This document shows, in pieces, positions 1 through 64,000 of a DNA stretch of 64,000 nucleotides (position 1 is the stretch's first letter; every line of letters starts with the position of its first letter). Position numbers and translations under genes: made by a program. A model generated the notes under the pieces. That model did not search any database and was not told the DNA's origin. It was given only the letters and a program-made list of their open reading frames with translations. The stretch covers positions 1-64,000 of the forward strand of contig NZ_WBVO01000011.1 of NCBI RefSeq assembly GCF_008933115.1. Reading direction: 5' to 3'. Origin of the DNA: Phaeocystidibacter luteus (GTDB lineage: Bacteria > Bacteroidota > Bacteroidia > Flavobacteriales > Schleiferiaceae).

Positions 1-105
1 GAGTATACGATTGAGTAATCCTCATCGTTATCACGTCATAAAAACTGGAGCATAGAAAGGCCATTGTAACCCAGGGATGACACATCCGTTCAATCAAACT
101 TTGGT

Positions 106-170
106 CTTGCATCTATGATGCCTTATGCGAAGCATCTTACAGCTTTGCTGTCTTGCGGCCTTGCCGCCTA
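106..170. repeat. Tandem array of four mini-hairpins spaced by CTT
   Basis: Four perfect short inverted repeats follow one another with a CTT triplet before each: GCATC/GATGC (109-113, 117-121, loop TAT), ATGC/GCAT (125-128, 132-135, loop GAA), ACAGC/GCTGT (139-143, 147-151, loop TTT) and GCGGC/GCCGC (155-159, 163-167, loop CTT). The last triplet is CTA (168-170), the complement of the TAG stop of the histidine kinase gene, so the array begins exactly at that stop. On the minus strand it would form four hairpins in the 3' UTR separated by AAG. There is no U-tract, so it is not an ordinary terminator. Bases 1-105 hold nothing I recognise. Confidence 0.7.
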
Positions 171-2123
171 CGGTATCCTCACCTCCACATAACTTCCCTC
201 CTCACACGCTGCTACCTCAATGTCACCCCCATGTTCTTTCGTCAACATGTAAACTAAGTATAGCCCCATGCCCTTGGAAGTGTCGGGACGATATTCTTTT
301 AAGTTTTTGAGCTGATCTAGTACCTCCCTTGGGATGCCCGGACCACTATCCTTTACCCGCGTAATTAATACGCCTTCTTCTACGTGAATGGACACCACAA
401 CCTCCGAATCAGTTGGGGCATATTTTAAGGCGTTGGACACCAAGTTTCGGATTATCGTGGAATATGCATTAGGATCGATGTTCCATGTCAACCCCTCGTC
501 TATTGCACACGACATCTTCATCCTGCGGTTCGGAAGCAAAGGAGTCATGATTTGCTCACACTGATGGACAACCGAGTTAATATTGACCTCCGTCTTAGTC
601 AGTTTTAATTCCGTTGCCTGATCCTTTGCCCAAATCAAGAGGTTCTCCAAAAGACCGTTTACCTCAGCCAAACCTTGACGAACATTTTCCATGATGTCAG
701 CTGAGTCTGCCGATAGTTTGTCGCCACGTTGAGGAATCTCTTTCAATAAGAAAAGTGAATTGCCAATGGGGCCGCGCAAGTCATGACCAATAATCGAAAA
801 GAGCCTGTTCTTCGCATCATCAAGCTGATTTAAACGAAGTAATGCTTCCTGAGATACTCTTCGTTTTTTGAGCATCAATGCATACATCTGGAGTAGGGTC
901 AATACAAGAAATACCAACACCCCTAGGCCAATGTAGAGCCACTTTAACTGCTTTTCATTTTCGGCTTTTTCAAGCAAGTGTTCTTTCTGAAGCATTTCGA
1001 GTTGGAGCACCCGCATTTGTTCGCGAACGTCCTGTTCATTTGTGATCAAGCGGGCATCATTCGATACCTTGATGTTCTTCTCATATGCTTTGTGAAATTG
1101 AACATAGTAGGAAAGCGCTTTTTCAACATCTCCGCGGCGGTTGTAGACTTTGTATAAGTTGTGACACGCCCTTTGAAAAACAAATGTGCTCGCATCTTTA
1201 CTGCCTTCGTAGGCCAATTTTGCGTAACGTTCAGCTTCTTGCCAATTGTCGAGACTCATGTATGTGGACGACAGATTCACCTGAAGCATTGGCAACATGA
1301 ATGGATACGGAGTCTGATCCAACCACTGCTTCGATTCAACCAACTTCAGGTAATACAAGGCCGAGTCGTTATTGCCAAGCTGATAATGCGAAATTCCGAT
1401 GTTGGCAAGGCTCACCACAATACTCATCGTATCGCTCATCAACGCCTTGACGCTATTCGATTTTCGGAAGGCTTGTATGCTCGCATTCGTCATGGTGTCG
1501 AGCTCCATCAGCGCCAATCCGATGGAATTATTCGCAGAGCTCTGATTGTAAAGGTCGCCGGTAGACTCAAAGTAGTCTAGCGACTTTTGAGCGTACTCAT
1601 AACTCAACTCGTAATCTTGAAGTTTATACAACGTCTTGGCCATCTCCAAGTACGTGAGTGGTCGCATCACACTGTCCTTTACATCTAAATAGCGCAAGGC
1701 TAGATAGCCACTGTTCAAAGAGCTACTGTAATTTTCAAGCTGTCGATGGGCTACGCACAAGTTTCGATACAAGTATCCTATGTCCCCTGAATCTGATTTA
1801 GGTTGCCACAACAAAGCCTGTTCAAACCAATGCTTAGCTGAGTCGTGATCTTGTCGAATAGCGTGTAATATGCCATGCTCGCGAAGAAAGGTTCCAATCT
1901 CGGTGGAGTCTTCGGATGCAAAGACTCCCGGTTTGGCAATGGCTATCATTGCATGAGCACGGTCGAGATTACTCCAGGCATTTCGCCTGACTACCTTCGA
2001 GACTAAAGAGTTGAGCTCTTCGGCGCTTGAACAGGTATCCGCCCACATCACAAGTGTGTCTTGCGATTGTGCGTACCCGACCAAACTCAACAGGAGGAAG
2101 AGGAGGCTGGTAAGGAATTTCAT
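168..2123 (-). CDS. TPR-containing sensor histidine kinase
   Basis: Membrane-bound two-component sensor. Residues 1-20 form a signal peptide. Residues about 80-350 are helical TPR-like repeats in the periplasm, followed by a coiled coil (about 365-395) and one membrane helix (396-417). The cytoplasmic kinase has the HisKA H-box GHDLRGP with phospho-acceptor His447, the N-box around RNLVSNALKYA (559-569), G1 DSGPGIP (592-598) and G2 GMGLYLV (618-624). This periplasmic-TPR architecture is common in Bacteroidota. No response regulator is adjacent and the protein carries no receiver domain, so its partner lies elsewhere. The input signal is unknown. It is divergent from the MFS gene. Confidence 0.93.
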   Translation of the reverse strand: MKFLTSLLFLLLSLVGYAQSQDTLVMWADTCSSAEELNSLVSKVVRRNAWSNLDRAHAMIAIAKPGVFASEDSTEIGTFLREHGILHAIRQDHDSAKHWFEQALLWQPKSDSGDIGYLYRNLCVAHRQLENYSSSLNSGYLALRYLDVKDSVMRPLTYLEMAKTLYKLQDYELSYEYAQKSLDYFESTGDLYNQSSANNSIGLALMELDTMTNASIQAFRKSNSVKALMSDTMSIVVSLANIGISHYQLGNNDSALYYLKLVESKQWLDQTPYPFMLPMLQVNLSSTYMSLDNWQEAERYAKLAYEGSKDASTFVFQRACHNLYKVYNRRGDVEKALSYYVQFHKAYEKNIKVSNDARLITNEQDVREQMRVLQLEMLQKEHLLEKAENEKQLKWLYIGLGVLVFLVLTLLQMYALMLKKRRVSQEALLRLNQLDDAKNRLFSIIGHDLRGPIGNSLFLLKEIPQRGDKLSADSADIMENVRQGLAEVNGLLENLLIWAKDQATELKLTKTEVNINSVVHQCEQIMTPLLPNRRMKMSCAIDEGLTWNIDPNAYSTIIRNLVSNALKYAPTDSEVVVSIHVEEGVLITRVKDSGPGIPREVLDQLKNLKEYRPDTSKGMGLYLVYMLTKEHGGDIEVAACEEGSYVEVRIP

Positions 2124-2157
2124 AGGGTGAGGTTGATTCTTCTAAAATACAATTTCA

Positions 2158-2189
2158 ATTGTTCTATTCATTGCTTAGCTTCGAACAAT
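2158..2189. promoter_or_regulatory. Inverted repeat before the MFS start
   Basis: ATTGTTC (2158-2164) and GAACAAT (2183-2189) form perfect 7-bp arms around an 18-nt centre, in the gap between the divergent kinase and transporter genes and ending 2 bases before the transporter ATG. It could be an operator or a leader hairpin. There is no other support. Confidence 0.25.
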
Positions 2190-2191
2190 CG

Positions 2192-3475
2192 ATGAAACCA
2201 ACTGACAAGTCTACCTACCGCGCATGGGCGTTTTATGATTGGGCCAATTCGGCTTATTCACTCGTTATCTCAACGGCCATTTTTCCTATCTACTATGGCT
2301 CTGTCACGAGCAACGACAATGGCAACATACTCAATGTGTTAGGTTGGGAAGTGGAGAGTACAGCAATCTATGCTTGGGTCATAGCCCTCTCTTTTCTTAC
2401 CGTAGCAATCATTTCTCCTTACTTAAGCGCCCTTGCCGATTTGAGTGGAAGGAAGCGCGATTACATGAGAAACTTTGTCATTTTAGGTTCCATCTCATGT
2501 ATGTCGATGTATTTCTTTACCGAGAATACAATCGTTCTGGGATTAGCCGCCGCGTTTTTTGCCAGTCTGGGTTTTTCAGGAAGCCTCGTTTTTTACAACG
2601 CCTACCTTCCTCAGATTGCTCCGCCAGAAGATCAAGATAAGCTTAGTGCACGCGGATTTAGCCTGGGGTACATTGGTAGCTCCCTCTTGCTCATTGCTCT
2701 TTTGGCTTTAATATCCTATCCTGAAGCTTTGGGATTGGCGGGCAAAGGACAGGCTACGCAAATAGCGTTTGTGACGGTGGGCCTCTGGTGGCTCGGGTGG
2801 AGCATGTACCCACTTCGCGTTCTTCCTCATAATATCTATGGCAGAAAGCCTGAGAAGGGATGGGCGAAGAATGCGTACAAGGAGCTAGCTCAAGTTTTTG
2901 GGGTCTTCAGAAAAACAAAACGCCTCGGCCGTTTTGTGATTTCCTTCTTCTTCTTCAGTTGCGGAGTTCAAACCACGATTTTACTCGCCACTATGTTTGG
3001 CAAAGAGGTACTAGATGTCGACGATGAAATCTTGATCGGGACCGTTCTCATCATCCAATTCGTTGGAATACTCGGCGCATGGAGCTTTGCACAGCTCTCC
3101 TCTAAAATTGGAAATATTAAGGCCATCGCCGTTGCTGTATTCATTTGGGTGGCCGTGTGTATCGCAGCATATTTCGTTCAAACTACCACCCAGTTCATGA
3201 TCATCGGTGGGGTGGTTGGACTTGTCATGGGTGGGGTACAGGCTCTAGCAAGAAGTACCTATTCCAAAATGCTTCCTGAAACAAAAGACCATACGACCTT
3301 TTTCAGCTTCTATGATGTGGCTGAGAAACTGGCTACGACACTTGGAACGTTCTCCGTCGGAATCCTTGTCGCATTCACGGGAGACCTCAGAAATTCAGCT
3401 CTGGCGCTAACGGCGTTCTTCCTAATCAGTCTGATTTTCCTCTTTGCAATTCCAAAGAGTAAGTACGTTTACTGA
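2192..3475 (+). CDS. MFS transporter, UMF1 (Atg22-like) family
   Basis: Polytopic inner-membrane transporter of about 427 residues with around 12 hydrophobic helices. The N-terminal YRAWAFYDWANSAYS segment is typical of the UMF1/Atg22-like branch of the major facilitator superfamily, where the substrate is unknown; yeast Atg22 exports vacuolar amino acids. A further family-like motif is ALARSTYSKMLP near the C-terminal half. I place the start at the ATG at 2192; an in-frame TTG at 2159 would add an unlikely 11-residue extension. Its 3' end overlaps the convergent OB-fold gene by 7 nt. Confidence 0.88.
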   Translation: MKPTDKSTYRAWAFYDWANSAYSLVISTAIFPIYYGSVTSNDNGNILNVLGWEVESTAIYAWVIALSFLTVAIISPYLSALADLSGRKRDYMRNFVILGSISCMSMYFFTENTIVLGLAAAFFASLGFSGSLVFYNAYLPQIAPPEDQDKLSARGFSLGYIGSSLLLIALLALISYPEALGLAGKGQATQIAFVTVGLWWLGWSMYPLRVLPHNIYGRKPEKGWAKNAYKELAQVFGVFRKTKRLGRFVISFFFFSCGVQTTILLATMFGKEVLDVDDEILIGTVLIIQFVGILGAWSFAQLSSKIGNIKAIAVAVFIWVAVCIAAYFVQTTTQFMIIGGVVGLVMGGVQALARSTYSKMLPETKDHTTFFSFYDVAEKLATTLGTFSVGILVAFTGDLRNSALALTAFFLISLIFLFAIPKSKYVY

Positions 3476-3870
3476 TCTAATGGCTTGAATTTGTCAACCC
3501 TGATGATGTAACCCTCTATCAGGTCCTCCTCAGTGCCTACTATTCTGCCTTTGATTGTTAGATCTGTCCCACGCTGGAACATTGAAACGTCAACCGTGCT
3601 ATCCGCTGCGCAGATGACAATGTTGTCTAAGGTGATATTGGTTTCACCTACTTGCGTGATATTCCCAGAAATAACCGCTACCTCTTCTTTGTACAAGCTG
3701 TCGAACTGCGTTGCACCTTCATTCAAAATAGCAATGAGGTCACTCGCCGTGCCCGTGTACGTCGGTTCTTCCGATTGGATGTCTCGGTGTGGTTTATTCC
3801 ACATGTAGTATCCAACAACAGCGCCACCAATGGCAAGAACAAGGAGAATAAGGAGAATCTTTTTAGTCAT
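3469..3870 (-). CDS. OB-fold (tRNA_anti-like) membrane-anchored protein
   Basis: A 133-residue protein with one N-terminal membrane helix (about residues 4-23, positively charged start) followed by a small beta-rich domain resembling the tRNA_anti-like OB-fold family of Bacteroidota (segments VISGNITQVGETNITLDN and DLTIKGRIVGTEEDLIEGY). The function of the family is unknown despite its name; there is no evidence of RNA binding, and the domain would sit on the periplasmic side. Its last 7 nt overlap the end of the MFS gene on the other strand. Confidence 0.75.
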   Translation of the reverse strand: MTKKILLILLVLAIGGAVVGYYMWNKPHRDIQSEEPTYTGTASDLIAILNEGATQFDSLYKEEVAVISGNITQVGETNITLDNIVICAADSTVDVSMFQRGTDLTIKGRIVGTEEDLIEGYIIRVDKFKPLDQ

Positions 3871-4001
3871 GGTTCAGGAGATTTGGAGTTTTGAAGATAG
3901 ACATTCATGTTTTGGTAACCCATACGAGCGGAAAGTTTCTTAGGTTAGACAACTGGAACTCTTTTTGTTCCGTAGATATAGTACACGAACATGAACAAGT
4001 C

Positions 4002-4379
4002 ATGACCAAAGCAGTAATCCGAGTTTCATTTCTCACCCTCATTGGGGCATTTATAATTACGAGTTGTTATTCTGAGAATTACGAAGACCTCTATGGTCCA
4101 CGTGATCCGGAATGTGATTCTGTACTCACCACCTATACCGCCGGCATCAGACCGTGGATTGACGCTGAGTGCGTGGATTGTCACAATTCAGGTGCTTCAA
4201 GCGGTGGACTAGATTTGTCCACCTATCAAGATGTGTTCGACAATGCTAACGTTGTTCTCGACCGAATCAAGCGAGAGCCGAATGACCCGAAGATGATGCC
4301 GCTGGGACAGCCAAAGCTTCCTCGTTGTACTATTCAAGGGTTTGAGAAGTGGATTGCCGCTGGAAAACCAGAAAATTAA
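4002..4379 (+). CDS. c-type cytochrome lipoprotein
   Basis: A 125-residue exported lipoprotein: hydrophobic signal with lipobox ending at Cys22 (IITSC), one haem c attachment motif CVDCH (57-61), and a later KMMPLGQPKLP segment that could supply the distal Met ligand. It resembles the small planctomycete-type cytochrome C domains common in Bacteroidota and probably transfers electrons at the envelope. I chose the ATG at 4002 because the signal peptide begins there; the frame is open from 3891 but that extension is not signal-like. It is first in an operon with YceI (14-nt gap) and DUF5777, suggesting a shared redox role. Confidence 0.85.
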   Translation: MTKAVIRVSFLTLIGAFIITSCYSENYEDLYGPRDPECDSVLTTYTAGIRPWIDAECVDCHNSGASSGGLDLSTYQDVFDNANVVLDRIKREPNDPKMMPLGQPKLPRCTIQGFEKWIAAGKPEN

Positions 4380-4393
4380 AAACCACACATACC

Positions 4394-4954
4394 ATGAAAC
4401 CATTTAAATTTTTACTCGCACTTCTACTTATTGGATTTGCCTCTACTCAAGTATCTGCTCAACGTATGATGACCCGCGAGGGCTACATCAAATTCTTCTC
4501 ATCTACAGCGGTTGAGGATATTGAAGCAGCATCAAACCAAGCTTCTTCGGTTCTGGAAAAGAACACTGGTAAGATTGCATTTCAAGTATTAATGACTAGC
4601 TTCTCGTTCGAAAAGGCGCTCATGCAGGAGCACTTCAACGAGAATTATGTTGAATCAGAAACGTATCCGAAAGCCACTTTTGCGGGTCAGATTGAAGACT
4701 TGAGCAAAGTGGATTTTGAAACAGAAGGGACGTACAACGTAACTATTAAGGGTACACTTACCGTACATGGAGTGGCTCAGGAGAGAACCGTTTCTGCAAC
4801 CATAAAAGTAGAAGGAGAGAATGTTCTGCTCGAAACCGTCTTTAAGGTAAAGCCGGCAGATCATGATATCGAAATACCTTCGGTTGTGCGCGATAACATT
4901 GCACGTGAACTTGAGGTGACCGTGAAGGCCAAGTATGCGCCACTCAATAGATAA
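4394..4954 (+). CDS. YceI family periplasmic lipid-binding protein
   Basis: A 186-residue secreted protein with a clear signal peptide (cleavage after VSAQ, about residue 22) and a YceI-type lipocalin-like beta barrel: the strand pattern around GKIAFQVLMTSFSFEKALMQ, YPKATFAGQI and VTIKGTLTVHGV is characteristic. YceI proteins bind isoprenoid chains, including quinones, in a hydrophobic pocket. It lies between the cytochrome c lipoprotein and the DUF5777 barrel, so an electron-carrier or quinone-handling role is reasonable but inferred. The start is the ATG at 4394, directly before the signal peptide. Confidence 0.92.
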   Translation: MKPFKFLLALLLIGFASTQVSAQRMMTREGYIKFFSSTAVEDIEAASNQASSVLEKNTGKIAFQVLMTSFSFEKALMQEHFNENYVESETYPKATFAGQIEDLSKVDFETEGTYNVTIKGTLTVHGVAQERTVSATIKVEGENVLLETVFKVKPADHDIEIPSVVRDNIARELEVTVKAKYAPLNR

Positions 4955-4959
4955 GACCC

Positions 4960-5895
4960 ATGAAAACAACTACCTACAAACACCTTCTACTCCTGTTCAT
5001 TTTCGGAGTAGTTGGCTCGATGACTTATGCTCAAGACGACTTACTTGCTGAGCTTGATGAAGGGGAAGAGCAAACGGTTTACACCTCTGCCACGTTCAAA
5101 GGGAGCCGAATAATCAACCTTCAGAGCACCGAACTGCCAGCTGAAGGTGTCGGTCAGTTCATCATTCTCCACAGATTCGGTTCATTGACGGAAGACCCAC
5201 TGTACGATCTGTTTGGATTAGATGTGGCTTCAGTGCGCCTCTCCTTCGATTATTCCATCAAAGATTATTTGAACGTTGGTGTTGGTCGTTCAAGCGGTAC
5301 CAAGGTTTACGACGGATGGGTGAAAGCTCGATTATACCGTCAATCCAGCGGAGCTGTGAACATGCCAGTGTCCATTCTTTACTACGGTTCCCTCAACGTG
5401 AATACAACGCGTTTTCCAGATGACGGCCTCGAGCACAAATTTGGCGAACGCCTTAGCTATGTGAACCAGATTATCGTGGGTCGCAAGTTCAGTGAAAGTT
5501 TCAGTATGGAGCTTGTTCCAACAGTTGTGCACTTCAATACTCGCCAGACGCGTGAACAACCCAATACCATTTTCGGTCTGGGTGTAGGAGGCAGAATCAA
5601 ACTGACGAACCGCGTGGCGATTACGGCAGATTACATGCTTCAAGCGCCGAGAAATACCAGATTGGTTGACGGTGTAGAAACGGCCTACAACAACTCGTTT
5701 TCCATCGGTGTGGATATCGAAACGGGAGGACACGTTTTCCAGCTTCACCTCACGAACTCACAGAGCATAAGTGATCCGTATTGGATGACTCAAACTCCTG
5801 GAAACTGGTTCGAAGGCGATATCTTCTTTGGATTCAATATCTCAAGGGTGTTTACGCTCAAGAAACCAAAGCGTATTGAGTCACCAGCTTGGTAG
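4960..5895 (+). CDS. DUF5777 family beta-barrel protein
   Basis: A 311-residue exported protein (signal peptide to about residue 25, cleavage after TYAQ) made of alternating amphipathic strands, with the QFIILHRFG, DPLYDLFGLD and SVRLSFDYSI segments typical of the Bacteroidota DUF5777 family. It is probably an outer-membrane barrel. The gene starts 5 nt after the YceI stop and completes the cytochrome/YceI/DUF5777 operon. The function is unknown; the context suggests it is the outer-membrane member of a small redox module. Confidence 0.85.
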   Translation: MKTTTYKHLLLLFIFGVVGSMTYAQDDLLAELDEGEEQTVYTSATFKGSRIINLQSTELPAEGVGQFIILHRFGSLTEDPLYDLFGLDVASVRLSFDYSIKDYLNVGVGRSSGTKVYDGWVKARLYRQSSGAVNMPVSILYYGSLNVNTTRFPDDGLEHKFGERLSYVNQIIVGRKFSESFSMELVPTVVHFNTRQTREQPNTIFGLGVGGRIKLTNRVAITADYMLQAPRNTRLVDGVETAYNNSFSIGVDIETGGHVFQLHLTNSQSISDPYWMTQTPGNWFEGDIFFGFNISRVFTLKKPKRIESPAW

Positions 5896-5899
5896 AAAC

Positions 5900-6868
5900 T
5901 TATTCGGTCACACGTTCGATGCGCTCCACATTGCCTATGTGAAAGAGTGCATCGCCCTTGTGTACCATTGGGATGTTGTTATGCCCAATGATGTAGCCTT
6001 TGCTCGGTGATTTCACCTTGATGGAGTAGCTGTTGTAAGGGTTGTTGATTCGACCAATGGTTTCGCCTTCCTTTACACGCTGACCTGAAGCCTTTGTTGG
6101 GATGAACAAACCAGATGCATCGGCACGCAGCCAAGAAGTGGAGTCGAAGTGGACCACCTTTTTCGCTTGCGGGCTCTTATCAATCATCCCAAAATGATGA
6201 AGTACGCGCTTGGTCCCGCGAACGGCTGACTTTATCGCCTTTTCATCAAAGCGAAGCGATTCACCTCCTTCAAATACTACAATGGACTTCCCGAGCTCGG
6301 TGGCTGTCCCACGCAATGAGCCAGGAATAACATTGCTCGTTAGTGTGAAAGGCGCTTTAAAAGCATCGGCAATTTCACGTCCCAGTTTGTCTTCTGCACT
6401 ATATCGAATCTGTGGATAATTCGTTCGGCTAGCTCCCCCCGTGTGGAAATCGATGCCGAAATCAATGACGGGAAGAATCTTTTCTGTGAGGTGATTGGCC
6501 ACAATAGCAGCCAGAGAACCATCTGGACTACCCGGAAAGCTTCGGTTTACATCCTTGCCGTCGGGCACTTCGCGTGAGAAGTGAATGAAACCGTACACGT
6601 TGATAATAGGTAACGCGATAACGGTCCCCTTATTAATCTGAGACAGCAATTTGCTGTCCGCAAGTCTCCGTACCGTTTCAATTCCATTGATTTCATCCCC
6701 ATGCAGACCTCCAGAGAGTAGAACGGTAGGCCCGGGGTTCTCTGAACGGAAAACATGGATAGGCATGTGAATGAGCGTGCCAGACGGAAGTCGTGCTACC
6801 TCAATCTCTATAATCGTCTCCTTTCCTGGAGGGACCTTTACGCCATCAATCACCAACGGAGTTGCCAT
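5900..6868 (-). CDS. Succinylglutamate desuccinylase/aspartoacylase family zinc hydrolase
   Basis: A 322-residue cytosolic M14-like amidohydrolase. Zinc ligands are visible in GGLHGDEINGIE (His56, Glu59) and GIDFHTGG (His142), and DVNRSFPG is the conserved substrate-binding segment. The C-terminal part (about 240-322) is a small beta domain with a biotinyl-like GRINNPYN turn, usual in this group. Relatives deacylate N-acyl amino acids, but the substrate is not predictable here. It ends 4 nt from the convergent DUF5777 stop and starts 3 nt after purB, so it is probably co-transcribed with purB. Confidence 0.87.
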   Translation of the reverse strand: MATPLVIDGVKVPPGKETIIEIEVARLPSGTLIHMPIHVFRSENPGPTVLLSGGLHGDEINGIETVRRLADSKLLSQINKGTVIALPIINVYGFIHFSREVPDGKDVNRSFPGSPDGSLAAIVANHLTEKILPVIDFGIDFHTGGASRTNYPQIRYSAEDKLGREIADAFKAPFTLTSNVIPGSLRGTATELGKSIVVFEGGESLRFDEKAIKSAVRGTKRVLHHFGMIDKSPQAKKVVHFDSTSWLRADASGLFIPTKASGQRVKEGETIGRINNPYNSYSIKVKSPSKGYIIGHNNIPMVHKGDALFHIGNVERIERVTE

Positions 6869-6871
6869 GTA

Positions 6872-8212
6872 TTATTGACCTGTGTAGTTAGATGGAGTAA
6901 TTTGACGGAGCTCTGCCTTCACGTCATCACTCACATTCAAACCATTGATAAATACGGATATCGCTTCACCGTTAATCACGCTATTGGTACGCGTAAGGTC
7001 TTTCAAAGCTTCGTAAGGTTTCGGATATCCTTCGCGACGCAGAATGGTCTGAATCGCTTCCGCAACTACTGCCCAATTCTTCTCTAAATCTGCTTCAAAA
7101 GCATCTCTATTCACAATCAGTTTTCCAAGACCCTTGAGGGTATTGTTGAAACCGATGATCGTATGTGCTAGTGGAACACCAACGTTTCTCAAAACCGTAC
7201 TATCCGTGAGGTCTCGTTGCATACGAGAAATTGGAAGTTTCGCAGCAAGGTGCTCGTAAAGCGCATTTGCGATACCGAGGTTGCCTTCGCTGTTTTCGAA
7301 ATCGATTGGGTTCACCTTATGAGGCATAGCTGAAGAGCCAACTTCACCTTCCTTAATCTTCTGCTTGAAGTAATCCATGGAGATGTACGTCCATACATCG
7401 CGGTCGAGATCCACGAGAATGGTGTTGATTCGCTTCATCGCGTCAAAAAGGGCGGCCATGTTGTCGTAATGCTCAATTTGTGTTGTAGGCTGAGAGCGCT
7501 GTAAGCCGAGCACCTCATTCACAAAGTAATTTCCGAAGGCATGCCAATCGGTATCCGGATAGGCCACCGTATGAGCGTTGAAGTTTCCTGTGGCTCCTCC
7601 AAATTTGGCCGACATTGGGATGTGGCGAATCTGACGAAGTTGTTGATCTATTCTTTCAACGAATACCTCGAACTCTTTTCCAAGTCGGGTAGGAGACGCG
7701 GGTTGCCCGTGAGTTCTGGCGAGCATTGGAATGTCTTCCCACTCGTTCACAAGTTGCTGAAGCGTCACTACAACTTCACCTAAAAGTGGGATGTACACCT
7801 CTTCCAAAGCTTCGGCGATAGAGAGTGGAACCGCGGTGTTGTTGATGTCTTGCGATGTCAATCCAAAGTGCACGAATTCGCTCCACTTGCTTACCCCGAG
7901 TGCCTCCATCTTCTCTTTGATGAGATACTCAACCGCTTTAACATCGTGGTTAGTCGTCTTTTCGATTTCCTTCACGCGCAAGGCAGAAGCCTCATCGAAA
8001 TCGAGATAGATGTCTCTGAGGTCATTGAATTTGTCCTTAGGGAAATCGGCGAGTTGAGGAAGTGGCATTTCACAGAGTGCGATGAAGTACTCAATCTCAA
8101 CGCGGACACGATATTGGATGAGGGCGTATTCTGAAAAGAAGGCAGAAAGTGGCTTGGAATGACGAGCATAACGGCCGTCTACAGGGGAAATCGCGAACAA
8201 TTCGGGATTCAT
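6872..8212 (-). CDS. purB: Adenylosuccinate lyase
   Basis: Fumarase/aspartase superfamily enzyme that splits SAICAR to AICAR and adenylosuccinate to AMP, both releasing fumarate, in purine synthesis. The 446-residue length fits the longer PurB form. The superfamily signature SSAMPHKVNPIDFENSEGN (about 291-310) contains the catalytic serine loop, ARTHGQPASPT is the second conserved region, and SPVDGRYA is the PurB-typical N-terminus. The start is the ATG at 8212. A near-consensus -7 box (TACCTTCG on the minus strand) lies upstream. It appears to head a two-gene transcript with the zinc hydrolase. Confidence 0.97.
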   Translation of the reverse strand: MNPELFAISPVDGRYARHSKPLSAFFSEYALIQYRVRVEIEYFIALCEMPLPQLADFPKDKFNDLRDIYLDFDEASALRVKEIEKTTNHDVKAVEYLIKEKMEALGVSKWSEFVHFGLTSQDINNTAVPLSIAEALEEVYIPLLGEVVVTLQQLVNEWEDIPMLARTHGQPASPTRLGKEFEVFVERIDQQLRQIRHIPMSAKFGGATGNFNAHTVAYPDTDWHAFGNYFVNEVLGLQRSQPTTQIEHYDNMAALFDAMKRINTILVDLDRDVWTYISMDYFKQKIKEGEVGSSAMPHKVNPIDFENSEGNLGIANALYEHLAAKLPISRMQRDLTDSTVLRNVGVPLAHTIIGFNNTLKGLGKLIVNRDAFEADLEKNWAVVAEAIQTILRREGYPKPYEALKDLTRTNSVINGEAISVFINGLNVSDDVKAELRQITPSNYTGQ

Positions 8213-8326
8213 GAATTTCGTCTTTGAATTGAAAGCGCGAAGGTACGAAATCCTGTAGGTTAAAAGGATGTGCGTGGATGGATGTGAAACTATGTGTATC
8301 TTTAAAACTCTTTAATGCTCTCTCTC

Positions 8327-9916
8327 ATGAAACACTTTACTCTTAGAGCACGCACAAGTGCTCTGCTCACCACACTCACATTCGCGTTTGTCTCAACACT
8401 ATCATTCGCTCAGGGGAATTGTGCGAATGCCGTTTCCAATGTTGTTTTTTACAATCAAACTGCAACTACGGTAGACATTGCATTTACAGATCCTAAGGAT
8501 ACTGTGGTAACAATTGAATGGGGGCCAACTTGCTTTATAATGGGAACAGGTTGGATGTACTATGCAACGAATGATACAATCACGCTAACAGGCGTGGATA
8601 GTGGTCAGTGCTACGATTTCTATTTTTCGAATGCACCTGCATATAACTTTACTTGCAACCCAGCCATACAGTATTGTACTCCTTGTCCTTATAGAGGCGA
8701 TAGCGCAAACAACGCCATCATGGCTACCCTTGATTCCATCGGTCCAGGATTGAATTTTTATGAATTCAGCAAGAATGGAATCGACAACTGTTACACGAAC
8801 GCTCACAGTTTCACGGCTGATGTTGACGTGGTTTGGGAGTACGTTCCAAGTCCGGGAGCAACAGAAGTAAGTATAAGTACATGTTCTTCGCTAGACACTA
8901 CAAGGCTGTTTGTGCTCGACTCGAACCAGCAGTTATTATCCACTACAAACACCACGTGTGGAGTGGGACCGCCTTCGCCGTGGAACACCATCCATAAAAG
9001 TGAGAAAATTGACAGGTTACAAGTCAACCCGAACATGCGATACTATATCGTGGTAGAAGTTGAGCAGAATGATTCTTGTGGATCTGGGATTTATTTCAAC
9101 ATTGAAGAAAAGGTCAGTTTCACGCCGCCTGTCTGTTCAACGCCGTATAATTTGGACAGTACGGTGGCGGGGTGTGATGCCATAGCCTTAACCTGGATGG
9201 ACTCTGCGAACGGAGCATCTTACATGGTAGAATACGGAGTTTCAGGGTTCACCCAGGGGAATGGAACTATGGTTACGGTTACGGACACCTTTCATTTACT
9301 CACGAACCTCAGTGCGAGCGCCACGTATGATGTATATGTAAGCACACTTTGTTCTTTTGATACTTCGGCGGCGGCTGGACCTCTAACGGTTTCGACATCG
9401 AAATCATCCGGGCAGTCTGCAGTGGCTAGTTACAGCTCATCCTTCTTGGGAATTGTGAACGGTAAAGCTCGATATCAATTTGACGGTACAGGCTCAACTG
9501 CTGACAGTCTAATTTGGAACTTCGGTGACGGTTCCGCATGGGAAGTGGGGTGGACACCAACTCACTCGTATTCCGTTGCCGGTGTCTATAATGCAACCAT
9601 GGTGGCGATTTTCGGTTGTTCGGTCGATACCGTTCTGTTCACAGTTAATGTCGTGCCATGGAGTGTGGATGAGCAACTGGCTAGTTCGGTGATGATGTAT
9701 CCCAATCCGGCGAGAACTTCGTGTAGGATTGAATGGAGTTCAGATTTGAAAGTCACCGAAGTAGTAATCTTAGATCGGAGTGGCAGACAATTACAATCCA
9801 ATGTTGTAGATGCAAGTACTGTGGAACTCGACCTTACTAATTTGGCAAATGGGGTGTACTTTCTACAGCTTAAATACGGCGATGGGACGGTTCAAAAGCG
9901 ACTCATTGTGCAATAA
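8327..9916 (+). CDS. T9SS-secreted protein with FN3 and PKD domains
   Basis: A 529-residue exported protein. Order: signal peptide (to about residue 25), an FN3-like module, a prepeptidase-like beta domain (about 120-255, SPGATEVSISTCSS), a second FN3 module (about 265-345), a PKD domain (IWNFGDGSAWE, about 400) and a C-terminal type A T9SS sorting domain (YPNPARTSCRIEW to the end, NLANGVYFLQLKYG). It should cross the outer membrane through T9SS and be released or anchored. I see no catalytic motif, so adhesion or scaffolding is likely. The ATG at 8327 fits the signal peptide better than 8315. It shares module types with the 1234-residue protein downstream. It ends directly against the convergent methyltransferase gene. 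Confidence 0.88.
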   Translation: MKHFTLRARTSALLTTLTFAFVSTLSFAQGNCANAVSNVVFYNQTATTVDIAFTDPKDTVVTIEWGPTCFIMGTGWMYYATNDTITLTGVDSGQCYDFYFSNAPAYNFTCNPAIQYCTPCPYRGDSANNAIMATLDSIGPGLNFYEFSKNGIDNCYTNAHSFTADVDVVWEYVPSPGATEVSISTCSSLDTTRLFVLDSNQQLLSTTNTTCGVGPPSPWNTIHKSEKIDRLQVNPNMRYYIVVEVEQNDSCGSGIYFNIEEKVSFTPPVCSTPYNLDSTVAGCDAIALTWMDSANGASYMVEYGVSGFTQGNGTMVTVTDTFHLLTNLSASATYDVYVSTLCSFDTSAAAGPLTVSTSKSSGQSAVASYSSSFLGIVNGKARYQFDGTGSTADSLIWNFGDGSAWEVGWTPTHSYSVAGVYNATMVAIFGCSVDTVLFTVNVVPWSVDEQLASSVMMYPNPARTSCRIEWSSDLKVTEVVILDRSGRQLQSNVVDASTVELDLTNLANGVYFLQLKYGDGTVQKRLIVQ

Positions 9917-11092
9917 CTAAAGCACGCGTAGCATTAATCCTTTCAAATAATGACCTTCCGGGAAATACAAATTCTCGGGGTGACAGGCAGGCTGACGCAA
10001 TTCCTTGAGGATTTGTATCGGTCTGCCTACTTCTATTGCAGCCGCACGAAGCGTGTCGGCAAATACTTGAGGAGTTACATTTTGGCTACATGAAAAGGTG
10101 AAAAGAATGCTACCCGGTCTCATGTTTTTGATAGCAGATGCATTCAGCCTTTTATACGCTTGAATGGCGTTGTGGACAGCCTTTCGTCTCTTGGCAAAGG
10201 CAGGAGGGTCGAGAATCACAATGTCGTAATCACGGTCCATTGATTTGAGGAACACTTGTACATCGCTCGCTTCAGACGTATGTCGATCGGATGCACGGTT
10301 TAGCTTGGCATTCTCATCGGCGAGACGACAAGCCAACTCGGAAAGGTCTACAGAGTGGACTTCTTTAGCTCCGGCGTTCAGTGCATAGACGGAGAACCCT
10401 CCTGTATAGGCGAAAGCGTTTAATACTTTCTTTCCCTTTGAGAAGTGGCCTACCAATTGGCGGTTGTCGCGTTGATCTAGGAAGAACCCGGTCTTTTGCC
10501 CTTCAACCCAGTTCACTACGAATGAGTTTCCATTTTCGCGAATGGTTGTAGATGGTGTGTTGCCGAACAGGAATTCGCTTTGAATGTGCTCGTGATGGAG
10601 GGATTCACCACTCTTGTCATAGACGGTTTTGAGCGATTCGCCCAAGATATCTTTGAGTGCGGCAAGAATTACGTCGCGTTGGTTGTGGACTCCCAGAGTG
10701 TGTGCTTGCAGCACGACATGTCCATCGTACCAATCCATTACAATTCCAGGTACAAAGTCGCCCTCCCCGAAAAACAGTCGATACGCATTGGTTTCTATGC
10801 TATCGGTCAGACCAATCTCTTGTCTAAGTTCGAATGCGTTTCGAATTCTATCCTTCCACCAGGAGAGGTCGATGAGTTCATCTAGGTATGTTAAGACCTT
10901 AACTCGAATGGAAGCCTTTGGTGACATGTAATGGCCAACGGCGAGGAATTCACCTTTAGAATCGACGATACGAACGATGTCGCCTTCTTCGCAGTGCTTC
11001 TCTGACGCTATTGCTCCACTAAAAATCCAGGGATGTTTTCTTTGGAGGGCGCGCTCCTTTCCCTTGGCTAGTCTGACTTCCTTGTAGTTCAT
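9917..11092 (-). CDS. rlmI: Class I SAM-dependent rRNA methyltransferase, RlmI family
   Basis: A 391-residue RlmI/YccW-like 23S rRNA (cytosine-5) methyltransferase. An N-terminal PUA domain (KHPWIFSGAI) is followed by the central EEHAD-type domain and a Rossmann fold with KTGFFLDQRDNR (about 205-216), NAFAYTGGFSVYA as the SAM loop, and DPPAFAKRR (about 294-302). The catalytic TFSCSQ segment carries the conserved cysteine. Exact target assignment in Bacteroidota is by family only. Its stop abuts the T9SS gene stop with no gap. A -7 box TACCTTTG lies 4 nt before the ATG, implying a near-leaderless mRNA. Confidence 0.9.
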   Translation of the reverse strand: MNYKEVRLAKGKERALQRKHPWIFSGAIASEKHCEEGDIVRIVDSKGEFLAVGHYMSPKASIRVKVLTYLDELIDLSWWKDRIRNAFELRQEIGLTDSIETNAYRLFFGEGDFVPGIVMDWYDGHVVLQAHTLGVHNQRDVILAALKDILGESLKTVYDKSGESLHHEHIQSEFLFGNTPSTTIRENGNSFVVNWVEGQKTGFFLDQRDNRQLVGHFSKGKKVLNAFAYTGGFSVYALNAGAKEVHSVDLSELACRLADENAKLNRASDRHTSEASDVQVFLKSMDRDYDIVILDPPAFAKRRKAVHNAIQAYKRLNASAIKNMRPGSILFTFSCSQNVTPQVFADTLRAAAIEVGRPIQILKELRQPACHPENLYFPEGHYLKGLMLRVL

Positions 11093-11096
11093 GCCG

Positions 11097-11104
11097 CAAA
11101 GGTA
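11097..11104 (-). promoter_or_regulatory. -7 promoter element of rlmI
   Basis: TACCTTTG on the minus strand matches the Bacteroidota TAnnTTTG box and ends 4 nt before the rlmI ATG. No TTTG is found at the usual -33 spacing. Confidence 0.5.
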
Positions 11105-11334
11105 CGCCCAAATTGTTCACGGCACAGTGGGTTGATTTCGAAGTGGTTATTGAAGAATAGTAGAAATATTCTTAACAATGAATATAGATATGTTATGATT
11201 CTAATAGGAGATGCCTACATTAGGGTGTTTTTAAACACAAAGCCCTCTAAAGTGTAAATATTGTAACAAACGGTGTTTATTTGTGAACTTTGTGTTGGGA
11301 AACGCTTTACACAATCCAAAAATTTCGCTTTACT
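11105..11334. other. Intergenic leader with two inverted repeats
   Basis: A 230-nt gap between divergent genes. It contains ATATTC/GAATAT (11166-11171, 11180-11185) and the tight palindrome GTGTTT/AAACAC with a TT centre (11225-11238). The region is A/T-rich and presumably holds the promoter and 5' UTR of the large T9SS protein. I could not assign a confident -33/-7 pair. Confidence 0.35.
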
Positions 11335-14300
11335 ATGAAAAACGCTACTCCGTGGAAGTGGCTGGGCATTTTCGCTCTCTTGCTTTCACCATTGTTTAAC
11401 TCAGAGGCTCTAGCTCAGTGTTCTTATGAACTGAGTTTGGATGATTCCTTTGGCGACGGATGGAACGGGAACACCGTTGATGTCCGTGTAGGTGCAGTAA
11501 CAACAAACTACACCTTGAGTAATGGATTCGACACAACAGTTGTTCTTACAGTTAACACTGGAGATACCATTCAAATTACGTATAACGCTACTGGTCTTTA
11601 CCAGAGTGAAGTTTCATTCGAGCTTTTTGACGCGAATCAGGCGAGCATTTTCGCTTCTGGTTCTGGTCCATCTGCTGGTTTGAATGTGGATACTACGGCT
11701 TTTTGCCCTACTTGTGTGTCAGTGAATTCAATGACGCTTGATTCGGCCACTAGCTCAAGTGTGTCTGTTTCATGGCCGGCTGTTGCAAATGCGTCGTCCT
11801 ACACAATTGAATGGGGACCTTGCGGGTTTGGTCAAGGTACAGGAACTGTAGTTTCGGCAACTACCAATAATTACACAATTACTGGTCTAATGGCCTCTGA
11901 GTGCGTTGATGTATACATTACTACCGACTGCTCTGGTTCAGGAAACGGTATTGCGAACATGACTGGCCCATATTCTTTCAGAAGCCTTCAGCCTGTAATT
12001 AGCACTTTCCCTTTCTTCACAAACTTCGAATCTAACAATGGCTTCTTCTTGCCTAGTGGTACGAATTCATCGTGGGAGTGGGGCGTACCAGCCGGATCAG
12101 TAATTACGGGTAGTAGCTCTCCGAGCAACGCTTGGGTTACAAATCTATCGGGTGACTACAACAATAGTGAAAACTCTTTCCTGACTTCAGCCGTGTTCGA
12201 TCTTTCAGCAGAGACAGGAAGTTTCATTTTGACTTTTGACCTATTCTACGAAACAGAGAATAACTTCGATGAAGTTTGGGTAGAGATGTCTACAGACGGT
12301 CTCACTTGGACCAAGTTGGTAGACAATGGCACTGCCGTTAACTGGTACAACGACTTGGGCAACCAATGGTGGGAAAACACCAACAACGGATGGAATGGTT
12401 CAAGTATCATCTTGGCAAATATTGCTGGACAGAGCATCGTTCAGTTCCGTTTTGCATTCTCGTCTGACGGTAGTGTTAGTCGTGAAGGTGTTGGTATTGA
12501 TGACTTCGGTCTACAAGCTCTAACATGCGGAGTTCCTTCTGCATTTGCTAGTCCGTTTATCAGCACTGATTCACTCGGAATTAGCTGGACCTCTTCATCA
12601 GGCTTCTCGAATATTGAGTATGGTCTTGCTGGGTTTACACAAGGTTCTGGTACAATGATTCAGGGAGCAACAGGAACTGATACGATCGGAGGTCTCTTGC
12701 CAGGAACTACATATGACATCTATCTTCAAGATTCTTGTAGCCCAGGAAATGTTGGCCTTTGGGTAGGTCCGTTCTCTGTAACTACATTACAGCCAATCGT
12801 GAATACATTCCCTTACACTGAGGACTTCGAAGCAGATGCTGGTAACTGGATAGCTTATGGATCCAACAGCTCATGGCAGTGGGGCGCTCCTTCTGCAACT
12901 GTAATTTCAGCAGCAGGTCAAGGAACGAACGCATGGGTTACAAACCTTTCAGGTTCATACAACAATAGTGAATTGTCGTATCTACAGACTGTCATCTTCG
13001 ATGCGAGCTCAACTGTAAATGACCTCGAGTACACCTTTAGCATGAACTTTGAAACGGAGAATAACTTCGACGAAGGATGGGTAGAGTACTCATTTGACGG
13101 TACTACATGGACTAAATTGGTTGATAATGGATCGGCTTCAGGCTGGTACAACGACCTCAATAACCAATGGTGGGAAGATACTGACGGTGGCCAATGGGTT
13201 ACTCGTTCGAACGTAATCCCGGGTTCTGCCGGTCAGAGCTTCGTTCAAATTCGTCACGTATTCTCATCCGACGGTAGCGTAACGCGCGAAGGTTTTGGTG
13301 TAGATGATGTTATGGTTGACGAGCTTGTATGCTCGGTTCCTTCTGCACTTGGTGCAACCAATATCGGCACGACCACAGCGGATATCTTCTTCACTTCCAC
13401 AGCGATGATCTCTAATGTTGAATGGGGGCCAAGCGGTTTCGTTCAAGGAACAGGTCAGGGTACCGTTATCAACGCAATGAATGATACTATCGCCCTTTCA
13501 GGTCTTACACCAAATACCTGCTACGACTTCTATGTGCAAGATTCATGTGCGAATGGAAACAGCATTTGGGTAGGTCCATTTGTATTCTGCACGGATCCAA
13601 CGTGTATTGCTCCAATGAACTTGGGCACAAACAACGTAGATTCCACAAATGCTACGTTGGTATGGGACGGCAATAACGTTCCAGGTACGTACCTCATAGA
13701 ATACGGAACTCCAGGTTTTGCTCTGGGTACTGGAACAATGATTACTTCAACTGCGGATAGCGTTACGCTGAGCAACTTGGCAAATGCTACAGACTATTGC
13801 TTCTACGTAGCTGAAATTTGTACTCCAGGCGATACTTCTGCTTGGTCAGGTCCAAACTGCTTCACTACACTTTGTGGAACAATTCAAGGAGACAGTATTC
13901 AAGATGCTATCCAAGTAACGGGTTCTGGACAATGGGTTGGAAACGCAACTTGCTACAGCAATACCCTAGCCCTACGCACCGGTGTAGAAGTCATCTTCGA
14001 ATACACTCCTTCTCCAGGAACAACGTTAGCTGACTTTGAGACTTGTGGTTCAGGTTATGATACATATTTGTACTTGCTAGATGCTAACCAAACAACACTT
14101 AACTCAAGTGATGATGACTGTGGTCTGCAATCGCAGCTTCTCGGCGAGGCAGTGATTCCTGGTCAAACTTACTATGTTGTTGTTGAGGCGTTTAGCAGCT
14201 TCACTACGGTAAGTAACTTCGTCCTCACGATTACGGAAACAAACCCTTGTCCAGCTCCTTCAAACTTCACAACTACAGCCGTAAACTGTACGTCGTTGGA

Positions 14301-15039
14301 TTTGATCTGGAACAACGGTGGCTCTTCTTACGCTTATGAGCTTGAGTACGGAGCAACTGGCTTCAACCCAGGTTCTGGTACAGCTGTAGTTTCTAATGAT
14401 ACCACAGAAACTGTTAGCGGTCTTACTGCAGGTACGGCTTACGACTTCTACGTTCGTGGATTCTGTACGAGCGATACGTCTGCATGGGCTGGTCCATTCA
14501 CCATTTCTACGTCTAACGTGAATAACGCAATGGCGGTAGGTACATTTACCATCACCAATGTTACACTCACAGATGCGATTGTAGATTTCGATGGAACAGG
14601 TTCAACTGCCGACAGTATTTCTTGGGATTATGACGATGGTTCTGCCATCGAGTGGGGTTCGACTCCACAGCACACATACACCCAGAACGGGACGTATGAC
14701 GTAGTTGTAACAGCTTACACAGACTGTGGATCTGACGATGATACCATTCAGGTTGTAATCTCTACCATCTCCCTCACGGAAGCTGGTGCTGCGAATTTCT
14801 CTGTATATCCTAACCCTAGCTACGGCGACGTTACCGTATCATTCGAAGGAGCTACTGGAAATGAAGCAACGATCAACTTGATGAATCTCCAAGGTCAGAT
14901 TCTTGAAACGATTCAGGTTGACCTCCAATCTGGTACAAGAGATATCCAAATGGATCTCTCGAACTTGCCAAAAGGAGTTTACATGATTCGTTATAACGAA
15001 GAAAACGCGGTGGCTATCCGTCGCGTAGTTCTGAAGTAA
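11335..15039 (+). CDS. Large T9SS-secreted modular protein (FN3, MAM-like, PKD)
   Basis: A 1234-residue exported protein with a signal peptide to about residue 29. After a short N-terminal beta domain (DDSFGDGWNGN) it alternates FN3 modules with two MAM/jelly-roll-like modules that are clearly duplicates (each has ETENNFDE..WVE, WTKLVDNG, WYNDL.NQWWE and SSDGSV.REG). These are followed by FN3, a prepeptidase-like domain (YDTYLYLLDANQTTLNSSD), FN3, a PKD domain (SWDYDDGSAIEWGS) and a type A T9SS sorting domain (VYPNPSYGDVTVSF to RRVVLK). No catalytic residues are evident, so I infer adhesion or a surface-layer role. The ATG at 11335 precedes the signal peptide. A strong terminator follows. Confidence 0.9.
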   Translation: MKNATPWKWLGIFALLLSPLFNSEALAQCSYELSLDDSFGDGWNGNTVDVRVGAVTTNYTLSNGFDTTVVLTVNTGDTIQITYNATGLYQSEVSFELFDANQASIFASGSGPSAGLNVDTTAFCPTCVSVNSMTLDSATSSSVSVSWPAVANASSYTIEWGPCGFGQGTGTVVSATTNNYTITGLMASECVDVYITTDCSGSGNGIANMTGPYSFRSLQPVISTFPFFTNFESNNGFFLPSGTNSSWEWGVPAGSVITGSSSPSNAWVTNLSGDYNNSENSFLTSAVFDLSAETGSFILTFDLFYETENNFDEVWVEMSTDGLTWTKLVDNGTAVNWYNDLGNQWWENTNNGWNGSSIILANIAGQSIVQFRFAFSSDGSVSREGVGIDDFGLQALTCGVPSAFASPFISTDSLGISWTSSSGFSNIEYGLAGFTQGSGTMIQGATGTDTIGGLLPGTTYDIYLQDSCSPGNVGLWVGPFSVTTLQPIVNTFPYTEDFEADAGNWIAYGSNSSWQWGAPSATVISAAGQGTNAWVTNLSGSYNNSELSYLQTVIFDASSTVNDLEYTFSMNFETENNFDEGWVEYSFDGTTWTKLVDNGSASGWYNDLNNQWWEDTDGGQWVTRSNVIPGSAGQSFVQIRHVFSSDGSVTREGFGVDDVMVDELVCSVPSALGATNIGTTTADIFFTSTAMISNVEWGPSGFVQGTGQGTVINAMNDTIALSGLTPNTCYDFYVQDSCANGNSIWVGPFVFCTDPTCIAPMNLGTNNVDSTNATLVWDGNNVPGTYLIEYGTPGFALGTGTMITSTADSVTLSNLANATDYCFYVAEICTPGDTSAWSGPNCFTTLCGTIQGDSIQDAIQVTGSGQWVGNATCYSNTLALRTGVEVIFEYTPSPGTTLADFETCGSGYDTYLYLLDANQTTLNSSDDDCGLQSQLLGEAVIPGQTYYVVVEAFSSFTTVSNFVLTITETNPCPAPSNFTTTAVNCTSLDLIWNNGGSSYAYELEYGATGFNPGSGTAVVSNDTTETVSGLTAGTAYDFYVRGFCTSDTSAWAGPFTISTSNVNNAMAVGTFTITNVTLTDAIVDFDGTGSTADSISWDYDDGSAIEWGSTPQHTYTQNGTYDVVVTAYTDCGSDDDTIQVVISTISLTEAGAANFSVYPNPSYGDVTVSFEGATGNEATINLMNLQGQILETIQVDLQSGTRDIQMDLSNLPKGVYMIRYNEENAVAIRRVVLK

Positions 15040-15063
15040 GTTTAGAACAACAGACTTCAACTG

Positions 15064-15095
15064 AAAGTCCCCGCCGAAAGGTGGGGACTTTTGTT
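15064..15095 (+). terminator. Rho-independent terminator of the large T9SS gene
   Basis: A 12-bp stem (15064-15075 with 15080-15091, one G-T wobble) closes a GAAA tetraloop (15076-15079) and runs into a T-rich tail. It ends 25-56 nt after the plus-strand stop. Very strong predicted hairpin. Confidence 0.92.
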
Positions 15096-15096
15096 T

Positions 15097-15885
15097 TTAA
15101 AGATGTTTGGAAACGAGGTCCGTAAGCTCCTCCTTGATATTTGAGGAAGATGCGAGAATCTCTCTCCCGAAAATAGGATCGTTCGTTTTAGAGAATGCCG
15201 ATACTCGGCCTCCTGCTTCTTCAACCAAGAGCACTCCAGCCGCAACGTCCCAAGGGTTCAATCCATACTCAAAGAATCCATCAAACCTGCCGCAAGCCAC
15301 ATAGGCCAAGTCTACCGCCGCAGATCCCCAGCGTCGGACCCCGCGCGTTTTTTGGAAACAGTCCTTCAACAACTGCAAGTACTCGTCTATTTTCTCAAAG
15401 TCGTAGTAAGGAAATCCAGTGGCGACAAGTGCGTTGCTCAGCGAGTCATTCGACGATACGCGAATCGACTCTCCATTGCAGTATGCTCCGCCTCCCTTGT
15501 AGGCACTGTAGAGTTCATTTTGTCCCACCTCCAAGATCACGGCAACAACCGGATTTTTACCGTCATGCAATGCAACAGAGACCGAGTACACAGGAAGGTT
15601 GTGAAGGAAGTTTGTAGTTCCGTCTAGCGGGTCGACAATCCAGTTAAAACCGTTGTCATTTCGTTCACCCGTGCCTTCTTCCGCAATGAAGCCGGCCGAA
15701 GGGACGATGTCGCGCAATCCTTTTACGAGGCGTTTCTCCGCCTCTTTATCAACATAAGAAACTAGGCTGTTGAGACTTTTGAGCTCTACGTCACTCGCCG
15801 CGACTTTCTTTTGTTCTTTACGAATGAACATGCCAACCTCTCGGACCAAATGAATGGTCTGAGTACAAACTTTCGAAAGTTCCAT
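15097..15885 (-). CDS. Inositol monophosphatase family protein
   Basis: A 262-residue Mg2+-dependent phosphatase of the IMPase/SuhB group. Metal-binding residues are seen in FIAEEGTGE (Glu70) and WIVDPLDGTTN (Asp85, Asp88), with the C-terminal NPWDVAAGVLLVEEAGG motif supplying the last aspartate. Likely substrates are myo-inositol-1-phosphate or a similar small phosphate ester; exact specificity is not readable. The ATG at 15885 lies 4 nt after the stop of the upstream 99-residue gene, so the two are co-transcribed; the in-frame start at 15927 would overlap that gene. Confidence 0.93.
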   Translation of the reverse strand: MELSKVCTQTIHLVREVGMFIRKEQKKVAASDVELKSLNSLVSYVDKEAEKRLVKGLRDIVPSAGFIAEEGTGERNDNGFNWIVDPLDGTTNFLHNLPVYSVSVALHDGKNPVVAVILEVGQNELYSAYKGGGAYCNGESIRVSSNDSLSNALVATGFPYYDFEKIDEYLQLLKDCFQKTRGVRRWGSAAVDLAYVACGRFDGFFEYGLNPWDVAAGVLLVEEAGGRVSAFSKTNDPIFGREILASSSNIKEELTDLVSKHL

Positions 15886-15889
15886 AGGA

Positions 15890-16189
15890 TTACTTTGTGC
15901 TTTCCAATTGCTGAAGAGGCGAAACAACCTTCACTCGGTCGAGAACCTCCATCATTTCATTTGCAAGCGCAAGATAGGGTTGTTCTTCGAGTATGTGGTT
16001 GGAGCCTTTCCATTCTACGAGCGACATGAATCGACTCGGTTCAACGGAGTATAGCTCGGCCTTACCAATGAGCTGATCTCGCTTCAATTGGCCGTAAAGA
16101 TTGCGCCACGTTACTCGGAAGTCATCTCTGAACATCGGTTTAAGGCGATATTCAGTCAACTCAAAAATAGGAATATTGGTATCCTTCAT
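15890..16189 (-). CDS. Small hypothetical protein, possibly ferredoxin-like (ABM-type) fold
   Basis: A 99-residue soluble protein with no signal. The pattern (FRVTWRNLYGQL, KAELYSVEPSRFMSLVEWKG, LANEMMEVLDRV) loosely resembles small dimeric alpha/beta-barrel proteins of the antibiotic biosynthesis monooxygenase type, but no active-site residue can be named. It is co-directional with and 4 nt upstream of the IMPase, so it probably forms an operon with it. The family assignment is weak. Confidence 0.6.
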   Translation of the reverse strand: MKDTNIPIFELTEYRLKPMFRDDFRVTWRNLYGQLKRDQLIGKAELYSVEPSRFMSLVEWKGSNHILEEQPYLALANEMMEVLDRVKVVSPLQQLESTK

Positions 16190-16238
16190 CGGTACCCACT
16201 AAGGTACGACACGGACTTTGGAAAAAAAACGGTAGTTG

Positions 16239-17573
16239 TTACGACACAGGAATCTCTAGTGGCTCGAAGCGAACAGCACCATCATCGTCTATCTCCGTAA
16301 GCTTGATATGCTGTACCGTGTTCACAAGCTCCGGGTTCCAGTGCGTCTTAACCTTCACGTAGTTTTCCGTAAAGCCGTGGATCCAGCCTGCTTTGTTTTC
16401 ACCTTCAAACAGTACTCGACGTTCGCTACCCAGCTGAGATTCGTAGAACGCCCGACGCTTTTTAGCCGAAAGAACACGAAGCATTTTATTTCTGCGCTTT
16501 CTCTCACTCATCGGAACCACGCCATCCATATCCCAAGCTTCCGTATTTGGACGCTCACTGTACGTGAACACATGCAAGTAGGAGATAGGAAGTTCTTTCA
16601 GGAAATTATACGTCTCCATGAAGTGCTCTTCCGTTTCTCCAGGGAATCCCACAATCACATCAACGCCTATGCATGCGTGTGGCATGGCGGTTTTTATGGA
16701 ATCGACTCTGTCGACGTAAAGTTCTCTCAAATATCTACGCTTCATGCGTTTGAGCATGTCGTTGCTCCCGCTCTGAAGAGGTACGTGGAAGTGAGGTACG
16801 AATCGATCGCTTTGGGAAACAAATGCAATGGTCTCGTCCTTCAGGAGGTTTGGCTCGATAGATGAAATTCTCAAACGATCGATTCCTTCCACTTTGTCGA
16901 GTTCCTTCACAAGCTCAAGGAACGTGTGTTCGTGGCGCTTGTTTCCATGCTCACCTTTACCGTAATCTCCGATGTTTACACCAGTGAGTACAATCTCTTT
17001 GATGTCTTGCTGTGAGATTTCCTCCGCCTGGCGAACCACATTTTCCAGAGTGTCACTTCGAGAAATGCCTCTCGCTCTAGGTATGGTGCAATAGGTGCAC
17101 TTGTAATCACATCCGTCCTGAACTTTCAAGAAGGCACGTGTACGTTCACCTATGGAATAGCTCCCTACAAAGGTGTCTGCCTCATCTATCTCACATGAAT
17201 GAACCTCACCCATGTCAGATTTCGTCAAATCGTTTAGGTAGTCGGTTACCTTGAATTTCTCAGTGGCACCCAACACTAAATCTACCCCTGGGATTGCAGC
17301 GATTTCTTCTGGTTGAAGTTGCGCATAGCAACCTACGATTACTACGAAAGCATCCGGATTGGAGCGCATGGCTTTGTTCACAATGGAACGGCATTCTTTG
17401 TCGGCATTTTGAGTTACCGAACACGTGTTGATCACATATACGTCCGCAGATTCTCCAAACTCCACTTTCTCGTATCCTTTATCTGTAAAGTCACGAGCTA
17501 TTGTGCTGGTTTCCGCAAAGTTGAGTTTACAACCTAGCGTGTGAAAAGCGACTGATTTACCGTTCATTTCCAT
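16239..17573 (-). CDS. mtaB: tRNA t6A37 methylthiotransferase
   Basis: Radical-SAM enzyme converting t6A37 of tRNA into ms2t6A. Residues 1-125 are the UPF0004 domain with auxiliary Fe-S cysteines Cys15, Cys51 and Cys82. The radical SAM core has CDYKCTYC (Cys155, Cys159, Cys162), and a C-terminal TRAM-like segment binds tRNA. Length (444) is normal. HTLGCKLNFAE is the MtaB-type N-terminal signature and separates it from MiaB. The start is the ATG at 17573 or at 17567. The -7 box TACCTTTG lies 8 nt upstream of 17573. Confidence 0.93.
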   Translation of the reverse strand: MEMNGKSVAFHTLGCKLNFAETSTIARDFTDKGYEKVEFGESADVYVINTCSVTQNADKECRSIVNKAMRSNPDAFVVIVGCYAQLQPEEIAAIPGVDLVLGATEKFKVTDYLNDLTKSDMGEVHSCEIDEADTFVGSYSIGERTRAFLKVQDGCDYKCTYCTIPRARGISRSDTLENVVRQAEEISQQDIKEIVLTGVNIGDYGKGEHGNKRHEHTFLELVKELDKVEGIDRLRISSIEPNLLKDETIAFVSQSDRFVPHFHVPLQSGSNDMLKRMKRRYLRELYVDRVDSIKTAMPHACIGVDVIVGFPGETEEHFMETYNFLKELPISYLHVFTYSERPNTEAWDMDGVVPMSERKRRNKMLRVLSAKKRRAFYESQLGSERRVLFEGENKAGWIHGFTENYVKVKTHWNPELVNTVQHIKLTEIDDDGAVRFEPLEIPVS

Positions 17574-17581
17574 TGCGGGTG

Positions 17582-17614
17582 CAAAGGTACAACATTGATT
17601 TCCACCTAACCAAC
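17582..17614 (-). promoter_or_regulatory. Promoter of mtaB
   Basis: On the minus strand GTTG, then a 21-nt spacer, then TACCTTTG (17589-17582). This fits the Bacteroidota TTTG/TAnnTTTG promoter with one mismatch at -33. Transcription would start within a few bases of the mtaB ATG. Confidence 0.55.
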
Positions 17615-17650
17615 CTACCAGATACCTCTTCCGATGTGTACTTTAGCGAA

Positions 17651-19249
17651 ATGATGTTGAAGCCACTCGGAATTCTGATCACCCTCAGCGTGATTTTCGC
17701 CTCTTGCTCGAATGCACCTGAAGTACCTTCCAATACCGTATTTAGGTACAATGAACCGAATGGTATTACTTCACTAGACCCTGCCTTTGCCAGAGAGCAA
17801 TCCAACATTTGGGCTGTTCATCAGGTTTTCAATGGCCTAACCCAGATGGATTCAGAGCTCAATATTGAGCCGTGTATTGCCGAATCATGGACTATTCAAG
17901 ATTCTGGTTTGACCTACATCTTCAAGCTTAGAAATGACGTATTGTTTCATCCACATGAGTCACTTACCGAGAACACCCGTAAGGTGACGGCCAACGACGT
18001 GGTTTACAGCCTCAATCGACTGTCAGATTCCAAAACGGCCTCCCCGGGAGCCTGGACCATGGGCGTTGTTGATACGCTGTACGCACTGTCGGACGACTCC
18101 TTAATCATCGTGCTAAATGAGCCGTTCGCGCCTTTCCTGGGGATTCTGAGCATGAAGTATTGTTCCATTGTTCCTCGTGAAGTTGTTGAAGTCTTAGGTA
18201 GCAACTTTGGTCGGAGTCCTATAGGTACAGGTCCGTTTAAGTTTCAAATGTGGAGCACGGATGAGAAGCTTGTGCTTCGCAGAAATCCCGACTATTTTGA
18301 GTTCGAAGGAGAGGAACGTCTACCTCACCTAGAAGCGATAGCCATTGATTTTATCACTGACCGACAAGCGGCCTTCATGGAATTTCTCAAGGAAGAAACG
18401 GACATGCTGTCTGGTTTGGATGCGAGTTACAAGGATGAACTGCTCACACGCGATGGTCAATTGAAGGAGGAATACGCCGACCGGCTCAACTTGCAAATCA
18501 TACCCTATCTCAACACAGAGTACCTGGCAATCCACGCTCAATCAGAGAGCTCTCCACTCCATCAACCTGAGGTTAGACTTGCGCTCAACTTATCAATTGA
18601 CCGCTCAAAAATGATGCGCTATTTGCGCAATGGGATAGGTCGACCTGCAGACGGAGGTATGATTCCAAGAGGGATCCCGGCCTATAACCCGGATATTACA
18701 GGTGGCTACACGTTAAACCTGGATAGTGCGAAACAACTCCTGTTGAACGCTGGATATCCAGACGGAAGAGGAATGCCTTCGATTAACTTGACAACGACTT
18801 CGAATTATCTCGATATCTGCGAGTTTCTACAAGCAAGTTGGAACAAGCTTGGGATTCCTGTGCAGGTTGAGGTTCTACCTCCGCCAACTATGCGTGAGGG
18901 CAAAGCGAAGGGTACACTTGAATTTTTTCGAGCTTCTTGGATAGCAGATTATCCCGATGCGGAGAATTATATGTCGCTGTTCTACGGACCCAATTTCACC
19001 CCAAATGGACCCAATTATACCTTCTTTTCGAATAGTGATTTCGACGCCTTGTATGACGAGGCCAGGTATTTAACGAATCCGGATGATAGAGATGCGGCCT
19101 TTGCAAAAATGGATAGCATCCTTGTTCGCGAAGCTCCTGTTGTTCCGCTGTTTTACGATGAGGTTGTTCGATTCATTCCCAAGAATGTGCACGGATTGGA
19201 ACCCAATGCATTGAACTTGCTCGAAGTTAAAAGGGTGAGAAAAGACTAG
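17651..19249 (+). CDS. Peptide-type ABC transporter substrate-binding lipoprotein (SBP family 5)
   Basis: A 532-residue extracytoplasmic solute-binding protein of the DppA/OppA fold. The lipoprotein signal has its lipobox at FASCSN. Family features are SLDPAFAREQSNIWAVHQVFNGLTQ at the start of the mature domain (split here only for description), GTGPFKFQMWS, and WIADYPDAENYM near the C-terminus. The start is the ATG at 17651; an ATG at 17654 is equally possible. No permease or ATPase genes are adjacent, so it probably serves a transporter encoded elsewhere. Its stop overlaps the convergent EEP gene by 4 nt. Confidence 0.9.
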   Translation: MMLKPLGILITLSVIFASCSNAPEVPSNTVFRYNEPNGITSLDPAFAREQSNIWAVHQVFNGLTQMDSELNIEPCIAESWTIQDSGLTYIFKLRNDVLFHPHESLTENTRKVTANDVVYSLNRLSDSKTASPGAWTMGVVDTLYALSDDSLIIVLNEPFAPFLGILSMKYCSIVPREVVEVLGSNFGRSPIGTGPFKFQMWSTDEKLVLRRNPDYFEFEGEERLPHLEAIAIDFITDRQAAFMEFLKEETDMLSGLDASYKDELLTRDGQLKEEYADRLNLQIIPYLNTEYLAIHAQSESSPLHQPEVRLALNLSIDRSKMMRYLRNGIGRPADGGMIPRGIPAYNPDITGGYTLNLDSAKQLLLNAGYPDGRGMPSINLTTTSNYLDICEFLQASWNKLGIPVQVEVLPPPTMREGKAKGTLEFFRASWIADYPDAENYMSLFYGPNFTPNGPNYTFFSNSDFDALYDEARYLTNPDDRDAAFAKMDSILVREAPVVPLFYDEVVRFIPKNVHGLEPNALNLLEVKRVRKD

Positions 19250-20322
19250 TTCAGTGTAAAGTCTGCATAGATCGGCTTATGGTCACTCCATAAGGCTGGT
19301 ACAGTAGAGAAGGCATCACAACTAAATTCGGTACTCGTAAAGATGTAGTCGATCCGCAGTGGAATGACATTTACCTTGTTGTAGGTGTCACCAGACCCGG
19401 TGCCCATTGCTACGAAAGCGTCATTCAACAAGTCTGAGATTCTTTTATAGGCAAACGATGTTGGAGTGTCGTTGAAGTCTCCGCAAAGAATCACAGGGTA
19501 GGGAGATTGTTCCACGTAGAGGGCCAATTCTTCAGCTTGATTCCCTCGAATGCGGTATGAGCGTCCAAGCTTTCTCAAGATGTCCTTGCCTTCCTCTTCA
19601 ATCTGCTCACTACTCAGCGGTGATTCATTTGCCGCTAGTGTTTGATAGTCTTCAGGAATCAAAGAGGTATTCACCAAATGAACGTTGATGGCACGAATGG
19701 TATCCGTTCCAATCAGGAGGTCTGCAGATAGCAAACCGCGGTACCCAGCCCTACGGGATTCAAAAGTGTGAAACGTATGACGCAATACAGGATACTTGCT
19801 GTAGATCGCATATCCATAGGTTGAATTCTCGTAGACGGGCACATGCAATTTGTGCATGAAAGGGAGGTTTCGAGATCGTGGTATGTCCTTATTCTCTTGA
19901 AGAAACAGGATGTCCGGGTTCACATCTCGAATCAAAGTAGACAACTCTTGGCGCGCCGAATCGAGGTCTATTTCAGCATCCATAGGTGACCAATAATGAA
20001 TGTTGTAGGTCATTACACGGACACCCGTTGCCTGAGTTGCTGGAGTCCCATTCCATTGATAGATATTGGCAAAGTGAGGCCAGCCAATAAGGGTAATGAC
20101 AAGACTTACCCAGGCGAACCTGCGGCCTCTAAGGAACCAGAACCCTGTGAACAGCAACTGACCAATGAGAAGTATGGGGAAGGCCAATCCAGCAAGTCCC
20201 ATCAGTGGCGCAGACGCTGGATTAAAATGACAAGCCAATGCTGAAACGATATACGAAACAAGCAAAGGCAGTTGCACAAAAATGAGGAGTCGGCGGCTCC
20301 ACTTTCGCTTCTTCTTGGTCAC
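19246..20322 (-). CDS. Membrane-anchored endonuclease/exonuclease/phosphatase family protein
   Basis: A 358-residue protein with two or three N-terminal membrane helices (about 12-85) followed by an EEP domain: MTYNIHYWS at the start of the fold, DILFLQENKD, the catalytic CGDFNDTPTS loop and SDHKPIYADF with the terminal His. Substrates in this family range from DNA to phospholipid or inositol phosphates, so a phosphoesterase role is supported but the substrate is not. It starts with GTG at 20322, overlapping the TGA of the rhomboid gene (GTGA), so translation is probably coupled. Confidence 0.87.
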   Translation of the reverse strand: MTKKKRKWSRRLLIFVQLPLLVSYIVSALACHFNPASAPLMGLAGLAFPILLIGQLLFTGFWFLRGRRFAWVSLVITLIGWPHFANIYQWNGTPATQATGVRVMTYNIHYWSPMDAEIDLDSARQELSTLIRDVNPDILFLQENKDIPRSRNLPFMHKLHVPVYENSTYGYAIYSKYPVLRHTFHTFESRRAGYRGLLSADLLIGTDTIRAINVHLVNTSLIPEDYQTLAANESPLSSEQIEEEGKDILRKLGRSYRIRGNQAEELALYVEQSPYPVILCGDFNDTPTSFAYKRISDLLNDAFVAMGTGSGDTYNKVNVIPLRIDYIFTSTEFSCDAFSTVPALWSDHKPIYADFTLN

Positions 20323-21218
20323 TTTTTGGAGAATTGGAATAGGAAGTCCTTTTCTTCTTTGGAGAGCTTGTCGTATCCATGATCCTTGATTTTGTCAAGG
20401 ATTTCATCCATTCGTTTTTGGTCGTTTCCGCCAGATTGAGCTGCTCTGCTCGCGGTTGATCTTCTCGATTCTCTCTTGTCGTATGACTTTTTGTGAACGG
20501 TTCTCAGCTTTGGCTTCCTTTCGAAAATTCCGGAAACACGTCGGATTAAATTCCAGAATCCATTTGACCAATCTCGTCCGTTTTCCAGTGCCCTGACGTA
20601 GAAGTATCCAACGGCTACACCCCCTAGGTGAGCAATGTGGCCGCCCGTATTACCATCCCAAAAATTGGCCAGATCTATTAAAACCAAGATACCGGCAACC
20701 ATCCAAAGTTTCACTTCGAAGAAGAGGAGTCGCACTGGTAATTGAGGAACCTTGGTAGCAATGGCTACCACAACGGCCATGACACCAGCCGAAGCTCCAA
20801 TCAGTGGGTTTTTCACCGTAAATGCAGGTGATATGTTATAGAGCAATACAAATAGAAGTCCACCTGCAATTCCGCCATAAATGTAAACGGGTAGGATTCG
20901 CTTATCTCCCAAGAACTCAATGAAGATGCGCCCTAGGAAGTAGAGCATGAGCATGTTCATGAGGATGTGAAAGAAGTCGAAATGCACAAACATGTACGTG
21001 AACAAGGTCCACGGATGTATGGCAAATTCCCTCAGATCACTTGGAAGTGCAATGAAAGGCCTGATAGCTAAAAGTGGATCTTGAGGCGCTATGATGAGCC
21101 CTACAACGAGCCGGGCTATCATGATTAGTATGAATACCCCAACGTTGATGTAAAGTAGTCGGTTTAGCCAGTTAGCTCTTCCAAACTCCGTTTTTATGCT
21201 GTCTACAATCGAGGCCAT
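20319..21218 (-). CDS. Rhomboid family intramembrane serine protease
   Basis: A 299-residue polytopic protease cutting substrates within the membrane. The catalytic serine is in IGASAGV (Ser143) and the catalytic His in GHIAHLGG (His197); HFDFFHILMNM is the conserved loop/helix. A long charged cytoplasmic tail (about 230-299) ends in KLSKEEKDFLFQFSKK. I start it at the ATG at 21218, which lies 1 nt after the stop of the preceding rhomboid gene; the open frame to 21269 would overlap that gene. It is the third gene in the mutL-rhomboid-rhomboid-EEP operon. Confidence 0.92.
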   Translation of the reverse strand: MASIVDSIKTEFGRANWLNRLLYINVGVFILIMIARLVVGLIIAPQDPLLAIRPFIALPSDLREFAIHPWTLFTYMFVHFDFFHILMNMLMLYFLGRIFIEFLGDKRILPVYIYGGIAGGLLFVLLYNISPAFTVKNPLIGASAGVMAVVVAIATKVPQLPVRLLFFEVKLWMVAGILVLIDLANFWDGNTGGHIAHLGGVAVGYFYVRALENGRDWSNGFWNLIRRVSGIFERKPKLRTVHKKSYDKRESRRSTASRAAQSGGNDQKRMDEILDKIKDHGYDKLSKEEKDFLFQFSKK

Positions 21219-21219
21219 T

Positions 21220-21879
21220 TTAGTATCGGAATTGTTGTCTTCTCCAATAGCGAATAATGAAATATCCAAAGAGCATTCCGCCTAAGTGCGCGAAGTGTGC
21301 AACTGTACTTCCCGGGTTTGTTACACCGTTAAAGAGTTCGATTATCGCGATGATAGAAACGAAGTACTTTGCGCGAATCGGGAAGAGGAAGTAGAGATAA
21401 ATGGGCTCATTTGGGTAAGTCATACCGTAAGCAAGTAGTATCCCGTAAATGGCACCTGACGCTCCAACAGCGTTGGTATGATACGCAACCGCTCTGACCA
21501 TTTCAGTAGCACCATAATTAAATTCATACCACAAGACACCCATGTGGAGAGCTGCCGCACCCAGGCCGCATAGCAAGTAAAAATTCAAGAATCGTTTGGA
21601 GCCCCATTGGTTTTCTAGACGCGTCCCAAACATCCACAAAACAAGCATGTTTAGGAAAATATGTCCAAAGCCAACCGGGCTGTGCATAAACATATGCGTG
21701 ATGATCTGCCACACTCCAAAGCTCGGGTTCTCGAAGTAGTGTAAACCAAGGATTTCCACGAGGTTGTAATTCATGGAATTGCCTAGGGCAAACGTGGCTA
21801 CGAAAAATAGCACGTTGATGATAATCAAGTTCTTGATTACCGGAGGCAGGAAGTTGAAACCACTCGGTCTGTAATTCAT
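21220..21879 (-). CDS. Rhomboid family intramembrane serine protease
   Basis: A 219-residue, six-helix rhomboid without extra domains. Catalytic residues are Ser141 in VGASGAIYG and His198 in AHFAHLGG. The HIFLNMLVLWMFG helix contains the conserved oxyanion-stabilising Asn. It is a paralogue of the downstream gene rather than a close copy. Its ATG overlaps the TGA of mutL by 4 nt, so the two are translationally coupled. Pairing of two rhomboids behind mutL suggests operon conservation rather than a shared pathway. Confidence 0.93.
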   Translation of the reverse strand: MNYRPSGFNFLPPVIKNLIIINVLFFVATFALGNSMNYNLVEILGLHYFENPSFGVWQIITHMFMHSPVGFGHIFLNMLVLWMFGTRLENQWGSKRFLNFYLLCGLGAAALHMGVLWYEFNYGATEMVRAVAYHTNAVGASGAIYGILLAYGMTYPNEPIYLYFLFPIRAKYFVSIIAIIELFNGVTNPGSTVAHFAHLGGMLFGYFIIRYWRRQQFRY

Positions 21880-23702
21880 CCGTTAAATCTTTTATCTAAA
21901 TCGTCCGTGCCAATTTGCACAACGATGGGTTTGCCGAAGATGTCGGTATAAGGCATCTCGCAGGCAAAAAGTTCGTTAATTAAGTGAAGCATCTCTTCAG
22001 GAGAGAGCGATTGCCCTTGTTTGATTCCCGTATGCGAACTCAAACTCTTGGCTAGTGCATGTGTGATGTCGTTTCTGAATACATCCGCATCATTCTTAAC
22101 ATCTTCAACCAACTGCTCTAAGACACGCTGTACATCGCCCTCGCCCATGTCCATGGGAATTCCTTGAATGACAGCTTGTTGCCCCGTGTATTCAATTTCA
22201 AAACCCAATCGATGAAGTGTGTCGTGCACAGACTTCAACTGCGCTAAATCGCCACCTGGCATGTAAACGTTTATGGGGAATAGCAATTGTTGTGAGGGTG
22301 CCGAATGCGCTTTCAACAGTTTTGCAAAGCGCTCGTATTTAATACGGCGATGTGCTCTTTGCTGATGAATCGCCACAAGTGCACTCTTGATCTTGGTGAT
22401 TACAAACCGGTTGTCGAGCTGGAAGCAAACCTGTTGTGTGCTCGCATGTTCATCCCAATTCGCATCAATCTGCATGTCGCCAGCAGGTTGACTTTCCTCC
22501 GAAGTGTAGAGGTCCTTCCAGTTCTCAGGCACTCTTGATTTTTCAAACGACCTCCGTGCGTGAGATGGTGATGCTTTAGAGCCTCCGTCTGAATCAGAAG
22601 TAAATGGATTGAAGTTTGGATCCACCTGAATGGCTGGAGGTACGATTGGGCGTGACTTGTCCGGAATCGGCATGTCCGATACATTCGAATCAAAATCTAG
22701 ACTCGGCGCCACATTAAATTGCCCTAGCGAGTGCTTTACAGCTGAGCGAATGATGGCGTAGATGGCCTTTTCATCATCGAATTTGATTTCGGTCTTCGTA
22801 GGGTGAATGTTCACATCTATGCGCTTCGGATCAATCTGCATGTACAGGAAGTACGAAGGATACTCTTCTCCCTTGATGAGATGCTCGAAAGCGTGACTTA
22901 CAGCATGATGTAAATATCCGTTTTTGATGAATCGATCATTCACGAAGAAGAACTGTTCACCGCGTGTTTTCCTGGCGAACTCGGGCTTCAAAACAAAGCC
23001 TTCGAGTTTTACTACGTCGGTTGTTTCTTCAACGGGAACGAGGCGTTCGTTGTATTTTTTTCCAAACACGGAGGTAATTCGTTGTCGGAAGTTACCACTC
23101 GGTAAATGGAAGATTTCGGTGTCGTTTTGAGTAAAGCGGAAGGCGACGTTTGGATAGGCCAACGCAACGTGTTCAAATGCGTCGATAATGTGACGGTTTT
23201 CCACATTGTCGCTCTTCAAAAACTGCCTACGTGCAGGAATGTTGAAGAAGAGGTTCTTGACGCTAATGCTTGTTCCGGCGGCGGTTTGACAAGCTTTTTG
23301 CTCAACCACTTTGCTACCTTCTATGCGGAGTATGGTTCCGACTTCATCTGTATGCGGACGAGTTTTCATTTCAACCTGTGCAACGGCTGCGATAGAAGCG
23401 AGGGCTTCACCGCGAAACCCCATAGTGTGAAGGTTGAAAAGATCGTCGGCCAGTTTAATCTTACTCGTGGCGTGGCGCTCAAAAGCGAGTCGGGCATCGC
23501 CGTAGGTCATTCCCTTTCCGTTATCCACCACTTGGATAAGCGTTTTACCCGCATCTTGAACGATAAGGTGAATGTCGGTACTACCGGCGTCTACCGCATT
23601 TTCTAGTAATTCTTTTACAACTGATGAGGGGCGTTGTACAACTTCTCCCGCAGCGATTTGGTTGGCTACGTGGTCGGGCAGAAGTGAAATTATATCGGGC
23701 AT
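21876..23702 (-). CDS. mutL: DNA mismatch repair protein MutL
   Basis: GHKL ATPase that links MutS mismatch recognition to downstream repair. N-terminal motifs are complete: ELLENAVDAGST, DNGKGM and GFRGEALASIAAV. A variable linker (about 335-430) precedes the C-terminal dimerisation domain. The usual endonuclease motif DQHA..HER is here HQQRAHRRIKYE, and the C-terminal metal-site segment is FACEMPYTDIFGKP, so the canonical metal ligands are only partly kept; many Bacteroidota MutL proteins look like this. It starts at the ATG at 23702 and heads a coupled four-gene operon. Confidence 0.96.
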   Translation of the reverse strand: MPDIISLLPDHVANQIAAGEVVQRPSSVVKELLENAVDAGSTDIHLIVQDAGKTLIQVVDNGKGMTYGDARLAFERHATSKIKLADDLFNLHTMGFRGEALASIAAVAQVEMKTRPHTDEVGTILRIEGSKVVEQKACQTAAGTSISVKNLFFNIPARRQFLKSDNVENRHIIDAFEHVALAYPNVAFRFTQNDTEIFHLPSGNFRQRITSVFGKKYNERLVPVEETTDVVKLEGFVLKPEFARKTRGEQFFFVNDRFIKNGYLHHAVSHAFEHLIKGEEYPSYFLYMQIDPKRIDVNIHPTKTEIKFDDEKAIYAIIRSAVKHSLGQFNVAPSLDFDSNVSDMPIPDKSRPIVPPAIQVDPNFNPFTSDSDGGSKASPSHARRSFEKSRVPENWKDLYTSEESQPAGDMQIDANWDEHASTQQVCFQLDNRFVITKIKSALVAIHQQRAHRRIKYERFAKLLKAHSAPSQQLLFPINVYMPGGDLAQLKSVHDTLHRLGFEIEYTGQQAVIQGIPMDMGEGDVQRVLEQLVEDVKNDADVFRNDITHALAKSLSSHTGIKQGQSLSPEEMLHLINELFACEMPYTDIFGKPIVVQIGTDDLDKRFNG

Positions 23703-23712
23703 CTAGTGTTTC

Positions 23713-24024
23713 TTAATTCTCCAACATTGCAGGCAAAATGCCCAACAGGTAGTAGAAAGCCGCAACGATGGCAAGGCCAACGGTTAGGACGGTGAATAGA
23801 CGAATAATTCGGAAATTTTTGTTCATGCTCGACTTGCTGCTGTTCGAGTAGCGACCGATTCGCTCGCGCATCTTTGCACGGTAAGCATCCTTGTCCGTTT
23901 GCAACAATTCGATATCACTTTCTGCCGTCATCTTAACCTTGATAGCATGCTTGCGCTCGTCATAAATGCGATGCTCAAGACCAAACTTCTTAGGTTGACG
24001 TTGATTTCTGATTAAGAATCCCAT
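23713..24024 (-). CDS. Small single-pass membrane protein, unknown function
   Basis: A 103-residue protein: a basic N-terminal half and one C-terminal membrane helix (about 77-97). The N-terminus MGFLIRNQRQPKKFG resembles short Bacteroidota proteins sometimes mislabelled as riboflavin synthase beta subunit; nothing supports that function. It lies 10 nt upstream of mutL in the same direction and is probably the first gene of that operon. Confidence 0.75.
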   Translation of the reverse strand: MGFLIRNQRQPKKFGLEHRIYDERKHAIKVKMTAESDIELLQTDKDAYRAKMRERIGRYSNSSKSSMNKNFRIIRLFTVLTVGLAIVAAFYYLLGILPAMLEN

Positions 24025-24131
24025 GAACTCAATTTACCAAATACTGGTCAAAAACTACGCCATCCAACGGTATGAATCTTGTTGCTACTACGTTCATGTC
24101 GTATTATTGAGATTAGATACACGTAACAGAC

Positions 24132-27047
24132 ATGCAATTTCCCCCGTTGAAGACATCATTTGCGCTCTTAATGAGTGCTTTACTGCTACCAGCGTTCCTC
24201 CATTCGCAACCGTTCTATCAAAATGACGAAGCGGCAGAGTGGGCTGACAGTACCCTGACAAACATGACGCTCAATGAAAAGATTGGTCAACTTTTCATGG
24301 TTGCAGCCTATTCGAATAAAGGTCGCCAACATGAGCGCGAATTAAAGTCACTCATTGAAGATTATCACATTGGTGGCTTGATTTTTTTTCAGGGCGGACC
24401 CGTTCGTCAAGCTCGAATGACCAACCGACTTCAAGCTGCGGCGAAAACACCCCTGATGATTGGGATGGATGCAGAGTGGGACCTAGCTATGCGTCTGGAT
24501 AGTGTAGCTAAACTTCCATGGCCTATGACACTTGGAGCCACGAATGATTCGGCGTTGGCATACCGTTACGGAAGTACCATTGGCAGACATTGCAAGCGTT
24601 TGGGGGTTCACTTCAACTTTGGGCCGGTACTCGATATCAACACTAATCCAGATAATCCGATTGTCGGGGTGCGTGCATTTGGGGAAGATGTGGAGCGCGT
24701 TACCAAAATGGGTATCGGATACATGATGGGCATGCAAGATCAAGGTGTTTTAGCTTGTGGCAAACACTTCCCTGGACATGGTGATACCGATCAGGATTCA
24801 CATCATACACTACCAACCGTCAATCAGAGCTACGTGCGAATGAGTGAGGTAGAGTGGGAGCCTTACCGAAGAACGATGGAGCACGGCCTTGCGAGTGTGA
24901 TGGTCGCTCACCTCAATGTTCCCTCACTTGATAAATCGGGTACGCCAACTTCGCTTTCAAGCATTGTGATTGATAGTTTACTTAGAAAGGAGTTGAATTT
25001 TGAGGGCTTGTCGTTTACCGATGCCCTAAACATGCGTGGTGTCAGTAGCCTGTATCCTCCTGGAGAAGTTGATCTGCGCGCACTGAAAGCTGGAAACGAC
25101 GTACTGCTCTTCGCGGAAGATGTTCCAGCCGCTGTGGTGAAAATTGTTGAAGCCATCGCCCTCGGTGAGCTTACTGAAGCGGAGATTGACGTTCATGTGA
25201 GGCGAATATTGATGGCCAAGCACGGAGCTGGTTTGAGCGAGTACAAGCCGATTGAAATCGCTGGTCTTGTTGCCGATTTGAACGATCGTAGCACTGACGT
25301 GCTGAGAACTCAAATTTTCGACAACGCGGTTACTGTAGTGACGAATCAGGACCGACTCCTTCCGCTTACAGTTGCCGAAGGGGAAACCTACACGGTGATC
25401 AATATGGGAAGCCGACTGAACGACAACCTCGAAACCGCAGTAGAACTTTACACGGATGTAGTGTCGCTTGATTTTACGGGTAACAACGCCACAGACATCT
25501 TGAGAAGCGCAGCCAAGAGCGATTTGGTGATTCTCGGTTATTTTACGGACGACACCAACCCTTGGCGAAGATTCAAAATGAACGATGCAGAAGTCCAGTT
25601 TTTGCAAAGACTTTTGCTTCAGAACAAAGTGATTTTCGTTCACTTCGCAAATCCTTATGGACTCAGGTCGGCTGGCGACATAGACAAAATCGAAGCTGTA
25701 CTTCAAGCATATCAGAATACACCAGAGGCGGCACAGGCTGCGGCCCAAATCATTTTTGGAGCACAAGAAGCAAGGGGAACACTGCCCGTGACCATTGGGT
25801 CCTTACTTCCAGGTGGACATGGTATTCCAACGATTGATTTACACCGACTCAGATACGGACATCCCGAAGAGGTGGACATGGACCCGGCCTTCATGGCTCG
25901 AATTGATGCCGAGGTACAACGTGCCATAGAGGCCAAAGCGACTCCAGGAGCACAGGTGCTTGTGGCCCGAAGAGGTGTGGTGGTCATGCACAAATCATAT
26001 GGCAGACCAACCTATGAGGCAAGAACCATGGTTCAGAACAATGAGCTTTACGACATTGCATCAATCACAAAAATTTCGGCCTCTTTACCCATGGTCATGC
26101 GTATGTATGATGAAGGGCGACTCGACCTCGACGATGAATTGGGTGACTTTCTCCCTGAAACGGTGGGCACTGATAAAGAACATTTGAAGATAATCGACAT
26201 TCTTACCCATCAAGCTGGATTGCAGCCATGGATTCCGTTTTACGTGAAAACGCTTGACGTAGGAAAGCCCAATGAAAAGTACTACCGAAAGAGTCCGGAG
26301 GAGGGCTTTACAAGGAGAGTGGCAGAGGATCTTTATATCATGGATTCGTACGAAGACACGATGTATGCAGCCATCCTAGAATCTCCATTGACGAAAGCCG
26401 GAGATTACAAGTACTCAGACCTTGGGTACTATTTTATGAAGCGCATTGTTGAACAAACCTATAAGGCGCCACTTGAAGAACTAGTTGACGAATACCTCTA
26501 CTCGAAATTGGGAGCATGGAGCATGGGATATCTGCCAAGGAATCATTTTGACATAGATATGATTATCCCGACCGAAAGAGATCAGTACTTCCGCTACCAA
26601 CTCGTAGAGGGAGACGTGCACGACCAAGGAGCAGCAATGCTTGGAGGAGTAGGGGGGCATGCAGGTGTGTTTTCGAATGCGAACGACCTGGCGAAACTCA
26701 TGCAGATGTATCTGAATCGCGGCGAATATGGAGGCGTTCGATTTTTTAGGGAAGAGACCATCCGACAATTCACACGTTGCCCGTATTGCATCAATGAGAA
26801 TAGAAGGGGTATCGGATTTGATAAACCACAACTCGAAGGTGCAGGTCCCGCTTGCGATTGTGCTAGTCCGAACAGTTTTGGACACACCGGGTTTACAGGT
26901 ACCATAGCTTGGGTTGACCCTGACGAAGAGCTCGTGTATATCTTCCTTAGTAATCGAGTCTACCCAAGTGCTGAAAACCGCAAGCTCATCAGCATGGATA
27001 TTCGCACGAATATTCAAGAAATCATCTATGACAGTTTAGAACAATGA
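24132..27047 (+). CDS. Glycoside hydrolase family 3 / serine hydrolase fusion
   Basis: A 971-residue exported two-enzyme protein. After a signal peptide (to about residue 25) comes a NagZ-like GH3 domain: KHFPGHGDTDQDSHHTLP (about 210-227) carries the NagZ His-Asp acid/base dyad, and FTDALNMRGV (about 295) holds the Asp nucleophile. A GH3 C-terminal domain follows to about residue 570. Residues about 590-971 form a beta-lactamase/esterase-type serine hydrolase with SITK (Ser about 644), YSDLGYYFM and HTGFTGT. The pair suggests peptidoglycan recycling or turnover, with N-acetylglucosamine release plus ester or peptide hydrolysis. Its stop overlaps the next start by 4 nt. Confidence 0.93.
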   Translation: MQFPPLKTSFALLMSALLLPAFLHSQPFYQNDEAAEWADSTLTNMTLNEKIGQLFMVAAYSNKGRQHERELKSLIEDYHIGGLIFFQGGPVRQARMTNRLQAAAKTPLMIGMDAEWDLAMRLDSVAKLPWPMTLGATNDSALAYRYGSTIGRHCKRLGVHFNFGPVLDINTNPDNPIVGVRAFGEDVERVTKMGIGYMMGMQDQGVLACGKHFPGHGDTDQDSHHTLPTVNQSYVRMSEVEWEPYRRTMEHGLASVMVAHLNVPSLDKSGTPTSLSSIVIDSLLRKELNFEGLSFTDALNMRGVSSLYPPGEVDLRALKAGNDVLLFAEDVPAAVVKIVEAIALGELTEAEIDVHVRRILMAKHGAGLSEYKPIEIAGLVADLNDRSTDVLRTQIFDNAVTVVTNQDRLLPLTVAEGETYTVINMGSRLNDNLETAVELYTDVVSLDFTGNNATDILRSAAKSDLVILGYFTDDTNPWRRFKMNDAEVQFLQRLLLQNKVIFVHFANPYGLRSAGDIDKIEAVLQAYQNTPEAAQAAAQIIFGAQEARGTLPVTIGSLLPGGHGIPTIDLHRLRYGHPEEVDMDPAFMARIDAEVQRAIEAKATPGAQVLVARRGVVVMHKSYGRPTYEARTMVQNNELYDIASITKISASLPMVMRMYDEGRLDLDDELGDFLPETVGTDKEHLKIIDILTHQAGLQPWIPFYVKTLDVGKPNEKYYRKSPEEGFTRRVAEDLYIMDSYEDTMYAAILESPLTKAGDYKYSDLGYYFMKRIVEQTYKAPLEELVDEYLYSKLGAWSMGYLPRNHFDIDMIIPTERDQYFRYQLVEGDVHDQGAAMLGGVGGHAGVFSNANDLAKLMQMYLNRGEYGGVRFFREETIRQFTRCPYCINENRRGIGFDKPQLEGAGPACDCASPNSFGHTGFTGTIAWVDPDEELVYIFLSNRVYPSAENRKLISMDIRTNIQEIIYDSLEQ

Positions 27048-27736
27048 GATACTTCGCCACTTTACTCGTATTGCTTTCAACTTTGGCATCGGCCCAAATA
27101 GATTCAACCCTCCTTCCGCAGGATGTTGAGGTGTTTGATGACGCCGGACTTAAGCAGGGTACGTGGATATCTTATTTTGATGACGGTGCTGTGAAATCCA
27201 TTACCCAATATGTGAATGACCTTCAGCACGGGATACATATTCAATATTCGCGTAAAGGCGCCATTCGATTTCAAGAGCATTATTCCGGAGGTGAGCTCCA
27301 CGGTTACCAGCGGTACTATTCCAATTCGGGCACGCTTGAGCGAGAACTTTATTACATCGATGGGGTTAAAGACGGCGAAGAAAAGGAGTACTACACCAAT
27401 GGTGAGCGGTTAAAGTCCAAAACCACATGGAGTAACGGAATTAAAGACGGACCTTCGATGTGGTATTATCCCGAAGGCGTTGTAAGTGTTATGTTCCCGT
27501 ATCGTCAAGGTGTGGTAGTGGGTACGACTGAGTATTACTACTTGAGTGGAAAGCGTAAGATTCATACAGAATACGTGGATGGAGAACGTCACGGCTATCA
27601 TTACGAATGGCACGAAAACGGAAACCAGAAAGCGGTTGGTGAGTATGAACACGGAGACCAAGTAGGCTTGTGGAGATACTACGATGAGAACGGAGACGAA
27701 ATCCGAACTCACCAATACAAAGACAAAGAAGAATGA
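27044..27736 (+). CDS. YwqK-like MORN-repeat secreted protein
   Basis: A 230-residue protein with a signal peptide (about 1-18) and repeated MORN_2-type units of around 22-24 residues, each with a G-W/Y-x-YY core (GTWISYFDDGAVKS, GYQRYYSNSGTLERE, GEEKEYYTNGERLKS, GLWRYYDENGDEIRT). Such proteins are often named YwqK-family antitoxins, but no toxin is near and it is exported, so that name should not be taken as function. It overlaps both neighbours by 4 nt (ATGA), so it is coupled to the GH3 fusion and bshA. Confidence 0.87.
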   Translation: MRYFATLLVLLSTLASAQIDSTLLPQDVEVFDDAGLKQGTWISYFDDGAVKSITQYVNDLQHGIHIQYSRKGAIRFQEHYSGGELHGYQRYYSNSGTLERELYYIDGVKDGEEKEYYTNGERLKSKTTWSNGIKDGPSMWYYPEGVVSVMFPYRQGVVVGTTEYYYLSGKRKIHTEYVDGERHGYHYEWHENGNQKAVGEYEHGDQVGLWRYYDENGDEIRTHQYKDKEE

Positions 27737-28869
27737 CCATAGGAATCGTTTGTTATCCCACGTTTGGTGGATCTGGGGTAGTAGCAACGGAATTGGGAAC
27801 CTACCTAGCCAGAAAAGGGCACAAGGTTCACTTCATCACATACAACCAGCCCGTTCGTCTCGATATTCTCGAGGAAAACATCTACTACCACGAGGTAAAC
27901 GTTCACGACTATCCGCTGTTTCAGTATCAACCATATGAGCTTGCGCTGTCTTCTAAAATGGTAGACACCGTGCTCAACGAAGGGATTGAACTCCTACACG
28001 TACACTACGCTATTCCGCACGCCTATGCGGCCTACATGGCAAAGCAGATTTTGGCAGATAAAGGTCTTCATATTCCTGTGGTAACCACGTTGCACGGAAC
28101 GGATATTACGCTCGTTGGACGAAACCCATCGTATAAGCCAGCGGTAACTTTTTCCATTAACCACAGCGACATCGTCACATCGGTTTCGGAAGATTTGAAA
28201 CGCGAGACCGTGAAGTTCTTTGTAGTTCGAAAGGATATTGAAGTTATTCCAAACTTTATCGACCTCAGTCTATACGAAGGCGAGAAGAACTGTAGTCCGG
28301 CTGGTTTGCTGCATCCCGGGCAGAAAATGATAACACACGTTTCCAACTTTAGGAAAGTGAAGCGCATCATGGATATCGTTGAGGCCTTCGCACTTGTGCG
28401 TCAGGAGGTGAATTCGCGCCTCATCATGATTGGGGATGGTCCAGAGCGCGAACGTGCCGAGGAGCTTGCTAAAGAAAGAGGCGTTGCCGAGGATGTGGTA
28501 TTTCTCGGGAAGACGAATGAAGTCGAACGCATCCTCTGCATGAGTGATTTGTTCTTGCTTCCATCGGAAACGGAGAGTTTCGGTTTGGCTGCACTTGAGG
28601 CAATGGCTGCTAAAGTTCCCGTGATCAGCTCAAATGCTGGGGGATTGCCAGAAGTGAACATCAATGGCAAAACAGGTTACACGGTGAATGTGGGCGATGT
28701 AAAGAAGATGGCCAAGATGTCCGTGAAACTATTGAGCGATGAAAAGCTGCATGCGGAATTCAAGAAGAACGCATTCGCAAGAGCTCAAGAGTTTAGCATG
28801 GATAGAATTCTACCGCTTTACGAAGGCGCATATGAGCGTGCGCTAGAGGGAATCAAGAATCCGATTTAA
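27733..28869 (+). CDS. bshA: N-acetyl-alpha-D-glucosaminyl L-malate synthase (bacillithiol pathway)
   Basis: GT4-family glycosyltransferase joining UDP-GlcNAc to L-malate, the first step of bacillithiol synthesis. The 378-residue protein opens with IGIVCYPTFGGSGVVATELG, the BshA-typical glycine loop, and has the C-terminal LPSETESFGLAALEAMA segment (about 276-292) that binds the nucleotide sugar. HGTDITLVG is another conserved site. bshB and bshC are not in the window. The start overlaps the YwqK-like gene (ATGA), and the stop overlaps the convergent SUI1 gene by 4 nt. Confidence 0.96.
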   Translation: MTIGIVCYPTFGGSGVVATELGTYLARKGHKVHFITYNQPVRLDILEENIYYHEVNVHDYPLFQYQPYELALSSKMVDTVLNEGIELLHVHYAIPHAYAAYMAKQILADKGLHIPVVTTLHGTDITLVGRNPSYKPAVTFSINHSDIVTSVSEDLKRETVKFFVVRKDIEVIPNFIDLSLYEGEKNCSPAGLLHPGQKMITHVSNFRKVKRIMDIVEAFALVRQEVNSRLIMIGDGPERERAEELAKERGVAEDVVFLGKTNEVERILCMSDLFLLPSETESFGLAALEAMAAKVPVISSNAGGLPEVNINGKTGYTVNVGDVKKMAKMSVKLLSDEKLHAEFKKNAFARAQEFSMDRILPLYEGAYERALEGIKNPI

Positions 28870-29228
28870 CCGCCGACGCGTTTCGTGTTGAATCCTTTTT
28901 CCTGGAGGTAATCCATCACTTTGTTGCGCACTTCTCCTTGTAGAAGAATTTCACCGTCTTTCACACTTCCACCAACTCCACAATGACTTCTGAGTTCTTT
29001 GGCGAGGTCCTTCAATTCATTGTCGGAACCAGGATGTCCAACCACAAGGGTAGCTACTTTTCCAGCTCTACCTTTCTTCGAAATGTGAACCTCAAGTGTG
29101 ATGTCCGAGTTTGAGGTGTCGTCCATATCACCCTTTAAACCAGCGAACAAATCGCCAAAAGTCGCATTGGGGTTTGTGCTATACACAAAACCGTCGTCAG
29201 ATGAATTCTTCTTACTTCTCTTTGCCAT
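28866..29228 (-). CDS. yciH: SUI1/eIF1-like translation factor (YciH family)
   Basis: A 120-residue protein with an SUI1 domain in its C-terminal two thirds (VHISKKGRAGKVATLVVG, LRSHCGVGGSVKDGEILLQG, YLQEKGFNTKRVGG). Bacterial YciH proteins help discriminate initiator tRNA/start-codon pairing under some conditions. The ATG at 29228 gives the basic N-terminus MAKRSKKN. A near -7 box (TACCTTCG, minus strand) lies a few bases upstream. It is divergent from the SpoU methyltransferase with a 38-nt gap. Confidence 0.93.
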   Translation of the reverse strand: MAKRSKKNSSDDGFVYSTNPNATFGDLFAGLKGDMDDTSNSDITLEVHISKKGRAGKVATLVVGHPGSDNELKDLAKELRSHCGVGGSVKDGEILLQGEVRNKVMDYLQEKGFNTKRVGG

Positions 29229-29266
29229 AATGCGAAGGTAAATGAAGATTAGCGAACTTGCAGGCC

Positions 29267-30055
29267 ATGAAGCACATCGATAGCGCAAAGAATCCCACCA
29301 TCAAGCAGGTGTTGAATTACATTGAAAAAGCTCGCGACCGCAAGCGCGACAATGTATTTGTGGTTGAGGGAATTAGAGAGAATGCCCGAGCGCTAGATTC
29401 AGGATATTCGGCGCAATGGCTGTTTTTTCCAGAATCGAGAATGACCGAACTGGAATTCAAGGTGGAAATGGGAAGAACAGAGGCTTTGGTTCACGCTTGT
29501 GGAGATGAGGCTTTCGACAAAATCGCCGTTCGCAAAGGTATACCCAACGTCGTAGGGATTTACGAGCGGCAAACTCAGGATCTGGTTGACTTAGTGCTTC
29601 CAGACAACGCCTTGGTCTTAGTCCTCGAAGCCATTGAAAAGCCCGGCAATCTCGGTGCTATTCTTCGAAGTGCGAGTGCAGCCGAAGTGGATGCAGTGTT
29701 ACTAGCGGATACTGTCGTAGATGCTTTTCACCCTCAAGTTGTGCGCAACAGCTTGGGCGGTTTTTTTGACGTTGATATGGTGTCGGCACCTTCTCAGGAA
29801 ATCGTGGAATATCTATCAGAGAAAGGTATACGCAAGGTTGTAACTACCCTAGAAGGTTCAACGCCACATTATCAAACGGATATGTCGGGATCAGCGGCAA
29901 TCGTAATGGGGGCAGAGGACACAGGGGTAACCGACATTTGGCTGGAGAATGCTGATGATCGCATCTTAATACCAATGGGCGGAGTAGTCGATTCGCTCAA
30001 TGTGAGCGTGGCTGCTGCCATCATGCTTTTTGAGGCGAAGCGCCAGCGCTCGTAG
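29267..30055 (+). CDS. TrmH/SpoU family RNA 2'-O-methyltransferase
   Basis: A 262-residue SPOUT methyltransferase. An N-terminal substrate-binding domain (FVVEGIRENARAL) precedes the knotted SAM domain with the three SpoU motifs: EKPGNLGAILRSA, VMGAEDTGV, and IPMGGVVDSLNVSVAAAI. The family modifies ribose 2'-OH in rRNA or tRNA; the target site cannot be read here. I prefer the ATG at 29267 to an in-frame TTG at 29258. No plus-strand terminator with a U-tract follows. Confidence 0.93.
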   Translation: MKHIDSAKNPTIKQVLNYIEKARDRKRDNVFVVEGIRENARALDSGYSAQWLFFPESRMTELEFKVEMGRTEALVHACGDEAFDKIAVRKGIPNVVGIYERQTQDLVDLVLPDNALVLVLEAIEKPGNLGAILRSASAAEVDAVLLADTVVDAFHPQVVRNSLGGFFDVDMVSAPSQEIVEYLSEKGIRKVVTTLEGSTPHYQTDMSGSAAIVMGAEDTGVTDIWLENADDRILIPMGGVVDSLNVSVAAAIMLFEAKRQRS

Positions 30056-30080
30056 CTGTTTACGAGTTTGGTAGGGGTAT

Positions 30081-30168
30081 AAAATGAAAGACCCGGGTAT
30101 TCCCCGGGCCTCACACCAAACCAATAAACCTAAGCTACCTGGGTAGGACCCCAGGCATTAGATGAGGC
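30081..30168 (-). ncRNA. Candidate structured small RNA
   Basis: An isolated intergenic unit read on the minus strand. A -7 box TATATTTG occupies 30175-30168. A 6-bp hairpin CCTGGG/CCCAGG follows (30155-30150 with 30143-30138), then an unpaired A/U/G-rich linker, then a 6-bp G+C hairpin (30108-30103 with 30097-30092, loop GAATA) with a U-rich tail (30091-30081) that looks like a terminator. GCCTCA at 30168-30163 can also pair with TGAGGC at 30113-30108. No reading frame fits. The -33 box is weak. It could instead be two independent hairpins. Confidence 0.5.
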
Positions 30169-30187
30169 AAATATATATGGAATTCCT

Positions 30188-30201
30188 ACACAATGTTGTG
30201 T
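30188..30201. promoter_or_regulatory. Inverted repeat upstream of the candidate small RNA
   Basis: ACACAA and TTGTGT form perfect 6-bp arms around a TG centre, 12 nt upstream of the TATATTTG box, a typical spot for an operator. No regulator is identified. Confidence 0.3.
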
Positions 30202-30414
30202 CAATATCAATTTTTTCTCCGAATGTTAAATTTATTTCACTTTCGTGTTTTCGGCGTTTATTTTGGGTTGAACGTGTAAATCTGGGCACTTTCTCAAGTG
30301 TCTGTAAATCTTTAGCTTAAAGTTCTTTACACCACGTAGATATCCATCCAAGCTCACTTGGACCAAATTTTACAACCCATAGAGTGTAAAGGCGAAGTGG
30401 AAGATCAGCACCTA
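30202..30414. other. Intergenic, no gene seen
   Basis: The stretch between the small-RNA promoter and the end of hvfC. A GTGTAAA-type word recurs (near 30273, 30310 and 30384, plus the inverse CTTTACAC near 30326). I see no coding frame and no clear terminator for the hvf operon. Confidence 0.4.
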
Positions 30415-31161
30415 TTATTCCGACTTGAAGATAAGTCGCTTCTCTTGGAGCTTATTGACGAAGTGTTGGAGGTTGCTCGACCAGCTTTCGTCGTTCGATA
30501 GACCCAAATGTAGCGCTGCTTTTGCGCCAGCCTGTTGAACGGAAAGTTCCTCACTGGAAATCACTTCCAAGAAAAGTGCGTAGAATATGGATATGTCCAT
30601 AAACTGAACTTTGCCTGTTTCTCTTTCTCGCCATGCTAGGGAAGCATATTGACCTGGCTGGGCATCAATCAGTTTAGACGGATGCGTTTTGTGTACCGGA
30701 TAAGTGAGGATCAGCAGTTGCATTTCTGGTTCCAACACAACTTTATCCCCTAGATTGGGTGCTGCATCACCATGCTTTGGAAGCTCCAAATCTGGCATCA
30801 TGAAGAGGAAAACCTCTTGCCATTCAAAACGAAGCAGGTCTATAAGTGCTGGGTACTTCGCGATAAGCTCCGCTTCATTTTCGGCAACATAGGCAATCAG
30901 CTCTTCCGGCATTCGCCAGATTTGCGGATGCTGACAGTAATGCGAAGAAAAGAACCGGTGTTGAAGATCTTCCCAGCCTTCGGTGACGTATTTCTGGGTA
31001 ATCGGGTAAGCCGTGTTCAGAGCGTTCACAACCACGTTGTATACGAGTCTCCTATAATGCGGAAGTCTGTCAAGTTTGGCACCTTCCAATTCCGTTTCAA
31101 TCCCATTTCTGCAATAGGTAGAGAGTGCGCTTTGTGCTTCTATGGTTGACTTACGAAGCAT
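30415..31161 (-). CDS. hvfC: HvfC/BufC-like MNIO partner protein (DUF2063)
   Basis: A 248-residue cytosolic protein with the DUF2063 N-terminal domain (LPHYRRLVYNVVVNALNTAYP, then QHPQIWRMPEELIAYV) labelled putative DNA-binding, followed by an alpha/beta C-terminal half. In MNIO RiPP pathways this partner binds the precursor and activates the DUF692 enzyme; it is not a transcription factor. Its ATG at 31161 lies inside the last 11 nt of hvfB, so translation is coupled. Last gene of the ECF-hvfABC operon. DNA binding is not supported by context. Confidence 0.88.
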   Translation of the reverse strand: MLRKSTIEAQSALSTYCRNGIETELEGAKLDRLPHYRRLVYNVVVNALNTAYPITQKYVTEGWEDLQHRFFSSHYCQHPQIWRMPEELIAYVAENEAELIAKYPALIDLLRFEWQEVFLFMMPDLELPKHGDAAPNLGDKVVLEPEMQLLILTYPVHKTHPSKLIDAQPGQYASLAWRERETGKVQFMDISIFYALFLEVISSEELSVQQAGAKAALHLGLSNDESWSSNLQHFVNKLQEKRLIFKSE

Positions 31162-32002
31162 GAGATGAGCTTGAAGAATTAACCCATTGTGAGGCAGCAA
31201 TGTCTCTCAATCGGTTGAGCTCGCCATTCAATTCGGCCATCTCGGGAAGGTTGAAATCACGCTCGAGTAATACGGGAACGGGTTTAGTACGCTCGGTCGC
31301 GTATTCAAAAAGCTCGTAAACCGGATCTATAATCGGCGCTCCATGTGTATCGATGATCAGATCTGGTTGCACTTTATGATGACCGGCCATGTGCATGTAG
31401 GCAACAGAATCGAGTGGAAGTCCGTCGATATATGCCTTTGGGTCGTAATTGTGATTGAAAGCGTTCACATACACATTATTCACATCAAGCAAAAGCTTGC
31501 ATCCCGACTCCTTTACGATAGCCGAAACGAAATCTACTTCGCTCATTTCGGCGGCAACGGGTGTGTAATAGGAAACATTTTCGAGAACCAGAGGTCGTGC
31601 GAGCATGTCTTGAACGATTCGGATTCTGTTCACGATATGGTCTACCGCATCCTGCCGAAACGGGATGGGAAGCAAGTCGTATAAATGTGCGTTGTCGCAC
31701 TTGCTATAGCTGAGGTGTTCGGAATAGAGCGGTACGTCGTATTCATCTAAGAACGCCTTAAGCTTGGCAATGAAATCGTAGTCCAATTCATCTGGACTAC
31801 CGATGCTCAGGGATAAACCGTGACAAAGGATGGGGTATTTGTCGGCAACTTGGTTCAGACGTTTTTTCCAGGTTCCACCAACGTCAATCCAATTTTCGGG
31901 AGCGAGTTCAACAAAGTCGGGACGGATTTCTGTTCCATCCAGTAACGCGTCGGTCATAGCTCGACGGTATCCAACTCCTATGGCTCCTTCGGTGATATTC
32001 AT
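31151..32002 (-). CDS. hvfB: HvfB/BufB-like multinuclear iron-dependent oxidase (MNIO, DUF692)
   Basis: A 283-residue TIM-barrel enzyme of the DUF692/UPF0276 family, which uses two or three iron ions to oxidise cysteine residues of ribosomal peptides. Conserved metal/active-site segments are FVELAPENWID, HGLSLSIGSPD, YSEHLSYSK, LLLDVNNVYVNAFNHNYDP and YMHMAGHHK. It follows the cysteine-repeat peptide gene hvfA by 68 nt and overlaps hvfC. In characterised relatives the products are thiooxazole or oxazolone/thioamide groups binding copper; the exact modification here is inferred from the HvfA sequence. Confidence 0.95.
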   Translation of the reverse strand: MNITEGAIGVGYRRAMTDALLDGTEIRPDFVELAPENWIDVGGTWKKRLNQVADKYPILCHGLSLSIGSPDELDYDFIAKLKAFLDEYDVPLYSEHLSYSKCDNAHLYDLLPIPFRQDAVDHIVNRIRIVQDMLARPLVLENVSYYTPVAAEMSEVDFVSAIVKESGCKLLLDVNNVYVNAFNHNYDPKAYIDGLPLDSVAYMHMAGHHKVQPDLIIDTHGAPIIDPVYELFEYATERTKPVPVLLERDFNLPEMAELNGELNRLRDIAASQWVNSSSSSHAS

Positions 32003-32023
32003 AATGATAGGGGAAAGAAAGCG

Positions 32024-32046
32024 AAGGTCGAGACGAACTCGACCTT
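32024..32046 (-). terminator. Intercistronic hairpin between hvfA and hvfB
   Basis: A perfect 9-bp stem, AAGGTCGAG (32046-32038) with CTCGACCTT (32032-32024) on the minus strand, loop TTCGT. It is followed by a pyrimidine-rich run (CGCTTTCTTTCC). The hairpin sits in the only sizeable gap downstream of hvfA. It could be a partial terminator or a 3' stability element giving more peptide than enzyme mRNA. Confidence 0.65.
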
Positions 32047-32070
32047 TACTTTATGAGTGAGTGTTGATTC

Positions 32071-32451
32071 TTACAGTCCGCAAGAACCTTCGCCACACTT
32101 GTGCTCTGTTGTGCGCTCTTCTGATGATTCAGAAGCTTCGCCGCACGATCCTTCACCGCACTTGTGCTCTGTAGTTCTCTCTTCAGTTGAAGCTTCAGAA
32201 GCTTCACCGCATGAACCTTCGCCGCACTTAGCCTCTTCAGATGAACGCTCTCCAGCCTCACCACAAGTCAATTCTAGACCGTTGATAACTGCACGTTCAG
32301 AGTGAAGAAGTTGTGCACGAATTTCAGATCCAGATCCGAGGTCTTCGGCTTGGAATACATTTTCGGCATTGATAGTACCGCTGAGAAGAAGTCCTCCTGC
32401 GAGAAGAGTTCCACCTGCGATAAGCTTTGATGTTTTGTTGCGATTTTTCAT
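32071..32451 (-). CDS. hvfA: HvfA-like exported RiPP precursor with KCGEGSCG repeats
   Basis: A 126-residue precursor peptide. A Sec-type signal (about 1-29, cleavage after TINA) is followed by a short conserved segment (NVFQAEDLGSGSEIRAQLL) and a C-terminal low-complexity tail with three copies of KCGEGSCG (from residues 75, 97 and 118) separated by Ser/Glu/Thr spacers. Cysteines are at 63, 76, 81, 98, 103, 119 and 124. The unit matches the EGKCGEGKCG motif of HvfA peptides modified by MNIO enzymes. Being exported, it probably acts as a periplasmic metal (copper) scavenger. The gene is small and repetitive, so recombination may change copy number. Confidence 0.92.
   Translation of the reverse strand: MKNRNKTSKLIAGGTLLAGGLLLSGTINAENVFQAEDLGSGSEIRAQLLHSERAVINGLELTCGEAGERSSEEAKCGEGSCGEASEASTEERTTEHKCGEGSCGEASESSEERTTEHKCGEGSCGL
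32074..32240 (-). repeat. In-frame tandem repeats inside hvfA
   Basis: The DNA coding for the three KCGEGSCG units and spacers repeats at 66 and 63 nt. Codon choice differs slightly between copies, so they are not recent perfect duplications. Confidence 0.8.
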
Positions 32452-32498
32452 AGCTGCGTGTTAAAAATGATTAATTGTTATTACGATTCTAGTTCATC

Positions 32499-32756
32499 CT
32501 AATCTTTCTGGGTAGAGGACAATTCTGACCTCCAGCGATTTTTGGCTTCTTTCGAAGCATTCACTTCTCGCTTGCCCTTCAACTCATCTACGTAGCTAGT
32601 GAGCTTTTGGTTTTGTAAAGCGAAAGTTTTGCAGAAAGCGCACATTTGAATGTGCACCCAGAGACGTAGGCGTTGACCGAGACTCGCTCTTCCTTCTTCC
32701 TTTTTAATCGACAGCTCAGATGCTTCCTTGCATGTATAGAACATCTTGTGGAACAT
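32499..32756 (-). CDS. Zinc-finger anti-sigma-like protein
   Basis: An 85-residue protein without a membrane helix. CKEASELS near the start and HIQMCAFC (His35-x3-Cys39-x2-Cys42) reproduce the zf-HC2 zinc-binding pattern of anti-sigma factors. It begins 8 nt after the ECF sigma stop and precedes hvfA by 47 nt. I infer that it binds and controls the upstream sigma factor; lacking a membrane anchor, it would sense a cytosolic signal such as metal or redox state. The start at 32756 is the first ATG; an ATG four codons later is possible. Confidence 0.85.
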   Translation of the reverse strand: MFHKMFYTCKEASELSIKKEEGRASLGQRLRLWVHIQMCAFCKTFALQNQKLTSYVDELKGKREVNASKEAKNRWRSELSSTQKD

Positions 32757-32764
32757 TTTACCTT

Positions 32765-33355
32765 CTATTTGGCATCAAACATTTTTAACTCATTGAAATA
32801 AGACTGATCGAGGCAGTCTCTCAACTGTAGCTTTGCTCGGTGTATCAAAACCCAGTAGTTCGACGGGGTGATATCCAGCACCTTACAGATTTCTTCAGAT
32901 TCTTCATCTTCCAGATATTTCATCCTGAAAGCCGAAGCTCCTTTTCCCTTTAGGTTGTCAATGCACCCATTGAGTGCATCACCAAGCTGACCACGTTCCA
33001 CGACTTCGTCGGGTCGTTCTGACCAAGGCTCGGGTCTTTTGTCGGGAATCCATCCACCCGTTTCATCGAAGAAGGCATCTAAACTCACTTCTTTTCTTTG
33101 AGAAGCTTCATCTTCACTTTGCCTTGTTCGGGTCTTCCGGTAGAAATCAATAATCTTATTTCTGAGAATGCGCATCAGCCATGTCTTGTCAGACGCTTCC
33201 TCCTTAAAGGTGTCCAACGACTTAAATGCGCTCAAGAGGGTTTCTTGTACGAGATCCTCCGCAGTTTCCCGGCTGCTCGTTCGCTGATATGCAAACCGGA
33301 AGAGTAAATCTCCGTACTCATCCACCCAATGCGATGCTCTTTCTGAAGGGCTCAC
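32765..33355 (-). CDS. ECF-type RNA polymerase sigma factor of the hvf operon
   Basis: A 196-residue sigma-70-family protein. Region 2 is visible as DLVQETLLSAFKSL and TWLMRILRNKIIDFYRK, and region 4 as FRMKYLEDEESEEICKVLDI followed by a helix-turn-helix (SNYWVLIHRAKLQLRDCL). The start codon is GTG at 33355, with no ATG nearby. It is the first gene of the minus-strand series sigma, anti-sigma, hvfA, hvfB, hvfC. MNIO/bufferin clusters elsewhere are also run by ECF factors, so it probably controls its own operon in response to metal stress. Confidence 0.93.
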   Translation of the reverse strand: MSPSERASHWVDEYGDLLFRFAYQRTSSRETAEDLVQETLLSAFKSLDTFKEEASDKTWLMRILRNKIIDFYRKTRTRQSEDEASQRKEVSLDAFFDETGGWIPDKRPEPWSERPDEVVERGQLGDALNGCIDNLKGKGASAFRMKYLEDEESEEICKVLDITPSNYWVLIHRAKLQLRDCLDQSYFNELKMFDAK

Positions 33356-33426
33356 GTTAGAATTGATTTGTGTTATAATTGGTGAAAAGGTAGGATTTTC
33401 AGCCGACGGGCAAGCAATAAGAATCT

Positions 33427-33434
33427 TACATTTG
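33427..33434 (+). promoter_or_regulatory. -7 promoter element of the haem-binding gene
   Basis: TACATTTG matches TAnnTTTG and lies 10 nt before the ATG at 33445. No TTTG is found at the normal -33 distance. Confidence 0.45.
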
Positions 33435-33444
33435 AGCTTCTTAA

Positions 33445-33906
33445 ATGAAACAGAACATGAAGAAAATAGTACGCGGTACCCTCCTAGGCCTGCTCATCGC
33501 CCTTGTTATAATGCAGTTCATCCAACCTGATAAAACGAATCCAGAGTCTGATCCCAGCCAGGATTTTATCACCATGAACTCGATTGACGGCGAAATAGGG
33601 CATCTTCTTAAAACGGCTTGTTACGACTGCCATTCTAACAATACAACTTGGCCTTGGTATTCCTCAGTAGCGCCTTTCTCTTATGTGGTTGCCCACCATG
33701 TAGAAGAGGGAAGAGAGCACTTGAACTTCTCAGTTTGGGGTACTTATTCGGCTGAACGTGCAAATCACAAGCTCGAAGAGTGTGTAGAAGAAATTGTAGA
33801 AGGCGAAATGCCAATGGCGGGTTACGTTGCGCTTCACAGCGAGGCTGACCTAACCGAGGAGCAATTGGAAATGCTCATGGCTAAGTTCGCAGAACTTCAG
33901 CAGTAA
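33445..33906 (+). CDS. Haem-binding domain protein (Haem_bd family)
   Basis: A 153-residue protein with an N-terminal membrane helix (about 8-26) and a periplasmic domain carrying one CxxCH motif (CYDCH, Cys59-Cys62-His63) followed by SNNTTWPWYSSVAPFSY, the hallmark of the Bacteroidota haem-binding domain. A downstream EGEMPMAGY supplies a candidate axial Met. It probably handles electrons or haem at the envelope. It is divergent from the ECF/hvf operon, with 89 nt between, so co-regulation with metal stress is conceivable but unproven. An internal ATG at 33457 is an alternative start. Confidence 0.88.
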   Translation: MKQNMKKIVRGTLLGLLIALVIMQFIQPDKTNPESDPSQDFITMNSIDGEIGHLLKTACYDCHSNNTTWPWYSSVAPFSYVVAHHVEEGREHLNFSVWGTYSAERANHKLEECVEEIVEGEMPMAGYVALHSEADLTEEQLEMLMAKFAELQQ

Positions 33907-33912
33907 ATCGAA

Positions 33913-36720
33913 TTACATTTTGTCGCGAATGGCATCTGCCGTTGAATTGTCTTTCAACTCTAAGATGCCTTCCGGCTTTCCACAATAGAGGAGGTTTCCT
34001 CCATTTTCACCGCCTTCCGGCCCGAGGTCAATCAACCAATCTGCACACTTTATCACATCTGGATTGTGTTCGATGACCAAGATGCTATGTCCTTTTTCAA
34101 TAAGGGCATAGAACGAATTCAGAAGCTTGTGAATGTCTTCAAAGTGCAATCCAGTAGTTGGCTCGTCAAAAATAAAGAGCTTCTTACCCTCGCTTTGTCC
34201 TATTACTAGGAAGCTAGCTAGTTTAACACGTTGCGCCTCACCGCCAGATAATGTGCTGGATGATTGTCCGAGGTGCACGTATCCCAACCCAACTTCTTGC
34301 AATGGCTTCAGTCGATTCACGATTTTTTTCTGACCGTGTTCTTCGAAGAAGGCGATCGCATCATCTACAGTAAGTTCTAGAATATCAAAGATGTTCTTTC
34401 CTTCGAACTGAACCTCTAGAACTTCATCCTTGAAACGCTTTCCGTCGCATTGCTCACACTTCAGGTGAACATCGGCCATGAACTGCATTTCGATGGTCAC
34501 TTCACCTTCGCCTTTGCAGACATCACATCTGCCACCGTCGGTATTAAAGGAGAAATGCTTCGCCTTCAAGTTGCTCAATTGCGAAAGCTTCTGTGAAGCG
34601 TAGAGATTTCGAATCTCATCGTACGCCTTCAGGTAGGTTACAGGATTGCTTCGGCTCGATTTTCCGATCGGATTTTGATCCACGAATTCAACCCCGGAGA
34701 TTCGGCTGATATCGCCTTCAACATTCTTGTGTTTTCCAGCTTTCTCGCCATACCCTCCCAACTGCTTTTGAAGCATAGGGTAGAGAATTCTTCTGATGAG
34801 CGTTGATTTACCGGAGCCACTAACGCCTGTCACTACCGTAAAGGTGTGCAGTGGGAACTCGATATCAATATTCTTTAGGTTGTTCTCGCGAGCACCTTCG
34901 ACGACCACTTTGTATTTGGATTCTCTCCGAACCTTTGGAAGCTCAATTTCCTTGGTGCCGTTGAGATATTTGGCCGTAAGTGTATCGGATTTGAGCAGCT
35001 CTTCTAGCGACCCATTAAACTGAATCTCGCCTCCGTAGCTTCCTGCACCCGGACCAATGTCCACGATAAAGTCTGCGGCCTTCATGAATGCTTCGTCGTG
35101 TTCAACAACGATAACAGTGTTGCCTAAATCGCGTAGGTCTTGAACCACCTTTACGAGTCGGTCGGTATCGCGAGGATGCAGACCGATACTTGGTTCATCT
35201 AATATATACATGGAACCCACAAGGCTGCTTCCCATGCTTGTGGCAAGGTTGATGCGCTGAGATTCTCCACCGGATAGGGTAGAAGAGAGACGGTTTAGCG
35301 TGAGGTACCCCAACCCAACTTCGCGCAAATAATGCAGGCGATTGGTGATTTCGATGAGGAGTCGCTTTGCCACCTTTTGTTCGAACTCGGTCAGGTTCAC
35401 ATTCTCGAACCATGCATGAAGTTTATCCATCGACAGGTCGACGAGCTCCATGATGTTCTTACCGTCTACATGAACGTAGCCGGCGTCCTTTCGAAGTCGA
35501 CGTCCGTTACATTCAGGACACTTCGTTTTTCCGCGATAGCGAGAAAGCATCACGCGGTATTGAATCTTGTACGACTTGCTTTCGAGGTGTTTGAAAAACT
35601 TATTGATGCCACGGAAGTACTTGTTTCCGTTCCAGAGTTCCTCGCGTTGTTCATCGGTTAGATCGCCGTATGCTCGATGAATAGGGAAGTCGAATTTGCT
35701 GGCATTTCGCACGAGTTCGTCTTTCCATTCTTGCATTGAATCGCCTTTCCAAGCGGCAACAGCGTCTTCATATATGCTCAGCGCGTGATTCGGGATGACC
35801 AGATCTTCATCGATTCCGATTACATTGCCGAAGCCTTCGCACTTGGGGCAAGCCCCGTAGGGATTATTAAAGCTGAACAGGTGAAGTGAAGGCTCTTCGA
35901 ATTGAATGCCGTCCGCTTCAAACTTGTTGCTAAACTCTTCGACCACGTCTTTTTGGACCCAATGGATGTGGCAAACGCCGTGACCTTCGAAGAAGGCCGT
36001 TTGAATCGAGTCGGCAAGCCGAGAATCATTGTCTTCATCGTCATGGCGCACAACGGCACGGTCGATAATCAGCTCTGCGTCGAGTGGCCAGTCCTTCACG
36101 TGTTCTTCGATAAGGTCTGGTATTTCACGTGCTTCCTTATCCCACCAGATTCTGGAGAAGCCTTGTTGTACGAATACATTGAGTGCTTCTACGGCGGTTC
36201 GACCATTCGGACGAACTGGAGAGGTGATCATGAGGCGTTCGCCAGCTTCGCCGGCGTGGAGATGTTTGAGCACATCGGCCACGCTGTGTCGTTTTACTTC
36301 TTCGCCTGAAACGGGCGAAACGGTTCTACCGATTCGCGCAAAGAGGACTTTGAGATAATCGTAAATCTCGGTAGTTGTACCTACGGTTGAGCGCGGGTTT
36401 CTGGAAATTACTTTCTGCTCGATGGCGATGGCTGGAGCAAGCCCTTTGATGTCATCTACCTCTGGTTTATTGAGTCGACCAAGAAATTGTCGAGCATAAG
36501 AAGATAAACTTTCTACGTATCGGCGTTGGCCTTCGGCGTAAAGCGTGTCGAATGCCAATGAGGATTTCCCACTACCAGACACACCGGTAATCACCACAAG
36601 CTTATTGCGGGGAATGGTGAGGTCTATGTTCTTCAGGTTGTGAACTCTAGCGCCGAGAATGACGATATTTTCGTCGGTTTCAATAGGCTTAGTGGCAACG
36701 TTTGGCATCGTTTTTTCCAT
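33913..36720 (-). CDS. uvrA: Excinuclease ABC subunit A
   Basis: A 935-residue damage-recognition ATPase of nucleotide excision repair. There are two ABC modules: Walker A GVSGSGKSSLAF (N-terminal) and GVSGSGKSTLIRR (C-terminal), LSGGE signatures (LSGGESQR and LSGGEAQR), and zinc-finger cysteines in CPKCEGFG, CPECNGRR, CDVCKGEGE and CEQCDGKR. Length is normal. The ATG at 36720 is preferred over an upstream TTG at 36729. The promoter box TACCTTTG sits 6 nt before it. It ends 6 nt from the haem-binding gene stop. Confidence 0.98.
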   Translation of the reverse strand: MEKTMPNVATKPIETDENIVILGARVHNLKNIDLTIPRNKLVVITGVSGSGKSSLAFDTLYAEGQRRYVESLSSYARQFLGRLNKPEVDDIKGLAPAIAIEQKVISRNPRSTVGTTTEIYDYLKVLFARIGRTVSPVSGEEVKRHSVADVLKHLHAGEAGERLMITSPVRPNGRTAVEALNVFVQQGFSRIWWDKEAREIPDLIEEHVKDWPLDAELIIDRAVVRHDDEDNDSRLADSIQTAFFEGHGVCHIHWVQKDVVEEFSNKFEADGIQFEEPSLHLFSFNNPYGACPKCEGFGNVIGIDEDLVIPNHALSIYEDAVAAWKGDSMQEWKDELVRNASKFDFPIHRAYGDLTDEQREELWNGNKYFRGINKFFKHLESKSYKIQYRVMLSRYRGKTKCPECNGRRLRKDAGYVHVDGKNIMELVDLSMDKLHAWFENVNLTEFEQKVAKRLLIEITNRLHYLREVGLGYLTLNRLSSTLSGGESQRINLATSMGSSLVGSMYILDEPSIGLHPRDTDRLVKVVQDLRDLGNTVIVVEHDEAFMKAADFIVDIGPGAGSYGGEIQFNGSLEELLKSDTLTAKYLNGTKEIELPKVRRESKYKVVVEGARENNLKNIDIEFPLHTFTVVTGVSGSGKSTLIRRILYPMLQKQLGGYGEKAGKHKNVEGDISRISGVEFVDQNPIGKSSRSNPVTYLKAYDEIRNLYASQKLSQLSNLKAKHFSFNTDGGRCDVCKGEGEVTIEMQFMADVHLKCEQCDGKRFKDEVLEVQFEGKNIFDILELTVDDAIAFFEEHGQKKIVNRLKPLQEVGLGYVHLGQSSSTLSGGEAQRVKLASFLVIGQSEGKKLFIFDEPTTGLHFEDIHKLLNSFYALIEKGHSILVIEHNPDVIKCADWLIDLGPEGGENGGNLLYCGKPEGILELKDNSTADAIRDKM

Positions 36721-36726
36721 GACTGG

Positions 36727-36734
36727 CAAAGGTA
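36727..36734 (-). promoter_or_regulatory. -7 promoter element of uvrA
   Basis: TACCTTTG on the minus strand ends 6 nt before the uvrA ATG, so the transcript should be nearly leaderless. No -33 TTTG is found at the expected spacing. Confidence 0.5.
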
Positions 36735-36806
36735 CTATTTAATGCTTGAGGAGCCTATCTTGTTCATCTCATTTTGAAGAAAATTGGCCTTGTAGGAAAC
36801 TTCACA

Positions 36807-36839
36807 TTTGCATTGTTAGAAATAAATCAGTTACATTTG
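36807..36839 (+). promoter_or_regulatory. Consensus Bacteroidota promoter of the ECF sigma gene
   Basis: TTTG (36807-36810), a 21-nt spacer, and TACATTTG (36832-36839) match the primary Bacteroidota sigma factor consensus exactly. The predicted start near 36845 leaves a leader of about 100 nt before the sigma gene. Confidence 0.75.
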
Positions 36840-36947
36840 GAATATCACAGTGCTCGAATAAGTCGACACTAAACCTATAAATACACGAATTCTATAGCAA
36901 CACGTCTACCCGTTTAATTCAGGATTTAGGAACCAATTCAGACGGAT

Positions 36948-37535
36948 ATGGATATGTTGCAATGGAAGGACTCCGACCTAGTGAAGGAGTACATGAAAGG
37001 GCGTGAGTCGTGTTTAGAGATTCTTATCAATCGCCACCAATCAAGAGTTTATTCATACATCATCAGCAAGATTCGCGACGAGGATTTAGCTAATGACGTA
37101 TTTCAAGACACCTTTGTGAAGGTTATCAATACGCTTCGAGCGGGGAGATACAACGAGGAGGGAAAGTTTTTGCCATGGGTGATGCGAATTGCGCACAACT
37201 TGGTGATAGATCACTTCAGGAAGGCGAAGCGAATGCCGACCATCTCACCGAAGGATGACTTCGATATTTTCGACATCATTAAGGATGGGTCTCCGACTCA
37301 GGAGGTGAATATGATTCAGGAACAAATTGAATCAGATTTGCTGAAACTGGTAGAGCATTTGCCAGAGGAACAAAAGGAAGTACTTCGACTCAGAATCTAT
37401 TCTAAGTTGAGCTTCAAAGAAATTGCAGATCAAACGGATGTGAGCATAAACACTGCGCTTGGAAGAATGCGTTATGCGCTTATGAACCTCCGCAAATTGA
37501 TCGAGAAGAACGGTGTTAGTTTGACGATAGACTAA
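36948..37535 (+). CDS. RNA polymerase sigma-70 family (ECF) sigma factor
   Basis: A 195-residue ECF-group sigma factor. Region 2 is DLANDVFQDTFVKVI and LPWVMRIAHNLVIDHFRKAKRMP; region 4 is LPEEQKEVLRLRIYSKLSFKEIAD with a helix-turn-helix (VSINTALGRMRYAL). This type is widespread in Flavobacteriia and has no adjacent classical anti-sigma factor; instead a 48-residue ORF follows 68 nt later. It is expressed from a consensus housekeeping promoter, so it is probably made constitutively. Target genes are unknown. Confidence 0.95.
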   Translation: MDMLQWKDSDLVKEYMKGRESCLEILINRHQSRVYSYIISKIRDEDLANDVFQDTFVKVINTLRAGRYNEEGKFLPWVMRIAHNLVIDHFRKAKRMPTISPKDDFDIFDIIKDGSPTQEVNMIQEQIESDLLKLVEHLPEEQKEVLRLRIYSKLSFKEIADQTDVSINTALGRMRYALMNLRKLIEKNGVSLTID

Positions 37536-37603
37536 AATTTTTCACATCTATACAATACGCGTATAGGTGTCGCGTTCTTAGGGTGTTAATCAACTTCTTG
37601 CCT

Positions 37604-37750
37604 ATGCATGATATTACACCTAGCGAACGTAAAGCAAACGGAAAAATGAAGAATGCACCGCAACATTGCATTGACTTTCTTCTTCAGTACTCCAAAAGCT
37701 TACACACCGACAAATTGAATAACCGCGACATGTTCATTCACTTGAACTAA
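37604..37750 (+). CDS. Small ORF downstream of the sigma gene
   Basis: A 48-codon frame, ATG at 37604 to TAA at 37750, followed at once by a terminator. The product is basic in its first half and has a HCIDFLLQYSKSLHT helix, a pattern I associate with short proteins trailing sigma factors in Flavobacteriales. Its position in the sigma transcript suggests a regulator of the sigma factor, but this is inference. No membrane segment or cysteine pair. Confidence 0.6.
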   Translation: MHDITPSERKANGKMKNAPQHCIDFLLQYSKSLHTDKLNNRDMFIHLN

Positions 37751-37772
37751 GCCGGTTCCGAAATCAAAAACC

Positions 37773-37807
37773 AGCCCTCATGTCTGAAAGGATGTGGGGG
37801 CTTTTTT
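37773..37807 (+). terminator. Terminator of the sigma/small-ORF transcript
   Basis: AGCCC (37773-37777) pairs with GGGCT (37798-37802), extended by CAT/ATG across a small bulge, and is followed by a run of six T. It lies 23 nt after the small ORF. Confidence 0.75.
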
Positions 37808-37840
37808 GTGGGGTGGAGGTGAGAGGCTGGAGGCGTGATA

Positions 37841-37876
37841 GGTTTCTCGCAAAATCGCAAAAAGCAAAAACGCAAG
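37841..37876 (+). repeat. A-rich interspersed repeat, copy A
   Basis: A diverged copy of the 40-nt repeat (core CTCGCAAAAnCGCAAAAAGC), same orientation as copy B at 37937. It lies in the non-coding stretch upstream of the GxxExxY gene, together with copy B. Confidence 0.75.
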
Positions 37877-37936
37877 GTTGAAATGAATAGGAGTGGAAAC
37901 AAAAGATGGAGGAGGTGCGTGGCGGAAACAGGTGAT

Positions 37937-37976
37937 GTGGTTCTCGCAAAAGCGCAAAAAGCAAAACCGCAAAAAT
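37937..37976 (+). repeat. 40-nt repeat, copy B (perfect inverted partner of copy C)
   Basis: All 40 bases are the exact reverse complement of 38604-38643. The core has a CGCAAAA-type rhythm. It lies 145 nt upstream of the GxxExxY gene. The rest of 37751-38121 holds copy A and no credible gene. Confidence 0.9.
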
Positions 37977-38121
37977 CAGATTTGAGTAAGCTCGAGAAGA
38001 AGGATCGTAGAGAATACAGAAGTTCAGTTCTTGCTTGGTGAGAATATAAAATCAATTAATGGACAGAAGAAAGAGTGATGAGATTCGGGAGATAAAGATT
38101 TAAAGTCTTTAGGTTCGCTAA

Positions 38122-38514
38122 ATGAGTGAAAACAGAGAAAACGTTCTTGCAAAGTCGGTTGTGCAGACGGCATATGAAATCCATTCCGAGCTTGGTCCTG
38201 GATTGTATGAGTCGGTTTACGAAAGGATATTAAGTTGTGAGTTGGAATTAAGGGGCTTGTCAGTCGCACGTCAGGTTGAAATCCCTGTGGAGTGGAAAGG
38301 AATTAGTATCGATCATGCTTTTCGTGCCGACTTAATCGTGGAGAACAAGCTAATCTTGGAGCTTAAATCATGTGATAAACTAGAGGCTATTTATCACAAA
38401 CAGTTGTTGACATATCTTAAGTTGACGGGATATAGACTAGGATTGTTGATCAACTTCAATGAGCGAAACATCGGTCGAGGAGTAAAACGCATTGTGAACA
38501 ATCTACCCGACTAA
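38122..38514 (+). CDS. GxxExxY protein (PD-(D/E)XK-like)
   Basis: A 130-residue protein of the GxxExxY family, named for GLYESVY (Gly27, Glu30, Tyr33). It has a PD-(D/E)XK nuclease-like core: Asp70 in FRADLIVE and Glu80-Leu-Lys82 in LILELKS. Biochemical function is not established. The gene is bracketed by members of one interspersed repeat family, direct on the left and inverted on the right, including a perfect 40-nt pair, which is an unusual context and suggests the gene and repeats travel or act together. It has no operon partner. Confidence 0.9.
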   Translation: MSENRENVLAKSVVQTAYEIHSELGPGLYESVYERILSCELELRGLSVARQVEIPVEWKGISIDHAFRADLIVENKLILELKSCDKLEAIYHKQLLTYLKLTGYRLGLLINFNERNIGRGVKRIVNNLPD

Positions 38515-38603
38515 GATAGCCAAGATTTATACGTGCATTTTCGCGATCCGTCAGGATGCTTAGCCTTTGAGCTTCGCGTTTATAGTAGCGCCAACCCTTA
38601 ATA

Positions 38604-38643
38604 ATTTTTGCGGTTTTGCTTTTTGCGCTTTTGCGAGAACCAC
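38604..38643 (-). repeat. 40-nt repeat, copy C (inverted)
   Basis: The exact reverse complement of 37937-37976, placed 90 nt after the GxxExxY stop. The two copies could pair into a long hairpin enclosing the gene. Confidence 0.9.
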
Positions 38644-38671
38644 GCGACACCATTCACCTCTAGCTGATTTT

Positions 38672-38720
38672 GAATTGCGATTTTGCTTTTTGCGATTTTG
38701 CGTGAACCACATCACGTATA
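38672..38720 (-). repeat. Interspersed repeat, copy D (inverted, diverged)
   Basis: Shares GATTTTGCTTTTTGCGATTT and the GTGAACCAC end with copies C and A, in the same inverted orientation as copy C, 29 nt further on. Confidence 0.75.
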
Positions 38721-38740
38721 TCCCCAACACTCATCAAACT

Positions 38741-38790
38741 CGCGTTTTTGCAGCCTGACCGAACACCCGCGCGTGAACCACACCACGCTC
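38741..38790 (-). repeat. Degenerate repeat, copy E
   Basis: Retains a CGCGTTTTTGCAGCC piece and a second GCGTGAACCACACCACG end, like copy D. It ends just before the recQ stop. No gene occupies 38515-38798. Confidence 0.5.
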
Positions 38791-38798
38791 ATCCGCCC

Positions 38799-40973
38799 CT
38801 AATTCGCCACCTCACTCAAAAACTTCAGCCTTATCAACCTCAGCTCCTCCTCACTGTAGTCCCCATCGAATTCTTCATACGCTTCGGTAATCTTTCCTTC
38901 CTCCGATTCATCCATGAAGTACTCGTAGATTTCCTCAATCGAATCTTCATCTAAGATGTCCTCCAAGTAGTAGTCGATGTTGAGCTTCGTACCCGAGAAT
39001 ACAATCATTTCCATTTCCTTCAGAAGATCGTCCATCGACAAACCCTTCGCACTCGCGATGTCGTCTAACGGCAATTTTCTATCGGTGCTCTGAATAAGGT
39101 ATACCTTCAACTGACTCTTATTCGCCAAGGATTTCACCACCATGTCCATCGGTCGATTGATGTCGTTTTCCTCCACGTAGTTCTGAATCAATTCAATAAA
39201 GGGTTTTCCAAACTTGATAGCCTTCCCTTCACCAACACCGCTGATGTTCTTCATCTCCTCGATGCTCGTAGGGTAGTGTGTGGCCATTTCGTTCAAGGAT
39301 GGCTCCATGAATACGGCATACGGAGGTACACCTTTCTGTTTGGCAACCTTTCGGGTAAGGTCTTTCAACATACCAAAGAGCTTGTCGTCTAACGCAACAG
39401 TCTGAGCGCCGCCACCTCCCGATGGATCTTCGTACTCTCGCTCCTCTGGCATCATGAACTCTCCAGGATTCTCAATAAAGGATAATCCCTTCACGCTCAA
39501 ACGCAACACACCGTAAAGTTCGATTTCACGATCCATGTAGCCCTGTACCACAGCTTGTCGAATCAAGTTGTGCCAGAAGCGTTCGTCGTGGTTCAAACCT
39601 TGCTTCCACTGAGGAAGCGTTTCCGCATTGTGGTTCTTCAATAGTGCGGTCAAGTTTCCTATTAAGATGTTGACGATTTGCTGCGCCTTGAATTTTTGGT
39701 TCGCACTCTTAACGGCCTCCAAAGCAAGTTTTAGCTCCTTACTCGCATCGTGCAATGTTTGTGGATGTCGACAATTATCACACATCCCACAGTTGTCGGG
39801 CTCGTAGACCTCACCGAAGTAGTAGAGTAGATATCGACGTCGACACATGCTGGTCTCCGCATAGCTCATGGCTTCTTGCAAGAGCTGTTTGCCGATTTCT
39901 TGCTCGGCTACCGGCTTTTTGGCAAGGAACTTCTCAAGCTTTTCAATGTCTTTGTAATGATAGAAGGTCACCAGGTTTCCTTCACCTCCGTCTCGTCCTG
40001 CTCGTCCAGTTTCTTGGTAGTAAGATTCGAGAGATTTTGGCATGTCGTGATGGATCACAAATCGCACGTCGGGCTTGTCAATCCCCATCCCGAAGGCGAT
40101 GGTCGCAACAATAACATCTGTATCCTCCGATAGAAATGCATCCTGATGCTTTACGCGAGTACCAGCATCCAAGCCAGCGTGGTAGGGCAACGCCTTGATG
40201 CCATTTACTTGAAGCTGCTGGGCAAGGTCTTCTACCTTTTGTCGAGATAAGCAGTAAATGATCGAGCTCTTTCCCTTGTTTTCGAGTAGTAGCTTGATGA
40301 TTTGCTTTTCCACATCGCTTTTTGGACGAATCTCGTAGTAGAGGTTATCCCGGTTAAACGAAGATTTGAACACGCGAGCGTTTTCGATGCCCAGTGTCTT
40401 CATAATATCGCTCTGCACTTTTGGGGTAGCGGTAGCGGTAAGGGCGATGATTGGCTTTCGACCAATATTTTCGATTGCAGAACGGAGGTTGCGGTATTCG
40501 GGTCGGAAATCGTGACCCCATTCTGAAATACAGTGGGCTTCATCGATTGCGAAGAATGAAATCTTCAAGTTTCGAAGGAGCTCAATATTTTCTTCTTTGT
40601 TGAGGGATTCGGGTGCCACGTACAGCAATTGGGTTACCCCGTTGGCGAGGTCTTCCTTTACCTGGAGAATTTCCTTTTTGGTGAGTGAAGAGTTCAGTAC
40701 ATGGGCCACGCCATCTCGCTGGGAGAATCCGCGCATGGCGTCTACCTGGTTCTTCATGAGTGCAATGAGCGGGGAGACGACAATCGCAGTTCCTTCGGTC
40801 ATCATTGCGGGTAGTTGATAGCAAAGTGACTTTCCGCCACCTGTGGGCATGATTACGAAAGTATCTTCACCTGCAAGCAGATGTTTGATGATCTCCTCTT
40901 GCTCTCCCTTAAAGGTGCTGAACCCAAAGAATTTCTTCAGTTCGGCACTTGGATTAATTCCTGCTTCGGCCAT
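38799..40973 (-). CDS. recQ: ATP-dependent DNA helicase RecQ
   Basis: A 724-residue 3'-5' superfamily 2 helicase. Walker A is MPTGGGKSLCYQLP, motif II is DEAHCISEWGHDFRPEY, and motif VI is QETGRAGRDGG. A zinc-binding domain (CRRRYLLYYFGE, CGMCDNC) and winged helix follow, then an HRDC domain (about 530-605) and an acidic, helical C-terminal extension (about 620-724) typical of Bacteroidota RecQ. It acts in recombination and stalled-fork repair. The ATG at 40973 gives MAEAGINPSAEL. No close operon partner. Confidence 0.97.
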   Translation of the reverse strand: MAEAGINPSAELKKFFGFSTFKGEQEEIIKHLLAGEDTFVIMPTGGGKSLCYQLPAMMTEGTAIVVSPLIALMKNQVDAMRGFSQRDGVAHVLNSSLTKKEILQVKEDLANGVTQLLYVAPESLNKEENIELLRNLKISFFAIDEAHCISEWGHDFRPEYRNLRSAIENIGRKPIIALTATATPKVQSDIMKTLGIENARVFKSSFNRDNLYYEIRPKSDVEKQIIKLLLENKGKSSIIYCLSRQKVEDLAQQLQVNGIKALPYHAGLDAGTRVKHQDAFLSEDTDVIVATIAFGMGIDKPDVRFVIHHDMPKSLESYYQETGRAGRDGGEGNLVTFYHYKDIEKLEKFLAKKPVAEQEIGKQLLQEAMSYAETSMCRRRYLLYYFGEVYEPDNCGMCDNCRHPQTLHDASKELKLALEAVKSANQKFKAQQIVNILIGNLTALLKNHNAETLPQWKQGLNHDERFWHNLIRQAVVQGYMDREIELYGVLRLSVKGLSFIENPGEFMMPEEREYEDPSGGGGAQTVALDDKLFGMLKDLTRKVAKQKGVPPYAVFMEPSLNEMATHYPTSIEEMKNISGVGEGKAIKFGKPFIELIQNYVEENDINRPMDMVVKSLANKSQLKVYLIQSTDRKLPLDDIASAKGLSMDDLLKEMEMIVFSGTKLNIDYYLEDILDEDSIEEIYEYFMDESEEGKITEAYEEFDGDYSEEELRLIRLKFLSEVAN

Positions 40974-41115
40974 AGTTCTCAGTTCACTACGGTGCTTAGA
41001 TGTATAATATCAATAATGTACGAAATTCCATACGGAAATTCGCAAGGAGGATTCACAAACCCAAAAAGTTAGATAGGAAAGTCTCTCGTCATGCAAATTT
41101 ACAGACCTTTGCGGT

Positions 41116-41146
41116 TTTGAAGAAATAAATAGCAAGGGTAGCTTTG
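41116..41146 (+). promoter_or_regulatory. Consensus promoter of tatC-lptB
   Basis: TTTG (41116-41119), a 19-nt spacer, and TAGCTTTG (41139-41146) fit the Bacteroidota consensus at both boxes. The tatC ATG follows 9 nt later. Confidence 0.75.
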
Positions 41147-41155
41147 CTTCCTCAT

Positions 41156-41974
41156 ATGGCAAAAACCAAAAAGGATCCGAATGCAATGAGTTTCCTCGAC
41201 CACCTCGAGGAGCTGCGCTGGCACCTGTTGCGCGCTACCATTGCCATTCTCGTTGGCGCAGTTGTGGCTTTTATCTGGACAGACATCCTGTTTGACGTCA
41301 TTCTTTTTGGTCCAAAATCACCCGATTTCATCACATATCAAGGCATTTGCTGGTTGTCAACACAACTTGGGGGTGACACTTTCTGCTTCACCGAAATGCC
41401 TTTTGAGATCATCAATACCGACATGGCCGGGCAGTTCAGCATGCACATGTGGGCAAGTATTGTGGCGGGAATCATTATCGCTTTTCCCTATATCATTTGG
41501 GAGATGTGGCGGTTCATCAAGCCAGGCCTACACAGCAACGAGAAGAAGAATGGCGGTTCAACCATCTTGATTACCGCGCTATTGTTCTTGCTTGGTGTAG
41601 GCTTTGGATATTACGTGATTTCGCCATTGAGCGTGCAGTTTTTCGGCACGTATACAGTGAGTTCAGACGTTGAGAACACGATCCGTTTAGGTTCGTATGT
41701 TTCCCTCGTCACCACCATCACCTTAGCAACTGGGCTGCTCTTCGAGCTTCCCGTTATCGTTTACTTCTTGAGTTCGCTCGGAATCCTCACTCCGGATTGG
41801 ATGAGAAAATATCGACGTCATGCCATCGTTGTAGTGTTGGTCTTCGCGGCCGTTATTACTCCGCCAGACCCAATGAGTCAGGTGCTCGTAGCTATCCCAA
41901 TTATGATTCTTTACCAGATTTCGATTTCTGTATCTTCACGGGTGCTACGCCGAAGAAATGCTAAGACCGCATGA
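41156..41974 (+). CDS. tatC: Sec-independent protein translocase subunit TatC
   Basis: A 272-residue polytopic membrane protein with six helices that binds twin-arginine signal peptides and forms the Tat translocon with Tat[19 protein letters not shown] is the conserved N-terminal motif with the functional Glu, and [16 protein letters not shown] is the second signature. No tatA gene is in the window. The ATG at 41156 is chosen; an in-frame TTG 12 nt upstream is unlikely. Its stop overlaps the lptB start (ATGA). Confidence 0.96.
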
Positions 41975-42747
41975 AACTATCAGCGAATAACATCGTAAAG
42001 AGATACCGTTCCAGAACCGTCGTCAAAGGAGTTTCCTTTGAAGTGGAGCAGGGAGAAATCGTTGGACTTTTAGGTCCGAACGGTGCCGGCAAAACAACGT
42101 CGTTCTACATGGTTGTTGGCCTCGTGAAACCGAACGAGGGTGAAGTGAATATCGACGGTGTAGATATCACCCATGACCCTATGTACAAGCGCGCTCAGAA
42201 GGGTGTGGGTTATCTCGCTCAAGAGGCTTCCGTTTTTCGCAAGATGACCGTGGAAGATAACATCATGGCGGTTTTGCAAATGACGAAGTATTCCAAGAAG
42301 GAACGAAAGGAACGTCTCGAATCTCTGCTCGATGAATTTGGTCTCCAGCACATTCGCAAGAATCGCGGTGACCTGCTCTCAGGTGGTGAGCGAAGAAGAA
42401 CGGAAATTGCTCGCGCGTTGGCGACTGATCCAAAATTTATTTTGCTAGATGAACCCTTCGCTGGAGTAGACCCCATCGCAGTAGAAGATATTCAGAGTAT
42501 CGTTTTCCAGTTGAAGAAGCGCAACATCGGCATTCTTATTACCGACCACAACGTGCAGGAGACTTTGGCCATTACCGACCGCACGTATTTGATGTTCGAA
42601 GGAAGAATCTTGAAGAGCGGTTCAGCTGAAGAATTGGCTTCGGATGAGCAGGTTCGACGCGTGTATCTAGGTCAGAATTTTGAGCTTCGAAAGCCCAAGA
42701 AGCAAGAGCCTACGGCTGATGAGTTGCGCGAGTTAGGCGATCGTTAA
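41971..42747 (+). CDS. lptB: LPS export ABC transporter ATP-binding protein LptB
   Basis: A 258-residue ATPase powering lipopolysaccharide extraction from the inner membrane with LptF/G. Walker A is [10 protein letters not shown], the signature [16 protein letters not shown], and Walker [14 protein letters not shown]; the [21 protein letters not shown]-loop region is characteristic of LptB. A C-terminal tail of about 20 charged residues extends into the last 38 nt, which overlap the convergent tsaC gene. Coupled to tatC by a 4-nt overlap. Confidence 0.96.
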
Positions 42748-43678
42748 TCGCTTTTCCCAATCCATAATCAGGAACGAATTCTACGGCCACGACTTCCCAG
42801 TCAGTGCTGTCTAGCTGGCGCAATCGCTGAAACAATTTCTGTGCAGCTTCATTCAGGTCGCCATTGGCCGACAGTAACAATTGATCTTCCGTGGGAATCA
42901 AATGTGTGTACTCCGTATAGCGCAGCGCTCCGAGTTTTGCATTGGGGTATTGTTCGCGTACTTCACTCACCGATCCCTTCACCAGTTTCACCTTGGGCGC
43001 ATAATGACTGTGCAACATGCCTGGAGCGTTTGGCTGCGAACTGGAAAGCTTAATGTTTGTGAGTTTGATTCCCATGGCCTCCTCAAGCTCCGATAGTTCA
43101 AATCCTCCCAATCGAAGTACAGTGGGCTCTTCTGCCGACAAATCAATAATGGTAGACTCAATACCTACGCTCGCCTTGCCACCGTCTAAGATATACGGGA
43201 GTTTTCCGTTGAGCTGATCGAGCACGTGTGAAGCTTGCGTTGGACTCACATACCCAAATGGATTGGCGCTTGGAGCGGCTAGAGGGAATTCGAGTTCTCT
43301 GAGAAGCTTAAGTGTTTGTTTGTGCCGGGGGATTCTAATGCCTACCGTTTTATGTCCACTCGTTACCAAATCGGGAATGACATCCTTTTTAGGAAGTATA
43401 TAGGTTATGGGACCCGGACTCAGCTTTTCGATCCACTTCAGAATTTGAGGAGTCACGTCTGCGTATTTCTCAACCTCCGAGGCAGAGTGGGTGTGAACGA
43501 TGAGCGGATCGAACTGTGGGCGTTGCTTGGCCTCGAAAATCTTGACGACAGAACTCCTGCTTAAGGCGTTGCCGGCTAAGCCATAAACTGTTTCGGTAGG
43601 AATGGCAACAAGTTCTCCCTCCCTTAAAAAGGTGGCAGCTTTGTTAATGTCTTTACCGATAATCGTATTCCGCTTCAT
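42710..43678 (-). CDS. tsaC: L-threonylcarbamoyladenylate synthase (Sua5-type)
   Basis: A 322-residue enzyme making threonylcarbamoyl-AMP from Thr, bicarbonate and ATP, the first step of the tRNA t6A37 modification later methylthiolated by MtaB. The N-terminal YrdC domain has [30 protein letters not shown] and [13 protein letters not shown]. Beyond residue 200 is the extra Sua5 domain ([11 protein letters not shown]), making this the long form. The ATG at 43678 is used; the TTG at 43687 is rejected. Its 3' end overlaps lptB by 38 nt, an unusually deep convergent overlap. Confidence 0.95.
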
Positions 43679-43684
43679 GGGCGG

Positions 43685-43692
43685 CAAAGGTA
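43685..43692 (-). promoter_or_regulatory. -7 promoter element before tsaC
   Basis: TACCTTTG on the minus strand ends 6 nt before the tsaC ATG, in the 20-nt gap after apaG, so tsaC may have its own start site besides operon read-through. Confidence 0.4.
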
Positions 43693-43698
43693 ATTGCC

Positions 43699-44085
43699 TT
43701 AGTTGAGTCGGGGGCTTGCGAAGAACTGAAAAGTTGGAATCTGTACTTCAAATTCGGTGTTGTCTGACAGCCGAATCATTTTGTAAACCCCGCGCATGGC
43801 GCCGATACTTGCTCTTAGGTGACAGCCCGATCGATAGGTGTGCACTTCTCCTGGTGCGATTACAGGTTGCTTGCCGATTACGCCGGTTCCTTCCACTTCG
43901 CTGGGACCTTCGCCGGTGTCGTAAATGAACCAATGTCGACCGAGAAGCTGGACCGTGTCGTTCCCCATATTCTCAATCTGTACGTCGTACGTAAACACAT
44001 ACAGCGGGCCGTGCTTGCTGAAGAAGCGACCTTCAAATCCTGTTTCCACAGAAATCTTAATGCCAGATGTTACGAGAGTTACCAA
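43699..44085 (-). CDS. apaG: ApaG domain protein
   Basis: A 128-residue FN3-like beta-sandwich protein. ApaG hallmarks are GIKISVETGFEGRF, FTYDVQIEN, LLGRHWFIYDT and the glycine-rich EGTGVIGKQPVIAPGE pyrophosphate-like loop. The biochemical role is uncertain (nucleotide binding, Co2+ phenotypes). No ATG precedes the conserved N-terminus; the start must be the TTG at 44085, 3 nt after the DUF3667 stop. It is followed by tsaC after 20 nt. Confidence 0.93.
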   Translation of the reverse strand: MVTLVTSGIKISVETGFEGRFFSKHGPLYVFTYDVQIENMGNDTVQLLGRHWFIYDTGEGPSEVEGTGVIGKQPVIAPGEVHTYRSGCHLRASIGAMRGVYKMIRLSDNTEFEVQIPTFQFFASPRLN

Positions 44086-44088
44086 GGG

Positions 44089-45165
44089 TTAGTAGATTAG
44101 TACAGAGACGCTTGCAACTAAAAGTATAAAAATTATCGACACGATAAACAAGGCCGAATTCATCAAGATGAACTTGAGGATTGTGAGTCCGACACCTTGC
44201 TTGTAATACCTGAGCATAGCAAGGAATACGTACAGCGCCATTCCCAAGGAATAGATCGTGGAAATGATGTCGTACGGGAATATCCAGTGAATCATTATCG
44301 CCAGCACGGCATAGGCAAAGAGCGCGGTTTGAACGTGAATGGCGAAAACGAAATGATCTACGTAATAGATGCTCTTATAGATGTACAGCACTTTTAAGGT
44401 TAGTGCGATACACGGAATAAAGAGGAGCAAGATGATGAGAATGTTCCTTCCCAGATAACTGACGAACTCATCACCCGTCATCAAGGAAATCTTGAGCATG
44501 TTCGAATACACAAGTAAGTTCCAGAAGGTGTGTTCCTCTCCCATTTCAATAAGGGCAGAATCAACTGGAGTATAGGGGTGATCTTTGGCGTAATCCATGT
44601 ACCGTGAGAAGATGCCTTCGCCCAATTCGAAATCGACCAAGTCTCCCGGAGCCTGACGATAAACGTACTTCTCCTGTTCGCTATCCCAGCGAATCATCTT
44701 GGTAGCCTTTAGAGAATCAAGGACGTTTTTGGGGTAATCGGTGGTATCCTCAATAAACATGTTGAGCGTATCACCGCCGAAGGTTGTTAGATCACCCGGC
44801 GCATCCGCCTTATCTGGCCTTTCCACTTCATACCAATGTTCTTTTTCCATGCGGTCGTCGCAGCTTGACGCCGCTATCAGAAAGATGGTCATTAGGATGA
44901 AAAGGCGAATGGGTAGGACGTACGTAGCTCTTTTGCCTTCGTTGAAATGGCGTGTGAGCTTTCCTGGGCGCCAGAGTAGGGGGCCTAAGCTCCGATAGAA
45001 TCGGGAATCGAATGCAAAGAGATTTTCAACCGCATCGCGGATGAGTTCCCAAATGTTGGGTTTGTGGGCATTGTTCAACTGACCACAATTCGGACAAAAA
45101 TTAGCGTCACCCGTTTCGGTTCCACAATTTAAGCAATGGTCGGTTTTCTCAATCTTACGTCTCAT
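44089..45165 (-). CDS. DUF3667 domain membrane protein
   Basis: A 358-residue protein with an N-terminal zinc ribbon (Cys11, Cys14, Cys24, Cys27), the DUF3667 core (WELIRDAVENLFAFDSRFYR, LLWRPGKLTRHFNEGKRATYV) and four or five membrane helices. A periplasmic loop of about 130 residues interrupts the helices. The function is unknown; the family is restricted largely to Bacteroidota. It is the first gene in a minus-strand run with apaG and tsaC. Confidence 0.88.
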   Translation of the reverse strand: MRRKIEKTDHCLNCGTETGDANFCPNCGQLNNAHKPNIWELIRDAVENLFAFDSRFYRSLGPLLWRPGKLTRHFNEGKRATYVLPIRLFILMTIFLIAASSCDDRMEKEHWYEVERPDKADAPGDLTTFGGDTLNMFIEDTTDYPKNVLDSLKATKMIRWDSEQEKYVYRQAPGDLVDFELGEGIFSRYMDYAKDHPYTPVDSALIEMGEEHTFWNLLVYSNMLKISLMTGDEFVSYLGRNILIILLLFIPCIALTLKVLYIYKSIYYVDHFVFAIHVQTALFAYAVLAIMIHWIFPYDIISTIYSLGMALYVFLAMLRYYKQGVGLTILKFILMNSALFIVSIIFILLVASVSVLIY

Positions 45166-45225
45166 TGAGTCTGGTTAGGCTTTACCCAATGTTACGATTT
45201 TTCGTGATAAATGTCAGGAAGAAAA

Positions 45226-46482
45226 TCAGTCGCCTATGTAGTTTGACGTGGCGATTCCCACACAACGGTCGTACCGAATGCCCATTTCTCTGTGGTACAC
45301 AATGATGGTGTATTCGTTTTCGGTTTGCCAATGGTTCCCTTCAAATGGAGTGGTGTTCGCAGAACCATCTGCATTCATGGTAGCGAACATATAATTGTGA
45401 AACCCTTGTTTGATGTAGAATCTACCGCGGTATGCCTTTTCATCAAAATCATACGTGAGCGCGTAATTTTGATCGAGTACCCAGTTGGTTCCTTCGCTGA
45501 AGAGGAATACGCCGCCCGGTTCTGGTGCTGGATAGCTAAGGTAGAAATCCATCAACACGTAATCCGCTTCGGTGCCGGGTTCTTCACTGTCGAGCTTTCG
45601 AATCAAATAGGAGCCATTGAGGTCTTCCCAAGTGATAAACTGGTTGAAACGCCGGCTTTCCTCTCGTTGAATGTAGGCGATCCAGGAAGTGTCGATTTCA
45701 ATTTTCCTCACGCGCAAGGAAAGGGTGCGCATGTCTTTGGTGTCGAACTCCCGGAATTCGTTCGATCCGAGGAAATTATTCTCTAGGTCGTAGTCGTAAT
45801 TAAGCGTGTTGTTGCTCAAAAAGCGAGGCTTTAGGCCCGTAATGGCGTTGTCCCAACGATGGTTTTGGAGAATAACCACCTTCAAATCTTCGAAGGGAGT
45901 GGGGATGGGGTAACTGCCATGGAAGATGTTGAAATCCACCTGTTGGTACTCATTCATCATGTCGGCGGTGTTCGCGCGATGCGTGTTGGTGGAGATGTTC
46001 ACCATCTCTTCGAAAATGGTAAATCGAAGCGTGAACGCAGGCTCAGCGGGGTCATCCAAATAAACAATGAGAAGGTAATTGCCGCTCTTGGTAAACTGTA
46101 TGTATTGATTTGGGAAGCTCAGTTCATAATGTGTGAAAGGCACGAAGGTGTTGAACGAGAAGTTGTAATTGCGAATGAGTTCTTGCTGGTACGACTTCAA
46201 ATATTCACTCTTGATGAGGTCGGAGGGAGTCCAATCTGCGTTACAATGCAAAAAGGTGTAGTTGTAATTTTTGAAGTCGGCATGAAAATCATCGAACGAC
46301 AGGGTGAGTGCATTTTGTCGACCAAGTTGGATGTACCGATGTGCGCCCAATTGTCCGGTTCGTCTGAGTTGAACCGTCTTTAGATTGTCGTGATAAACCG
46401 CGTTTTCGGCTGGTGGATTTGCCCCAAAACTAGGGGTTGCGAAGCAGCTGAAAAGGAGTAGGGTGTAAAGGTATTGTCGCAT
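45226..46482 (-). CDS. T9SS plug protein (DUF5103)
   Basis: A 418-residue exported protein (signal peptide to about residue 20) with the DUF5103 pattern: LGAHRYIQLGRQNALTLSFD, YNYTFLHCNADWTPSDLIKS and YLKSYQQE. In Flavobacterium the Plug protein seals the SprA translocon of the type IX secretion system on the periplasmic side. Here it would serve export of proteins such as the two T9SS-tagged proteins in this window. It is isolated from other T9SS genes. The annotation rests on family resemblance. Confidence 0.9.
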   Translation of the reverse strand: MRQYLYTLLLFSCFATPSFGANPPAENAVYHDNLKTVQLRRTGQLGAHRYIQLGRQNALTLSFDDFHADFKNYNYTFLHCNADWTPSDLIKSEYLKSYQQELIRNYNFSFNTFVPFTHYELSFPNQYIQFTKSGNYLLIVYLDDPAEPAFTLRFTIFEEMVNISTNTHRANTADMMNEYQQVDFNIFHGSYPIPTPFEDLKVVILQNHRWDNAITGLKPRFLSNNTLNYDYDLENNFLGSNEFREFDTKDMRTLSLRVRKIEIDTSWIAYIQREESRRFNQFITWEDLNGSYLIRKLDSEEPGTEADYVLMDFYLSYPAPEPGGVFLFSEGTNWVLDQNYALTYDFDEKAYRGRFYIKQGFHNYMFATMNADGSANTTPFEGNHWQTENEYTIIVYHREMGIRYDRCVGIATSNYIGD

Positions 46483-46569
46483 AGCGCTCAGAGAACGTTC
46501 AATTTACCTGCCAAAGTACCTATTTATTCATAAATTTGGCGACCATTAAACTAAGGGTGGGGTATTTTG

Positions 46570-46586
46570 TTTAGATGATGTCTAAA
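46570..46586. promoter_or_regulatory. Candidate operator upstream of nqrA
   Basis: TTTAGA and TCTAAA form perfect 6-bp arms around TGATG, about 36 nt upstream of the nqrA -7 box. A plausible regulator site for the nqr operon; the factor is unknown. Confidence 0.35.
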
Positions 46587-46621
46587 TAGCCTAACGAGGT
46601 AATTGACATTGTTACAATATG

Positions 46622-46629
46622 TACTTTTG
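46622..46629 (+). promoter_or_regulatory. -7 promoter element of the nqr operon
   Basis: TACTTTTG matches TAnnTTTG and lies 35 nt before the nqrA ATG. The -33 region is weak (no TTTG at 19-21 nt). Confidence 0.5.
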
Positions 46630-46664
46630 CCCCTGTTTTTCTAAACGATAATCGACTCGGTGAC

Positions 46665-48017
46665 ATGTCGAATGTGATCAAAATCCGCAAAGGATACGAC
46701 ATTAAGCTTGCGGGAGCGGCAGAACAGAAGTTCGGAGCTACCCCATCAGTAAGCCACTACGCGCTTATTCCCGACGATTTCAACGGTGTTATTCCAAAAC
46801 TCGAAGCACGCGAGGGCGACAAAGTTCTTGCAGGTGATCCGGTATTCTACTCTAAGGAGGATGACCGTATCAAGGTGTGCGCGCCAGTTAGTGGAGAAAT
46901 CGCTGAGGTTGTACGAGGTGAGAAGCGTAAAATTTTAGCTATCCGCATTTTGCCTGATAGCGATGTTCAATACCGTGACTTTGGCACGGCGAAACCGGGC
47001 GACCTCTCTCGTGAGGACGTTATCGAGCGCATGCTAAAGAGTGGTGTTTGGGCTTCACTCCAGATGCGCCCATACGGACGCATGGCCAATCCAGATGATT
47101 CGCCTAAGGCGATTTTCATCTCTGGGATGAATTCCAATCCGCTTGCTCCGGACATGAACTTCGTGATGAGCGGCCAAGAGAAGGAGTTTCAAGCGGGCCT
47201 CGACGCCCTAGCGAAACTTACCGAAGGAAAGATTCACTTGTCTCTAGAGGCAGGCGTGAAGTCTTGTCCTGCCTTCGAAGGTGCTCAAGGCGTTGTGAAA
47301 CATCAGTTCGATGGGCCACACCCAGCAGGTAACGTGGGAACTCAAATCCACCACATCGACCCAATTAATAAGGGTGAAGTGGTTTGGACCATGAATCCTC
47401 AAGATGTGGTTGTACTCGGACGACTCTTCCTCGAAGGAAAGTATCGTCCAGAGCGCATCGTAGCATTGACAGGTTCACAAGTTGAAGCTCCACAATACTA
47501 CAAGTTGACTTCAGGTGCCTCTTTGAAAGGAGTTTTCGAAGCGGGTATCAAGGGTGATAACAACCGATACATTTCAGGTAACGTTCTTACCGGTCGCAAC
47601 GCCGGAAAAGAAGGCTACTTGGGTTACAACGATGAGCAATTGACTGTAATTCCAGAAGGTGACGAGACTGAGTTCCTCGGTTGGGTTCTTCCTGGATTCG
47701 GCAAATTCTCATTGTCGAGAACCTTCTTCAGTTGGTTGACACCGAACAAGAAGTACGAATTGAATACCAACATGCACGGTGAAGAGAGAGCCTTCGTGGT
47801 TACTGGTCAGTACGAGCGTGTGTTCCCTTTCAATATCTATCCACAGCAGCTTATCAAAGCGGTTATGATTAAGGATATCGAATTGATGGAGAGCCTTGGT
47901 ATCTACGAAGTAACAGAAGAGGACTTCGCTCTTTGCGAGGTTATCTGTACGTCGAAACTTCCGCTTCAAGAAACGATGCGCGAAGGTTTGGACTTCATGT
48001 ATAAAGAAATGAACTAA
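46665..48017 (+). CDS. nqrA: Na+-translocating NADH:quinone reductase subunit A
   Basis: A 450-residue peripheral subunit of the sodium pump that oxidises NADH with ubiquinone or menaquinone and exports Na+. Family features are the N-terminal IRKGYDIKLAGAAEQ, VKHQFDGPHPAGNVGTQIHH, and the C-terminal GLDFMYKEMN tail. NqrA contributes to quinone binding. First gene of the operon, separated from nqrB by 11 nt. Confidence 0.97.
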   Translation: MSNVIKIRKGYDIKLAGAAEQKFGATPSVSHYALIPDDFNGVIPKLEAREGDKVLAGDPVFYSKEDDRIKVCAPVSGEIAEVVRGEKRKILAIRILPDSDVQYRDFGTAKPGDLSREDVIERMLKSGVWASLQMRPYGRMANPDDSPKAIFISGMNSNPLAPDMNFVMSGQEKEFQAGLDALAKLTEGKIHLSLEAGVKSCPAFEGAQGVVKHQFDGPHPAGNVGTQIHHIDPINKGEVVWTMNPQDVVVLGRLFLEGKYRPERIVALTGSQVEAPQYYKLTSGASLKGVFEAGIKGDNNRYISGNVLTGRNAGKEGYLGYNDEQLTVIPEGDETEFLGWVLPGFGKFSLSRTFFSWLTPNKKYELNTNMHGEERAFVVTGQYERVFPFNIYPQQLIKAVMIKDIELMESLGIYEVTEEDFALCEVICTSKLPLQETMREGLDFMYKEMN

Positions 48018-48028
48018 GAGGGCAGACT

Positions 48029-49234
48029 ATGAAATTCATTCAAAATCTACTCGATAAAGCGCGCCCAGCGGTTACTACTGGCAAATTGAAGCCATTGTAC
48101 CCATTGCACAATGCCATTGAGACATTGATGTTTGTGCCGGCGCATACTACACACAGCGGTTCTCACGTGCGTGACTCCATCGACCTTAAGCGTACGATGT
48201 TCACGGTGATTATCGCACTTCTTCCTGCCGTACTATTCGGTATGTGGAATACAGGATACTGGCACAATATTGCCATCGGAAACGAATCTGCAACGTTGAT
48301 TGACAACGTTCTTTACGGAGCGACTAAGCTTCTTCCGATGATCATTGTGACCTACGTATTTGGTCTTGGTGTTGAGATTTTCTTCTCTTACGTCCGCAAG
48401 CACCCTGTAAACGAAGGTTTCCTTGTTTCGGGTATGCTTATTCCTCTGATTATGCCGGCCGACATTCCATTGTGGATGGTTGCTGTTTCTACAGTATTCG
48501 CCGTACTCATCGGTAAGGAAGTATTCGGTGGTACAGGGATGAACATCTTGAACCCTGCACTTACTGCACGTGCATTTGCCTTCTTCGCGTATCCAACCTT
48601 CATGTCGGGTGACAAAGTTTGGATCGGTGGTTTGACCAGCGGCGAAGGAGTGGTTGACGGTTTCTCGGGTGCTACTGCACTTGGACAGTACGCAGCGGGT
48701 GTTGACGCTCCAATGATTGGATCTCACGCACTTGATTTCAACAATGCATTCCTCGGATTGATTCCAGGATCTATGGGTGAAACGAGTGCACTTGCCATCT
48801 TGATTGGCGCTCTTTACTTGATTTACACAGGTATCGGTAGCTGGAAAATCATGTTGAGTGGTGTGCTTGGTGCGATTGTAATGGGATTGACCTTCAACGC
48901 ATTTGCTGAGTACGCGATTAGCCCTGAGCAAATTTCATTCATGAGCATGCCTTGGTACTACCATTTGGTTTATGGTGGTTTCGCTTTCGGTATTGTATTC
49001 ATGTCAACGGATCCAGTTTCTGCGGCGCAGACGGAACGAGGTAAATGGATTTACGGTTTCTTGGTGGGTATCTTCTGTATCATGATTCGCGTCTTCAACC
49101 CGGCCTATCCGGAAGGGGTGATGCTTGCGATTTTGTTCATGAACGTGATGGCTCCATTGATTGACCACTACGTTATTCAGTCGAACGTTAAGAAGCGCAA
49201 CAAACGCGCTGAACTAGCTACTGCTAAAGCCTAA
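48029..49234 (+). CDS. nqrB: Na+-translocating NADH:quinone reductase subunit B
   Basis: A 401-residue polytopic subunit with a covalently bound FMN: the acceptor threonine is Thr216 in GFSGATALG. Riboflavin and Na+-path helices include GKEVFGGTGMNILNPALTAR. RnfD is the homologue; the NqrA context and N-terminal KLKPLYPLHNAIETLMF segment identify NqrB. It is the likely main Na+ channel subunit. 4 nt separate it from nqrC. Confidence 0.97.
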   Translation: MKFIQNLLDKARPAVTTGKLKPLYPLHNAIETLMFVPAHTTHSGSHVRDSIDLKRTMFTVIIALLPAVLFGMWNTGYWHNIAIGNESATLIDNVLYGATKLLPMIIVTYVFGLGVEIFFSYVRKHPVNEGFLVSGMLIPLIMPADIPLWMVAVSTVFAVLIGKEVFGGTGMNILNPALTARAFAFFAYPTFMSGDKVWIGGLTSGEGVVDGFSGATALGQYAAGVDAPMIGSHALDFNNAFLGLIPGSMGETSALAILIGALYLIYTGIGSWKIMLSGVLGAIVMGLTFNAFAEYAISPEQISFMSMPWYYHLVYGGFAFGIVFMSTDPVSAAQTERGKWIYGFLVGIFCIMIRVFNPAYPEGVMLAILFMNVMAPLIDHYVIQSNVKKRNKRAELATAKA

Positions 49235-49238
49235 GGTC

Positions 49239-49952
49239 ATGGATAGAAATAGTAATCAGTATACTTACATTTTCGCCCTCGTGATGGTCGTAGTTGTAGC
49301 GGCCTTGCTTTCAGGTGCTTCTATCGCACTTAAAGACATGCAAGAGGCGAACGTTCGTCAGGAGAAGCAACAGAATATCCTCAAGTCTATCGGAATTGAG
49401 TTGACACGTGAGGAGTCTGCAGCGCAGTTCGACAACTACATCGTTGAGCAGCTCGTGATTCAGAACGGTCAGGTTGTACAATCTGAAACTCCAGCCTTCG
49501 AAATCAAGATGGAGGAAGCGGTTGACGAATCTCCAGAAGATCGTCAGGTTCCACTTTACATCGCGAGCATTGAAGGTGAATCATATTACGTAGTACCACT
49601 TAGAGGAAAAGGACTATGGGGTCCGATTTGGGGTTACGTTTCTCTCAAGGAGGACGGCAGCACCATCTTTGGTACTACATTCGACCACAAAGGTGAAACA
49701 CCGGGATTGGGAGCGGAGATTTCTAAGGACTTCTTCACCAACCAGTTTGGTGGTAAGGAAATCATGGACGGTGGAGAGTTTGTTTCCATTGAAGTGAAGA
49801 AGGGAACAGCGTCGGGTGCGCACGAAGTAGACGGTATCTCTGGAGGTACAATTACTTCGGTGGGTGTACAAGACATGTTGGCCGACTGCCTCAAGCCTTA
49901 CGTGGGATATTTCGAAAGTAAAAATCGCGCAACCGCGCTCAACGAACAGTAA
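49239..49952 (+). CDS. nqrC: Na+-translocating NADH:quinone reductase subunit C
   Basis: A 237-residue subunit with one N-terminal membrane helix (about 9-31) and a periplasmic FMN-binding domain. The flavin attachment site is SGGTITS (Thr204), a Gly variant of the usual SGAT. GKGLWGPIWGYVSL and HKGETPGLGAEIS are conserved. FMN is attached by ApbE, which is not in the window. The gene ends 1 nt before the nqrD ATG. Confidence 0.96.
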   Translation: MDRNSNQYTYIFALVMVVVVAALLSGASIALKDMQEANVRQEKQQNILKSIGIELTREESAAQFDNYIVEQLVIQNGQVVQSETPAFEIKMEEAVDESPEDRQVPLYIASIEGESYYVVPLRGKGLWGPIWGYVSLKEDGSTIFGTTFDHKGETPGLGAEISKDFFTNQFGGKEIMDGGEFVSIEVKKGTASGAHEVDGISGGTITSVGVQDMLADCLKPYVGYFESKNRATALNEQ

Positions 49953-49953
49953 A

Positions 49954-50634
49954 ATGAGCACAGAAACGCAAGAAGTTGTAAAATCAAACGAGCCACTGTT
50001 CTCTAAGAAGAACCGTCGCTTGATGAGCACACCGCTCAACGACGACAACCCGATTACTGTTCAGGTTTTGGGTATCTGTTCGGCACTCGCGATTACTGTG
50101 AAATTGGAACCGGCTATTGTAATGTCGATTTCAGTATTCTTCGTACTCGCTGCAGGTAACGTCATCATCTCATTGATGCGTAACCTCATCCCTAATCGTA
50201 TTCGAATCATCGTTCAGCTCGTAGTAGTTGCTTCATTGGTGATTTTGGTTGACCAGACCTTGAAGGCCTTCCTTTACGACGTATCGAAGCAGCTTTCGGT
50301 ATTCGTTGGTCTGATCATTACGAACTGTATCATCATGGGACGTTTCGAGGCCTTTGCCTTGGGTAACACTCCATGGAAATCATTCCTCGATGCTGTGGGT
50401 AACGCAGCGGGTTATGGGTGGATCTTGATTACGGTAGCTTTCTTCCGCGAACTTTTGGGTAGCGGACAGCTTTTCGGAATCGACCTCCTAGGGAATGCCA
50501 CAGAAGGTACAGGTGTTTATGCACTCGGATACGTAAACAACGGTATGATGTTGTTGCCGCCAATGGCCCTCATCGTTGTAGCGTTGATTATCTGGGTTCA
50601 GCGTAGCCGTAACAAGGAACTCATCGAAGAATAA
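49954..50634 (+). CDS. nqrD: Na+-translocating NADH:quinone reductase subunit D
   Basis: A 226-residue integral membrane subunit with about six helices; together with NqrE it holds a shared Fe centre (GLIITNCIIMGRFEAFAL carries the conserved Cys). The ATG at 49954 starts 1 nt after the nqrC stop; the open frame upstream inside nqrC (from 49864) is not used. A 30-residue N-terminal extension before LMSTPLNDDNP is longer than in proteobacterial NqrD. Confidence 0.96.
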   Translation: MSTETQEVVKSNEPLFSKKNRRLMSTPLNDDNPITVQVLGICSALAITVKLEPAIVMSISVFFVLAAGNVIISLMRNLIPNRIRIIVQLVVVASLVILVDQTLKAFLYDVSKQLSVFVGLIITNCIIMGRFEAFALGNTPWKSFLDAVGNAAGYGWILITVAFFRELLGSGQLFGIDLLGNATEGTGVYALGYVNNGMMLLPPMALIVVALIIWVQRSRNKELIEE

Positions 50635-50653
50635 CGACACTAAGAGATAAGTC

Positions 50654-51271
50654 ATGCAAGAATTAGTAAACATCTTTGTGAAGAGCATCTTCGTTGACAA
50701 CATGATCTTCGCATACTTCTTGGGAATGTGCTCTTATTTGGCCGTTTCTAAGACCGTTAAAACAGGTGTAGGTCTCGGTGCCGCTGTAATCTTCGTACTA
50801 GGTATCACCGTTCCTGTAAACTATTTGCTCGAAAACTACGTGCTTCAAAAAGGCGCACTTTCTTGGGTTGACCCAAGCTTCGCCGAAGTAGACCTTAGCT
50901 TCTTGAGCTTCATTATGTTCATCGCCGTAATTGCCTCTATCGTACAGTTGGTAGAAATGATTGTTGAGCGATTTGCACCAGCGCTATACTCTGCGTTGGG
51001 TATTTTCCTTCCACTTATCGCCGTAAACTGCTCGATTTTGGGTGGTGCACTCTTCATGCAAGAGCGTGGTTATTCAAACATTGGTGAGGCTACCGTGTTT
51101 GGACTAGGTAGTGGAGTGGGTTGGTTCTTGGCCATCGTTGCCATTGCCGCCATTCGTGAAAAGATTCGTTACTCTGCAGTTCCTGCGCCTCTACGTGGAT
51201 TGGGTATCACCTTCGTGATTACTGGTCTTATGGGGATCGCTTTCATGAGCTTCATGGGTATCAAGTTGTAA
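50654..51271 (+). CDS. nqrE: Na+-translocating NADH:quinone reductase subunit E
   Basis: A 205-residue six-helix subunit. [19 protein letters not shown] and [15 protein letters not shown] hold the conserved cysteines, which face NqrD to bind the intramembrane iron site. Length and topology match the family. Paralogous to NqrD. Confidence 0.97.
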
Positions 51272-51294
51272 TAGATTAGGATAAAGGAATTAGT

Positions 51295-52602
51295 ATGTTT
51301 CTAGCAAGTTCAACAACAATAATTGCAGCGAGCCTCATCGCCTTTGCAATTGTTATCATCCTACTCGTTTTCGTGCTTCTTACGGCGAAAGCGAAGCTGG
51401 CTCCATCTGGACCAGTGAAGCTCAACATCAACGGCGAGGAGAAGGAAGTAGAGTCAGGTAGCACTCTCCTTCAAGTCTTGAGTAACGAGAAAATCTTCCT
51501 TCCATCTGCATGTGGTGGCGGTGGTACTTGCGGTATGTGTAAGTGTCAGGTTACCGAAGGCGGAGGCGAAATTCTTCCTACTGAAACTGGTTTCTTCAAC
51601 CGTAAGCAGGTACAGGAAGACTGGAGACTCGGTTGCCAGGTGAAGGTGAAGAACGACATGACGATCAAGGTTCCAGAAGAGATCTTTGGTATTAAGAAGT
51701 GGGAATGCGAAGTGGTTTCAAACTACAACGTGGCCTCATTTATTAAGGAGTTTGTGGTGAAGCTTCCTGAAGGCGAAACACTCGACTTCGAGGCGGGAGG
51801 TTACATCCAGGTTGACGTTCCACCGATCGAGGTAGACTTCAAGGATATTGACATTACATCGCACCCTGACCTTGGGCGTGACCCAATGGACTTCAAGGGC
51901 GAATGGGACAAGTTTGGTCTATGGGATCTGAAGATGAAGAACGACGAGGAGATTTTCCGCGCGTACTCCATGGCCAACCACCCAGCAGAAGGTAACATCA
52001 TCATGTTGAACATTCGTATTGCTACTCCACCTTGGGATCGCAAGAAGAATCAGTGGATGGATGTTAACCCAGGTATTTGCTCTTCATTCGTATTTGGCAG
52101 CAAGCCGGGCGATAAGGTAACTATCTCGGGACCTTACGGTGAATTCTTCATCAAAGAAACCAATGCAGAGATGCTTTACATTGGTGGTGGTGCAGGTATG
52201 GCGCCGATGCGTTCACACCTCTTCCACTTGTTCCACACGATGAAGACTGACCGTCAGGTTAGCTTCTGGTACGGTGGACGTTCGAAGCGTGAGCTCTTCT
52301 ACTTGGAAGACTTCCGCGGCATTGAGCGCGAATTCCCGAACTTCAAGTTCCACGTAGTACTTTCTGAGCCTTTGCCGGAAGACAACTGGAAGGCGAAGTC
52401 GCACATGGAAGACGAAGGCGACGGATTCACTGGATTCGTACACCAGGCGGTGATCGACAACTACTTGTCGAAGCACGACGCTCCAGAAGACATCGAATTC
52501 TACTTCTGCGGACCTCCTTTGATGAACGCGGCGGTAATTAAGATGTGTGACGACTTCGGTGTACCACCAGAGAACGTAGCATTTGACGACTTTGGAGGAT
52601 AA
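51295..52602 (+). CDS. nqrF: Na+-translocating NADH:quinone reductase subunit F
   Basis: A 435-residue electron-input subunit. One N-terminal membrane helix is followed by a [2Fe-2S] ferredoxin domain with Cys73, Cys79, Cys82 and Cys114, an FAD domain (FRAYSMANHP) and an NADH domain (YIGGGAGMAPMRSHLFHL, FYFCGPPLMNAAV). Electrons enter from NADH through FAD and the cluster. Last gene of the operon; a terminator follows 29 nt after the stop. Confidence 0.97.
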   Translation: MFLASSTTIIAASLIAFAIVIILLVFVLLTAKAKLAPSGPVKLNINGEEKEVESGSTLLQVLSNEKIFLPSACGGGGTCGMCKCQVTEGGGEILPTETGFFNRKQVQEDWRLGCQVKVKNDMTIKVPEEIFGIKKWECEVVSNYNVASFIKEFVVKLPEGETLDFEAGGYIQVDVPPIEVDFKDIDITSHPDLGRDPMDFKGEWDKFGLWDLKMKNDEEIFRAYSMANHPAEGNIIMLNIRIATPPWDRKKNQWMDVNPGICSSFVFGSKPGDKVTISGPYGEFFIKETNAEMLYIGGGAGMAPMRSHLFHLFHTMKTDRQVSFWYGGRSKRELFYLEDFRGIEREFPNFKFHVVLSEPLPEDNWKAKSHMEDEGDGFTGFVHQAVIDNYLSKHDAPEDIEFYFCGPPLMNAAVIKMCDDFGVPPENVAFDDFGG

Positions 52603-52631
52603 TTAGAAATCCACCAACGGAATATAAAGAG

Positions 52632-52657
52632 CCCCGACCGGATAGGTTGGGGTTTTT
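52632..52657 (+). terminator. Terminator of the nqr operon
   Basis: CCCCGACC (52632-52639) and GGTTGGGG (52645-52652) form an 8-bp stem with one G-T pair, loop GGATA, followed by five T. Confidence 0.9.
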
Positions 52658-52708
52658 GTTTTTTGGGGTGGGAGAGTTTAATCATCTGGGGAATGGAGTT
52701 CGGCAACA

Positions 52709-52758
52709 GAGCTGAGATTCTCAATTCGCGATTTGCGAATCGCAAAACATCTCAGCTC
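52709..52758. repeat. Nested double palindrome
   Basis: The outer arms GAGCTGAGAT (52709-52718) and ATCTCAGCTC (52749-52758) are perfectly complementary. Inside, GCGATT (52728-52733) and AATCGC (52738-52743) form a second perfect hairpin with loop TGCG. It has no T-tract and lies at the junction between the nqr operon and the accessory stretch. It could be a mobile-element relic, a DNA-binding site or an RNA structure. The rest of 52658-52870 shows no gene. Confidence 0.7.
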
Positions 52759-52870
52759 ATTGGAAACGGTATTAGAAAACAAGAACTTTAATGCTCACAA
52801 CAATACTTAATAGCATTAGCGGGCTGTAAGACAAGATTAATCATGACCAAACTGTTATTGCCAACTTATA

Positions 52871-53167
52871 ATGACAACCTTCCAGATAAATAACTTAAGA
52901 CGTTCTTATCATGAGACTCAATACCATGGGAAGGTACATCTCGAAGTTCTCACAAACATTGAATGTGACTTTGTGCTGGAAATCGATGGACAAGTTGTGC
53001 TATGTGTCGAAGGGTGGAATTTAGTTGAATTCTTAGACCAGTTGATGAAATGGAAGAATGATGGAATGACCAATTCTTTCCGCTATGATTGTATGGACAG
53101 CGATGAAAACTTGTTTGACCCTAATAAAGGACCAGGATGGTTTTCATTTCCGTTCAATTTGGCGTGA
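52871..53167 (+). CDS. Hypothetical protein, DUF7878-like, apparently truncated by a frameshift
   Basis: A 98-codon frame ending in TGA at 53165-53167. The protein has a strand-rich start (CDFVLEIDGQVVLCVEGWNL), VEFLDQLMKWKNDG and SFRYDCMDSDENLFDP, a layout resembling the DUF7878 family. The domain normally has a further C-terminal part; that part is present in the next frame (see 53168-53303). Relatives are of unknown function. The first ATG is taken as start. It lies in an A+T-rich accessory region. Confidence 0.6.
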   Translation: MTTFQINNLRRSYHETQYHGKVHLEVLTNIECDFVLEIDGQVVLCVEGWNLVEFLDQLMKWKNDGMTNSFRYDCMDSDENLFDPNKGPGWFSFPFNLA

Positions 53168-53303
53168 GAAAATTGAAGCAAGACCGATGCCGAGACTCGA
53201 AATACTGGACTTAATCGAACGACTGAAAAAGGAAATAATTGATCGAGTTAGTCGGACTTTCAAGGTAGACTTGTCTGAGATTAAAGAATTAAACATAAAA
53301 TAA
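53168..53303 (+). pseudogene. Out-of-frame tail of the preceding gene
   Basis: Reading +1 from the TGA gives EKIEARPMPRLEILDLIERL and a further helical segment ending KELNIK at a TAA (53301-53303), a natural continuation of the DUF7878-like domain. One missing or extra base near 53165 explains both pieces; a sequencing error or real inactivation cannot be told apart here. Confidence 0.5.
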
Positions 53304-53386
53304 ATTCGCTCTTGACTACGCCTATGAGCGGTGCTGTCAGAAACACGGCATAAAGCCAAAACTTGGTTCCTCCCGATTAAACAAGG

Positions 53387-53431
53387 GTAACGATTACCTG
53401 TGAAAGCTGTACAGGGGTAATATATCGTTAC
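53387..53431. repeat. Imperfect inverted repeat before a lipoprotein gene
   Basis: GTAACGATTACCTGT (53387-53401) faces ACAGGGGTAATATATCGTTAC (53411-53431, written with its two small insertions). It could be a leader hairpin for the following transcript. No clear promoter. Confidence 0.35.
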
Positions 53432-53536
53432 ATTTACCTTCATAGGACCAATATGAAGCTATCACCCAAAATTCCACAACGCATTTTTCGAGAAAGGGAA
53501 ATGGAAATCACTGGAATAGGAAAATTACAAGCTGAA

Positions 53537-54091
53537 ATGAAACTCATTCTCTCTCTTTCCGCGCTTATGTGCATCCTCATGTTCTCTTCTTGCAAGACCA
53601 CTACCATATTTGTCCAACATGTCAATCCCTGGGAGGAAGCTACTCGGTTTATGGATAGTCTTCAAACCGAGGGAGTTGACACTATAATTGGATATTATGA
53701 TGGCTGCTCGGGATGTATCAGGGGGACAACGAAGACATATTATATCTATTGGTATTCTGAAGAATGGTATCTGACGAAGTTTAACAATTACTCTAATTTT
53801 AATGTGATTTCAAGACAAAGGGCTCCCATTGGTTTCATATCCGAAAACCTCGATAGTCTAGAACATGGGAAGCTGAGGAGACCGGCCTTTGAATTGCTTC
53901 ATTATCACTATGACCGAATACATATTATTCTACCTAATCGCACATTTGAGTTCCAGGTGAACGAGTATCAGAATGAAGCGAATCCAATGAGTGAAAAGGT
54001 TGTATTGATTGATAAAATTCGATCAGGGTTATTGGATGTAAGAGGATGGAAAGGGTTGAGTTACAGATTTGAAAAGGTGCGAATGGACTAG
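53537..54091 (+). CDS. Hypothetical lipoprotein
   Basis: A 184-residue lipoprotein: signal with lipobox at MFSSC (Cys19), then KTTTIFVQ. The mature part is rich in Tyr/Trp (TYYIYWYSEEWYLTKFNNYS) with no known motif. The ATG at 53537 directly precedes the signal peptide; the frame is open from 53453 but that start is unlikely. The next gene begins 22 nt after the stop, so the two may be co-transcribed. Function unknown. Confidence 0.65.
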   Translation: MKLILSLSALMCILMFSSCKTTTIFVQHVNPWEEATRFMDSLQTEGVDTIIGYYDGCSGCIRGTTKTYYIYWYSEEWYLTKFNNYSNFNVISRQRAPIGFISENLDSLEHGKLRRPAFELLHYHYDRIHIILPNRTFEFQVNEYQNEANPMSEKVVLIDKIRSGLLDVRGWKGLSYRFEKVRMD

Positions 54092-54113
54092 CGTTGATTT
54101 AGTATATTCAACT

Positions 54114-54755
54114 ATGAAATTATTCGTCGCTCTCACTTTTGCTCTTACCTCCGTTTCGTCTTTTTCACAACCGTTTTGGGATACAACTTTTGTAGTTGAC
54201 AATGTTGAGTTTACAGTGTTTTGCGGCATGTCAGATTCTGGGAGCTACGCATATCTGGCCAGCTCCGAAGGAGATACTCTAATTATTTCAGGCGCAGCTG
54301 GTGGCATTGATATTTTCAATTTTGATGAAGATGGGTATGTCGATATTACTTTCTCATATCTCGGGAATTACCGCGTCGCTGATTTGTATCTATACGATAA
54401 GGGCAGTAAATCTTACAGAAGAGTAGTTGGATTTGAAGAGGTTTCGGACGCCCAACGTTTCTCTGAAAAACGAGGTTATTATTATGACTATCAGACAAGA
54501 GGTTGCGCTGACTTTAATTGGAAAAGCACACTCTTTTACATCGAGGATTTTCGGGTGATTAGTGTTGCCGAAATTGAGTTTACTGGCTGCCCTCAATCTG
54601 AAAAGGAACGTAAACTTGAGGTTTATTCTGCTCCTAAATCGGATGAACGAATATTGCTCGAAAGCGAGAATCTTCCAGAGGACATGTTTAATAACAAGTG
54701 GGACTTCATTAGAGACTATTGGAAGGAGAATTGGAGGTCATTTGTGGAGGAGTGA
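54114..54755 (+). CDS. Hypothetical secreted protein
   Basis: A 213-residue protein with a signal peptide (about 1-19, cleavage after SFSQ). The centre contains FNFDEDGYVDITFSYLGNY, which resembles a calcium-loop-like repeat of VCBS/XAC2610-type domains (DxDxDGxxD pattern), followed by LYLYDKGSKSYRRV. The C-terminal part is acidic. Function unknown. Start at the ATG at 54114 by signal peptide. Confidence 0.65.
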   Translation: MKLFVALTFALTSVSSFSQPFWDTTFVVDNVEFTVFCGMSDSGSYAYLASSEGDTLIISGAAGGIDIFNFDEDGYVDITFSYLGNYRVADLYLYDKGSKSYRRVVGFEEVSDAQRFSEKRGYYYDYQTRGCADFNWKSTLFYIEDFRVISVAEIEFTGCPQSEKERKLEVYSAPKSDERILLESENLPEDMFNNKWDFIRDYWKENWRSFVEE

Positions 54756-54807
54756 GAGCTGCTGTTTGTCCCGGTGGTCATTTTAACCTTCATCAGCTCA
54801 GAGTTAC

Positions 54808-55923
54808 ATGAGATACATATTATCAGCCATACTTCTGTTCAGCTTTCTATTTGCAGGAGCCGTACAACATAATAGCTCGGATAACGATAGTCCGAGGTTA
54901 GTCAAAATGCTCGTTGGTGAAAAGAACATTTATGCGTTGAATTCAAGCGGACAAGTTTTCATTTGGGACTTAGAAAATCTAACTAAAACCTTCGCAAGTG
55001 ATACAACTATAAGATACAGTTCCATCGCCAAAGACAATTCGAACAACATCTATATCGGTACAAATGATGGCCGGATATTCATAATAGATGTGAATGACTA
55101 TTCCTTTGACGAGTACCTTGAATTAGAGGAGGACTATTACGTTTATGATATCTTCTTCAATTCCGCCAATGAACTCTTTCTTATTATTCCTTATGCCATC
55201 TATGATCCAATAAAGGATGAAGCATGGTATGATTTCAAGCATCCACCGAGCGGAAGGATTACTAAAAGACGATTCTTGTTTTTCTTTTGGAAGGAGACAG
55301 ATGTGTACTTCACTTTACCACAATATTCGTTTATCGACAGTCAAGATAGAATATGGATGACCAAGAGTTTTGGTGAATTCGGTGGGACATTACAGATTTT
55401 CGACACTCGAACAAGGTCGGAACTTGATGCAAATCTTGACAGTGTGAGATTTACTGGACTTTTCCCTCTATCGGTATTTGAAGACGACAATCAGAATATT
55501 TATATCACATCTGGCCTACAACATTTCCTCAATACGGGTGAAATTTATAGCGTAAGAGATAATGTAGCTACTTTGGTATTTGATAGTGATGATTTCAAAG
55601 ACACCACCAGAACAACTCATTCTGATAGAGGGATTTTTGTAGGCCCTGGTGCATACAATCATAATGATAACAAGATGTATTTCGCCACTACAAATGGATT
55701 TTATCGTTCTACTATTCCTAACGATGGAAGAATTAAGGAAATAGAACTACTTTTTAAACCAGACTTACTTTGGGATAGAGAGTCTCTAGCTATTGGAGTT
55801 TCTATGTCTGTTAAAAGGATTGAATTCACTGAGGATAATAGACTTATCTTTTTGACTTCCAATAACGGAATTGGAGTATATGATGGAGAGGAATTGGTTA
55901 TGCTCCATGAACACTCTAATTGA
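54808..55923 (+). CDS. Secreted beta-propeller-like protein
   Basis: A 371-residue protein with a signal peptide (about 1-20) and a series of strand-turn-strand units typical of two-component-regulator-type propellers: NIYALNSSGQVFIWDLENL, NNIYIGTNDGRIFIID, DRIWMTKSFGEF, NIYITSGLQHF and LIFLTSNNGIGVYDGEELV. There is no kinase domain, so it is a stand-alone propeller. Probably a protein-interaction module at the cell surface; partner unknown. Confidence 0.7.
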   Translation: MRYILSAILLFSFLFAGAVQHNSSDNDSPRLVKMLVGEKNIYALNSSGQVFIWDLENLTKTFASDTTIRYSSIAKDNSNNIYIGTNDGRIFIIDVNDYSFDEYLELEEDYYVYDIFFNSANELFLIIPYAIYDPIKDEAWYDFKHPPSGRITKRRFLFFFWKETDVYFTLPQYSFIDSQDRIWMTKSFGEFGGTLQIFDTRTRSELDANLDSVRFTGLFPLSVFEDDNQNIYITSGLQHFLNTGEIYSVRDNVATLVFDSDDFKDTTRTTHSDRGIFVGPGAYNHNDNKMYFATTNGFYRSTIPNDGRIKEIELLFKPDLLWDRESLAIGVSMSVKRIEFTEDNRLIFLTSNNGIGVYDGEELVMLHEHSN

Positions 55924-55957
55924 TAAAAGTCCAACGAAGAGTCATACCAATCCACTA

Positions 55958-56578
55958 ATGACAAGATACCTCCTGTTCATATCACTCGTCGCTCTAACTC
56001 AATGCAGCAACAACCGTACACCAGTCAGTGGTGCTGCAACCTCTACTCAAGATTCAACTGTGGTTCATCAGGGGGAACACTGGTTCCTAGATTCCTCAAA
56101 CTTCAAATATCATGAGCTTTCTCTGTTCTCGACAGAGAGTTTGGACAAATCAGGATTAAAGAAAATAGACCGCTCCTTTCATCAAAAGATCTTGACTCAG
56201 ATTGAAGGCTTCAATTTTGACTATCATCCGTCGAATGAGAACTACTTCATGTCCATTCAAAACGACATTCATGATTTCAAGTGTGTGGTTGTTTCGCTGA
56301 ACTATGGAGTGTGCTACGATGGTGTGTTTCTGCTGTTGATTGATTCAACAGGCAAGGTGGTTAATTACTTTCCGCTAACCGAGTTCTACAGTTCGTGCGA
56401 CTTGTCAACAGAAACCACCACAGAGTTTGAGTCCAGCTCTAAGTTCAGAATGAAGAAGGTTACCACCGAAGCTGGGTTCACAGATTACATTACGGAGTTG
56501 GAGTTTGTAGGTGAGATTGATGTGGAAGGACAGATTGATACATTGGAGGTGTTGAGAAACGAGGAGTATGAAATATAG
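55958..56578 (+). CDS. Hypothetical lipoprotein
   Basis: A 206-residue lipoprotein with lipobox LTQCSNN (Cys15). The mature domain has GVCYDGVFLLLIDSTGKVVNY and an Asp/Glu-rich C-terminus. No family recognised. The ATG at 55958 is selected for the signal peptide. The stop overlaps the CPBP gene by 11 nt, indicating co-transcription. Confidence 0.65.
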   Translation: MTRYLLFISLVALTQCSNNRTPVSGAATSTQDSTVVHQGEHWFLDSSNFKYHELSLFSTESLDKSGLKKIDRSFHQKILTQIEGFNFDYHPSNENYFMSIQNDIHDFKCVVVSLNYGVCYDGVFLLLIDSTGKVVNYFPLTEFYSSCDLSTETTTEFESSSKFRMKKVTTEAGFTDYITELEFVGEIDVEGQIDTLEVLRNEEYEI

Positions 56579-57203
56579 CCTCTCCATCCTCACCATCGCC
56601 GTCATCGTGCTTTTTCCACATGCCGGACTCATTCCCTTTTTTGGGTATTCTATTCCAATTCTACTTCTGACCTGGTTCGTCTTAAAACGGTCAAATGAGA
56701 CCTTTTCAGACATCGGTTTCAGTTTTGTGCGTTTTGAACCTAAAGCCCTTTTGGTAGGTGTGCTTTGCGCTGGAGCTATCGTCGCTTTCATGCAGTTGGC
56801 CTTTAATCCGCTTTTGGATTCTATTGTGGATTTGGAATACGACGATTCGGGTTTGAACGAGACCATTCGTGGAGGGAAACTCCAGTTTTTGTTGATGGTT
56901 GCCATGGGCTGGCTCATTGGTGGAGTGTACGAAGAAATCGTGTTTCACGGGTTCATCTTTACGCGTTTGGAAAAAATGATAGGAGGGAAGTACGCCACTC
57001 AGATTAGCTTTGTGATTACCTCGCTGCTTTTTGGATTGTACCACGCTCAGCTGGGGTCATTTGGAGTGATCAATGCATTGGTCATCGGCATGGGGTATCT
57101 CGGTTTGTTTTTGTTTTTCAAGCGAAACCTGTGGTACGCGATTGTTTGTCATGGTGCGTACAATACCATCATTATGACGTTAATCTATCTGGGATACCTC
57201 TGA
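56568..57203 (+). CDS. CPBP family intramembrane glutamic endopeptidase
   Basis: A 211-residue protein with about seven membrane helices. The catalytic motif is YEEIVFHGFIF (Glu122, Glu123; His127 stands where EExxxR proteins have Arg), and the second motif is FGLYHAQLG (His159). The family includes CAAX prenyl proteases, bacteriocin self-immunity (Abi) proteins and others. No bacteriocin gene is visible, so the role is unknown. Confidence 0.87.
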   Translation: MKYSLSILTIAVIVLFPHAGLIPFFGYSIPILLLTWFVLKRSNETFSDIGFSFVRFEPKALLVGVLCAGAIVAFMQLAFNPLLDSIVDLEYDDSGLNETIRGGKLQFLLMVAMGWLIGGVYEEIVFHGFIFTRLEKMIGGKYATQISFVITSLLFGLYHAQLGSFGVINALVIGMGYLGLFLFFKRNLWYAIVCHGAYNTIIMTLIYLGYL

Positions 57204-57256
57204 GAATCCATTCGATTCGTACCTTCCTGTCTCATTGAAACTTCAATCGTGCTCTC

Positions 57257-57769
57257 ATGAAATTCTCTGCGCTACTCGTATTCTTCGGTTTTCTTCTAGT
57301 GAGTTGCTCATCTGGAAGTGACCGTTCGAATAATGTAGAGGCTGCTTCAAGCCAAAATGATTCCCTGCTGGCGATTCCCACGGATCCCATAGAAGAGCTT
57401 TCTTCAGGACAGCAACTAGCCCTAGATGCGCTGGATACCTTTCAAATGAATACGGATGAAAGAGGTCGAGTCTATTCCACCTTCGCCGGATTAGAGCAGC
57501 CGTGCTATCCGCCTGATACGGTATTTACCATTTCTCAAGCTGAATTGCTAGTCGCAATGAACCAGTTTGTGGACTTGCATTGCAAGAATATGTCGGTGGA
57601 GACGCGGACACGCCTAGCGGCAGAAGCCGTCATGGCCCAAGAAGAATACACGCTAGCGCTATGTACAGATGGATCCCAAGAGCTTTCTTTTAAAAATGGC
57701 CTGCCATTGCAAGGCGTTTGGGTGATGCCGTATGTGTTGGGTAGGAGGGATGTGGTGTTGGTTTGGTGA
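57257..57769 (+). CDS. Hypothetical lipoprotein
   Basis: A 170-residue lipoprotein: signal peptide with lipobox LVSCSSG (Cys17), then a Ser/Asn-rich linker and a globular part with two cysteines (LHCKNMS, LALCTDGS). No family recognised. Separated by 53 nt from the CPBP gene. Function unknown. Confidence 0.6.
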   Translation: MKFSALLVFFGFLLVSCSSGSDRSNNVEAASSQNDSLLAIPTDPIEELSSGQQLALDALDTFQMNTDERGRVYSTFAGLEQPCYPPDTVFTISQAELLVAMNQFVDLHCKNMSVETRTRLAAEAVMAQEEYTLALCTDGSQELSFKNGLPLQGVWVMPYVLGRRDVVLVW

Positions 57770-57852
57770 AGCCTAGGAGGGGCTAAGTAGAAACGAAAAT
57801 CTTACTCGAAGAGCTTGTCTCAAGCTAGAAGCTATCAGATTTAATCTATTCC

Positions 57853-58305
57853 ATGAAAGTATTCAAATTCTCGCAAGAAAGCGCCAAGAAGGCGGCGGAG
57901 GCCGAGATGAGGTCTCGATTGCCTTTAATACTCACGTCTGGTTTTGCCGGCTTTATTCTGGCATTGCGACAACCTGAAATGCAGCGCATGAATACCGCAG
58001 TTCTTGCCATAATCGCTTTTTCTCTTTTTGGGGTACTCGCTTTTAGCATATGGTTGGGACTAAAGCGACGCGCAAAGGCTTTGTTGAAGCATGTCTACAA
58101 GGTCGATGAAACAAGCATCGAGAGCATTTCCGCATCAGCCCAATCTGTAAAAATGGACTTGGACAAAATTGAGTCGGCCGAAGTGGGAAAGAAGGGGTTA
58201 ACCCTCAAATCAAATAGCCAAAAGATGCTCATTCCAAAACATCTTGACGGTTTTGAGGAGTTGTCGAACATGATTAGTGCTACGCAAGCCCAAGCTAAGA
58301 ACTAA
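57853..58305 (+). CDS. Hypothetical membrane protein, YcxB-like
   Basis: A 150-residue protein with two membrane helices (about 26-40 and 47-68) and a C-terminal beta-rich stretch (KVDETSIESISASAQSVKMD, KKGLTLKSNSQKMLIPKHL) typical of YcxB-like/PH-type membrane proteins. Function unknown. Its stop codon overlaps the next ATG (TAATG), so the two are coupled. Confidence 0.65.
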   Translation: MKVFKFSQESAKKAAEAEMRSRLPLILTSGFAGFILALRQPEMQRMNTAVLAIIAFSLFGVLAFSIWLGLKRRAKALLKHVYKVDETSIESISASAQSVKMDLDKIESAEVGKKGLTLKSNSQKMLIPKHLDGFEELSNMISATQAQAKN

Positions 58306-58871
58306 TGAAAGAGCTCCTCATTGGCTTGCTGATTACTGTTTCTAGCATTGCATGTACTTCTACTTCAGAAAAAAACAATGCAGATGCAGAAGGAAATGCC
58401 GCAGTTGTCACAACCGAACTCGACACCACAGTGATATACTGGGAAACAGATATTGATACTGTGAAAGCTGATAGTTCAATTCGTGTAGGAAATGAATACT
58501 ATGACTTGAACATAGCTACATATTCTTTGAACGACAGCTCTATTTCTTGGGTAAATGATTTGAATAGGGATTTGATCTATAAAGATGTCTATCACAACCG
58601 AGCGACAACAATATCGTTAAGCGGAAAAAATGATACGATCATTGCCGCTGTTTTGGATAAGAGTGAATTTGAGGATTTACTGGATAGCGAGTTTTACAAC
58701 CGATGCTATCTCAAGAACATCGAGTATGATTTTGTTAGATCAAACAGAATCTATTTCAAAGTCACTTTGATTGTGCCGGACACTGATTGGCAAATGGATG
58801 GCATGATGGCCATATTTTATAAAACCTCCAAAAAAGGCGAGGTGGATAGTTGGTTAGATAAAAAACCCTGA
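58305..58871 (+). CDS. Hypothetical lipoprotein
   Basis: A 188-residue lipoprotein with lipobox SSIACTS (Cys17). The mature part is Asp/Thr-rich without a recognised motif (WETDIDTVKADSSIRVGNEYY). Coupled to the YcxB-like gene by a 1-nt overlap. Ends 25 nt from the convergent zinc-ribbon protein gene. Function unknown. Confidence 0.65.
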   Translation: MKELLIGLLITVSSIACTSTSEKNNADAEGNAAVVTTELDTTVIYWETDIDTVKADSSIRVGNEYYDLNIATYSLNDSSISWVNDLNRDLIYKDVYHNRATTISLSGKNDTIIAAVLDKSEFEDLLDSEFYNRCYLKNIEYDFVRSNRIYFKVTLIVPDTDWQMDGMMAIFYKTSKKGEVDSWLDKKP

Positions 58872-58896
58872 ATCAGAATCGGCACGACACTTCTGG

Positions 58897-59367
58897 TCAC
58901 CTTTTCTCCTTTAGCTTTTCCATTTCTTTCTTTTGAGCCTCTCCGCGCATGTAGAGAGCAACGCCGATTCCGAGACCAATAATAGGACGAATAACACGTA
59001 TAAAGCTTGAGGCATCATAACTGTTGTCCGATATCCTGTATCCAATAGCGACTAGAGATCCGAGTATGGTTAAGACGCCCAATATTCGGAAGCCTGCGCC
59101 AGTTGCAGTCCCAGAACCAGAAGTTGGAAGTGAATCTTTGCTAGATCGACGTCCACTTCCTCCCGTTCTTTCTGCGAATTCCCGCTCGAAGGACAGCTCC
59201 GCCTTTTTGATTAGTTTTTGATGCTCGACTTCGTCGTGTTCATAGGTGGGACATTCATCTTCAAAAGTTGGCTTTTCCATGGTAAGTCCACAGATAATGC
59301 CTTGCTCCATTCGGAACTTCCTATTCTCACAAACCTTGCAATACTCAAGGCGTTCTTGCATTTGCAT
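58897..59367 (-). CDS. Membrane protein with N-terminal cysteine cluster
   Basis: A 156-residue protein. The N-terminal module RLEYCKVCENRKF with Cys10, Cys13, Cys27 and Cys39 and the CPTYEHDE ending is a common Bacteroidota zinc-ribbon-like domain. A Ser/Gly-rich linker and two membrane helices follow (about 90-107, 122-137). Start at the ATG at 59367, 4 nt after the stop of the upstream gene. Function unknown. Confidence 0.7.
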   Translation of the reverse strand: MQMQERLEYCKVCENRKFRMEQGIICGLTMEKPTFEDECPTYEHDEVEHQKLIKKAELSFEREFAERTGGSGRRSSKDSLPTSGSGTATGAGFRILGVLTILGSLVAIGYRISDNSYDASSFIRVIRPIIGLGIGVALYMRGEAQKKEMEKLKEKR

Positions 59368-59371
59368 TCGT

Positions 59372-59842
59372 CTACCTGTAATCGTTTTGCTTATCCTCAA
59401 TCTTTCTATCCACCATTCCTTTCGTGGGGAATAGTGTAATCATTCTTAACCATACCACCGCCGCGGCTACGATGTAGATGTAGTTGCCCGTGAGAAGGAA
59501 GAAGACCAACGTAATTAGAGCCGCACCTTCATGTAAAGCCAGCTTTATGATGTGAGCTGTTTGGAGTGCGCTCAACATCTGGCTTGGCATTGTTGCCTTA
59601 ACCTGCTTCCAGTTTTTTTCACCTACAATTGAGCCCAATATCATCAAGATCAACGCGGCTGGAAGGATCACTAGAATCATATCATCCTGAGAAGTGTCTT
59701 GAGAGAAAAATGCGTCATCCTTGTGAAGAAATAGCGTAACACCACCAAATAGGGTTACTCCCATAACTAGGGCGAAGTGAATAATCTGAAAAGTCCTTAA
59801 CGCGCCTGAATCGTAGGACTCGCGCATCTGAAATCTGTCCAT
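59372..59842 (-). CDS. Four-helix membrane protein, unknown function
   Basis: A 156-residue integral membrane protein with four hydrophobic segments (about 18-40, 55-72, 95-118 and 120-140) and a charged C-terminus. No known motif. Upstream of and co-directional with the cysteine-cluster membrane protein, so the two probably form an operon. Confidence 0.7.
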   Translation of the reverse strand: MDRFQMRESYDSGALRTFQIIHFALVMGVTLFGGVTLFLHKDDAFFSQDTSQDDMILVILPAALILMILGSIVGEKNWKQVKATMPSQMLSALQTAHIIKLALHEGAALITLVFFLLTGNYIYIVAAAVVWLRMITLFPTKGMVDRKIEDKQNDYR

Positions 59843-59920
59843 ATCTGAGAGCGATTTGTTGTGAGCTCGAAGATATTCAAACCGCTCTACATATCTTGCG
59901 GTAAACTAAACTTTGAAATT

Positions 59921-60844
59921 ATGCGTCTCTTAAGTTTCGCTCTCGCGATTATGTGCAGCATTAGTGCGCTGGCACAAGAAAAGGTACTACTTAGATTGAA
60001 TCTCAATCCCGGTGATGAACACGTTGCGATATACGAGTCAAGCTCTCGTACTGAGCAATCTATGATGGGTTCTGAACAAAGCGCCGAAGAAAGTCAAATG
60101 GTCCGAATCCATTACACTTGCATCGACACTACCGGTGGAATTTTCAAAATGAAGATGGATGTTGAACGTGTGACATATGAAAACAACGGAATGCTGGATG
60201 GACTGTCCTATGATAGTGATGATCCGGATGAAGACATGGAAAAGTACGTAACCCCAGAAGGCGATATGGTCGAGATTGACTTAACGCTTTCACTTGCGGA
60301 AAATGGTAAAATTGAGGCAATTAGTGGGACGGATGCGCTAGCGGATGCATCGATAGAGCATGTTTTTGGATTCGAAGAAGAAGATCTTGAAACATTGTTG
60401 GAACAACTCAAAGAGAGTTTCACTTCTGATGCATTTACTAAGGAGTATTCTCCATGCTTAGTTGAGTTTCCAGAACACGAGATTGGCATTGGTGATTCTT
60501 GGACAGAGATTGTGTCTGCTACAACACTCACTCCACTCACAGTGGAGATGACATACACGGTTAAAGAGATTTCTGAAACCGAAGTGGTACTCCAAGCTCG
60601 AGGACAAATTCGTACTCCCAGCGATGCTGAACCAACTGATTATAGTGGATTTGAAATGAAACAATTACTTTCCGGAAGCAAGGCTGGTACTATTAAAATC
60701 GAACGCGCGACTGGACTTGTACTGAGCGCCGAATTCGAACAAAGCCTTTCGGGAAAGATAGAGTTTCTCGCCAACGAATATTTTCCAGAAGGGCAATCTT
60801 TCCCGCTGGATAAGTTCGACTCCATGAATGTAACAACAGAATAA
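59921..60844 (+). CDS. DUF6263-like secreted protein, first copy
   Basis: A 307-residue exported protein (signal peptide to about residue 18, ALAQ) with the repeated-strand layout of the DUF6263-like family: LLRLNLNPGDEHVAIYESSS, MKMDVERVTYE, DSDDPDEDMEKYV, LVEFPEHEIGIGDSWTE. It is a paralogue of the next gene (same motif order, similar length). The ATG at 59921 precedes the signal peptide; the frame is open from 59861. A strong terminator separates the copies, so they are transcribed separately. Confidence 0.75.
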   Translation: MRLLSFALAIMCSISALAQEKVLLRLNLNPGDEHVAIYESSSRTEQSMMGSEQSAEESQMVRIHYTCIDTTGGIFKMKMDVERVTYENNGMLDGLSYDSDDPDEDMEKYVTPEGDMVEIDLTLSLAENGKIEAISGTDALADASIEHVFGFEEEDLETLLEQLKESFTSDAFTKEYSPCLVEFPEHEIGIGDSWTEIVSATTLTPLTVEMTYTVKEISETEVVLQARGQIRTPSDAEPTDYSGFEMKQLLSGSKAGTIKIERATGLVLSAEFEQSLSGKIEFLANEYFPEGQSFPLDKFDSMNVTTE

Positions 60845-60850
60845 CGAATA

Positions 60851-60878
60851 CGCCCACGGAACAAACCGTGGGCGTTTT
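60851..60878 (+). terminator. Terminator between the tandem DUF6263-like genes
   Basis: CGCCCACGG (60851-60859) and CCGTGGGCG (60866-60874) form a perfect 9-bp stem, loop AACAAA, followed by TTTT. Confidence 0.92.
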
Positions 60879-60962
60879 AGTTTGCTTCTTAGTTATCGTG
60901 CACAACATGCCGATACCGTTTTGTTTCGTAATCCATACCTTGAACTAAACCGAGTTCAAATC

Positions 60963-61889
60963 ATGCGCATCTACACCCTCTTTCTTTTAGTTGTCTTCAG
61001 TCTTTCTTCCTTCTCTCAGGAGTCCGTTTCCCTTCGCCTCAATCCCGAAGTTGGAGATGAGTTCACCGTAACAGTAGATCAGAAGCAGGATATCACCCAG
61101 ACCATTATGGGTATGGAGCAAAAAATCACGCAGGATCAAGCAATCCGAGTGGTGTACGAGTGCACCGGGGTTTCTAAAGATGCGATTCTGATGGACGCCA
61201 CCATCGACGGTGCGAAACTGTCTACAAGTGGTGCCGTGGGCGATACGGATTACGATAGCGATAATCCATCCGATGAGGCGACTGGACAGGCCCTCGTGTA
61301 CTCAGCAATGATTGGTAGCGTCCTCAAAGCCGAGTTCAATGTTTTCGGTCAAATTGAAAAAGTGACAGGCGTAAATGCCATGATGGAAAAAGTGGCCGAT
61401 GCCTTCGATTTTGCGGAAGGTCCAGAGCGTGATGCGTTTATGGATGAGGTGGCAAAGTCTATTTCCGACGAATCCTTCGCCAAAGATTTTGGTGCCTCCA
61501 TGATTACCTTTCCCAAAGAAGAAATGAGCGTGGGTGATACATGGACGAGCGAATCTACAGTTCAAACTCAAACCCTGCTAAAGGTAGTGACCACCTACAC
61601 CGTGCAAGAAATTACAGATGACCAGGTGGTTCTCTCCGTCGAGGGAAACATTAGCACCGACAGTTCTAGTTCCGATCCAGTAGTGGTGAGCGGGATGGAA
61701 TTGGTCTACAGCCTAGGCGGCACACAAGCAGGAAGTATTCGGATTGATCGTGAAAAAGGATGGGTAACAACTTCAACCATTGATCTAGACATCAGCGGTG
61801 AGGTCGAAATGATGCCAAATGCCCAAGTTCCTGAAGGTCTCACATGGCCGTTGATGATTAAATCGACGATTGTAACGACCACGGAGTGA
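60963..61889 (+). CDS. DUF6263-like secreted protein, second copy
   Basis: A 309-residue exported protein with a signal peptide (about 1-18, SFSQ) and the same motif order as the preceding gene: VSLRLNPEVGDEFTV, YECTGVSKDAILMDATID, DSDNPSDEAT, ASMITFPKEEMSVGDTWTSE. The two are clearly tandem paralogues. Probably a surface or periplasmic protein; function unknown. Start at the ATG at 60963. Confidence 0.75.
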   Translation: MRIYTLFLLVVFSLSSFSQESVSLRLNPEVGDEFTVTVDQKQDITQTIMGMEQKITQDQAIRVVYECTGVSKDAILMDATIDGAKLSTSGAVGDTDYDSDNPSDEATGQALVYSAMIGSVLKAEFNVFGQIEKVTGVNAMMEKVADAFDFAEGPERDAFMDEVAKSISDESFAKDFGASMITFPKEEMSVGDTWTSESTVQTQTLLKVVTTYTVQEITDDQVVLSVEGNISTDSSSSDPVVVSGMELVYSLGGTQAGSIRIDREKGWVTTSTIDLDISGEVEMMPNAQVPEGLTWPLMIKSTIVTTTE

Positions 61890-61903
61890 TTACCCGCCAG
61901 AAA

Positions 61904-62683
61904 TTAGTCTTGAGGCGAGTCGGCTAAAAGCTCCACAATCGAAGTCTCAAGGTGAGCCAAATCTTCTCTCGATTCAAAGTACTCATCCATGCGCTCGTCG
62001 CCCATGTTCTGCATCGAGTACTCCGGCAAGTCTTCTATGAACATCATGGTCACGAAAGTGTCTATAAGTCGCTCTTTCATACCGTGACTTAACTCGTATT
62101 TCTGCACAATGCTGTGTTCTAGTCCTATGTGCGTGATTTCATGAATGATGATGCTGGCTGGGTTTTTATACCTCACATACTCTCCTTCTTTGGAAGTTAA
62201 GAGCGTTATGATCCCCAAATCTGGATTATAGCCTCCACCTGTTCCGTAAAGGGTGAATTGGATTTGATACGTTTCATAGAGCTTGAAATCCCAATCCCAT
62301 TCTGCGCTTGTGGATTCGATGTCGGCAATGAAGGTGTTCAATAAGTCAAGCTTATCTTCAACATCAGCCATGGCCAGACTGTAATCTTCTTCAGCGAATA
62401 ATCCGTTCTCCAACAAAGTGTAGATGGCCGAATAATCCTCTTCGCCAAATGTGCCTTCCCTCGACTTTTCAATCAGCGAATCTATCAGGGAATCCTCCGG
62501 AAGTCGAATGTCGTAGCCATACCCCTCCAGGAATTCATACGTGTTGATGGTCATCCATATGGAGGCAGCTTCTTGATCAATACTTGGCTGAACCAATTCA
62601 ATCCTTGCGCGAGGTTCTGACTGTACGCATGCTAATGCCGAAAAAATGGCAATCAGAAGGAGGCTTGGTCGAAGAATATTCAT
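61904..62683 (-). CDS. Lipoprotein with HExxH metalloprotease motif
   Basis: A 259-residue lipoprotein (lipobox FSALAC, Cys19). SIIIHEITHIGLEHS contains HExxH at 181-185 with a further His190 suited as a third zinc ligand, as in several short zinc metallopeptidases. No prodomain is evident. The substrate is unknown; location would be the periplasm or outer membrane. It ends 14 nt from the convergent DUF6263-like gene. Confidence 0.7.
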   Translation of the reverse strand: MNILRPSLLLIAIFSALACVQSEPRARIELVQPSIDQEAASIWMTINTYEFLEGYGYDIRLPEDSLIDSLIEKSREGTFGEEDYSAIYTLLENGLFAEEDYSLAMADVEDKLDLLNTFIADIESTSAEWDWDFKLYETYQIQFTLYGTGGGYNPDLGIITLLTSKEGEYVRYKNPASIIIHEITHIGLEHSIVQKYELSHGMKERLIDTFVTMMFIEDLPEYSMQNMGDERMDEYFESREDLAHLETSIVELLADSPQD

Positions 62684-62697
62684 GCTGCCAGTTCGGT

Positions 62698-64000
62698 TTA
62701 GAGGTTTGTTTCGATGGCATCCGCTCTTGAAGAAGAGAGCTTGTTCCCGTCGAGATCAATGTTCACTTCCCAAACATACGTTGTGCAATCGAAAACATCA
62801 TCGTTACAGTCCTGCGTTGTGCCTTTTATAACATATCCGCTCGGCGTAATTTCGGCTGTGTATGCGTAGTCGTTCATTTCTCGACCGTACGTGTTTTGCC
62901 ATACAAGCTTTCCATTTTTGTCGGTCCTAATCACGAAAAAGTCATAGTTCCCCACGCCATACGAACTCGTCGAACCTACGATGAGGTAACCGTCTTCCAA
63001 GGCAAAAACCGAATGCGCCTTGTCGTAACTCGTGCCGCCATATTGTTTCGACCATATTTCATTCCCATTCGGGTAATTTTCGGTTAGCAGGATATTAGAA
63101 GCGCTACCGTCAACCGCTCCTATGGTGGTGACAGAAATTGATCCGCGATCCGTGATGGCTGTTGGATGAAACTGCAGGTTGGTGCGCTTGTTGAATCGGT
63201 TGTTCAATGCGCGCCCTTTGGAAACAGTTAGTGCCACTACACGGTTGAATGCATCGCGCTCAATTTTCATGCGGTAATCGGCTATCATAAGGTCATGTTG
63301 ATTGAACACGCTCACCTCACGGGCCTCGTCCCACTTAGGCATCTTCAACTTCAACTGTCCATCTTCTTGAAGAAGTTCAAATTCTACGTCTAGCGAGGCA
63401 CTTTCATAGATGCCAACCAGCCTGCTGTATTCTGTTGGCCGAGCTTCCTGTTCAGAGAGTTTTCGATAGAAAGTGGTGGTACCATCGGTTTCGAACAAGA
63501 CGGCTCCATTCTCCGCAAAGCCAATCTTCATGTTCACGTCGTAATACGGATGAAACAGATTCTCATCCTCACGATTCAATTCGATCCCATTGCTATTTCC
63601 GTTCTTCCACAGAATTCGCCCTTCTTCTTCTACAATGCGCATCAGCCTTCCAGAAGGAGAGTAGTACTGCGCGAAAAAGCTAGAGGTGAGGGGCTCGGTG
63701 GATAGGGTGTCCATGCCGTCTGCATAGTTAATCTCCAACTCAACATCTTTCAAATAAAGCTCGGCAACTTGATTCGCGACTCCCTCGGTCCATACGCTTC
63801 CGTTGTTCGATAATACTACTACGCTGAGGTTTTCTTCGGGGAATCGGTAGAATTGTGCTCCATATGAACCGGTTGACCCAGCGTGGTGGATGCACTTTCG
63901 ATTGAATCTATCCGTGAGGAACAATCCGTAGCCGTAAGAATTCACTTCGCTGTTTGGGATCGTTTGCTGACTTTGAATCAGGAGTTCGTTGTTTGATGCA
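62698..64000 (-). CDS. Serine hydrolase (beta-lactamase family), 5' end beyond the window
   Basis: The frame is open through position 64000 with no stop, so the start and the SxxK motif lie outside. The visible 433 codons begin in the last part of a class-C-type serine hydrolase (HHAGSTGSYGAQFYRF carries the HxG triad; YGYGLFL is also typical). After a linker, the C-terminal 170 residues form repeat-like units of the kind seen in bacterial beta-propellers (IWSKQYGGTSYDKAHSVFA, GYLIVGSTSSYGVGNYDFFV, LVWQNTYGREMNDYAYTAEI). No T9SS tail. Confidence 0.85.
   Translation of the reverse strand, partial: ASNNELLIQSQQTIPNSEVNSYGYGLFLTDRFNRKCIHHAGSTGSYGAQFYRFPEENLSVVVLSNNGSVWTEGVANQVAELYLKDVELEINYADGMDTLSTEPLTSSFFAQYYSPSGRLMRIVEEEGRILWKNGNSNGIELNREDENLFHPYYDVNMKIGFAENGAVLFETDGTTTFYRKLSEQEARPTEYSRLVGIYESASLDVEFELLQEDGQLKLKMPKWDEAREVSVFNQHDLMIADYRMKIERDAFNRVVALTVSKGRALNNRFNKRTNLQFHPTAITDRGSISVTTIGAVDGSASNILLTENYPNGNEIWSKQYGGTSYDKAHSVFALEDGYLIVGSTSSYGVGNYDFFVIRTDKNGKLVWQNTYGREMNDYAYTAEITPSGYVIKGTTQDCNDDVFDCTTYVWEVNIDLDGNKLSSSRADAIETNL

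Follow-up and report, generated by a model that had tools for sequence, protein, structure and literature searches.

The five genes found on the minus strand of the Phaeocystidibacter luteus window (the whole stretch of 64,000 nucleotides that was analysed), from position 33355 to 30415, very probably constitute an oxazolin/captophorin-type (HvfABC) operon of Bacteroidota. By analogy with characterised relatives, its product would be a copper-binding peptide with sulfur-ring modifications, under the control of a stress-sensing switch. The genes are arranged as ECF sigma factor, ZAS anti-sigma factor, hvfA, hvfB and hvfC (Table 1), all on the same strand, as the earlier note had described them. 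We consider it likely, with some reservation, that the operon is driven by a thiol switch similar to RsrA and MseR. Haemophilus and Neisseria provide earlier examples of this kind of operon. A hairpin between hvfA and hvfB that is common to the relatives has apparently gone unremarked until now, and we also count as new a GTAAGA-N15-CGTC dyad shared by congeners ahead of their sigma and thioredoxin genes and the loss of hvfABC in a congener that has kept the switch.

Table 1. Features of the locus, with positions in the window
Feature	Position	Strand	Basis
GTAAGA-N15-CGTC dyad ahead of the sigma gene, a putative ECF promoter	33405..33429	-	Congener comparison
Sigma factor of the ECF type (196 aa, starting with GTG), probably regulating its own operon	32765..33355	-	Pfam, NCBIfam, ECF tree
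Soluble ZAS-type anti-sigma factor, 85 aa; ligands Cys9, His35, Cys39, Cys42	32499..32756	-	NF052368, alignment
hvfA, exported-type precursor, 126 aa; leader motif LGSGSEIRAQL; ELTCG and three KCGEGSCG	32071..32451	-	NF050137, Cys count
Terminator-like hairpin, probable attenuator setting the hvfA:hvfBC ratio	32018..32052	-	Folding energy, shuffles, relatives
hvfB, MNIO (DUF692) maturase, 283 aa	31151..32002	-	PF05114, NF003818
hvfC, DUF2063 and NGO1945 C-terminal (RRE-type) partner; ATG start, TTG at 31200 possible	30415..31161	-	PF09836, PF22106

Family assignment and gene order

The DUF692 enzyme and the DUF2063 partner predicted from the sequence were both recovered by family matches. HvfB matches PF05114 at 342 bits and the HvfB family NF003818 at 389.9 bits (cut-off, 360), and carries the motifs GYRR at residues 11 to 14 and ERDF at 247 to 250. 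HvfC matches PF09836 (48.2 bits) and PF22106 (38.4 bits), both above cut-off, a combination that places it among the PME1 partners; it also matches PDB entry 3DEE (E value, 2.9e-5) and scores 111.5 bits against the equivalog NF050145, below the cut-off of 142. With the ATG start of hvfC, the 11-nt overlap between hvfB and hvfC holds (31151 to 31161). The precursor exceeds the cut-off of NF050137 (KCGExKCG_twice, 44.7 bits against 19.5) in three stretches and reaches 29.6 bits against the strict equivalog NF050188 (cut-off, 95), which limits its assignment to the broader HvfA repeat family. The GTG-started sigma factor is present as claimed, the aligned starts in two congeners being GTG and TTG, and its Sigma70_r2 (67.8 bits) and Sigma70_r4_2 (34 bits) matches are above the Pfam cut-offs; its best NCBIfam match, TIGR02943 (Sigma70_famx1), gives 148 bits, below the cut-off of 162.2, and it is not filed as a member. 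The missed NCBIfam cut-offs (HvfC, strict HvfA, sigma and anti-sigma models) were counted against the explanation by a captophorin operon with a thiol switch.

Other families with this type of maturase fit less well. The maturase scores 280.6 bits against BufB (cut-off, 310) and the precursor has no DUF2282, which places the locus outside the bufferins (BufABC). As a methanobactin (MbnB) or chryseobasin enzyme (ChrH, the NCBIfam "chryseobactin maturase"), the hvfB product falls far short, with 56 bits against a cut-off of 325 and 47.8 against 600. The assignment to an MNIO RiPP metallophore operon of the HvfABC type is supported by the family matches and by the loci of relatives.

The search for the gene order across relatives, as the earlier note had proposed, recovered the five genes in identical order in 48 of the 80 named relative loci, in records of Bacteroidota and Ignavibacteria; these 80 are the retained subset of 183 stretches encoding a relative. 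Leaving out Chitinophaga, the proportion is 36 of 58. Such conservation puts the set beyond a chance grouping, and the locus is therefore ordinary for its kind. An adjacent ECF-ZAS pair is absent in 30 of the 80 loci, which we counted against a captophorin operon driven by a thiol switch, and we also counted against it that no DoxX gene follows hvfC in the window, unlike the situation in 38 of 80 loci.

Comparison with described systems

Statements taken from PMC2893595, PMC13097082 and PMC10304878 refer to the available sections of these sources. The Neisseria rpoE operon (NMB2140-NMB2145/NGO1943-NGO1948; gonophorin, sigmaE, MseR) has the same five components as the window, that is, an ECF sigma factor, a small cytoplasmic ZAS, a precursor with Cys-Gly repeats, a DUF692 and a DUF2063 protein, and in the meningococcus it is cotranscribed and autoregulated (PMC2893595). 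In Neisseria, however, hvfABC lies ahead of the sigma factor and ZAS, which come first in the window, the operon includes a DoxX gene, and the gonococcal precursor lacks, by eye, the LGSGxEVR motif. The Haemophilus influenzae hvf operon (oxazolin) shares the HvfABC maturation and codes for a DoxX-like HvfX; its HvfA contains three AEGKCGEGKCG repeats, all with lysine, unlike the repeat of the window. In the same organism, the ECF sigma factor RpoE2 and the 67-aa cytoplasmic ZAS HrsE control a doxX operon, a system that the authors liken to the Neisseria SigE regulon (PMC7907618); that this doxX operon is the hvf operon is our own reading of two papers. The Haemophilus regulator genes are found near msrAB, apparently apart from the doxX operon, unlike those of the window.

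The same gene set is found on an Acinetobacter plasmid, where a zf-HC2 gene adjoins hvfABC and the ECF gene. Fontiphorin (FonABC), of the captophorin class, has a PME1-dependent MNIO, an EGKCG-type precursor and 5-thiooxazole chemistry; it was described in Pseudomonadota, its named repeat is EGKCG, and the main text, as available, mentions no anti-sigma factor (PMC13097082). The Cupriavidus gigPABT-rpoQ-rsqA genes resemble the window in coding for an endonuclease-IV-like metal-binding protein (GigA), a DUF2063 protein and a nearby ECF sigma factor, and also code for a DoxX-like protein. They differ in the predicted membrane-bound anti-sigma factor, the divergent arrangement of the pair and a GigP with four cysteines, for which the available sections describe no Cys-Gly repeats. 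Expression of gig is induced by copper and gold, with a minor part in copper resistance (PMC10304878).

The precursor and its lysine-poor repeat

The three KCGEGSCG units, which fall in repeat family D3, are present in an exported-type precursor as proposed, with MKNRNKTSKLIAGGTLLAGGLLLSGTINA as the putative Sec signal peptide, judged by eye. Six of the seven cysteines are in these units and the seventh is in ELTCG, upstream of the repeats. A leader motif of the LGSGxEVRxxL type was found in 78 of 80 precursors. The repeat had been regarded as unrecognised, a view that did not stand, as QGSCG and EGSCG also occur in HvfA of the gonococcus.

The chemistry described for the captophorin family is the formation of 5-thiooxazoles with copper binding (PMC13097082). 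That only the KCG cysteines are modified here, those of EGSCG remaining free thiols that simply bind metal or serve as redox cysteines, seems unlikely to us. In favour of this reading, lysine directly precedes 388 of the 473 cysteines in 87 precursor ORFs (a tally in which L085 duplicates the sequence of congener L002), and only the window and L002, among 80 precursors, have it before less than half of their Cys-Gly cysteines. However, FonBC tolerated alanine, arginine and threonine before the cysteine, and L002 retains the operon with no lysine ahead of any Cys-Gly cysteine. Serine is not among the variants reported for FonBC in the available sections (PMC13097082), which was counted against the captophorin model. 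The lysine-poor repeat is a natural test of the residues that HvfB tolerates ahead of a modified cysteine.

The anti-sigma factor and its possible trigger

The description of the second gene product as zf-HC2-like without a membrane anchor was right as regards a soluble ZAS anti-sigma factor, but Pfam zf-HC2 itself gives no match (0 families up to an E value of 10). The NCBIfam model NF052368 (antisigmaE) matches at 44.1 bits, under its cut-off of 50. The protein has the pattern of redox ZAS proteins of the RsrA/MseR/HrsE type, Hx3Cx2C with an N-terminal cysteine 26 residues ahead of the histidine, and its ligand spacing (26/4/3) equals that of Cys4/His30/Cys34/Cys37 in MseR. Its ligands align with those of the gonococcal and Acinetobacter ZAS, and none of them varies in an alignment of 36 sequences, taken from the window and from 35 of the 48 loci. 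The AF2 model has a mean pLDDT of 86.3 and a pTM of 0.62, and its best 11 Foldseek matches are all sigma/anti-sigma entries (ChrR, RsiW, MucA and RslA), with rmsd values of 1.4 to 1.8 Å, but E values of 1.4 to 3.3. A soluble zinc-finger regulator is also not new to such clusters, with precedents in Neisseria NMB2140-2145, Haemophilus RpoE2/HrsE and the Acinetobacter plasmid. Streptomyces sigmaR-RsrA likewise combines a soluble ZAS of identical ligand spacing with the thioredoxin system in its regulon, and its description in the available sections does not mention captophorin genes (PMC2893595).

A response to copper or zinc, as first suggested, appears less likely than a response to thiol or oxidative stress through an RsrA/MseR-like switch, because the ligand pattern is invariant and the linked genes are of the thioredoxin type. 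One congener without hvfABC retains the ECF-ZAS switch, and in another genus of the family the pair occurs without hvf in three of seven genomes, with two genes of thioredoxin-fold appearance behind it. Among those scanned, the second gene of L125 proved to be AhpC/TSA (88.4 bits); the first gene of L125 had thioredoxin-family matches below cut-off only, and that of L126 had none. The occurrence of this ECF-ZAS kind without hvf was also counted against the model of a captophorin operon with its own thiol switch.

It is doubtful that the ZAS senses metal directly, with zinc loss or copper displacement at the Cys3His site freeing the sigma factor of a dedicated copper- and zinc-buffering operon. 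Homology marks the site as metal-binding, thiophilic copper could act on the same cysteines, the related gig operon responds to copper and gold (PMC10304878), and a gene judged by eye to encode a ZIP-type transporter lies 28 nt after one dyad in congener G233. Against this, the gig regulator RsqA is of another type, the genes that accompany the ECF-ZAS kind or the dyad are of the thioredoxin type, and expression of Haemophilus rpoE2 rises with HOCl and peroxide (PMC7907618). Neither peroxide nor diamide nor singlet oxygen elicited a response from meningococcal sigmaE (PMC2893595), and a redox trigger is therefore uncertain even in the closest model.

The putative promoter dyad

The GTAAGA-N15-CGTC dyad is found 5' of the sigma gene in two of three congeners and 5' of a Thioredoxin_9 gene in all three, and it resembles the Neisseria sigmaE promoter consensus (PMC2893595). 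Together with the Neisseria precedent and the gene order, it makes self-regulation through the linked sigma factor, as claimed in the earlier note, likely. In other lineages the dyad 5' of the ECF gene is not above chance, with 3 of 49 loci (window included) at up to one mismatch and 3.2 expected; the best matches have two to three mismatches in five family loci and three upstream of gonococcal hvfA. The dyad is degenerate in G233, its genome-wide count is not above that of the reversed-pattern control, and its GTAA in the window shares letters, by eye, with what is probably the -7 box of the divergently oriented gene at 33445-33906. These points were counted against the model of an operon with its own thiol switch.

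The hairpin between hvfA and hvfB

The window hairpin has a folding energy of -18.2 kcal/mol (z of -5.76 against 200 dinucleotide shuffles), and its core stem, 32046 to 32024, is classed as terminator-like. Among the relatives, 74 of 80 hvfA-hvfB junctions have a z below -2, compared with 8/44, 7/75 and 1/49 control junctions, and the hairpin is also found in three Pseudomonadota operons. The gonococcal gap between precursor and maturase genes has one. Probably, it sets the ratio of precursor to enzymes. A full terminator, with hvfBC transcribed from a promoter of its own as a second unit, we regard as quite improbable: many of the hairpins do resemble intrinsic terminators, T tract included (62 of 80 combine a stem of 8 bp or more with five or more T), but the hairpin fills most of the small gap, which measures 68 nt in the window and has a median of 65.5 nt over 80 stretches, and a meningococcus overexpressing rpoE, whose relative the gonococcus has such a hairpin in the matching gap, gave RT-PCR products across NMB2140-NMB2144 (PMC2893595). 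Read as an attenuator, the hairpin is a concrete and readily testable control element.

Proposed function of the operon

The genes with their families and order, the hairpin, the conserved ligands, the dyads and the congener that lacks hvfABC were observed here. In the sequence of events proposed below, the peptide chemistry, its export, the binding of copper, the redox trigger and the whole of the regulation are taken from characterised relatives. In the unstressed cell, the soluble ZAS, with zinc on Cys9/His35/Cys39/Cys42, would bind the ECF sigma factor and would let it go once hypochlorite, disulfide or copper stress had oxidised its thiols. The sigma factor could then transcribe its own operon and at least one thioredoxin-family gene from GTAAGA-N15-CGTC promoters. 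Right after hvfA, the hairpin would stop or stabilise most transcripts, and the precursor would therefore be in excess over HvfBC. HvfC may present the precursor, perhaps through the conserved LGSGxEVRxxL segment, for HvfB to convert its Cys-Gly cysteines to 5-thiooxazoles in the cytoplasm; the peptide would finally be exported by Sec and bind Cu(I) in the periplasm.

In the literature compared, all captophorins that have been characterised come from Pseudomonadota, and either metal or oxidative stress could be their main trigger. A self-contained operon that starts with its sigma gene, a congener with the switch only and a dyad before a thioredoxin gene make this question testable in laboratory bacteria that are harmless. 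We tentatively propose, as somewhat less than an even prospect, that captophorin operons of Bacteroidota, Ignavibacteriota and Pseudomonadota share a control at two levels that the literature compared does not describe. One level would be an RsrA-type thiol switch and the other a conserved RNA hairpin that follows the precursor gene and sets, or adjusts, how much precursor is made per enzyme, with a sigma factor that, in Neisseria and at least one genus of Bacteroidota, uses a GTAAGA-N15-CGTC-like promoter and also drives thioredoxin-type genes. If this two-level control is true, copper binding would belong, as one branch, to a response to thiol oxidation and would not constitute a metal-resistance system.

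Operon organization and family assignments

The five-gene observation of the earlier note holds, the hvfB/hvfC overlap included, with the genes present and placed by Pfam and NCBIfam models. HvfB passes the NCBIfam equivalog for the "HvfB family MNIO-type RiPP peptide maturase" (389.9 bits, cut-off of 360), and its nearest solved structure by sequence is 3BWW (229.5 bits). A bufferin assignment was rejected on the BufB score (280.6 versus a cut-off of 310), as were methanobactin and chryseobasin, for which the MbnB and ChrH scores lie under their cut-offs. HvfC contains the DUF2063 and NGO1945 C-terminal domains, both above the Pfam cut-offs, and is nearest among solved structures to 3DEE, the gonococcal NGO1945; it misses the NCBIfam HvfC equivalog (111.5 of 142). 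Similarly, the precursor is above the NCBIfam KCGExKCG domain model (44.7, cut-off of 19.5) and misses the strict HvfA equivalog (29.6 of 95), while the sigma factor and the ZAS protein fall under the cut-offs of TIGR02943 (148 of 162.2) and the antisigmaE model (44.1 of 50). A scan of the genome gave a single PF05114 match, the HvfB of the window. No DoxX gene was found 3' of hvfC in the window, and a DoxX-family match elsewhere in the genome was rejected as HvfX, being too large (381 aa).

Features of the hvf operon, its surroundings, and loci of relatives
Feature	Location	Strand	Details
Five-gene operon (ECF, ZAS, hvfA, hvfB, hvfC)	window 33355 to 30415	minus	closely spaced
ECF sigma factor		minus	196 aa, GTG start
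ZAS protein		minus	85 aa, 8 nt after ECF gene
hvfA	window 32451-32071	minus	126 aa
hvfA-hvfB hairpin	window 32018-32052	minus	
hvfB		minus	283 aa
hvfC		minus	11-nt overlap with hvfB if start is ATG 31161
Small-RNA-like element	window 30081-30175	minus	between hvfC and convergent SpoU-type methylase gene
Haem-binding-domain protein	window 33445-33906	plus	PF14376, 154 bits; divergent
ECF-ZAS without hvfABC (congener G105)	L117 8896-9776		between SpoU gene and divergent Haem_bd gene
ZIP-type metal transporter gene, by eye (congener G233)	L143 1554-2252		dyad 28 nt upstream
Precursor of Cytophaga aurantiaca	L078 5627-5935		lipobox-like FSSCS
ZAS fragment of Chitinophaga niastensis	L010 5356-5481		no ECF gene; upstream of hvfA

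Occurrence and gene order in relatives

An HvfB scan of named genomes gave 183 relatives, of which we analysed the best 80, nearly all Bacteroidota or Ignavibacteria by their titles. The earlier note had suggested looking for the same gene order across Flavobacteriales, and the complete order ECF-ZAS-hvfA-hvfB-hvfC on one strand was indeed found in 48 of these best 80 of 183 loci, with 30 having no adjacent ECF-ZAS pair and 2 being cut off upstream. Chitinophaga is over-represented (22 of the 80 loci by title), and without it the complete order is found in 36 of 58. Culturable carriers of all five genes include Chitinophaga arvensicola (L013) and C. eiseniae Ak56 (L011). The locus of the window is an ordinary example of its kind. 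In 38 of the best 80 loci, the gene after hvfC is DoxX-like; the single one scanned is a DoxX (59.4 bits). Among the 30 loci without the pair, three (L003, L017, and L028) have less than 2 kb upstream of hvfA, and 4 of the 20 genomes asked code for ECF homologs at an E value of ≤1e-25, each adjoining a ZAS gene. The ZAS fragment of Chitinophaga niastensis, whose locus is also among the 30, looks like decay, and an ECF-ZAS pair is present elsewhere in that genome.

The distribution of HvfB is patchy: NF003818 matched at an E value of ≤0.001 in 26 of 395 genomes of the phylum (above the cut-off in 7), PF05114 in 24 of 296 genomes of the order (12 with a match over 300 bits), and the window HvfB itself, at ≤1e-10, in 5 of 88 genomes of the family. 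The operon belongs to a known kind, and Bacteroidota are little treated in the captophorin literature cited here. Extracts of PMC12452194 place HvfA-type precursors mostly in Pseudomonadota, those of PMC2954202 count a single DUF2063 protein from bacteroidetes, and the string "Bacteroid" is absent from the main texts of PMC12452194, PMC13097082, and PMC13419390. At the level of search records, only work on chryseobasin-type enzymes surfaced for MNIO RiPPs and copper in Bacteroidota, and the NGO1945 structure paper surfaced for DUF692 with a sigma factor in Bacteroidetes.

Noncoding elements

The junction between hvfA and hvfB in the window folds into a predicted terminator-like hairpin of -18.2 kcal/mol (z of -5.76 against 200 dinucleotide shuffles). 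Across the window and 79 loci (L071, where no hvfA was found, is left out of the hairpin and precursor counts), z was below -2 in 74 of 80 such junctions, all except L021, L038, L044, L058, L066, and L067, and the stem had at least 7 bp in 69. The controls, limited to junctions of sufficient length that are not truncated at a contig end, gave far fewer: 8 and 4 of 44, respectively, between ZAS and hvfA, 7 and 9 of 75 at the 3' side of hvfC, and 1 and 0 of 49 in the region where the ECF frame starts. A second finder, requiring 8 or more base pairs and 5 or more T, recovered 62 of the 80 junctions; its control counts 3' of the other genes were 7 of 49 (ZAS), 6 of 75 (hvfC), and 1 of 50 (ECF). 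With any accepted stem, it recovered 77 of the 80 hvfA-hvfB junctions (55 of 58 outside Chitinophaga). The stem sequences are diverse, with 73 distinct first 8-mers among 77, and therefore what is conserved is the structure. The gonococcal junction also has a 12-bp stem (z of -2.4), as do two Moraxellaceae junctions a hairpin (z of -4.9 and -3.8), the latter on near-identical plasmids that are not independent. Attenuators between precursor and enzyme genes are known from other RiPP operons, so the idea itself is not new, only its place in hvf operons. The main texts of PMC12452194, PMC13097082, and PMC2893595 make no mention of a terminator, hairpin, or stem-loop, those of PMC10304878 and PMC7907618 do not contain "terminator," and "hairpin," "transcription terminator," and "transcriptional terminator" were not found for PMC13419390.

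The small-RNA-like element 3' of hvfC has a core of 32 nt (GGTAGCTTAGGTTTATTGGTTTGGTGTGAGGC) that, by eye, is identical in five family genomes. A terminator-like hairpin, which is variable, comes after this core, and in the window a TATATTTG box lies in front of it. The similarity of the element extends over 105 nt in G233 (94%) and 95 nt in G105 (90.5%), both congeners, and over shorter stretches in two other family genomes, G007 (53 nt, 87%) and G649 (36 nt, 97%). It is retained in G105 despite the absence of hvfABC. A search of Rfam with positions 29900 to 33600 gave no match at E values up to 0.1.

Precursor and enzyme motifs

Neither the modified repeat nor the soluble zinc-finger regulator had been recognised from described clusters in the earlier note, and both turn out to have precedents. 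Gonococcal HvfA also contains QGSCG and EGSCG, and the repeat of the window departs only mildly from the usual form. A Lys stands before 388 of the 473 cysteines counted over 87 precursor ORFs. The residues before the Cys-Gly cysteines are T-K-S-K-S-K-S in the window and T followed by eight S in L002, a "Flavobacteriia bacterium" MAG with a precursor identical to that of G233 (L085); these are the only two precursors with Lys at less than half of these positions (0 of the other 78). As G233 is a congener, the identity of the two precursors places the window in the genus of the L002 MAG. Ser before the modified Cys is probably accepted, since FonBC tolerates Ala, Arg, and Thr there, with Phe and Glu severely impairing it (PMC13097082, section 12). 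In that work, a FonA substrate with two repeats showed a mass loss of 8 Da.

After the signal region, 78 of the 80 precursors (the window and 77 relatives) share a leader motif, [LM]G[STN][GA]xx[VILM]Rxx[LIVM], which suggests a candidate recognition site for HvfC; by eye, we did not see it in the gonococcal precursor. The two exceptions are L067, which reaches a contig end, and the precursor of Cytophaga aurantiaca, possibly that of a lipid-anchored captophorin. In the window HvfB, GYRR (11-14) and ERDF (247-250) match by motif Arg15/Arg16 and Asp249/Phe250 of FonB. LLERDF is present in 74 of 81 HvfBs, the remaining 7 having LLERDY or LLERDL, and GxGYRR in only 3 of 81.

The ZAS regulator

Neisseria MseR and Haemophilus HrsE are of the same type as the window regulator, which, by analogy, is of a known type. 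According to the sections of PMC2893595 used here, meningococcal sigmaE (NMB2144), the ZAS anti-sigma MseR (NMB2145), and NMB2140-2143 form one autoregulated operon. The ligand spacing given there for MseR (Cys4, His30, Cys34, Cys37) and RsrA equals that of the window protein. Extracts of PMC2954202 describe gonococcal NGO1943-1948, where a sigma factor and a DUF2063 protein have DUF692, DoxX, and a periplasmic protein as neighbors, and those of PMC7907618 describe RpoE2 of H. influenzae, which, with the 67-aa cytoplasmic ZAS protein HrsE, governs a doxX operon and msrAB and has hypochlorite among its stresses. The gonococcal stretch and the two Moraxellaceae plasmids differ from Bacteroidota in their order, hvfA-hvfB-hvfC-ECF-ZAS, and a transposase gene separates hvfB from hvfC in the Moraxella plasmid.

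The ligands Cys9, His35, Cys39, and Cys42 are invariant in 36 aligned sequences (the window and 35 of the 48 ZAS loci) and align with the gonococcal protein; the strict Hx3Cx2C pattern is found in 47 of the 48 complete loci, with one extra residue in L062. The AF2 model has a mean pLDDT of 86.3, and its 11 best Foldseek matches are sigma/anti-sigma entries (ChrR, RsiW, MucA, and RslA), all with E values above 1. The sole match in a sequence search of solved structures, UQCRH (E value of 0.0023), was judged to be chance.

A putative ECF promoter

The window and G105 have a dyad, GTAAGA-N15-CGTC, 5' of their ECF genes; in G233 it is degenerate. In core bases and spacing, not at every position, the dyad fits the consensus of Neisseria sigmaE as given in extracts of PMC2893595 (GTMAGBWTT, 12-13 nt, CGTCTAAH). 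Scanning the genus with GTAAGAT showed no excess (3, 3, and 3 sites in three genomes versus 4, 0, and 7 for the reversed control). In G105, one dyad precedes a gene of the Thioredoxin_9 family (PF14595, 138 bits) by 30 nt, and the orthologs in the genome of P. luteus and in G233, unpicked by the scan, also carry the exact dyad. When their upstream regions were shuffled by mononucleotides, the dyad arose in 0 and about 2 out of 20,000 shuffles. The weight of the dyad rests on its position and on these orthologous genes, which were not picked by pattern. Outside the genus there is no excess 5' of ECF (3 of 49 loci with at most one mismatch versus 3.2 expected), and we therefore claim it for the genus only. 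On the two Moraxellaceae plasmids, a site 5' of hvfA (with CGTCTA) deviates from the dyad by a single mismatch; the best site upstream of gonococcal hvfA has three.

A de novo two-box search 5' of ECF (36-locus subset of the 49) scored 153 versus 131-141 in three shuffles, and its T-rich consensus was disbelieved; a count of dyads in general was swamped by A/T runs and related Chitinophaga loci. In each of the three congeners, the divergent gene for a haem-binding-domain protein is the neighbor of ECF, and the putative dyad overlaps a probable promoter box of this divergent gene. The dyad before the ZIP-type gene of G233 is a single case and may be chance.

ECF-ZAS pairs without hvf genes

ECF matches at an E value of ≤1e-30 were found in 8 of 88 family genomes, with HvfB present in G000, G233, G649, and G007 and absent in G105 and three genomes of g4, another genus of the family, where the pair without HvfB occurs in three of seven genomes (L125-L127). 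In a further genome, G021, HvfB is adjoined by an ECF-ZAS pair that has diverged. The ECF tree places the pairs of g4 together with that of G021 (97/94), which is long-branched and hvf-linked, so an origin from an hvf-linked pair is possible for g4 too. Downstream of the pair, L125-L127 each have two small genes whose products by eye look secreted and thioredoxin-fold. Among the genes scanned, the second of L125 is an AhpC/TSA (88.4 bits); the first of L125 scored under the cut-offs of the thioredoxin families, and the first of L126 gave no match to them.

These thioredoxin-type genes beside a related pair or the dyad bear on the earlier proposal of a possibly copper- or zinc-responsive pathway, and we infer that the putative trigger of the switch is more likely redox than metal. 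Against redox, in the extracts available, meningococcal sigmaE is described as unresponsive to peroxide, diamide, and singlet oxygen (PMC2893595), and the related gig operon as induced by copper and gold (PMC10304878).

The congener G105 has kept ECF-ZAS at the same site without hvfABC, and in its 288-nt gap a search for an hvf remnant strongly matched only the conserved noncoding element. In the ECF tree, one group joins the window and L002 (100/94), then G105 (100/100), and then the hvf-linked G649 and G007 (99/94); as the ECF of G105 nests among hvf-linked ones, hvfABC was most likely lost there. This makes G105 a test case for further targets of the ECF-ZAS switch.
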